Of a DNA stretch of 28,754 nt, positions 1 to 28,754 are shown in pieces. Every line of letters begins with the position of its first letter. Position 1 is the first letter of the stretch. The notes beneath the pieces were generated by a model. It made no database searches. It saw only the letters and a list, made by a program, of their open reading frames with translations, and was not told where the DNA came from. The translations under genes and the position numbers were made by a program. The DNA comes from a virus. Location: positions 1 through 28,754 of the IMG/VR virus record IMGVR_UViG_3300032462_000053, one strand, 5' to 3'.

Positions 1-272
1 CGGCTGGTCTCACTGAGATCCTGCAGTATGCTCAGCACAAGACGGTGCATATCATACTGTACTCCGGATACGAATTCGAGATGGATGGCCTTGAGCGGTT
101 CTCTGAGGTGGTCAAGTTCGCTAAGACATCGGGGTGCAAGTCGATCGAGCAATGGGGCCGCGAAGGTTGGGTTAAGATGCTGCCTAAGGTAATACCCGGC
201 TTCAAGAAAGTTTACACCGTTATGCGGTACGATTTAACAGAGGAAACAACAAATGAAATTCAAAAAGGTTAA
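1..272 (+). CDS. GNAT-like virion-cluster protein, C-terminal part
   Basis: The frame is open from the left edge of the window to a TAA at 270-272, so the true start lies outside. About 90 residues are visible. They include FEMDGLERFSEVVKFAK, a GCKSIEQWGREGW stretch and a final GFKKVYTVMRYDL strand. This pattern (short helix, 'GR.GW' turn, terminal beta strand) is what I associate with the C-terminal half of GNAT-like acetyltransferase proteins that often sit just upstream of phage internal virion genes, in the position of T7 gp13. A GTG at 45 is only an internal codon. The gene overlaps the next one by 20 nt, which places it in the late structural operon. The family call rests on resemblance only; no catalytic residue can be checked in this fragment. 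Confidence 0.45.
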   Translation, partial: AGLTEILQYAQHKTVHIILYSGYEFEMDGLERFSEVVKFAKTSGCKSIEQWGREGWVKMLPKVIPGFKKVYTVMRYDLTEETTNEIQKG

Positions 273-945
273 GTGTACTAAGCAGTACGGTGGCGGTGGT
301 AGCGGCAGCACAAGCTCTACTATTCCTGACTGGGCGGTACCCTACATCAAGAACGTCGGTAACCAAGCCGAAGGTCTGTACGGCGCTGGTGATCTTGGCA
401 GGGTAGCTGGTGCCACGGGTAATCAATCTAATGCCTTCCAAGGCGGTGCCTCAGCTATCCGCTCTGCGGGTGGCCAAGGCTTAGACGCCCTCGGCGCTCA
501 ACAGTCTCGGTTGTCTGGTCTCGCATCTGCTCCTTCAGCAGAGACCCTCGCAGCTAAGAAGGCGGATGTCCTCTACGAGGCACAGAAGGGCGTAGCTGGT
601 CTCAACACTGGCTTCGGCGGTACCGGTACTCTCGGATCAGCACGACAGGCAGTCATGCAAGGCGCTCAGAACGCGGACACCACCGGCAAGCTCGCTGCGG
701 TTGACTCACAGTACGAACAAGCTATGTTCCAGAATCGTCTGGCAGCTGAAGGTGCTCTCGGTCAGTCAGTTGGAGGGTCTGCCAACTTGGCTACAGGCAC
801 AGCGTCTTCTTTGGCTAATCTAGGGGCTCAAGAAAGAGACATTAATCAGCAGACAGCAGACTCGGGTTGGCAAGGCCTTCAGCGTTACGCATCTACTATT
901 TATGGTAACCCAGCTCGTCAACAAACAGTTCAAGGGGGTAAGTAA
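253..945 (+). CDS. Internal virion / DNA-ejection protein (T7 gp14-like position)
   Basis: A 230-aa protein starting at an ATG with an AGAGGAAA ribosome site about 9 nt upstream. It opens with a basic stretch (KFKKVKCTK) and a glycine/serine linker, followed by a long segment rich in Gly, Ala, Gln and Ser with predicted helices (for example ETLAAKKADVLYEAQKG and AVDSQYEQAMFQNRLAAEGAL). It has no signal peptide and no enzyme motif. Small Ala/Gly/Gln-rich proteins placed before giant internal virion proteins are typical of ejectosome components such as T7 gp14, which form part of the channel for DNA entry. The gene overlaps the preceding fragment, and its TAA overlaps the next ATG (TAATG). The function is inferred from composition and position. 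Confidence 0.5.
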   Translation: MKFKKVKCTKQYGGGGSGSTSSTIPDWAVPYIKNVGNQAEGLYGAGDLGRVAGATGNQSNAFQGGASAIRSAGGQGLDALGAQQSRLSGLASAPSAETLAAKKADVLYEAQKGVAGLNTGFGGTGTLGSARQAVMQGAQNADTTGKLAAVDSQYEQAMFQNRLAAEGALGQSVGGSANLATGTASSLANLGAQERDINQQTADSGWQGLQRYASTIYGNPARQQTVQGGK

Positions 946-1709
946 TGTCTGGAGAAGCAGCAAACCAGTCGGTAAGCCAGCAGACCGGCGTCTACTCACC
1001 ACAGGCGAATCCGGTAGCCGCCCAGGGAGGTAAGGGTGGTGCGCAGGAAGGTTACGGCCCACGGGCTACCGACTTCCAACCGACTACGGTCAACGATGGC
1101 CGCTACCAGCGGCTCCTTAACCAAGGCTACTCGCCACAGGCGAATCCGGTAGCCGCCCAAGGTGGTAAGGGCGGTGCGCAGGGTGGTAACGCACCACCCG
1201 GGTTTACTAGCGTGATCAACCAGCAACCAGCCTTGAATGCGCCTGCCGCGTCACAAGCCCCGACGTGGTACTCGCCACGGCAAGGCATGGATGACTACGG
1301 CAATGGCCCGTCCGCTTCCTATGGTGGTGCATCCTCCAGCAGTGATGGCCTGCAGGGGCTAGCTCAAGGCCCGCTCGGTAGAGCTGTTGGAACGGTCGCT
1401 AATTTCTTTGACCCGATGACCAACAACGCACCAGTGCAAAACGGTCCAACTAACGGCTATGCCAATTTAGGTGAATCAGTCTCGGGTCCAGCAGTTAGCT
1501 ACGGGGACCCTCGCAGTAATGCGCCTGGTGGTAACTACGGTGCTTACCCCGGCGGTGGTGGTTCAGCAGTTAGCTACGGGGACCCTCGCAGTAATGCGCC
1601 TGGTGGTAACTACGGTGCTTACCCCGGCGGCGGGGATAGAGGCGGTGATTCGTCTGGCAGAGACGGGAACTTCGGCGCCGGTGACTATGGCGACGGCACT
1701 GACCGATAA
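945..1709 (+). CDS. Low-complexity Gly/Pro/Ser-rich virion-cluster protein with internal repeats
   Basis: A 254-aa protein whose ATG overlaps the upstream stop codon; GGGG lies 6 nt before it. I do not recognise a family. The sequence is mostly disordered in character, with few hydrophobic residues. It has two repeat types: a YSPQANPVAAQGGKGGAQ block at residues 17-34 and 62-79, and a 25-residue VSYGDPRSNAPGGNYGAYPGGG-type block present twice near residues 183-230. The C-terminus is Gly/Asp-rich (GNFGAGDYGDGTDR). Being sandwiched between ejection-protein candidates makes a structural or assembly role likely, perhaps as a flexible linker protein. Nothing in the sequence shows enzymatic activity. 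The repeats are almost perfect at DNA level, which points to recent duplication. Confidence 0.55.
   Translation: MSGEAANQSVSQQTGVYSPQANPVAAQGGKGGAQEGYGPRATDFQPTTVNDGRYQRLLNQGYSPQANPVAAQGGKGGAQGGNAPPGFTSVINQQPALNAPAASQAPTWYSPRQGMDDYGNGPSASYGGASSSSDGLQGLAQGPLGRAVGTVANFFDPMTNNAPVQNGPTNGYANLGESVSGPAVSYGDPRSNAPGGNYGAYPGGGGSAVSYGDPRSNAPGGNYGAYPGGGDRGGDSSGRDGNFGAGDYGDGTDR
992..1182 (+). repeat. Dispersed 56-bp direct repeat (two copies)
   Basis: Copies at 992-1047 and 1127-1182 differ at only a few positions and are 135 bp (45 codons) apart, so both are read in the same frame. They encode the YSPQANPVAAQGGKGGAQ block. The intervening 79 bp is unrelated. Confidence 0.85.
1489..1630 (+). repeat. 75-bp tandem repeat inside the 254-aa gene
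   Basis: Two adjacent units with a 75-bp period start at 1489 and 1564 (both begin cagcagttagctacgggg). They are identical over 67 bp and then diverge in a GGC/GGT glycine run. The period is a multiple of three, so copy-number change would keep the frame. Confidence 0.9.
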
Positions 1710-1721
1710 CTAGGAGGTACT

Positions 1722-2129
1722 ATGGAAGACGCATGGGGTTGGGCAACTGAAAAGAAACGAGGGCCGCTAACCAGCAACGGTCTCATAGCTATGGGCACAT
1801 CGCAAGAGCAAGCTCCCGGTGTACAGTATACCGGCTCTGCGTCTGGTGGGCTCGTTCCCGCTGCGCAAGCCATGGCAATGAAGCAGGGGCTGAAGATGGC
1901 GACTAAAGCACCACCAGCCGCAGCGATGGGGCCATTGAGCGAGGCAGCTGCAGCAGCAGCTGTAGACGCCAGCTTGGCAGGAGCAGGTACCGCAGCAGCT
2001 GGAGCGGGTACCGCAGCAGCTGGGGCAGGCGCTATGGGCGCTCTCGGGGCAGCTGTGCCCTGGGTAGGAGCCGCTTATGCAGCCGACAAGGCGCTAGGTC
2101 TCGGTCTCTTCAAGAGGTTCGGGCTATAA
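1722..2129 (+). CDS. Small Ala/Gly-rich virion-cluster protein with hydrophobic C-terminus
   Basis: A 135-aa protein with a strong ribosome site (AGGAGG, 6 nt before the ATG). The first 60 residues are polar. Residues 75-125 are very rich in Ala and Gly and contain a short tandem repeat, GAGTAAA, encoded by a 21-bp DNA unit near 1980-2020. The tail (GALGAAVPWVGAAYAADKALGLGLF) is hydrophobic enough to insert into or lie on a membrane. I do not recognise a family. The position, between two ejection-protein candidates, and the Ala/Gly-rich amphipathic end suggest a small virion protein that interacts with the cell envelope during DNA entry. This is an inference. Confidence 0.5.
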   Translation: MEDAWGWATEKKRGPLTSNGLIAMGTSQEQAPGVQYTGSASGGLVPAAQAMAMKQGLKMATKAPPAAAMGPLSEAAAAAAVDASLAGAGTAAAGAGTAAAGAGAMGALGAAVPWVGAAYAADKALGLGLFKRFGL

Positions 2130-2147
2130 CATTAAGGAGATTCTAAT

Positions 2148-5100
2148 ATGGGACCATTGGGCGGCATGAGTGCTACACACGGAGCTAAGATTCAGAAGAA
2201 CAAGCGGGAGCAAGAGGCGCATGACCAAAAGATGGCCCTTAAGGATCAGGAGTCCGAGGCTAAATATGGCTTTGCTTCCCGCATGAGTAACATCAAGGAA
2301 CAGGAAGCGGTGGCTAAGGCTAACCAAGCGCTGTCCCACAAGGATGTTAAGTTCAAAGAGACGATGGGTGGCCCGCTCGGTAAACCAGCTATGCCTATGG
2401 TGCATATGCCGGGTGAGCAGATGGATATGGGCGGCATTGATGCTCTTACGGGGCAACCTATGAGTGGTAAGGATACTATTCCAGCTATGATGGGTGACCA
2501 ACCGATCGCTCTGTCTCCTGGTGAGGCAATCATTCCTGAGTCATCTGCTCAAGACCCGAAGAACAAACCGGCTATCGCTCAGATGGTTGAAGAGGGCCGG
2601 GAGGGTTACAACTCGGGTTCCACGGCTGTAGGCTATTCAATGGGGTCAGTCGGGTTGAAGCCTATCAAGATCCAAAAGCCGAAGAAGATCGGTGTTAACC
2701 GGACTGCGGTATTGCCTGGGTTGCCTGGGGTGAATCGGTTGGGGTTTGCTGGTGGTAGAGTTGGGATGGATGATGAGGAAAGCCAAGCCATGTCGGATGC
2801 TAGGCGTTTCTTTACACCTGAGATGTCCGGTCCAGGTGGGGGTATGATGCTCCCCCAGACAGAGCAGTCGGTGCCAATGATCGGGTCGTCTGCTAGAACG
2901 CCTAGGGGTACTGGTTTGATGGACTATATCTTTAGGCCCGCTAGCGAGTACAACTCTAACGTAAAACAGCAGAACAGCAACCCAGGCGCACCGGTAATTC
3001 GCGGCGCTCAACCCGCTGGCGGTGTTGGTGTACCCGAGTTAGCCACCAGGTATCCGCCGATTGGCCCAGAGGGGGTTAACGAGCGCATTCTCAGTGGACA
3101 AGGGCAGGGGTATCCCGTGCCCGCCGATCCGCCGTCAGGTCGACCGACGGAGGCACAAGTAATAAATAGCGAATCCGGTGGTGACCCAGGAGCTCAGAGC
3201 CGCTGGACCACAGCTCGTGGTTTGCACCAGATGACCGATGACTCTCGGGCTGACGTCGAAGCGCGCTACCCAGGATATGCAAAAAGGGATTTCAATGACG
3301 TAGCGGTACAAAAAGACTACAGGTTAGCCTATATTGACATTCTGGGGGGTCAACTAAATGCCAAAGGTATAACCCCAACAGCTAACGCGATTAACCAAGC
3401 TTGGGTTGTGGGTGCCGGGGGTCTCAGTAAGATTCGTGCGGCTAACCCTAATGCCTTGCTAGACGACATCTTGGGCTTCACTGGGAAGGTCAATGCTGAC
3501 GGCTCTAAACAGCGCGTCACTGACATCAACCCTAACTTGGCTGGTAAAACAGCCGGACAGTTCCTCTCAGACCCCAATCCGTATTCTAGATCTGGGTCAC
3601 CTACGGCCTCCAAAGGACAACCCGTTCCCGCTGTTGGCGGCAGTGTAGCCTCCAAAGGACAACCCGTTCCCGCTGTTGGCGGCAGTGTAGCCTCTGTCAA
3701 CGGCGGCAAGCCTGGTGAAATGCCACAACCAAGCGGGATGTCCGAAGAACAGGTTAGATCTCTGTATAATTCAATGGGTTCTTCTGGAGAGATCATTAAC
3801 GCCTCTGGTAAGGTTGAGCAGGCGGTGGCCGCCGCCGAGGGGAAGCCACCCGCGGAGCGTAAGGGGTTTCTGGCTGGTGTTATTAGCGCCCTTGTCGGGG
3901 AACATGGATTGATGTCCGGGGAAAACGCAGGTCGTCTAGGTGTGATTGTTGCTGGTGGTCTGCTTTCGGGTATGACCTTTGGTAAGGCATTTGGAATGGC
4001 CGCTAAAAACACGCTTCAATGGCACGACCAGCAGCAGTCGGAGCGTGTTGCGGGTGAGAACGCGGATAAGCGGCAGGCTGCATCAGATACTCGTGCGGAT
4101 AAGCGGCAGGCTGCATCAGATACTCGTGCAGAGAAGGCGCAGGCTGCATCAGATACTCGCGCAGAGAAGTCGCAGGTGGCTCTTGAAGATCGCGCAGCTC
4201 GCGCAGCTCGTAGAAAATTTGATTCGGACGAATCAACGGACCGTCGCAAATTGTACGAAAAGGCCGTAGACGATGCGTCTAAGATCGACTGGAAGAACGT
4301 GCCCAACATGGCGATGCGCGTCGAACTCACCGATAGATTTAGGATCAATCCGGAAGACTCTATGGAAGTCCGTACAGCTAAGCATCGAGGGTTGGTAGAC
4401 GCGGTGCATCGGGTATCCGTTTCGAAGGACGCTGCAGCCAACAAGCCATCTGCCGAAACAATGGCTGTTAAACCCACAACAGGGGAGCGCGCTACGTCTC
4501 GTAGGCTTAACGGTAACTTTCAATTGTTAACAAAAGACGGTTGGAAGGATGCAGACCAGGTTGGCTGGCTTAGCCACCAAGATTGGTCTGCCAATGAAAA
4601 GGACGTCGAGAATCGTATAAAAAACTCCATGGGTGTTAGAGAGGCCGCTGAAGCAAAAGCACGCCTAAAGGATCCAAAATTTACGGAGGGTCAGGTCCAA
4701 GCGCAGGTTAACTATATTACGGCTGCTATGAAGGGTCTGTATAACAAACTCGGTGGAAGTATGAATCCAGACGACTTCGCCACCGTTTCTGAAACCACGA
4801 TGGCCAATTTACCACCCGACGTTTATCTTACTAAAGAAGAGCTTCAACGGCAGGCATTTGGCCACGCTCTATACGCCAAGCTACCAACTAACCGGATCCT
4901 GTACAATGACGCCAATGGCGGCAAGCGTATCCCAGCGGTCGACCTCGGTAAATTCGCTGAGAACGTACAGAAGCTGGCTAAGAAGAATGGGCTTGAGATT
5001 GATCAGCAAGCTGGCGTGCTTGAGAAGGCATACATTCTCCTTGACGCCAAAGAGAAGCAACCCTGGGTGGCCAAGGCGCGTAATACCAAGTCTGATATTA

Positions 5101-5153
5101 CATCAGCATTTCTGCTGTGGGCTAACGATATCGACAACCCTGTAAATAAGTAA
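2148..5153 (+). CDS. Giant internal virion protein with lytic transglycosylase (SLT) domain
   Basis: A 1001-aa protein starting at an ATG after AAGGAGATT. Residues 110-135 hold a LSPGEAIIPESS motif common in large phage virion proteins. Residues about 333-450 form an SLT-type peptidoglycan lytic transglycosylase domain: E342 in NSESGGDPGAQS is the likely catalytic acid, followed by ARGLHQM and a later NAINQAWVVGAGG segment. Such domains cut glycan strands so that a phage can open the cell wall during entry, as in T7 gp16. Two 14-residue ASKGQPVPAVGGSV repeats follow the domain. Near 585-625 there is a hydrophobic glycine-rich stretch, and residues 639-682 form four 11-residue charged repeats that look like a coiled coil. 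The rest is helical without recognisable motifs. The gene lies 18 nt after its neighbour and 12 nt before the next. Confidence 0.8.
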   Translation: MGPLGGMSATHGAKIQKNKREQEAHDQKMALKDQESEAKYGFASRMSNIKEQEAVAKANQALSHKDVKFKETMGGPLGKPAMPMVHMPGEQMDMGGIDALTGQPMSGKDTIPAMMGDQPIALSPGEAIIPESSAQDPKNKPAIAQMVEEGREGYNSGSTAVGYSMGSVGLKPIKIQKPKKIGVNRTAVLPGLPGVNRLGFAGGRVGMDDEESQAMSDARRFFTPEMSGPGGGMMLPQTEQSVPMIGSSARTPRGTGLMDYIFRPASEYNSNVKQQNSNPGAPVIRGAQPAGGVGVPELATRYPPIGPEGVNERILSGQGQGYPVPADPPSGRPTEAQVINSESGGDPGAQSRWTTARGLHQMTDDSRADVEARYPGYAKRDFNDVAVQKDYRLAYIDILGGQLNAKGITPTANAINQAWVVGAGGLSKIRAANPNALLDDILGFTGKVNADGSKQRVTDINPNLAGKTAGQFLSDPNPYSRSGSPTASKGQPVPAVGGSVASKGQPVPAVGGSVASVNGGKPGEMPQPSGMSEEQVRSLYNSMGSSGEIINASGKVEQAVAAAEGKPPAERKGFLAGVISALVGEHGLMSGENAGRLGVIVAGGLLSGMTFGKAFGMAAKNTLQWHDQQQSERVAGENADKRQAASDTRADKRQAASDTRAEKAQAASDTRAEKSQVALEDRAARAARRKFDSDESTDRRKLYEKAVDDASKIDWKNVPNMAMRVELTDRFRINPEDSMEVRTAKHRGLVDAVHRVSVSKDAAANKPSAETMAVKPTTGERATSRRLNGNFQLLTKDGWKDADQVGWLSHQDWSANEKDVENRIKNSMGVREAAEAKARLKDPKFTEGQVQAQVNYITAAMKGLYNKLGGSMNPDDFATVSETTMANLPPDVYLTKEELQRQAFGHALYAKLPTNRILYNDANGGKRIPAVDLGKFAENVQKLAKKNGLEIDQQAGVLEKAYILLDAKEKQPWVAKARNTKSDITSAFLLWANDIDNPVNK
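3606..3689 (+). repeat. 42-bp perfect tandem repeat (two units)
   Basis: Units 3606-3647 and 3648-3689 are identical and encode ASKGQPVPAVGGSV twice. A third, truncated start (gcctct) follows. The proline/glycine-rich unit looks like a linker between the SLT domain and the helical C-terminal part. Confidence 0.9.
4062..4193 (+). repeat. 33-bp tandem repeat encoding 11-residue (hendecad) repeats
   Basis: Four units begin at 4062, 4095, 4128 and 4161. The first two are identical; the third and fourth diverge progressively. They encode ADKRQAASDTR, ADKRQAASDTR, AEKAQAASDTR and AEKSQVALEDR. An 11-residue period with alternating basic and acidic residues fits a straight or right-handed coiled coil in the virion protein. 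Confidence 0.9.
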
Positions 5154-5165
5154 AGGAGTATCCCT

Positions 5166-8100
5166 GTGACTAATGACGAACTACCGGCATTTTTAGACGC
5201 TGAGTATGCCAAGATCAGAGCCGCAGGGAAGCCCGCTGGTCCTCCTCTGGAGATCGATGGTAAACGAACGGGGTCTACTTGGGTAGATCCTGACACCATC
5301 AAGATTGGTGGTACGGAATCCGCTCGACTCAAGGGCTTCAACGCCCCTGAGAGGGGGAAGATCGTTGGTGGTGTTTACATCCCCGGCGAAATCTCCGATG
5401 ACCAAACACAGCAAAACGTATCCGATGTTATCCGCGCTGGTGGGTATACGCAGGGCGATCGAGATGGGAAGGATGCCCATAAGCGTACCCTCCTTGATAT
5501 TCAGAATAAAGATAAAACCTCGCTAGGGGACACGCTAACTGAAACCGGGGTTGCCCCTATCAATGCGTTCTCTAGTCTGGAGGCAATTAAAAACAAGAAC
5601 ATGGCTCAAGCAGCCGATCGGATGCTGCCCACTAATCCTAAGACGGCTGATCCACTCAGGCAGATTGCTGCCCGTGAGCAGGCTGCACAGTACATCCCCA
5701 AGGTGAATGTGGCAGACCCGGCGGCTTACGCGTCCATCAAACGGAATACTGGTGCTTCTGCAGCTATCAAGGGCGCAGAGGAGGTTAGCCGTTTAGAAGG
5801 CCTGTTGGCTCGACGAGACCTGCCACAACGCGTTAGGGATAACCTGACCAAGAACCTGGCTGATGCTCGCCAAAACATATTCCTTGCTGGCACAATGCCG
5901 GACATTGTTGGTGGTGTAAATGTCCAGCCCCATGATCGTTCGGTCATGAACGTGGCAAAGAACCAGTTTTCTACAATGCTAACTAACGCATCGCTAGATG
6001 TTTTAAAGGGCATTGGCGGGGTCTCAGAGATGGCCTCTGAAGCGGCAGGCTGGGACGGTTTAGCTGCTCGATCAAAGAACTACTCTGAGGCTATTAAGGG
6101 AGAACAAGATGGGTTGGCTGAGACCTTGTCCAGCTTTAGTCAAATTCCAGGGCGCACCAACTGGCAAACCGTGAAGAACACCGGGCTGTATGTAACCAAC
6201 TTGCTAGCAGGGATGTTGCCTTCCGTGGCTATCTTGGTGGCATCGGGCGGTGCTGCTGGAGCCGTAGGTTTAGCGGGTGTAGCTGGCTTCGCAGCAAGCG
6301 CAGCAGCACCGTCCTTGATTTACGCCGGTCAGTTTTTTGCTGAGCAAGACGACAAGCAAAAGAACCCGGCACTGGCGCTGGCCATGGGGATAACCTCAGG
6401 TGTGTTAGATCGGCTTGGCCTGAGTGTGATCATGAGTGGGGGAACGGTCAACACACTTGTTGGTCGTAATCTAATCCTAGATGCAATGAGGAAAAGTAAA
6501 AAGTATGCAACAGAAACGGAAATGATGTCTGTGCTAGACAACATGACCAAGAAGGAGATCGTTAGCCTTGCTGCATCTGGTGAGAAATTTGCTAAGATGC
6601 AGGTGGGCACTTCCCAGTCTATGGCGCTTTCGATGAAGTCGTTAGCTGAGGCGGTTGGCAGTGAGTCGATTACGGAGACCCTCCAGCAAGGCGCTCAGAT
6701 GATCGCCGAGAAGGGTCAGTGGAATATGGACGCGCAGTACGAGAAAGACTTCTATGACCAGCTGCTTGAAGCTGCGGTTGGCGGCGGTGTTATGGCCGGT
6801 GTTATGCGAGCCCCCGGCGGTATTCGCGACAAGATGCAGTGGAAGGGGATAGCTGACGGGTACAAACCTTACGAGGGTAAGCCGAAGGAAAACCAGATGT
6901 TCCAGTCGGATAACCAATCCGAGTTAGCATCCGGTAGGGGTCATGAGAATACTCGCGCAATGGTCGAGAGTATGGCTTCTGCACCTGTTGACGGGTCAAC
7001 CTCGGGCTATGAGCTTACAGGGATGGACTCCAAAAGGGGAGTAGTGCATGGTCTCAAGGCTGTGTTTACCGATCCGGTGTCTCTGCTGCGACAGCTTGGC
7101 GATACCATCGTGCCCTCTATGTTCACAAAAGAAGGCGCGGTCCGTAAGAACATGGGGTACCTACGCGCTATTATTTTTGGCGGCTCCCTTCCAGGGGATA
7201 ACGCTTCTGGTGTAAAGCAGCGGCTCATGGGCCGGTTCTCCGGTTACTCGGCTGAGTCCCTAGCACAGAGATTGTCTACTAACCCAAAGAAGGCCGACAA
7301 CCTGGTTCGCGAAGCTTGGCAAAATTACTGGGCAAAAGGTCTCACGCTTCCCCAGACCAGTATTCAGAATACCGAGTTGCAGAACTGGAAGGCGGGTGTT
7401 GACGATATCCGCACGGCTATGCTCGAAGAGTCAGCACGTGCCGGTATCCCATTGGATTCTATCCTGAATGACCACGCCTTGTTTGAGTCCTCTGACATCC
7501 ACCCGGAAACCCTACAGGCCCACCGAGCGGCTGTCGAGAACAAGATGGTCAACACGCCGGATGCAGCCGGACATGTTGCCACACAACGGGAAGCCAATGA
7601 GGCTATCAAGGCTATTATGTCTGGCAATGTAGCTGCAGCATCGCAAGCAAGACAGTTTATGTCCGACCACGGCGTTTTCAAAGATCCGGCGCTTGGGCAT
7701 GTATTCGAGAGCAACGTGTTCACGGGCATTGAGAACTTAAAAGAGCGAGTTAGCCGTGATATTATGCACAAGGTTTACCTCGGTAAGAATGGGGAGATCC
7801 TGGGCCGTTTGCTACAGCAGGCTAAGGCTGCTGGCGAGTTCGAGACGGATGCGCAGTATGATCAAGCTGTTACAGATACTAAGGCATGGTACGAGATTAT
7901 GACGGGGCAGTACCACCCGTTGGATGAGCATCCCAATCTCAAGAAGATCTTGGGGTGGGGTGTAACGGCCACTATGCTGTCTGCTCTCGGTAAGGCGGGA
8001 TTGTCTTCTATGGCTGAGGTTGGCATGTCCACCCTTGGAACTGAAGGGCACAACACTGGCAAACAGCTGGGGTCGTTCTTTAACAACTTCTGGAAGGAGT

Positions 8101-9356
8101 ACAAGGCCGACATCAACAAGTTCTCCTCCTGGTCCACCTCTAACACACTCATCTCGGCTATGCGGAAGACGCCTTCCGAGACATTGAGGTCCAAGGTTCA
8201 GGCGTTGGAAGACGAAATGTATGGTACCAACATAGTGACGGTTGATCGGATGAACCAGATCGCAGCTGAGCTGGTCCGCTTACACGACAAGAACTTTGCC
8301 TATACTGCCTTCGAGCGGCTTGGGTACGCGGAGACTGGATACAACACGCAGACGCGGTTTGAGTATGCAGATACCAATATGAAGAAAACAATGCATGTGT
8401 TCACCTCGATTATTGGTTTGAGGGCGCAGACGGATGCTGTTCGGCTGGCTGCGCTCAGCATTGCCGCCGATACCATTGCTGGCAAGCTCACTAACCTGTC
8501 CAACATACCCAAAGCTGACCGGCAGGCAGCATTTACAGCGGGCAAGGGCCTGTCAGTCAGTCAAGCGCATGACCTAGCTGACTTGCAATCGTTCGGTATG
8601 AATGTGTTCTTCATGGTAGACGCATTCAACGACCCGCAGTCGCAGATGTTCCAGCCTGGATTCCTGGCGGACATCGGGCTTGGTGTTGGGGAGGACAAGA
8701 AGAACAACCCGCAGTCAGCACACTACAAGGAAGTGCAAGAGAACCTGCTGACTACGCTCGGTAACTTCGTTGACTCCAAGGTTGTTAACCCGCAGGCACA
8801 CAACTTGCCTAAGTTCTTTCATGACCCGCGCCTTCGCGTAGTTACTGCTATGGGTAGGTTCATGGCAGCTGCCCACGCCGTCCTCCTTCCTAAACTGTAC
8901 CGCAAGTTCATATTAGAGGGATCCTCGGCGATGAGGTATCAGGCTTTCGAGTCGATCGTGTTGACCCTCTTGTTCGCATCCCTGGCTAATATGCTGAAGG
9001 ATCAGCTGGCCTACGGCGAAGACTCACCATACGTTCGTGGGGCTAAGGCCAAGATGCAGCGGAACCTAGGTAGCTCCGGGCTTACTGGCCAATTTGAAAA
9101 GGTAATTGATAAGGTATCTCCAATTTACAAAGGTAGTGGCGCATCTATAACAAACGACCCTGTGGGCTGGGCGGGAAATCAGGCGGCACAAGCCTCCCCG
9201 GTCCTATCTTGGGCGGGTAAGGTGGCGGGCGGTGTACAAGACGTTGGCTCCGGCAATACAGACAAGGGTGTTTACCAACTGATGAGGGCAGCCCCCTTGA
9301 TTGGTAGCTTTCCGATCGCCTCGCGTGAGGTAGCAAATCTATTCAAAGGAAACTAA
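5166..9356 (+). CDS. Giant internal virion protein with N-terminal SNase-like domain
   Basis: A 1396-aa protein starting at a GTG, 7 nt after AAGGAG. Residues about 28-135 match the staphylococcal nuclease (thermonuclease) pattern: VDPDTIKI (D43 aligns with nuclease D21), ARLKGFNAPE (R54 with R35, E62 with E43) and KRTLLDIQ (R107 with R87), closing with a LTETGVAPIN segment. N59 replaces the aspartate equivalent to D40. The remainder is a long helical protein with a hydrophobic, Gly/Ala-rich stretch near 340-395 and another near 1261-1277 (SIVLTLLFASLANML), which could contact the cell membrane. Size and position match the ejected internal core proteins of T7-like phages. The virion role is fairly secure; nuclease activity is inferred from the motif alone. 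Confidence 0.65.
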   Translation: MTNDELPAFLDAEYAKIRAAGKPAGPPLEIDGKRTGSTWVDPDTIKIGGTESARLKGFNAPERGKIVGGVYIPGEISDDQTQQNVSDVIRAGGYTQGDRDGKDAHKRTLLDIQNKDKTSLGDTLTETGVAPINAFSSLEAIKNKNMAQAADRMLPTNPKTADPLRQIAAREQAAQYIPKVNVADPAAYASIKRNTGASAAIKGAEEVSRLEGLLARRDLPQRVRDNLTKNLADARQNIFLAGTMPDIVGGVNVQPHDRSVMNVAKNQFSTMLTNASLDVLKGIGGVSEMASEAAGWDGLAARSKNYSEAIKGEQDGLAETLSSFSQIPGRTNWQTVKNTGLYVTNLLAGMLPSVAILVASGGAAGAVGLAGVAGFAASAAAPSLIYAGQFFAEQDDKQKNPALALAMGITSGVLDRLGLSVIMSGGTVNTLVGRNLILDAMRKSKKYATETEMMSVLDNMTKKEIVSLAASGEKFAKMQVGTSQSMALSMKSLAEAVGSESITETLQQGAQMIAEKGQWNMDAQYEKDFYDQLLEAAVGGGVMAGVMRAPGGIRDKMQWKGIADGYKPYEGKPKENQMFQSDNQSELASGRGHENTRAMVESMASAPVDGSTSGYELTGMDSKRGVVHGLKAVFTDPVSLLRQLGDTIVPSMFTKEGAVRKNMGYLRAIIFGGSLPGDNASGVKQRLMGRFSGYSAESLAQRLSTNPKKADNLVREAWQNYWAKGLTLPQTSIQNTELQNWKAGVDDIRTAMLEESARAGIPLDSILNDHALFESSDIHPETLQAHRAAVENKMVNTPDAAGHVATQREANEAIKAIMSGNVAAASQARQFMSDHGVFKDPALGHVFESNVFTGIENLKERVSRDIMHKVYLGKNGEILGRLLQQAKAAGEFETDAQYDQAVTDTKAWYEIMTGQYHPLDEHPNLKKILGWGVTATMLSALGKAGLSSMAEVGMSTLGTEGHNTGKQLGSFFNNFWKEYKADINKFSSWSTSNTLISAMRKTPSETLRSKVQALEDEMYGTNIVTVDRMNQIAAELVRLHDKNFAYTAFERLGYAETGYNTQTRFEYADTNMKKTMHVFTSIIGLRAQTDAVRLAALSIAADTIAGKLTNLSNIPKADRQAAFTAGKGLSVSQAHDLADLQSFGMNVFFMVDAFNDPQSQMFQPGFLADIGLGVGEDKKNNPQSAHYKEVQENLLTTLGNFVDSKVVNPQAHNLPKFFHDPRLRVVTAMGRFMAAAHAVLLPKLYRKFILEGSSAMRYQAFESIVLTLLFASLANMLKDQLAYGEDSPYVRGAKAKMQRNLGSSGLTGQFEKVIDKVSPIYKGSGASITNDPVGWAGNQAAQASPVLSWAGKVAGGVQDVGSGNTDKGVYQLMRAAPLIGSFPIASREVANLFKGN

Positions 9357-9359
9357 ATT

Positions 9360-12300
9360 ATGGCATTAGGTAATGTAAAGTACGTTCGACCTGGAGGCGG
9401 GGTTCCACCGTCGCTGGCCGACAGGCTGGCAGCACGATACGCTGGCACCCAGGCGTTCAACGAGCAGTCCCCCGCGGGCGAGGACACACCCGCGACCTTG
9501 ATGGCAGCAGAAGTTCAGCAAGGTATGGCTCCTGGGCTGGTCGGCAACGTACCGCCACCATTACCACATGAGCAGCTTCAAGAGGGATTCACCTCCGATG
9601 ATCTGGCGCAGGCTACGGGTAGCCCTTGGGCTGCTAATGCCAGGTACCGACCAGAGATTGAGATGGATAGCCTGGGCAACGCTGTGTATGATGATCAAGG
9701 TGGGGTTAAGGAGCGGCCAATTGATCCTGACCGCTGGCGAGCAGCTAAGGCAGAAGCTGTTTCAGCCACCCCCAACTTTGAGCAAGCCGTTGCAGACGGC
9801 GTGTCCCCCACCGATATGGCTAAGCAGGTGCTGTCGCAAGCAGCGGCCTACGATGCACGCTACCGTGGCCCTGAGACTGGCCCCGAAATTAAGCGTGCAG
9901 CCGATAACTTGGGTAATATCATAGCGTTGATTACGACTGATGCCGAGAACAACTTGTTCAACCCCTACCAAACGAAGGTCTGGGTATCTGATGCAAACGG
10001 TGACCAAGTCCCCGCTGGCGCTCAGGCCCTAGAGGATACTGGTCTTAGTGACGAATACCACTCCCCGATAGCTACTCTGATGGGCGTGGGGTATGCAGTG
10101 GCCGTGTCCCAAGCACCTGTATATCGGAAGGAGAATGAGGCTACACCGGAAGACCTCAGCGGTAACAGGTTGGTTGACGCACAGCCGCTTATCAACATCA
10201 TCGGTGCCGGATCAGCAGCCGCCAAAGCTGCTATGGACCGAACACCGTTTGGCGAGCGGGTTTCTATGGAAGCTGTTCAAGCCATGATGGCTGCTCAAGT
10301 TCAATCAGAGATCCAAGCCGGTAGGTTGATTGCTACCAAAGACAAGTCGGGCAGAATAGTTTATTCGCCTATTGAGTCGGTGAAGAGCCGCGCAAGAGAT
10401 CTTAAGTTTATTCGGGAGGCACTTGCAGGGGATACCCAGCGAGCGGGCCTCTCTAGCGTGCCTACCGGGCTTGGCAGCAGTATGCAGTACCCAGGTAGCA
10501 AGACAACCTCTAAAGACATTCGTAATGACGAGTTGGTTACCCTCGCTGCTGATATTACTAAGGACATCTGGGGCTCCATTCTGTTTAAGTACCACGAGAA
10601 GGACGTGCGCTTCAAGCAGGTGCAGCTGGACGATATCGTTGCTGGTATGGAGACCGACCCAGAGACCGGCCTACCTATCTTCTCCACCGGCATCTACGCT
10701 AAGGGTGCCAAGGTCTCTGAGGCGGATTACAAGGCCAGACTAAACGAGCTTAAACCTTGGGAAGGGTATGATCCAAAAGATCCAGTACAGAAGGCCAAGT
10801 GGGAGCAGCGAAAACGGAAACACGCATCTTCTGTAATTGAAGATAAGCTTAAGTCTATGGCGTATGCCGTTGAGGCGGGTCAAAATCAGATCAATAAACC
10901 AGGCTACAAGAGCTTTATTTCGTCTGCGGTCAATGGCCGATTCTACGAGAATACCCGTGGGGCCGACACTATGGCCGACAAGTGGGGCGCGAGGGAGATG
11001 CTGAACTTTGCCAAACAAGATGCTGTGCGTGGCATGGATATGTTTGATACCGATAGGATTGCTATTCTTAAGAGCAAGGGTGCCGAATTTCTTAAGCTAG
11101 TTGGCGTTGCTCGGCAAAGGGCTATGAAGCTTATGCCACCGGGTGAGCTGGCCGCGATTGGAACCATGATTAATATCGTTCTAAACTATATGACGGCGGT
11201 AGATGGAAAGTCAACAGCGGGTATCCTTAAAATGGGTGAGGCCAAGGTGCTGGAGATGTATACCCCAGAGATGGCTAACGCCCTCGCCACCCTCGGCAAG
11301 GAGTACAACGAGTACCTAGCGGATCCATTGGCGGATACCCACGACAATATCAAACGCTATCTTGCAGCTATGCCTCGCGGTGAAGCCCTTGGCAACAAGA
11401 ATTTGTGGGACGATGCGTTTAACCTGCGCAACAACGCCAAGAGTATGAACCACATCCCGCTTACCCACATCAACTTTGATGACGGTAATCAGAACGGTAT
11501 CTTCTTGCAGGCCCTATTCTTCGGTGACGCTTCTGTTGCTCGGCGCTTGGGGATTGCTGACCCGTCTATGGGCGACATGCGTGACCACGCCTTGAACGTT
11601 ATCTTACAGAACTTGGAGAAAACATTTGCAGGAAAGCCTGAGCACGTCGAGGCATGGACGCGATTCCTCGCAGCGGGAGCATCGGAGGAAAAGTTTGCAG
11701 CTGATCTATTCAAAATACCCCTCATGCAGAACGGCTATGGTAAGGACGCAGGAATGTTCGGCGCTCACGTTGATTCTTTCCTTATGGATTCTGATTATCG
11801 TGATGCTGCAATTGAGCATCTGATTACGAACGGGCCTTACACTGGTATGGAGGAGGCCTCGACCGCGTTGAATAACGCAGTAGAGGCGTCTCTCCGGGAG
11901 GTGGTTAGCCAAAACGATGGCAATGTTATGACATCAGCCGGTCGCCTGTTTGGTATTCTGATGCATATACCACTCATCAAAAACATTAACGGTGACACGA
12001 TGGCGCTTGGCCCGTCATCCCTGTTGCCTATTCTAGATCCATCTAAGGACACTCACACGGCATTCTCCGGCGAGGTAAAGCTGGGTGTTGAGGCACACCA
12101 GTTCCAAGATGCAACTGGTGCCGACTACCCGGAAATCCCGAAGGCAATGAGGCAAGCAGACCCGGCTGCATCTAAAGGTCGCATAGGCTACTTTAATCCG
12201 AAGACAGAAGAGTGGTCTTACTTTGATAACTACAAGGGTACTTCGGCTTCGCGGATGTTTTTGGTTATGCCAATCCAGGGTGCCGATGGCGGCCTCGCTA

Positions 12301-13124
12301 CGCTGGCTACTATGGCGGTAAATGACAACCGATCGTCGCCCACGCCTGTTTCTTTTGTTCACGATGCGGTCAACTCAACAGCAAGCGGTGCGCTGATCTA
12401 CCGAAATGCCTACAACAACATCGCCATTCCCGAGGCCATCAAGGAGATTGGTAGGTTTGGGGAGAAGGTTCGTGCTGAGGTTAACAGGGCTGAATCTTTG
12501 GCTAAGGAGAAGGCGGACAAGCTCGGCAGGGTTGGTATCTACGACGAGGGCCAATTTCCGGCGATGGGGGCTTACTTTGACGAGATGTTTGAGAAGGCTA
12601 CACCGGGTGGGGATTACCAACGTTACAAGTACCTTAAAGCGGGGTACGACCCTAGCGCTGAGATCAGGAACCCAACGCCTGATCAGATGCTTAACAAGGT
12701 CCGTGCTTTGGAGTGGTGGAAGGGGTACAAGGAGAAGAAGGACGATATCCTGAATCGAGCCCGCTCTGCCGGTTGGAAGCCTAAGGGATCGGTACCCGAG
12801 ACCAACCGCTCTAAGCAGGTTGTCACACCTGATCAGTTTAAAACGCTGATCAGGTTGGCTAAACAAGGCCTCAATATGTCTGGTTTGTCCAATACGTTTG
12901 ACTCTTGGGTTAACAACTTCCAGACTAAGGTCGAGCATATGCAGAGGCTTGTGGCTACCGAAGCTGCTAAGAGTGGGGGCTTCTGGCAGATGACCCCATC
13001 TGGAGGTAAGCGTGCCAAGTCAGTTGAGGAATTTGCTAAGGCGAAGGCTGCAGCTGTTCCTAAGATGAAAACTGGAATCGATGATGTACCGGATTGGATG
13101 CAAGGATTAGAGTCGCCATTCTAA
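9360..13124 (+). CDS. Giant internal virion protein, no recognised domain
   Basis: A 1254-aa protein and the last gene of the rightward block. The ATG follows AAAGGAAA by about 8 nt and lies 3 nt after the upstream stop. The N-terminal 60 residues are Pro/Gly-rich and probably flexible; the rest is mixed helical and soluble in character. No signal peptide and no clear transmembrane segment is seen, apart from a mildly hydrophobic IGTMINIVLNYMTAV near residue 600. The C-terminal 100 residues are rich in Lys (for example KSVEEFAKAKAAAVPKMK). I recognise no enzyme motif. A giant protein closing a series of ejection proteins suggests another internal core component released into the host with the DNA. 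The convergent terminator starts 6 bp after the stop codon. Confidence 0.6.
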   Translation: MALGNVKYVRPGGGVPPSLADRLAARYAGTQAFNEQSPAGEDTPATLMAAEVQQGMAPGLVGNVPPPLPHEQLQEGFTSDDLAQATGSPWAANARYRPEIEMDSLGNAVYDDQGGVKERPIDPDRWRAAKAEAVSATPNFEQAVADGVSPTDMAKQVLSQAAAYDARYRGPETGPEIKRAADNLGNIIALITTDAENNLFNPYQTKVWVSDANGDQVPAGAQALEDTGLSDEYHSPIATLMGVGYAVAVSQAPVYRKENEATPEDLSGNRLVDAQPLINIIGAGSAAAKAAMDRTPFGERVSMEAVQAMMAAQVQSEIQAGRLIATKDKSGRIVYSPIESVKSRARDLKFIREALAGDTQRAGLSSVPTGLGSSMQYPGSKTTSKDIRNDELVTLAADITKDIWGSILFKYHEKDVRFKQVQLDDIVAGMETDPETGLPIFSTGIYAKGAKVSEADYKARLNELKPWEGYDPKDPVQKAKWEQRKRKHASSVIEDKLKSMAYAVEAGQNQINKPGYKSFISSAVNGRFYENTRGADTMADKWGAREMLNFAKQDAVRGMDMFDTDRIAILKSKGAEFLKLVGVARQRAMKLMPPGELAAIGTMINIVLNYMTAVDGKSTAGILKMGEAKVLEMYTPEMANALATLGKEYNEYLADPLADTHDNIKRYLAAMPRGEALGNKNLWDDAFNLRNNAKSMNHIPLTHINFDDGNQNGIFLQALFFGDASVARRLGIADPSMGDMRDHALNVILQNLEKTFAGKPEHVEAWTRFLAAGASEEKFAADLFKIPLMQNGYGKDAGMFGAHVDSFLMDSDYRDAAIEHLITNGPYTGMEEASTALNNAVEASLREVVSQNDGNVMTSAGRLFGILMHIPLIKNINGDTMALGPSSLLPILDPSKDTHTAFSGEVKLGVEAHQFQDATGADYPEIPKAMRQADPAASKGRIGYFNPKTEEWSYFDNYKGTSASRMFLVMPIQGADGGLATLATMAVNDNRSSPTPVSFVHDAVNSTASGALIYRNAYNNIAIPEAIKEIGRFGEKVRAEVNRAESLAKEKADKLGRVGIYDEGQFPAMGAYFDEMFEKATPGGDYQRYKYLKAGYDPSAEIRNPTPDQMLNKVRALEWWKGYKEKKDDILNRARSAGWKPKGSVPETNRSKQVVTPDQFKTLIRLAKQGLNMSGLSNTFDSWVNNFQTKVEHMQRLVATEAAKSGGFWQMTPSGGKRAKSVEEFAKAKAAAVPKMKTGIDDVPDWMQGLESPF

Positions 13125-13129
13125 AAAAG

Positions 13130-13168
13130 ATACCCCTACAGAAGCCTTAATGGCCTATGTAGGGGTAT
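13130..13168. terminator. Bidirectional intrinsic terminator between converging operons
   Basis: ATACCCCTACA (13,130-13,140) pairs perfectly with TGTAGGGGTAT (13,158-13,168): an 11-bp stem around a 17-nt loop that has a further short GCC/GGC pairing. Rightward transcripts meet TTTAATTT after the stem; leftward transcripts meet TCTTTTTT. It sits in the 50-bp gap between the two facing stop codons, so it can end both the late and the replication transcripts. Confidence 0.88.
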
Positions 13169-13174
13169 TTAATT

Positions 13175-13414
13175 TCAATCAGCGTTGTCTTTTACGGTTT
13201 GCCTTGCAGATGCTGCTTGCTGGTCTGCGCGGGAGAGTGCTGCGTCTGGGTTCATCCCCTGCTTCACATAGCCTTCGTAGTTCTCTTTGTGCATCTTACG
13301 GATAGCCGCTTCGTTGATTCCGGGCGTTCCGGCCAAAGCTGGGTCTAAGCCGAGGGCAACCACAACTTCTTCGTCGGTGGTCCCGGTCTTGCGGTAGATG
13401 TTGTAGCTTTTCAT
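13175..13414 (-). CDS. Small hypothetical protein, last gene of leftward operon
   Basis: A 79-aa protein (MKSYNIYRKTGTTDEEVV...). An in-frame extension to 13,549 is open, but the ATG at 13,414 has a good site (AAAGGAAC, 5 nt away) and lies just after the upstream stop, so I prefer it. The sequence is polar and helical, with Ala/Gln/Lys-rich ends (LSRADQQAASARQTVKDNAD); no membrane segment and no known motif. It shares a transcript with the Tad2-like gene 13 nt upstream and ends 6 bp before the terminator. Function unknown. Confidence 0.7.
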   Translation of the reverse strand: MKSYNIYRKTGTTDEEVVVALGLDPALAGTPGINEAAIRKMHKENYEGYVKQGMNPDAALSRADQQAASARQTVKDNAD

Positions 13415-13427
13415 ATTTGTTCCTTTG

Positions 13428-13931
13428 TTAAACAATAAACCAGTCTTTGCTAAGCATATCAGACTGGCTAGCCAACCAACCAGGAAGCATAGCGCGACGC
13501 CCCCCAGCGTTGGTAGTGTACATGTCGATGTGTGGCAGGATATCACCACAAACTAGACCTGCCCTATGGTAGGCCGACCCTGCTTTGAAGGTTACACTGC
13601 TCGTGCCGGGTACTAGCACCAACCACATGCCCCTACCATTCCAACCCTTACGGGCAACGCGGTGACCCAGTTCGAGTGCTTCAATCGCTTGGCCAAAGCT
13701 CAGCTCACCTGCATTCTCGCGGTAGGTCTTATCGAATTGTTCCTTCGGAGACCAGCTGATGTAGCCCTTGTGTCGGCTATCGTTCGCTTTTCCGTCATCG
13801 AGGTATTCGACGAGATAACCCTCATCGGCCATATCCTCTTCTTCCGGGAGTGCCCACCCACGATAGCTGTTATACTTACCACGAGACATGGGGGTAGCGT
13901 TCAGGACCTTAGTCCCAATATATTGTTTCAT
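13428..13931 (-). CDS. tad2-like: DUF2829 / Tad2-type protein with phage N-terminal domain
   Basis: A 167-aa protein with GAGGAAAT just before its ATG. Residues 77-167 match DUF2829: LSFGQAIEALELGHRVARKGWNG, GMWLVLVPG, LPHIDMYTT and a closing GWLASQSDMLSKDWFIV. The characterised member of this family, Tad2, binds the signal molecule 1''-3' gcADPR and so blocks the Thoeris defence of bacteria; many relatives are untested. Residues 1-72 form a second module (MKQYIGTKVL..., YNSYRGWALP, DEGYLVEYLDDG, GYISWSPKEQFDKTY) that I know as a frequent phage domain of unknown role. The gene has its own predicted phage promoter about 40 bp upstream. Family membership is well supported by motifs; anti-Thoeris activity is an inference. 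Confidence 0.8.
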   Translation of the reverse strand: MKQYIGTKVLNATPMSRGKYNSYRGWALPEEEDMADEGYLVEYLDDGKANDSRHKGYISWSPKEQFDKTYRENAGELSFGQAIEALELGHRVARKGWNGRGMWLVLVPGTSSVTFKAGSAYHRAGLVCGDILPHIDMYTTNAGGRRAMLPGWLASQSDMLSKDWFIV

Positions 13932-13958
13932 TTATTTCCTCATATACAGAATAGATAA

Positions 13959-13971
13959 GGGCCGCTGGCCC
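13959..13971 (-). promoter_or_regulatory. 5' leader hairpin just after the predicted transcription start
   Basis: On the - strand the first nucleotides after the predicted start read GGGGCCAGCGGCCC. GGGCC and GGCCC can pair around a 3-nt loop. Such a hairpin at the extreme 5' end could protect the mRNA; no U-run follows, so it is not a terminator. Confidence 0.45.
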
Positions 13972-13986
13972 CTATAGGTACCGACT
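13972..13986 (-). promoter_or_regulatory. Predicted phage RNA polymerase promoter P1 (for the Tad2-like gene)
   Basis: On the - strand: AGTCGGTACCTATAG, then GGGCC. Thirteen of 15 positions are shared with the two other copies. The CTATAG end resembles the initiation region of T7-type promoters, putting the start at 13,972. The stop codon of the upstream 60-aa gene falls inside the motif. Promoter function is inferred from recurrence and position. Confidence 0.8.
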
Positions 13987-14154
13987 ACACAAGCCTCTAA
14001 GCCTAACGATCTCAGCCGCAGCTTCTTCGCAGGTTATGGCAATGCGGTCTTCTTTGCCCCCAGCTGCTTGCCTGATCCTCCTGCGGATTTCTGCTCGTAG
14101 CAGTAGCTTGTCTACTATATCCTGTTCTTCAAAGGGCAATTTAGATTTTAGCAT
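13972..14154 (-). CDS. Small helical hypothetical protein
   Basis: A 60-aa protein (MLKSKLPFEEQDIVDKLLL...) from the ATG at 14,154, which overlaps the end of the HNH gene by 14 nt. A TTG at 14,199 would add 15 residues but lacks better support. The sequence is charged and helical (AEIRRRIRQAAGGK, CEEAAAEIVRLRGL) with no known motif. Its TAG lies within the next promoter, so it closes the HNH transcription unit. Function unknown; coupling to the endonuclease gene suggests they are expressed together. Confidence 0.55.
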   Translation of the reverse strand: MLKSKLPFEEQDIVDKLLLRAEIRRRIRQAAGGKEDRIAITCEEAAAEIVRLRGLCSRYL

Positions 14155-14620
14155 CTTCGTATTTCTCGAGGTAAGAGACCAATTGACGTGCCAGCCCAAG
14201 GTTATCTTTTAGATGCCCAACCGCATAGTTGCAGTTGTCGCAGAGCACACCACGAACAGTGTTTGTTTGGTGGTTGTGATCTATGTTGAACCGCCTTCGC
14301 TCACTCTGGTCCCAAGGCTTTGAGCACAGCTCGCATGCCTGTTTGGTGCGCTCGTGGAATAGCAGCGCTTCTTCTTTACTTATACCGTAAACCCGGCAGA
14401 CGCGTCGGAGGTAAGAAGATAGTTGGTAATCCGGCTGGGCCTGTCGCTCCTTGTTGTACCCTTTGATCGCGACCTTACGGCGTTGGTAGGCCACTTTCCT
14501 TTGGGCTGAGAGCCTCTCTCTGTTGGCCGCCTCGTAAGCCAAACGGTATTCCCTCTTTCTGGCTGCGAAGCGTTCTTTGTTTGCTTGGTCGTAGTCCTTT
14601 CTAGCTTCTTTCGTGTGCAT
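14141..14620 (-). CDS. HNH endonuclease, endonuclease VII-type fold
   Basis: A 159-aa protein from the ATG at 14,620, chosen because GGAGGAAA lies 2-3 nt upstream and a predicted promoter start lies at 14,652; a longer frame to 14,686 would place coding sequence across the promoter. Residues 1-60 are very basic and helical. Residues 96-135 hold the zinc-HNH core: C96ELC99, IDHNH (113-117), then RGVLCDNCN with C127 and C130. This arrangement is that of the T4 endonuclease VII group, used by free-standing homing endonucleases and by junction resolvases. The sequence does not separate these two roles. Its position, with its own promoter between the reductase gene and small accessory genes, favours a mobile (homing) element. 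Confidence 0.85.
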   Translation of the reverse strand: MHTKEARKDYDQANKERFAARKREYRLAYEAANRERLSAQRKVAYQRRKVAIKGYNKERQAQPDYQLSSYLRRVCRVYGISKEEALLFHERTKQACELCSKPWDQSERRRFNIDHNHQTNTVRGVLCDNCNYAVGHLKDNLGLARQLVSYLEKYEDAKI

Positions 14621-14651
14621 ATTTCCTCCGTTACCTGTTTGTGTTTTCTTT

Positions 14652-14666
14652 CTATAGGTACCAACT
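14652..14666 (-). promoter_or_regulatory. Predicted phage RNA polymerase promoter P2 (for the HNH gene)
   Basis: On the - strand: AGTTGGTACCTATAG, then AAAGAAAACAC. It differs from P1 at a single position over 15 bp. It fills the 53-bp gap between the stop of the ribonucleotide reductase gene and the HNH start; predicted transcription start 14,652. Confidence 0.8.
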
Positions 14667-14673
14667 AAAACCG

Positions 14674-16311
14674 TTAAGCCCCGCAAGTGCCACCCTTACC
14701 GGAGATATCACAAATATCAGTTTCCTCGAACGTAGTGCCCACGTTTGCGATAGCCTCAGCATACGGCACAGGTGTCAGTGGTTGACCACCACGGCTTCCA
14801 TCTGGATAGCAGGTGAAGCCCCGGAGCCGCTGCGCGTACTTAGCGAGCGTGTCCGTAAACTGTTGAACCTGGCCTTCGTTGTTACCATCAGACCCCCAAG
14901 CCGGGAGGTTGATGGTGCTGGAAATCGACATATCAACGTAGTCCTGTACATCTGCTTGGAACTTGATTCGCTTCTCATACTGAGTACTCAGGTCGAGTGC
15001 TGATTCAATCTTAGTCGGGTCCACTCCGTACTCTGTGATAAGCGTTTGTGCTGTTCCATCGACAACAAACTGGTACTTCCACTTAGTACCTTCGGTGAGG
15101 AACCTCCGCTTGTAAGCCACAGCAAAGAGGGGTTCAATGCCGGTGGTAGTGCCAGCTAGAATACCGATTGATCCTGTAGGGGCGATAGCTCGGTAACCCT
15201 TTGGGTGAGACAAATGGAAGCGATCGCAGTGTTCGTTAGCTGCTTGCTCTCCGTCTGACTTCCACGCGGCTAGCCACTTATGCAGCTCAGCTGTTACCTC
15301 ATAGCCGTAGTTACGCTTCAGCAGCCACTCGTGAATGCCCATGAGTCCCAGGCCTAGGCGTCGGTTCTTTTCCCGTACCTTATAAACCTTTGCATAAGGC
15401 AGGTCAGCACGCATCGTGCCACATACCAGAAACTTAGAAGCAAGAGCAACAACACTCTTAAAATCCTCCAGAGACGAAATATTAGCCATGTTGATGCTAC
15501 CCAAATTGCAGACATCGCTGTCGTCTTCGGAGGTAACCTCGGTACAAGCGTTGCGAAGGGTCTCATTCTGTTTGTTTCCAAAGTTGAAGCTGAACCCCGG
15601 CTCGCCATTCATCATGGCCTGCCGACAGTTCTGCTTGAAGATCTCGTTGTTCTCGATACCGTTAACGAGAGAGGCATCATCGTAGTTGACGCTGATGTTG
15701 GTCATGTCGAGAGGTGCGCTAGCGTTGAAGTCCTTGACCTTCATTGCTGCAATCTCGGGTGACCAGTTCTTTGCTGTCATGAAGTCTTGGATATCGTCGT
15801 GAGCCCAGTTAAGTGACGCATAGATGGCGGATCTCCGTGATCCACCCTGCATGACATTCCGACCGATCTCGTTGATGGCCATCATCAAAGGTACCGGACC
15901 AGAGGACGTACCTCCTGTACGCCTCAGGGTCTTGCCTTTAGGGCGCAGTCGGGAGTAGTCATTCCCGATACCGCCGCCCGTGGTCAAGCAGGACATGGAC
16001 TTCCAAGCTGTATTCGCCCAGTCCTCGCGGGTGTCCTCTTCACTACGCAGCAGGTAGCAGTTGTTGTACGCTTTAAAGTCTCGACCCGCGTAGTAGAGGT
16101 AGCGGCCTCCGGGGATGAACTTCATTTCCTTGATATACTGTTTTAGCTGCTTCTGCTCGTCGGCTGACATCAGCGCAGGCAGGGTACCCCATCGGGTGCC
16201 ACACACATCTTCGACCTGCCGCTCAGACACATTATCCCAGGTGTCATCCGGTCCTTGTGCATACTTAGCTTTGAAAATGGTTTCCCCGAACGCTGTACGA
16301 AATTGAGTCAT
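14674..16311 (-). CDS. nrdJ: Ribonucleotide reductase, class II (adenosylcobalamin-dependent)
   Basis: A 545-aa enzyme that converts ribonucleotides to deoxyribonucleotides for phage DNA synthesis. Key sites: C85 in NNCYLL and C268 in VCNLG as the redox pair; NACTEV (254-259) with C256 as the radical cysteine and E258 as the catalytic glutamate; PTGSIGILAGTTTGIEP as the phosphate-binding loop. C534 and C543 near the C-terminus fit the shuttling pair that passes electrons to the active site. One self-contained chain of this size, with no small (NrdB) subunit nearby, indicates the cobalamin-dependent type, so activity depends on B12 from the host. AAGGAT lies 5 nt before the ATG, which follows the RNA ligase stop by 3 nt. 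Confidence 0.9.
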   Translation of the reverse strand: MTQFRTAFGETIFKAKYAQGPDDTWDNVSERQVEDVCGTRWGTLPALMSADEQKQLKQYIKEMKFIPGGRYLYYAGRDFKAYNNCYLLRSEEDTREDWANTAWKSMSCLTTGGGIGNDYSRLRPKGKTLRRTGGTSSGPVPLMMAINEIGRNVMQGGSRRSAIYASLNWAHDDIQDFMTAKNWSPEIAAMKVKDFNASAPLDMTNISVNYDDASLVNGIENNEIFKQNCRQAMMNGEPGFSFNFGNKQNETLRNACTEVTSEDDSDVCNLGSINMANISSLEDFKSVVALASKFLVCGTMRADLPYAKVYKVREKNRRLGLGLMGIHEWLLKRNYGYEVTAELHKWLAAWKSDGEQAANEHCDRFHLSHPKGYRAIAPTGSIGILAGTTTGIEPLFAVAYKRRFLTEGTKWKYQFVVDGTAQTLITEYGVDPTKIESALDLSTQYEKRIKFQADVQDYVDMSISSTINLPAWGSDGNNEGQVQQFTDTLAKYAQRLRGFTCYPDGSRGGQPLTPVPYAEAIANVGTTFEETDICDISGKGGTCGA

Positions 16312-16314
16312 TAA

Positions 16315-17298
16315 TTATCCTTGATTGTTTAGTTTGCTGATATACCACTGTTTCGCTTTGAGTGCGATAGGACCACCTAACTTCTTAGGGTCCAGCTGCG
16401 AGGCTACGATAGTGTCTGACTCTTCTTTGATCACATCACCGTATACCCACCGCAGGAAGTCACCGATACTGGGCATATCGAATGGCTTTAGTTGTTCGTT
16501 CAAGAGCCACTGTAGGCCCTGCTCTAACCGTTGTTCTGTTACTACTGACTCTACAAATTCTTTCGCCTTCATATTGTCTGGATCAGCTGCTGCTAATACT
16601 CGCACCTTAGATGCTGAGTGTTTCTCACCCTTAACTTTGAACTGGTGGAAATGTTCTGCACCAACCGAGGTCCACACCACGCCCTCACCGATACCTTCCT
16701 TATCGAAGTAGGCACCGATAGGACACCGCGCCTCGACATCGTCGGTAATCGCACGCAGGTTGTCTGTGCTGTCATCTGGATTGTTGAAGTCGATGACCTG
16801 CATGAAGGTACCAAACCGGCTTATGTGGTAGATGTTCTTCGATGGGTCATCGGCGTAGTGTTCGATCCAGGTGTCTACGCCAAGGCTAACTGTCTTGACA
16901 CCGAAGATAAGGAACATCTTAGGCAACCCGTTGATCGCGACATTGGCCTGGATATTCCCGCCACACCACTCACCATAGACAACGTAGCTGTCTGGCGTCC
17001 CGATACTCAGGGTATCGAGACAGAATTGTCTAAGCCAATCCTTGTGTTGGCTCATGTACAGCATGAACCCGGCGTTGTCAGCCACTAGACTCAACACTCG
17101 TTCTCTCGACTGGAAGGTAACTTCGTTGGTGGCCGGTGTATACACCACAGCAGCGTTAGTTCCGTGGGCCTTCACTGTGCCCTTGAAGCTAACCACCGGG
17201 AGTGGCTTGCCATCGTAGTATTCCCGGATCTCCTTGACTACATTGTGGAATTGCCCGATCGAGTTGTACTTAAAGAAATTAGCAGAAGAAGTAGTCAC
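16315..17298 (-). CDS. RNA ligase, nucleotidyltransferase superfamily
   Basis: A 327-aa protein from a GTG at 17,298; it overlaps the end of the RNA polymerase gene by 20 nt. Nucleotidyltransferase motifs appear in order: motif I KAHGTN with K43 as the residue that would carry AMP, SRERVLS (64-70), motif III VVYGEWCG (E110), motif IV EGVVW (205-209) and motif V FKVKGEKHS (K221, K223). A histidine right before GTN in motif I (KxHGTN) is typical of the T4 Rnl2-type RNA ligase family rather than of DNA ligases (KLDGIR-type, as in the gene at 25,615). Residues 230-327 are a helical C-terminal part. Family members seal nicks in RNA and may repair tRNAs cut by host defence. The actual substrate is unknown. 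Confidence 0.85.
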   Translation of the reverse strand: MTTSSANFFKYNSIGQFHNVVKEIREYYDGKPLPVVSFKGTVKAHGTNAAVVYTPATNEVTFQSRERVLSLVADNAGFMLYMSQHKDWLRQFCLDTLSIGTPDSYVVYGEWCGGNIQANVAINGLPKMFLIFGVKTVSLGVDTWIEHYADDPSKNIYHISRFGTFMQVIDFNNPDDSTDNLRAITDDVEARCPIGAYFDKEGIGEGVVWTSVGAEHFHQFKVKGEKHSASKVRVLAAADPDNMKAKEFVESVVTEQRLEQGLQWLLNEQLKPFDMPSIGDFLRWVYGDVIKEESDTIVASQLDPKKLGGPIALKAKQWYISKLNNQG

Positions 17299-19480
17299 TT
17301 TTGATTACCTGGTTGATGTCGAGTTGGCCCGACACTGGTTGTGGATACTGAAAGGTAGGTTGATGCTTCATCAAGGCCAGCTCGATGTAGTCAAACCCGT
17401 TGGTCATCGAGTATTGCTTTATGAACTGTTCCTTGGCAACTTGCCTCAGGCGAGGTACCCTGTCGGCATGTACTGAGAAGCTGTCGTGTACCGCAGCGAA
17501 GGAACCGCCGAAGGCAACAATCGTGTTGTCCATATGCGCGGAGTCCATCGAATGGATGAAGTTGGGAGAGATTCCTGACGCGAAGGATCTCCGGCATGGA
17601 ACCCGCTTGTGTGAGTCCTTGCCGATGATATCTTCGCGTATCACATGCATGACCCTACCATCCTTGTTTCCTTTGATGCCCTTGATCATGCCCCTCTGCT
17701 TGGTCTGCCTCTGCAGGTAGGCTTGGTAGACTACAGGGAAGCCTGACGGTGTCACCCAGGACATCTCGTTCTCACCCTCATCGAGCTCATGCTCGGCTAA
17801 CTCCTGCAAGAACTTAGCTGTCTTGAGTGGGCCAGTACAGACGTCGTTGATGGCCCGGATCATGTTGCCAGCCAGCATAGTGCATTCCTGCTCTGTTACT
17901 GAGTACTTGTGAGACAACCCAGCAGCGTGCATGTCTTCGTACATGTTCTTAGCGATACGTGTCTTACCAGCTGAGTAGCTCCTCGTCATGCAGGCCCGCT
18001 TAGAGATGCCCTTTCTGATGTCCTTCATAGCCATGTTAACCCGAGTAAAGAAATCCGGGATGATTGTCTTCAGTACCTGGGCTACTGAAACGTAGAAGTC
18101 CTTCTGGATCTTCGATGGGGTCAGCGACACTAATTCTCCTGCCCGCAGGTCTTTGGACAAGGCAGCCATGTGCTGTGTGCCGTTGTTTGATCCATCCGAT
18201 GGGATGGGTAATCCAGAGGTAAAAGGTAGCCTCTGGTGGACACTCTGGGTATACCCTGCTATCTCTACGCAGGCGGCTAAGAAGGCATATGGCTTCTCCG
18301 CTTCGGGCTTGACCGCGTTTCCGTTGCCCCACTCACAAACGGTGTAGATGTTGGCCATAACCCAGTTAAAGCGATCATCGAGCGTCATCTTGTCTACCGA
18401 GATAGTATCTAGCCCCTGCTCTTTTAGGTACGTAATGTAGTCGCTCGTGATCCACTTAAGCTGAGACAATTCCTCTAACGTATACGACTGATTGTAGGAA
18501 CAGGCCGCATGGATGCAGAGAAACCGGTACCCTATTCGGGTCATTTCCTCTTCGTTGTAGAACAAAAAGAGGCTACGGGCAAGGTCAGATCCTTGGTACT
18601 CTAAGAAGGACTCGGAGTAGTAGCTCCTTCCTCGATAGTCGCGTGAGATCTCTTGGTAGAACGGGAAGCCCTGATCGCAGATCAGATCTGCCTTCTTGAT
18701 GATCTGGTTGTACTCGAACGACTTAGACTTCAATCGCTGGACCCTTGGATCGTTCCGACCGAGGAACTGTGTGCCATCCAGGTGGGTCATCCCGTCTGTT
18801 AGTTTGGTGATGTCGTCTAACAGTAGTTCTACGATGACCCCATCCCCATCGATCAGTTCGATTGTTACCGGCGGTGGGTTAGCCTTAGCTGCCTTGAGTA
18901 CGTGTAGGTTCAACGCCCACGGTTGCTGACGGAGTATCTCGGTTGCCTTAACAAAGGGTGTATCTAAGTACTTCTTGAATGATTCGCTGGCGTCCCGACC
19001 CTTGATGAACGTTTTATGGGTCACGTCAGATACCCCCGAGGTTATCGCCTCCGGTGTAGTGAAGATTGTTCCGATCAGCGTTGGCTTTACGCGGCTCCTC
19101 TGGTGCAGGATCCTGACTAGGTACGGTGCTTTGAAACCATCGTACTCCCTCTCGATCTCAACGAGGTCGTCCTGCAGGAATGTCTCCAGCATGAGGTCAC
19201 CCACAGCGAGTAGCGTTCGCATCTCCGGCGTCGGTACCTGGACATGCTCACAGACCATCTTGCCGATAGCTGCTGAGATGAAGGTGAGTTTAACAGCTGC
19301 TGTGTACCGGGTGTCTCGACTCTTGGTGCAGTGCTTGAGTAGCATATCCCAAGAGGCGTTGACGATATCTTCATTCCACTCTGTGTACATTGATAATATT
19401 ACTGCCCCGTGATTCTGGTATTTCTCGGAGTCGGGTAGTATGGCTGCTACCCGCTCTGCTAAGTAATCAAAAGGATTCAT
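17279..19480 (-). CDS. Single-subunit (T7-type) DNA-directed RNA polymerase
   Basis: A 733-aa polymerase, about 150 residues shorter than T7 RNA polymerase; the shortfall seems mainly N-terminal. Palm motif A is DGSNNGTQH with D429 (T7 D537). The fingers motif SKRACMTRSYSAGK gives K494 and Y502 (T7 K631, Y639). Motif C is VHDSF with D666 (T7 D812), preceded by GISPNFIHSMDSAH. The promoter-specificity loop should lie between VTPSGFPV (576-583) and GISPN (636-640). The C-terminus, LDINQVIKSDYFFC, mirrors the conserved foot of T7 (ending DFAFA). It likely reads the AGTYGGTACCTAWAG promoters in this window. GGAG lies 8 nt before the ATG. The full motif set suggests an active enzyme. Confidence 0.95.
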   Translation of the reverse strand: MNPFDYLAERVAAILPDSEKYQNHGAVILSMYTEWNEDIVNASWDMLLKHCTKSRDTRYTAAVKLTFISAAIGKMVCEHVQVPTPEMRTLLAVGDLMLETFLQDDLVEIEREYDGFKAPYLVRILHQRSRVKPTLIGTIFTTPEAITSGVSDVTHKTFIKGRDASESFKKYLDTPFVKATEILRQQPWALNLHVLKAAKANPPPVTIELIDGDGVIVELLLDDITKLTDGMTHLDGTQFLGRNDPRVQRLKSKSFEYNQIIKKADLICDQGFPFYQEISRDYRGRSYYSESFLEYQGSDLARSLFLFYNEEEMTRIGYRFLCIHAACSYNQSYTLEELSQLKWITSDYITYLKEQGLDTISVDKMTLDDRFNWVMANIYTVCEWGNGNAVKPEAEKPYAFLAACVEIAGYTQSVHQRLPFTSGLPIPSDGSNNGTQHMAALSKDLRAGELVSLTPSKIQKDFYVSVAQVLKTIIPDFFTRVNMAMKDIRKGISKRACMTRSYSAGKTRIAKNMYEDMHAAGLSHKYSVTEQECTMLAGNMIRAINDVCTGPLKTAKFLQELAEHELDEGENEMSWVTPSGFPVVYQAYLQRQTKQRGMIKGIKGNKDGRVMHVIREDIIGKDSHKRVPCRRSFASGISPNFIHSMDSAHMDNTIVAFGGSFAAVHDSFSVHADRVPRLRQVAKEQFIKQYSMTNGFDYIELALMKHQPTFQYPQPVSGQLDINQVIKSDYFFC

Positions 19481-19484
19481 TGGT

Positions 19485-19643
19485 TTAGCTCCGGCTGTCT
19501 TCCTCGGTGTTGAGGTCTTTGAGTCGTTGTTCTGTTAGTCGGATTGCGATTCGGATAGATTCTTCCTCGTCATATGGGTCATGGAGAGGAACACGGGTGG
19601 TTAGGTTTACCCAATCGGCGTCTTTAAGTGAGATCCATTTCAT
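19485..19643 (-). CDS. Small acidic protein between primase-helicase and RNA polymerase
   Basis: A 52-aa reading frame. Its ATG overlaps the TGA of the primase-helicase gene (ATGA), and its TAA lies 4 nt before the RNA polymerase ATG, so it fills the gap exactly. The product starts MKWISLKDADWVNL and continues with an acidic segment (HDPYDEEESIRIAIRLTEQ) likely to be helical, ending in charged residues. No known motif. The perfect fit into an otherwise gapless operon and the coupled start make it a credible gene. Function unknown; co-translation with the polymerase could hint at a regulatory partner, but that is speculation. Confidence 0.7.
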   Translation of the reverse strand: MKWISLKDADWVNLTTRVPLHDPYDEEESIRIAIRLTEQRLKDLNTEEDSRS

Positions 19644-21256
19644 TCGAAGTCTACCATGTTGTTGGCACTAAGCCGGGTTGTATTCGGATCATAGCTGCAG
19701 GATCCACAATCACCGGTCTTGCCAGTGAAGCGGCTCTTGAGTACCCGCATCTTGATCGTGTTGCGTTCTTTGACGGTATCCGCAATCATATTTCTAGCGA
19801 AGGCCAGGATATCAAACGAGATTTGTTTGATTGAGCCCGACCCCTTGATGTCGTCAACAGATGGTAGGCCACCCTCTTCGAAGGCCTTCTTCTGAAATGC
19901 CTTACGCAGGTGGGACACTACTCCTAACCACACGCCGTGCTTCATCACGATCTTGAGCAGCTGGGACATCACAGCGTCAGTGGCCTCGTTGCCTTCCTTA
20001 CCCTCTGACCCCTCAGATACTGCAATCGTGATGTGGTCCAGGAAGATGTACTTGCAGCCCATCACGGCCAGCTGTTCGATCTTTTCAAGCAAGGATCCGT
20101 CACCTACCGAGCCTTGGTGGTCTAGCAGAACCAGCCGGTTGTCGCTGAAGACCCGCTTGAAGGCTTCGTACTGCTCCTCTTCGGTAGTCTCGCTCTCGGA
20201 CAGGTTCTTCTTGAGGTTCATCCCGATGAACTTCTGAGCGGTATCTCCTACGGACTCCTCAAGTGACACCATGCCTACTGAGTCGGGTGTGTTTTCAAGG
20301 ATCTCAAGCACGATTTCTTTGATGAGTGTACTCTTACCGGCACCTGTCCCCGAGGTGAACAGCACGATCTCTCCAAGGCGCATACCTTGGGTCATGGTGT
20401 TGAACCCTTGGAGACAAGCAGGGTAGGGTACAGAGGAGGTTGCTTGCTTTCGTTTGTAGTGTTCCCAGACATCCTGTCCCGAGACGATACCCGCCGGTGA
20501 GAACAGCTTAGCATCGAACATAGCTGCTAGTACAGCCTGTCCACCATGCTTAACCAGTAAATCGCACGGATCTTTCTCCGACATCGTGGCGATCTTTACC
20601 TTATCGTATCCCACGATCTTAGCGATCTGCTTAGCTATCTTCTGCCCCGGCTCGTCCATGTCTGTCATGACGATGACCTCGGCGAATGTCCTGAGCCACT
20701 CTCGTTGCTCGATAATCAGCGCCGTTGCCGACGCGGATGGAAGGGCGACCGCCGGGTAGTACCGTCCGTATTTGTCAAATGCAGATTGAGCCACGGCAAG
20801 AGCATCCAGCTCGCCTTCACAAATGATAATGCGTTTGTTACCTTGGGCAACATTCTGGCCAAAAAGTTGTACACCTTTGAAGTCTCCGTGGATGATGAAT
20901 TGTTTAGGTAGCTTGCGTTCTTTGTAGGCGACAACTTGCCCGTCCTTCGTGTACGGATAGAAGTGAGACGCGATCTCACCTTCGGCGTTGTAGCTGACCT
21001 TGACGCCATAGTGCTCTGCTGTGGCCTTAGTGATACCTCGTTCTTTGAATCCACGGGTGGCGTATCCGTAGATGTCTTCGATAGGGTGCATGTCATAGTT
21101 CTCTTTGTGGTATTCTGTTGGTACGTAATTCGGGTCGATCGGGGAGGACTTAGCGCAGGAGAAGCAGTAGCCGAACTTGTCGTCGTCTTTGTAACTGAAT
21201 GCGTCATGCGATCCGCAGTCTGTCTTTGGGCATGGCGCGTGGATCCATCGAGACAT
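19640..21256 (-). CDS. Primase-helicase (T7 gp4-like)
   Basis: A 538-aa protein from the ATG at 21,256, just after the upstream stop; a frame extending to 21,355 exists, but its extra residues overlap the neighbouring gene and precede the conserved zinc domain. Domains in order: zinc-binding C9, C14, C31, C34; TOPRIM fold with CEGELDALAVAQ (146-157) and VMTDMDEPGQ (196-205); RecA-type hexameric helicase with Walker A SGTGAGKST (302-310), SLEES (331-335), the Walker-B-like LDHIT (406-410), SHLRK (448-452) and a RFTGKTG element (509-515). T7 gp4, of similar length, unwinds DNA and lays down RNA primers at the fork, working with the family A polymerase encoded nearby. All main motifs are intact. 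Confidence 0.93.
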   Translation of the reverse strand: MSRWIHAPCPKTDCGSHDAFSYKDDDKFGYCFSCAKSSPIDPNYVPTEYHKENYDMHPIEDIYGYATRGFKERGITKATAEHYGVKVSYNAEGEIASHFYPYTKDGQVVAYKERKLPKQFIIHGDFKGVQLFGQNVAQGNKRIIICEGELDALAVAQSAFDKYGRYYPAVALPSASATALIIEQREWLRTFAEVIVMTDMDEPGQKIAKQIAKIVGYDKVKIATMSEKDPCDLLVKHGGQAVLAAMFDAKLFSPAGIVSGQDVWEHYKRKQATSSVPYPACLQGFNTMTQGMRLGEIVLFTSGTGAGKSTLIKEIVLEILENTPDSVGMVSLEESVGDTAQKFIGMNLKKNLSESETTEEEQYEAFKRVFSDNRLVLLDHQGSVGDGSLLEKIEQLAVMGCKYIFLDHITIAVSEGSEGKEGNEATDAVMSQLLKIVMKHGVWLGVVSHLRKAFQKKAFEEGGLPSVDDIKGSGSIKQISFDILAFARNMIADTVKERNTIKMRVLKSRFTGKTGDCGSCSYDPNTTRLSANNMVDFE

Positions 21257-21257
21257 A

Positions 21258-21446
21258 TCAGTTCCAGTCGTTGTCGTCACGGGCATCGCGTAGCAGGTGT
21301 CTACGCTTGGATGCCTCGTTCTTCTCTTTTTGTTTCTTCGAATGCTTGTTAGCAAATTCAGATTTCAGATCAAGGTACTCTGGCTTTTCCTCTGGTGGTT
21401 TTTCTTTATGTTTCATATAGTACTGCAATTGCCCCTTTAGTGTCAT
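21258..21446 (-). CDS. Small highly charged hypothetical protein
   Basis: A 62-aa protein. The ATG at 21,446 is preferred because GAGG sits 6 nt upstream; a GTG at 21,467 in the same frame has weaker support. The product is extremely rich in Lys and Glu (KHKEKPPEEKPEYLDLK, NKHSKKQKEKNEASKRRH) and is probably a disordered or helical nucleic-acid-binding peptide. It overlaps the upstream gene by 41 nt and ends 1 nt before the primase-helicase ATG, so the two may be translationally coupled. No family recognised. Confidence 0.65.
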   Translation of the reverse strand: MTLKGQLQYYMKHKEKPPEEKPEYLDLKSEFANKHSKKQKEKNEASKRRHLLRDARDDNDWN

Positions 21447-21660
21447 CAGCTTCCTCTGCAAAGACACCTACGCATGGCTTTTCATAAATTTTGTTTACCT
21501 TCCAGAAAGCGAGCTTGTCCCCTTTTTCATTTTGTAATACCTCATCTATCAGCTCCTCAAGGTTGTTCCCAAAGTAGTCAACATCAGATTCATGCTCATC
21601 ACCCACACCGTATTCACCACTATTAAATGTAACACTATATTTGAAATCACACATTCTCAT
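21406..21660 (-). CDS. Small acidic hypothetical protein
   Basis: An 84-aa protein, net negative, with alternating strand and helix character (YSVTFNSGEYGVGDEHES, NNLEELIDEVLQNEKGDKL, WKVNKIYEKP). AGG lies 7 nt before the ATG; a second ATG two codons in is an alternative start. No motif recognised. It sits between the GIY-YIG gene (27 nt upstream) and the charged 62-aa gene, which it overlaps by 41 nt. Function unknown. Confidence 0.65.
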   Translation of the reverse strand: MRMCDFKYSVTFNSGEYGVGDEHESDVDYFGNNLEELIDEVLQNEKGDKLAFWKVNKIYEKPCVGVFAEEADDTKGAIAVLYET

Positions 21661-21687
21661 TTGGTTACCTACCCGTTTTCTTTTGTT

Positions 21688-22116
21688 TCATTTCAAGGGC
21701 TTCAAAAATTTTACAGCAGAAATCGCTTCGTTGTACCATTTTCGTAACTCGGTTCCGGGTACCAACTCTCGCGACAGCGCTTCATTCAACCACAACTCCT
21801 GGCATTCTCGATATGTCATCATGCTCTTTGATTTGCACCACTCGATGACAACAAACGAGAAGCACTCATGGCCGATCTCTCTGATGTCTCGGTTGAGATT
21901 ATCCGACGACGATGTGTAGGACTTCCAGTTAGATTCCTTATGCATCTTGATTCTCCTGTTCCTACCAGCCGGGGGTGGCTTGGTTAGGTAGGAGACCAGG
22001 TTTTTCTTACCGATGTACTGCTGCCCGGTGGCAACGTTGTGGATCAGGTAGATGAACCCGATGGCTCCGTCTGGTCGGTCGGTGAGTGAGATCCAGTGGC
22101 CGGTGTCGTCTTCCAT
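21688..22116 (-). CDS. GIY-YIG-type putative endonuclease
   Basis: A 142-aa protein. FIYLIHN (21-27) and QYIGKKN (33-39) form the GIY-YIG pair. These are followed by a basic RNRRIKMHKESNWKSYTSSS segment and TYRECQELW (101-109) with E104 as a candidate metal-binding glutamate. This layout, including 'W..Y.SSS', is the one I know from a widespread family of small phage proteins annotated as putative endonucleases related to the T4 Seg proteins. The start lies 73 nt inside the exonuclease gene; the residues before the motif (HWISLTDRPDGAIG) match the usual N-terminus of the family, which supports that overlapping start. It could be a homing nuclease or a domesticated repair or recombination enzyme. 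Confidence 0.75.
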   Translation of the reverse strand: MEDDTGHWISLTDRPDGAIGFIYLIHNVATGQQYIGKKNLVSYLTKPPPAGRNRRIKMHKESNWKSYTSSSDNLNRDIREIGHECFSFVVIEWCKSKSMMTYRECQELWLNEALSRELVPGTELRKWYNEAISAVKFLKPLK

Positions 22117-22844
22117 GTCAGTCTTTCAATTAGTTCTTCGTAGGTGAGCACCCGGATGTCTTCCCGCTTCTCTCGTAGGTAGATACAGTTAGCGGCCCTG
22201 GTAAAGTGTTCTGGGTCTGAGCCTTTTTCGCGGTACAGCTGTAGTACCATGTCCAGAAGTTGTCCATTGGACACACCTTCCATCATGGCCTTGGCTTTAA
22301 CCGGACCTACTCGCCAGATACCGTTGATAGTATCTGTCCCGTCACCGGTGATAATCTGTTGGATTTCCCAGCGGTAGGCGTCTTCTCGTTTTACCTGGTA
22401 AAAGAACCTCTTGTCTTTGTGGTAGTTGTAGTGGTCACCTGGAATACAATCGAGGTCCTTGTCGATATGAGCGATGATGGTCGTACCCGTGACATCCCCG
22501 GCGATAACACGGCAGTAGTCGTCGGCTTCGCCACCGTCAGAGATCACTGCGAAGTCAGCAGCGTACTCGTTCATTTTCGCTACCCGCTTCTTGATGTCCG
22601 GGTCTGTTTTACGCTTGGACTTGTACAGCGGGTCTGCCCTGTGTCTGAAGTTGTTCGACCCCTTGATTACCACGAATGCTTCCTTCGCTTGGCACGTTGA
22701 GATGATCTCTTCGATGGCCCGATCGAGCATTGAGTTGCACTGGTTGGGCGTTTTCTTGGATACAGCGATGCCGTAGATAATAGAGTCAGCATCGATGATG
22801 ACCCGGTTTACTGACTCGTCTTCGTATTCTTCTTCTTCGTTCAT
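22044..22844 (-). CDS. 5'-3' exonuclease (FEN-like, T7 gp6-like)
   Basis: A 266-aa protein whose ATG overlaps the DNA polymerase stop (TAATG). FEN-family acidic residues are visible: D18 and D20 in VIIDADS; GGEADDYC; IDKDLDCIPGDHYNY; and GDGTDTINGIWRVGPVKAKAM, which is the helix-3-turn-helix DNA-binding motif. The N-terminal EEEEYEDE run is acidic. Enzymes of this family remove RNA primers and degrade host DNA from 5' ends, and in T7 also support recombination. Placement directly after the polymerase gene is typical. The last 24 codons are read in another frame by the GIY-YIG gene; that tail (TGSHSPTDQTEPSGSST) is low-complexity and probably dispensable. Confidence 0.88.
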   Translation of the reverse strand: MNEEEEYEDESVNRVIIDADSIIYGIAVSKKTPNQCNSMLDRAIEEIISTCQAKEAFVVIKGSNNFRHRADPLYKSKRKTDPDIKKRVAKMNEYAADFAVISDGGEADDYCRVIAGDVTGTTIIAHIDKDLDCIPGDHYNYHKDKRFFYQVKREDAYRWEIQQIITGDGTDTINGIWRVGPVKAKAMMEGVSNGQLLDMVLQLYREKGSDPEHFTRAANCIYLREKREDIRVLTYEELIERLTWKTTPATGSHSPTDQTEPSGSST

Positions 22845-24685
22845 TAATGTACCTTGTCGTATGATTTACCTATGTGGGATGACCCGCCCATACATTCAAT
22901 TCCAAACCACTTGGGGGCCTCAGTAAATGCTTCTACAGCTAATTCGGATACTTGTTCAGCGTCTTCATCCTTGACTACCAAGCAAAACTCGTCATGCATA
23001 TGAAGTACAAACTGATGATGTATCTTATTCGCAACCAGCTTCTCTTTCATATACACAGCTGCCGCCTTGCAGGTGATCCCCTCGATCGTCTGGAGTGCGT
23101 AGTTGAGTACCATGTGCGGGGAGCTCGTGAATACGATTCGCCCGTCTAGCCCCCGGATGAACGCGTTTCGTTCTCCGAAAGCAGCAGAGGATTCCTCGAA
23201 CTGAGACTCTAAAGACTCCTTTAGTTCCTTCATTCCTGGGATGGAATCTTGGAATTTCTCTAGGGCCTTGGCACCCGCTTTCGGGTTGGTAGCGCCTGTG
23301 AGGATCTGGCCTAGTTTGCCCTTACCCCCACCAAACAAAAACGCATAGAGAAAAGGCTTCGCTAGCTTCCTGCTCACTCCCAACACATCCGCGTTCCGCT
23401 GGTGGACATCCCCGTTGATCACCTCGTTGGTAAACCCTTGGTTGTTTAGCAGGTGGCATAGGCCGCGCATCTGGTTGCCAGACGAATCAGCACCTACTAA
23501 TGAACACCCTTCTTCAGCAATCAACAGGGACCGCATCTCTGGCCCGTATGGTGCATCCACGGAGGGTATGTTGGCTACGACCTCGTGTCGGCATCTGAAG
23601 GTAGGCGTTCCTACGGTCCACATGTTGCCATGTAAGCGACCGTCTACCGACGCAGCCTTGATCCATCCCTCGAGGATTCCTTTCCGCGCCCGGATGGTGT
23701 AGTACTCCGAGACCATCGTACCTCCTTCACCAAGTATTGACAACGAGGTGTCGCTCATCTTAGGCGTAGTGTTGATCCACTTATTACCTACCTTCTCGGT
23801 GTTCCACTCGTCTGGAACCCACCCGATGCTGTATAGATAATCGCGAACAACCGTGATAGTGCCAAGCTTACCCTGCACGAATTCCACTCGCGAGTATGGC
23901 CCTTCGAGTGGTCGCTCGTCAAGACCCGCTTCGATGGGGTACCCAAAGTGTTTAACAGTATTGATCGCATAGTTCCCAGACTTGGTCCAGATCGGTGTCT
24001 TAAACTCGGATTTACCGTCGATGGCTATGCATCTGGCCCCGATAATTGGCTCAAGCGTTTGCTCGATGATCGCCATCCGTGTCTCTAACCGTAGCATGAG
24101 CGCTTCGGCAGCGGGCATATCGAATCGCCACCCTGTGTGGCTAATCTCAGCTTCGATCTGAGCGAACTTCATTTCGACTTCTAGACCCTTCGCGTACAGG
24201 GGATACCTCCGAGAAATCTTGTTGGCCTCCTGCGCTACTGCGTGGTATACCTTCACGTTCAAGGCAACGTCTTGGATACAGTACTTGAGCATATTGCGGG
24301 TGTACTTGGTCCAGTCGTCGTACTTACCCTTAGGCGACTCGAGATGTTGGCCCCAACCACCGAGACCGTGCAGGTGGTCCCTCCTGTATCGATTGACCAT
24401 CGACATGATCCAGGTATCAAGGAGCCGCTGGTGTGGCAAGGGTGACCAACCTCGTAGCTTCCCGAGTACCGAGATGTCGTAGTTGATGAAGTTATGACCG
24501 ATGAGAACGTCAGCTGCGTGTAGTGCCGCTAGGCCGATATCTAGGTTTGGTAGTCGGTCGTCGTAGTCCGAGTAACACAGTACCTCGTTGGTATCTACGT
24601 CCTGCGTCACCATACACCAGACTGTTGCTACCTTTTCGTAGAGGCCGTCTGTTTCGATGTCAAAGAGCAGCCGCTTCTTTGTCAT
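22844..24685 (-). CDS. DNA polymerase, family A with 3'-5' exonuclease domain
   Basis: A 613-aa replicative polymerase. The proofreading domain has FDIETDGL (D9, E11), GHNFINYD (D70) and YCIQDV (D138). The polymerase domain has motif A VGADSSGNQMRG (D400), motif B RKLAKPFLYAFLFG (R439, K443, Y447, aligning with T7 R518, K522, Y526) and motif C HMHDEF (D565). All catalytic residues are present, so it should be active in both functions. It is about 90 residues shorter than T7 DNA polymerase (704 aa). In T7 the homologue uses host thioredoxin for processivity; I could not confirm an equivalent thioredoxin-binding insertion here. The ATG overlaps the preceding stop (ATGA), with AGG 8 nt upstream. 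Confidence 0.95.
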   Translation of the reverse strand: MTKKRLLFDIETDGLYEKVATVWCMVTQDVDTNEVLCYSDYDDRLPNLDIGLAALHAADVLIGHNFINYDISVLGKLRGWSPLPHQRLLDTWIMSMVNRYRRDHLHGLGGWGQHLESPKGKYDDWTKYTRNMLKYCIQDVALNVKVYHAVAQEANKISRRYPLYAKGLEVEMKFAQIEAEISHTGWRFDMPAAEALMLRLETRMAIIEQTLEPIIGARCIAIDGKSEFKTPIWTKSGNYAINTVKHFGYPIEAGLDERPLEGPYSRVEFVQGKLGTITVVRDYLYSIGWVPDEWNTEKVGNKWINTTPKMSDTSLSILGEGGTMVSEYYTIRARKGILEGWIKAASVDGRLHGNMWTVGTPTFRCRHEVVANIPSVDAPYGPEMRSLLIAEEGCSLVGADSSGNQMRGLCHLLNNQGFTNEVINGDVHQRNADVLGVSRKLAKPFLYAFLFGGGKGKLGQILTGATNPKAGAKALEKFQDSIPGMKELKESLESQFEESSAAFGERNAFIRGLDGRIVFTSSPHMVLNYALQTIEGITCKAAAVYMKEKLVANKIHHQFVLHMHDEFCLVVKDEDAEQVSELAVEAFTEAPKWFGIECMGGSSHIGKSYDKVH

Positions 24686-25224
24686 TTTAGGTACCTAGCC
24701 AGGTAGAAATCAGAGAGGGCTCTCGCTTCCACCTCACTTGGGTCGAAGTAGTAGGCCTCTTGCTTATCCTGCGGGTCAAAGGACATACCCTTGATAGGAA
24801 ACCCATCTGTGTAGGTAAGCTGCTGGCATGCGTGTACGAACTCGTGGCATACTGTGTTTAGAAATTGGCGCATAAGCGGTGTGTCGTCGTCACAGTTCTC
24901 TTCGAAGCTGTCTTCCATCCACGGCGCGGCTACTTGTATCAGGATGTGGTTAGCTTCGGTAGCTGTTAGTGTAACGCCTGCCTCGCCTGTGCCCATTATC
25001 CCGAACACGATATCTACCTTCCACTTTTGATCACAGATGTATATGCCCTTTCGCATCACAAAATCCGCCAGGATATCGTTGAATAGCGTCTTGACCCAGG
25101 CGATGTTGCCGCCCAAGCTAACTACCGATACTGAGATGTTTTCAAACCGGGTTAGAGGCCTGTCTTTGACAACCACTCCGGGTTTGCCAGCAGGTTGTGG
25201 TTGTGTTTTTGTTTCTTTACCCAT
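24682..25224 (-). CDS. HExxH metallopeptidase-like protein
   Basis: A 180-aa protein with an excellent start site (GAGG 7 nt before the ATG). A zinc-protease signature HEFVHACQQ is at 127-135, and DPSEVEARALSDFY (161-174) supplies a candidate third zinc ligand (E164 or E166), as in gluzincin-type peptidases. The first 20 residues are Pro/Gln/Lys-rich and flexible; the middle is beta-rich (KVDIVFGIMG, NHILIQVAA). No signal peptide, so it should act in the cytoplasm. The start overlaps the end of the upstream small gene by 73 nt in another frame, and the stop overlaps the DNA polymerase start. The target is unknown; virion maturation, host takeover and defence evasion are all possible. Confidence 0.65.
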   Translation of the reverse strand: MGKETKTQPQPAGKPGVVVKDRPLTRFENISVSVVSLGGNIAWVKTLFNDILADFVMRKGIYICDQKWKVDIVFGIMGTGEAGVTLTATEANHILIQVAAPWMEDSFEENCDDDTPLMRQFLNTVCHEFVHACQQLTYTDGFPIKGMSFDPQDKQEAYYFDPSEVEARALSDFYLARYLK

Positions 25225-25388
25225 TTCAGTTCCTCTGATAGGTCAATTTCAATTACTTCGAATGATTCTTTTTCAGATAACCCGTTTAGGTTAACCAGGC
25301 AGTCGGTTAACACCTTGAGGACCGCCTCCGGTGTGCATGGCTGCGGTATTTTCAATCTAAAGATACACTTAACAACTACTTCTTCCAT
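25152..25388 (-). CDS. Small hypothetical protein, first gene after promoter P3
   Basis: A 78-aa protein with GGAG 5 nt before the ATG, 17 nt downstream of a predicted transcription start. The sequence begins MEEVVVKCIFRLKIPQP and continues with a helical leucine-rich part (AVLKVLTDCLVNLNGLSEKESFEVIEIDLSEELKW), reminiscent of small alpha-beta phage proteins but not of a named family. Its last 24 codons overlap the start of the metallopeptidase-like gene. Function unknown. Confidence 0.65.
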   Translation of the reverse strand: MEEVVVKCIFRLKIPQPCTPEAVLKVLTDCLVNLNGLSEKESFEVIEIDLSEELKWVKKQKHNHNLLANPEWLSKTGL

Positions 25389-25404
25389 TTTCTCTCCGTT
25401 GGTG

Positions 25405-25419
25405 CTTTAGGTACCGACT
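25405..25419 (-). promoter_or_regulatory. Predicted phage RNA polymerase promoter P3 (for the polymerase operon)
   Basis: On the - strand: AGTCGGTACCTAAAG, then CACC. It differs from P1 at one position (CTAAAG for CTATAG). It lies in the 38-bp gap between two small genes; the predicted start is 25,405. Genes downstream include DNA polymerase, primase-helicase and RNA polymerase, so it could set up self-reinforcing transcription. Confidence 0.75.
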
Positions 25420-25426
25420 GTTGGGG

Positions 25427-25609
25427 TCATGCTGGCCATCGATGTTCCTCTTGTTCTGCGCGGTATTGATGTTTTAGGACAGCTACCCGTCTTTTAAAGG
25501 ATTCATCTGCCGTCTTTAGCCGTTTTATTTCTATGGCCTGAGACACAACCTTAGCCACCGCGATTCGGTACCTGTTGGCTAATTCGATGAATTCGCTCCA
25601 TATAGTCAA
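25427..25609 (-). CDS. Small coiled-coil-like hypothetical protein
   Basis: A 60-aa frame starting with TTG at 25,609, 5 nt after the DNA ligase stop. The product is helical and charged (IELANRYRIAVAKVVSQAIEIKRL, SFKRRVAVLKHQYRAEQEEHR). The start is uncertain: GGGG is well spaced for an ATG at 25,616 in a different frame, which encodes only 20 residues before stopping at 25,551. Either this TTG frame is used or a short peptide is made there. The gene fills the space between the ligase and promoter P3. Function unknown. Confidence 0.45.
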   Translation of the reverse strand: MTIWSEFIELANRYRIAVAKVVSQAIEIKRLKTADESFKRRVAVLKHQYRAEQEEHRWPA

Positions 25610-25614
25610 CCATA

Positions 25615-26475
25615 TTATGTCCCCTGTGTTCGCATCCCGAGGTATATCGGATGCCGTGGTTTGTCTTTAACCCCGACTGGAAAGTATTTGTATTTGATAA
25701 CTGATCCGATATCCCAATATTGAGCGCGTTCTCCAGCTGTGAAACCTGAGCCGACAAAGAAGTCTACTCCTGTTTCTACATCGCGGACATGGAGTGCACC
25801 CATTGTCCCTTTACCAACCAGGCCCGCTTTGCTAATCGACCTCTTAGTTCTGCCTAGCTCGTTTGTCGTTGCTTCATTCTCATTTTTCATTTCTTCTACG
25901 ATGTCTAGAATTACTGCCTCCGAGTCTAGGAACCGTTTGAGCTTGTACGAGTTGGCTTCTTTCAGGGTACACCGACCATGCTTGTACAGGCCTGTTCCAG
26001 ATCGAAGGACCAAACCTTCGTAGCCCATGTTGATGCGTGTGTGCTCTTCGTCTAGAAGATGCTCTTCGCTGAGCATCAGGTTGGGGTACACAACGTCTAC
26101 GCGGGTGTCCCAGGCGAATCGGTTAAGCGAACGAGACCGGTCTAGATAGTCCACACCTGTCATATCCCAGAAGTCGAACACGAGGTATCGGATGTTGTTG
26201 CACACCTTGTCGTGGGACATCACAAACGAGTTGGTCTCTCGGTAGACGTCATCAGCGGTCGGAGACCCGTAGATCAATTCCCCATCACAACCCTCGTACT
26301 CCGGCTTCCCGAAAAGCTGTTGTACGTATTTGTTAGGGATAGGCTTCAGCGTTCGAGACAGGACCACGTTGTCCTTCACTAGCGCTCGGATACCGTCCAG
26401 CTTTGGCGTAGAAAATATCGGGTAGGAGAGGGCTGAGGTATCGGGGCACTCCCTTGGCAGGAGCATCGGTTTCAT
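25615..26475 (-). CDS. ATP-dependent DNA ligase
   Basis: A 286-aa protein with GGAGG 6 nt before the ATG. Motif I is PKLDGIR with K25 as the adenylation lysine; GELIYG (motif III region), GYEGLVLR (motif IV) and YKLKRFLD (motif V) follow. The C-terminal OB-fold domain includes VGSGFTAGERAQYW and the RHPIYLGMR element common in phage DNA ligases. It seals nicks between lagging-strand fragments during phage replication and in repair. The compact two-domain build (nucleotidyltransferase plus OB) is close to phage minimal ligases and shorter than T7 ligase (359 aa). It overlaps the upstream gene by 4 nt (ATGA), so translation is probably coupled. Confidence 0.92.
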   Translation of the reverse strand: MKPMLLPRECPDTSALSYPIFSTPKLDGIRALVKDNVVLSRTLKPIPNKYVQQLFGKPEYEGCDGELIYGSPTADDVYRETNSFVMSHDKVCNNIRYLVFDFWDMTGVDYLDRSRSLNRFAWDTRVDVVYPNLMLSEEHLLDEEHTRINMGYEGLVLRSGTGLYKHGRCTLKEANSYKLKRFLDSEAVILDIVEEMKNENEATTNELGRTKRSISKAGLVGKGTMGALHVRDVETGVDFFVGSGFTAGERAQYWDIGSVIKYKYFPVGVKDKPRHPIYLGMRTQGT

Positions 26476-26720
26476 TCGACCTCCGCCAGCTTCTGTTGCA
26501 GGAAACGAATCCGGTCGAGCAGCGCGTTCATCACTTCGACGGGCACCCGCATCGTTTCTTTACCTTTGTCGGCCTCTTTGAGGTAGTCGTTGATACCGGC
26601 TTCGCTGCGTGAGTGTTGAGCAGACATGTTGTTCCTGATTTGTTGCTTGTATTGGATGATCGTGGCGTTTGCTAGGTCTAGTGACTTCACTAGCTGAGTG
26701 ATGTACTCGGAGTCGGTCAT
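26472..26720 (-). CDS. Small helical hypothetical protein
   Basis: An 82-aa protein with ATGA overlaps at both ends. It is almost entirely helical in character, with a possible coiled coil at each end (YITQLVKSLDLANATIIQYKQ and VMNALLDRIRFLQQKLAEVE) and a polar middle (SAQHSRSEAGINDYLKEAD). It has no enzyme motif, membrane segment or known family that I recognise. The conserved coupling to the ligase suggests expression in the same early to middle phase. Function unknown. Confidence 0.65.
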   Translation of the reverse strand: MTDSEYITQLVKSLDLANATIIQYKQQIRNNMSAQHSRSEAGINDYLKEADKGKETMRVPVEVMNALLDRIRFLQQKLAEVE

Positions 26721-27127
26721 TTGTTTTCTTCTAGATGCTTAATCAGGAAATTCAGATACCACTGCGCCTTCTTAAGGTCCTGCACCACAGGATCCTTCAG
26801 ACCGGACCGCATGAGGTATTTGTAGATCTGCCCCATCAGGTGAGCCTTTACCCCAGTGAACCGCTTCAACATCGGGATCATTAAATCCATGTATTGGAGA
26901 CCAGGCACTACATCTTGGTAGTGTGCGGGGTTGATGTGGTCTGTTGGAACGGGTGATACCTGGTCTAGGATTGTACCTACCAGTTTTTCGAATTCTTCGT
27001 GTTCTATCTTGCTTTCCTCTTGTTGTCGGATATCATTACCTGACGCATTATCATGGTTGATGGCCCATTTGTTTGGTGGCGGTGCTTTGAACTGCGTAGC
27101 CCAAACGTCGTCGTAGAAGTCAGACAT
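26717..27127 (-). CDS. DUF3310 protein (T7 gp1.7-like family)
   Basis: A 136-aa protein. Residues 63-130 match the DUF3310 pattern: DHINPAHYQ, PGLQYMDLM, MGQIYKYLMRSGLKDP and DLKKAQWYLNFLIKHL. T7 gp1.7, which contains this kind of domain, is a nucleotide kinase that phosphorylates dGMP and dTMP. The domain is also found in many phage proteins of unproven activity, and here only this region resembles gp1.7. The N-terminal 60 residues are polar and probably flexible. Placement near a deoxyribosyltransferase-like gene and upstream of a ribonucleotide reductase fits a role in nucleotide supply. Its ATG overlaps the TAA of a tiny membrane-peptide gene. Confidence 0.75.
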   Translation of the reverse strand: MSDFYDDVWATQFKAPPPNKWAINHDNASGNDIRQQEESKIEHEEFEKLVGTILDQVSPVPTDHINPAHYQDVVPGLQYMDLMIPMLKRFTGVKAHLMGQIYKYLMRSGLKDPVVQDLKKAQWYLNFLIKHLEENK

Positions 27128-27216
27128 TAGATATGAATCTTTCGTGGTTTAACACATTGTAACATCAAGCAGACACTGCCGATGCATAGTAGGATTGTCC
27201 AGATGGTTGCTAGCAT
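27127..27216 (-). CDS. Tiny membrane peptide (29 aa)
   Basis: The ATG at 27,216 overlaps the end of the 37-aa peptide gene, and the TAA shares one base with the DUF3310 start (TAATG). The peptide has one hydrophobic stretch (LATIWTILLCIGSVCLML) followed by a basic tail (CVKPRKIHI), the layout of a small single-pass membrane protein with its C-terminus in the cytoplasm. No family recognised. It is supported mainly by exact coupling to both neighbours. Confidence 0.6.
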   Translation of the reverse strand: MLATIWTILLCIGSVCLMLQCVKPRKIHI

Positions 27217-27323
27217 CCCTTGTACCCCTTCAAAACTGCCCTGCGCCTGATATGCGGTTCGGCTGCTGCGTATATCAAAACAACCGACGCGATAAGCCCC
27301 CAGATTGTTCCTATGGTGGTCAT
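27210..27323 (-). CDS. Tiny membrane peptide (37 aa)
   Basis: The ATG at 27,323 overlaps the upstream TGA (ATGA). Residues 4-21 (IGTIWGLIASVVLIYAAA) form a transmembrane segment; residues 22-37 are basic (PHIRRRAVLKGYKGC). It overlaps the 29-aa peptide gene by 7 nt. The layout resembles small phage inner-membrane proteins such as holin-like or superinfection-related peptides, but no specific family can be named. Confidence 0.65.
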   Translation of the reverse strand: MTTIGTIWGLIASVVLIYAAAEPHIRRRAVLKGYKGC

Positions 27324-27382
27324 TTAAAAGATACCTTATACCAGATGAAATAGACGATGAGAATAGATACCACAGCGATCAA
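27320..27382 (-). CDS. Very short membrane peptide (20 aa, TTG start)
   Basis: A TTG at 27,382 overlaps the TGA of the deoxyribosyltransferase-like gene, with GGGAG about 8 nt before it. The peptide is nearly all hydrophobic (IAVVSILIVYFIW) and ends YKVSFK. The stop overlaps the next ATG. A TTG 15 nt further upstream would give 25 residues. It is so short that it may instead be spacer, but the hydrophobic content and the coupling match the two genes that follow. Confidence 0.4.
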   Translation of the reverse strand: MIAVVSILIVYFIWYKVSFK

Positions 27383-27798
27383 AGGTAGTACTCCCAAACA
27401 GCCTCAACAGCTGCGTGTAGCGATGTGTGAATCTCGGTAGCGTACGCCGAGATAAACGGATGGTGGAACTGGCCTTCAGCGAGGATCACTATGATGATCT
27501 TGTTGTGGGTATGGGCGTGGGCGATCTCAGCTACTGTTCCCCACTTCTTGCCGGGGAGGTCATCTGAGAGGTTAGCTAGGATGACCGTCGAGTTGGAGAT
27601 ATCTTGGAGGTCGCATTTGAAGAGCCGGTTGGCAGCGTAGGGGCTCGTGTCCAGGATGAAGTTGGCCCTTCGGCACGGGTTGAGGGTTATGATGTCTCTG
27701 GCTGCTAGCATAGCTGTCGCTTGGTTACGCCACTTTGTTTGCTGCTCTGGGGTGAGTCCTTCGATGGGTCCAGCGAGGTATGTGTAGTTGTGTTTCAT
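27379..27798 (-). CDS. Nucleoside 2-deoxyribosyltransferase-like protein
   Basis: A 139-aa protein with the pattern of the deoxyribosyltransferase / DUF4406 superfamily: YLAGPIEGL (7-15) at the N-terminus, WRNQATAML, LNPCRR, then CDLQDISNSTVILANLS (D63 in the active-site region) and WGTVAEIAHAHTHNK with E91 as the candidate catalytic glutamate. Known relatives move or remove bases on deoxynucleosides or nucleotides and serve in salvage or in clearing unusual nucleotides. Phage versions are mostly untested. No signal peptide; cytoplasmic. The ATG overlaps the upstream stop (TAATG), and its TGA overlaps the start of the tiny membrane-peptide series. Together with DUF3310 and NrdJ it suggests a nucleotide-pool programme. 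Confidence 0.75.
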   Translation of the reverse strand: MKHNYTYLAGPIEGLTPEQQTKWRNQATAMLAARDIITLNPCRRANFILDTSPYAANRLFKCDLQDISNSTVILANLSDDLPGKKWGTVAEIAHAHTHNKIIIVILAEGQFHHPFISAYATEIHTSLHAAVEAVWEYYL

Positions 27799-28163
27799 TA
27801 TGCGGCCTCGTTTAAGCTTGCCCGAAGCTTTTCTGAAACGTATTTATCGTTCATGACGTAGGTGATGGCCGATTCGTTATTGAGAATCAGGAGAGCTACC
27901 CACCACCCGTCAAGTAGGTGGGCTACCTCAAAGCAATCTTCCTCGTCTAGTTCTTGGCACTCTTCGATTGACTCATATACTGTGATATAGTGGCAGTCGT
28001 CACTTAAGAAGTCGCAGTCGTCAGCAAAACCACCTTCTAGGCAGTTTTCTAGGTAGTCCCGTAGGGCTTCTGGTAGAGGATTTTTTGTTGGGTAGCTATA
28101 TTCATCCCAGAGTGGCGCGCCTAGGCAGCGTTCGAGCATTTTCTTATTCAGGATGTATTTCAT
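27798..28163 (-). CDS. Acidic hypothetical protein
   Basis: A 121-aa protein starting at an ATG 1 nt after the upstream stop. It is strongly acidic (LSDDCHYITVYESIEECQELDEEDC), with several cysteines (positions 13, 41, 49, 56, 68, 76) and a hydrophobic patch near residues 90-97 (WWVALLILN). The cysteines are not arranged as a clear zinc finger. Acidic small proteins are common among phage early genes that block host enzymes or mimic DNA, but nothing here proves such a role. No family recognised. Confidence 0.65.
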   Translation of the reverse strand: MKYILNKKMLERCLGAPLWDEYSYPTKNPLPEALRDYLENCLEGGFADDCDFLSDDCHYITVYESIEECQELDEEDCFEVAHLLDGWWVALLILNNESAITYVMNDKYVSEKLRASLNEAA

Positions 28164-28164
28164 T

Positions 28165-28362
28165 TTATTCTACTTTAGTTACTTCAGTCCATGCAGCGAA
28201 GTGGAATACGGTACTTTCGCGGGTGCAGTAAGAGTACATCCCGTCGACGTGATTAAAGTAGTACACAGCAGCTGTGTGCCCTGGGTCGTTGCCGTCGGGC
28301 GGTACTCGGGGTTCCTCGTTGAGAGTGAAGTGGGAAAATCGGGGTAGTTCGTAGAGTTTCAT
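28165..28362 (-). CDS. Small hypothetical phage protein
   Basis: A 65-aa protein from the ATG at 28,362, whose first base is shared with the upstream TAA; an open extension to 28,395 has no better start. It begins MKLYELPRFSHFTLNEE and is rich in strands and aromatic residues (AAVYYFNHVDGMYSYC, TVFHFAAWTEV). The 'LPR.S.F.L' opening recalls small phage proteins that fold as a single beta barrel, but I cannot name the family. It ends 1 nt before the next ATG. Confidence 0.6.
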   Translation of the reverse strand: MKLYELPRFSHFTLNEEPRVPPDGNDPGHTAAVYYFNHVDGMYSYCTRESTVFHFAAWTEVTKVE

Positions 28363-28565
28363 TATGCTGCGTCCATTACCACGGTGGCGGCCCATGTCCC
28401 GTCTCGGTTTAGGGTGATTTTTACACGTACTTTGCTCAGGCTCATTACCCAGACTTGCTCTTTAATACTGGCTTTTTGTAGGGTTAACGAGTATACTTCG
28501 CCGTCGTCATCAAGGTCTTTTATAACACTGTTCAGTTCGTCTATGTTTGCGTTAAACATGGCCAT
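28362..28565 (-). CDS. Small hypothetical protein
   Basis: A 67-aa protein from the ATG at 28,565, chosen because GGAG lies 6 nt upstream; a TTG at 28,577 in the same frame would overlap that site. Residues 5-25 are acidic and helical (NIDELNSVIKDLDDDGEVY). The second half looks beta-rich (VWVMSLSKVRVKITL, TWAATVVMD). The stop overlaps the next start. No family recognised. Confidence 0.6.
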   Translation of the reverse strand: MAMFNANIDELNSVIKDLDDDGEVYSLTLQKASIKEQVWVMSLSKVRVKITLNRDGTWAATVVMDAA

Positions 28566-28566
28566 T

Positions 28567-28754
28567 TTATTCTCCAAATACTACGGGTTTGTATGCCGTG
28601 AACCACCGCTGACCCACAACATAGCCTATGTGCTTTTCCCCAAGGTACATTTTCGATATTCGACCGCCACCTGCCTTGTTCTGAAGCTCCCGTAGTGTTT
28701 TCGCCCTGAGGTGCGCGCCGTATTCGTCTATATAGAGGAGTTCTGGTTTGGTCA
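28567..28754 (-). CDS. Small hypothetical protein, probably complete but for one base
   Basis: The frame reaches the right edge, where the window ends with the TG of what is probably an ATG, followed by 61 codons and a TAA at 28,567-28,569. The product begins TKPELLYIDEYGAHL and continues with a Gly/Arg-rich turn (KAGGGRISKMYLGEKHIG) and strands (YVVGQRWFTAYKPVVF). No motif is recognised. The next gene starts 2 nt downstream. Confidence 0.55.
   Translation of the reverse strand, partial: TKPELLYIDEYGAHLRAKTLRELQNKAGGGRISKMYLGEKHIGYVVGQRWFTAYKPVVFGE

Follow-up and report, generated by a model that had tools for sequence, protein, structure and literature searches.

Sponge proteins of the Tad2 and Acb4 families

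The characterised members of the two protein families considered here are sponges, which bind the signals of bacterial immune systems. Tad2 of phage SPO1 binds gcADPR, while ModTad2 from Myroides binds His-ADPR (PMC13299392). HgmTad2 and SptTad2 bind cyclic dinucleotides as well, by means of a long insertion (PMC12043709). According to the same review, the gcADPR pocket comprises the loop connecting the first and second strands, a hairpin and a strand further on, and the final helix together with its preceding loop (PMC12043709). The second family, Acb4, comprises anti-CBASS sponges for cGAMP. SPO1 Acb4 has been assigned to the Pfam family PF13876, 3'3'-cGAMP is bound by each of the eight homologs tested, and several Acb4 homologs carry extensions that have been left unexplained (PMC11722364). 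That study reports that the structures of Acb4 and Tad2 are not homologous (PMC11722364), and both proteins are described as homotetramers (PMC12043709, PMC11722364). So far, sponge proteins have been studied domain by domain.

The protein P0001, described below, is read as a phage immune-signal sponge that consists of a Tad2-family domain and an accessory module; the probability of this reading is estimated at about 0.6.

The P0001 gene and its surroundings

The window, that is, the whole stretch of DNA analysed, is a 28,754-base IMG/VR virus record with a T7-like type of replication. Its minus strand encodes a single-subunit RNA polymerase, a family A DNA polymerase, a primase-helicase and an exonuclease, as well as an RNA ligase, a DNA ligase and a ribonucleotide reductase, and large genes are located on the plus strand toward the other end. 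A megablast search using 12.7 kb of the window against 50,697 phage records found no relative, and the relatives of its DNA polymerase are at most 33% identical. The open reading frame list and the translation show P0001 to be a real reading frame of the minus strand, running from the ATG at 13931 to the TAA at 13428 and encoding 167 amino acids. The features of the locus are as follows.

13428-13931, minus strand: module-Tad2 fusion gene (P0001), 167 aa and stop; phrog_872, AlphaFold2 model
13716-13931, minus strand: N-terminal module, residues 1-72; no Pfam match, modelled separately
13431-13703, minus strand: Tad2-like domain, residues 77-167; PF11195, Foldseek, VIA-align
13635-13646, minus strand: GWNG motif, residues 96-99, in the loop between the first two strands
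13479-13511, minus strand: NAGGRRAMLPG, residues 141-151, hairpin with the additional GGRR that marks the P0001 clade
13440-13478, minus strand: C-terminal motif W152..S155..D158....D163-W164, around the last helix
13932-13942, minus strand: AGGA stretch resembling a ribosome-binding site, upstream of the P0001 ATG (from the sequence only)
13175-13414, minus strand: next gene downstream of P0001, 79 aa, no known family
13972-14199, minus strand: gene upstream of P0001, up to 75 aa, no known family

The P0001 gene is the penultimate one in its minus-strand block and is preceded by the endonuclease VII gene and a small gene of no known family. The start of the downstream gene, at 13414, follows the P0001 stop codon at a distance of 14 bases. 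Neither of the small flanking genes is conserved beside relatives of P0001; a sequence-identical copy of P0001 is present in a second IMG/VR contig (L002), and the upstream gene was found elsewhere only in the contig encoding the identical protein. The promoter scan revealed no sigma-70-like site.

Several other features of the window were recorded. A perfect 11-base inverted repeat, ATACCCCTACA...TGTAGGGGTAT, followed by a T-rich stretch, lies at 13130-13168 between the converging gene blocks and, judging by these letters, is a possible two-way terminator. The gene at 21688-22116 belongs to phrog_447, named 'NAD synthetase' in PHROGs, whereas Pfam assigns it to SegE-type GIY-YIG endonucleases (E 4e-30); the PHROGs name is probably wrong. 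The product of 27379-27798 is similar to nucleoside 2-deoxyribosyltransferases, and is possibly a nucleotide salvage or signal-related enzyme. The large subunit of ribonucleotide reductase (14674-16311) is just 545 aa long with a weak match to a B12-type insertion domain, and looks shortened.

The C-terminal Tad2-like domain

The earlier note on this DNA had read residues 77-167 as a DUF2829 domain and had suggested comparing a predicted structure with Tad2; both lines of evidence bear this assignment out. The Pfam model PF11195 (Tad2-like, formerly DUF2829) matches residues 78-167 with 78.2 bits and E 6.8e-22, the curated cut-off being 25 bits, while nothing in NCBIfam matches P0001. All credible sequence matches of P0001 in the PDB are Tad2 proteins, namely SptTad2, HgmTad2/AcrIIA7, ModTad2 and SPO1 gp34.65. 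The full-length protein was modelled with AlphaFold2 as a single chain, with 99 aligned relatives from viruses and prophages as input, giving pLDDT 90.6 and pTM 0.66; the pTM is modest, so each domain is reliable by itself and their mutual placement is not. In the Foldseek search with this model, all 24 matches at E <= 0.001 were Tad2 chains, the best being 8wjd (E 7.6e-8). VIA-align gave Z-scores of 12.7 for SptTad2, 11.9 for HgmTad2, 11.6 for ModTad2 and 10.3-11.1 for SPO1 Tad2, while the highest-scoring unrelated chain reached 5.2. Judged by its sequence and predicted fold, the C-terminal part of P0001 is a genuine Tad2-family domain.

The best fold matches, SptTad2 and HgmTad2 (AcrIIA7), are 39-41% identical to P0001 over 88-89 residues and share with it the motif GWLASQ-D-M. 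Unlike P0001, they have no N-terminal module, and the insertion with which they bind dinucleotides is longer than its counterpart in P0001. SPO1 Tad2 (gp34.65) and ModTad2, which originates from a prophage of Myroides odoratus, have the fold and the motifs of P0001 and an insertion of similar length, but they are stand-alone domains of about 89 aa, whereas P0001 is a fusion, and on the domain tree they fall in clades other than that of P0001. N-terminal stretches of other kinds were also observed on Tad2 domains (L079:4827-5249 and L058:4836-5504); the stretch of L058 recurs without Tad2 in L332:1510-2280.

Conserved positions and the GGRR hairpin

The four ligand-binding Tad2 proteins of solved structure agree without exception in 22 alignment columns, and P0001 is identical at 18 of them, a count made at the level of motifs, not of contacts in coordinates. 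The positions kept include GWNG (96-99), R94, W152, S155, D158, D163 and W164, and the motifs themselves read RVARKGWNG at residues 91-99 and GWLASQSDMLSKDWF at residues 151-165. Besides being the same in all four solved proteins, GWNG is shared by 96-99% of module-Tad2 proteins. Both GWNG and the W..S..D block fall within the elements that form the gcADPR pocket in the review cited above (PMC12043709). A loss of these pocket-bearing motifs, looked for because it would speak against the sponge proposed in the earlier note, was not found, and the proposal survives the comparison. The four changes are K87E, K100R, F103W and A161S, three of them conservative and K87E non-conservative.

This high conservation of motifs bears on another view of P0001, according to which it is a generic early phage protein with no role in defence, both of its domains being used otherwise, for example in binding a phage or host metabolite. 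The functions of P0001 are deduced from its family, and no function is known for the small genes beside it, which leaves some room for this view; the characterised members of Tad2 and Acb4, however, are all signal sponges, and so such a role seems rather improbable.

Apart from P0001, 24 sequences carry an additional GGRR in the hairpin that precedes the W..S..D block. Among them, L083 is the same protein as P0001, and two others (L029 and L031) are devoid of the module. In the tree, the P0001 clade comprises 20 rows with SH-aLRT 97, and the four solved Tad2 proteins all lie outside it. A change in ligand preference is possible, since the hairpin is one of the elements contributing to the pocket in PMC12043709; as far as can be judged from the alignment, K87E together with the clade-specific GGRR insertion could alter the ligand.

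The probable ligand

The solved proteins differ in the length of the insertion that follows GWNG and precedes the later strands. By alignment count, which concerns length only, it comprises about 25 residues in P0001, about 39 in HgmTad2, about 34 in SptTad2 and 23 in SPO1 Tad2 and ModTad2. This suggests that P0001 does not possess the dinucleotide-binding insertion. The short insertion, near in length to those of SPO1 Tad2 and ModTad2, therefore favours a signal of the ADP-ribose type, which can be proposed as the ligand of P0001 with moderate confidence by analogy. Transfer of a particular ligand to P0001 is nevertheless unsafe because its clade holds none of the four solved proteins. The earlier note had proposed a candidate anti-Thoeris sponge and had named 1''-3' gcADPR, the signal trapped by the tested Tad2; the Tad2 fold and motifs agree with the first part, whereas the second is too specific, as the ligands of the tested Tad2 proteins differ.

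The same comparison weighs on the assumption that the Tad2 domain of P0001 binds cyclic dinucleotides and is thus directed against CBASS and not against Thoeris. In its favour, SptTad2, which was solved in complex with cGG, and HgmTad2 bind dinucleotides (PMC12043709), and of the solved proteins these two come nearest to P0001 in fold and in the GWLASQ-D-M motif. Their dinucleotide site, however, lies in the long insertion (PMC12043709), which is short in P0001, and SPO1 Tad2, where it is likewise short, does not bind 3'3'-cGAMP (PMC11722364). An anti-CBASS function of this domain is improbable.

HgmTad2 is deposited in the PDB as AcrIIA7, and several phage homologs of P0001 are annotated as 'anti-CRISPR protein', so that an inhibitor of Cas9 of the AcrIIA7 kind was also considered. 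These annotations rest on homology only, and a 2026 review lists AcrIIA7 as an anti-CRISPR with conflicting reports (PMC13131331). It is highly improbable that P0001 acts in this way.

The preferred reading thus remains a sponge for an ADP-ribose-derived signal. By analogy with the family, the Tad2 domain of P0001 would most likely be tetrameric and would trap, without cleaving it, a signal such as gcADPR or His-ADPR. The trapped signal would come from a TIR protein of the Thoeris type.

The N-terminal module

The N-terminal stretch of about 72 residues is matched by no Pfam model even at E 1. Its recurrence in phages, claimed previously, was confirmed by a tblastn search using residues 1-72, which found the module in 127 phage records. 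Modelled alone from 93 rows, it reached pLDDT 93.2 and pTM 0.79, with elements predicted in the order strand-helix-strand-strand-helix (strand 10-14, helix 17-24, strand 38-43, strand 57-62, helix 63-69). On the strength of this model, the module is confidently predicted to fold autonomously.

Comparison of the module with solved sequences and structures revealed no convincing relative. Chromodomains make up most of its Foldseek list, at E >= 4.4, with Z at most 2.7 and rmsd 3.5 over 45 residues. These are noise-level matches, and a chromodomain (chromo/SH3-like) fold is not claimed. The near-invariant residues of the module include the aromatics Y4, Y39, Y43, Y57 and W60. The mean identity of the module exceeds that of the Tad2 domain (0.61 versus 0.44), but this is not taken as evidence of a more conserved module: the rows came from scans in which the start of the module itself served as a pattern, and when loci were collected by their Tad2 domain only, the two parts proved about equally conserved.

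The fusion family and its link to Acb4

The fusion is real, as the earlier note held, and is not peculiar to P0001. The family phrog_872 matches residues 1-167 with E 2.2e-52, that is, over the whole length, and is widespread. Full-length relatives are encoded by phages of Vibrio, Klebsiella, Pseudomonas, Acidovorax and E. coli, including the laboratory phage N4 (gp49), and by prophage-like contigs of Pseudomonadota, Bacillota and Bacteroidota. N4 gp49, also a member of phrog_872, has the same two domains in the same order and is 40% identical to P0001, with tblastn covering residues 3-167; the GGRR hairpin insertion distinguishes P0001 from it. The module-Tad2 fusion is thus already present in databases, and it is uncharacterised in the literature searched.

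In the IMG/VR scan with the module alone as a query, 43 of the 45 distinct proteins found were fusions of the module to Tad2 or to PF13876, the family of Acb4. They comprise 35 module-Tad2, one module-crAss001_48-Tad2, six module-PF13876 and one module-PF13876-Tad2 proteins, the remaining two being the module alone; the query was taken from a Tad2 fusion, so the scan detects its own kin best. Further orders of domains are PF13876-module-Tad2 (L042) and PF13876-module (L227), and in phage isolates the module is also joined to the crAss001_48 domain or to unclassified tails. Independent support for the identity of PF13876 with Acb4 comes from N4 gp48, which matches chain 9e4w of solved Acb4 (E 9.4e-4). 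Acb4, whose fold is unrelated to that of the Tad2 domain of P0001, takes the same module in fusions, and its genes adjoin module-Tad2 genes. The module is an accessory of two unrelated sponge families, Tad2 and Acb4. The previous description of its role as unassigned was right, but it missed the link to Acb4 alongside Tad2.

Pfam did not reveal PF13876 in P0001, and a home-built Acb4 profile did not reveal Acb4 in the window, which may be a fragment.

Some observations concern the partners themselves. Pfam names PF13876 after 'N4 Gp49', yet in the N4 record (L082:2606-3459) this domain lies in gp48, and gp49 is the module-Tad2 protein. The small crAss001_48 domain (PF21825), for which no function is stated, occurs in fusions with Tad2, with the module, with both and with Acb4 (L240:929-1441, L094:2001-2723, L231:2796-3497, L234:2242-3015, L313:2492-2989, L222, L242), and is possibly a further sponge-associated part. 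Two module-Acb4 fusions (L129:2001-2900 and L130:402-1301) end in a DUF4406-like domain, a weak match just below the Pfam cut-off.

Gene pairing and mobility of the module

Within the stretches covered around module-Tad2 genes, 19 of 112 distinct loci contain an Acb4 gene, mostly adjacent to the module-Tad2 gene. In N4-like records present in both match lists, the two genes are on the same strand and no more than about 0.8 kb apart, with Acb4 just upstream, and in N4 the end of gp48 (Acb4) is the beginning of gp49 (module-Tad2). The window of P0001, in contrast to N4, contains no Acb4 gene. Relatives of N4 gp48 are detectable in 797 of 50,697 phage records, so adjacency by chance would be rare, although this is a rough yardstick and not a test.

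In an early count of neighbours, no case of the module and Tad2 as separate adjacent reading frames was found in viral loci. The case most like a split gene is Vibrio phage 1.205.O, where a crAss001_48-Tad2 gene lies beside a module gene with a different tail. On the tree of 129 Tad2 domains, the presence of the module requires 22 changes, at least nine of them forced by well-supported branches, versus 34 changes for shuffled module labels; the alignment of the Tad2 domain is short, and the exact number of changes is soft. This indicates that the module has been repeatedly joined to, or lost from, Tad2 domains, even within the P0001 clade, where L029 and L031 do without it.

Possible role of the module

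As the fusions show, the module is an accessory domain, predicted to fold separately, which phages put on both Tad2 and Acb4 sponges. Tad2 domains with and without the module interleave on the tree, and therefore the module probably does not form the Tad2 pocket itself. Instead, we tentatively suggest, at somewhat below even odds, that it holds the subunits of the sponge together or tethers them to a partner. Since both Tad2 and Acb4 are homotetramers, a role in assembly or tethering is preferred to that of a second pocket.

Such a second pocket would make P0001 a double sponge, in which the module binds another nucleotide signal and one polypeptide disarms two defence systems. The joining of the module to two sponge families, and to both at once, would suit this arrangement, as would its many near-invariant residues, including aromatics, of the sort that a pocket for a small molecule or a peptide might have. 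However, the conserved aromatics may be merely those of the core, known sponges bind their ligands at protomer interfaces of small oligomers, and the module has no solved relative for comparison; a double sponge is unlikely, if less so than the other alternatives discussed.

Returning to the assembly or tethering role, a wider version of it can be offered with more doubt. The module may be a portable functional part, common to sponges of two unrelated families, which brings them to the source of the signal or builds mixed assemblies for several signals, and a module-Acb4-Tad2 protein would then disarm CBASS and Thoeris in one chain.

Significance

The interesting part of P0001 is the module. 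A small unnamed domain swapped between Tad2 and Acb4, and at times joining both, points to sponges assembled from parts, and its fusion partners offer a route to recognising further sponge families. In the laboratory phage N4, gp48 (Acb4) and gp49 (module-Tad2) constitute a ready-made pair in E. coli K-12. The occurrence of the module on two unrelated kinds of sponge suggests that phages possess a modular anti-defence toolkit.
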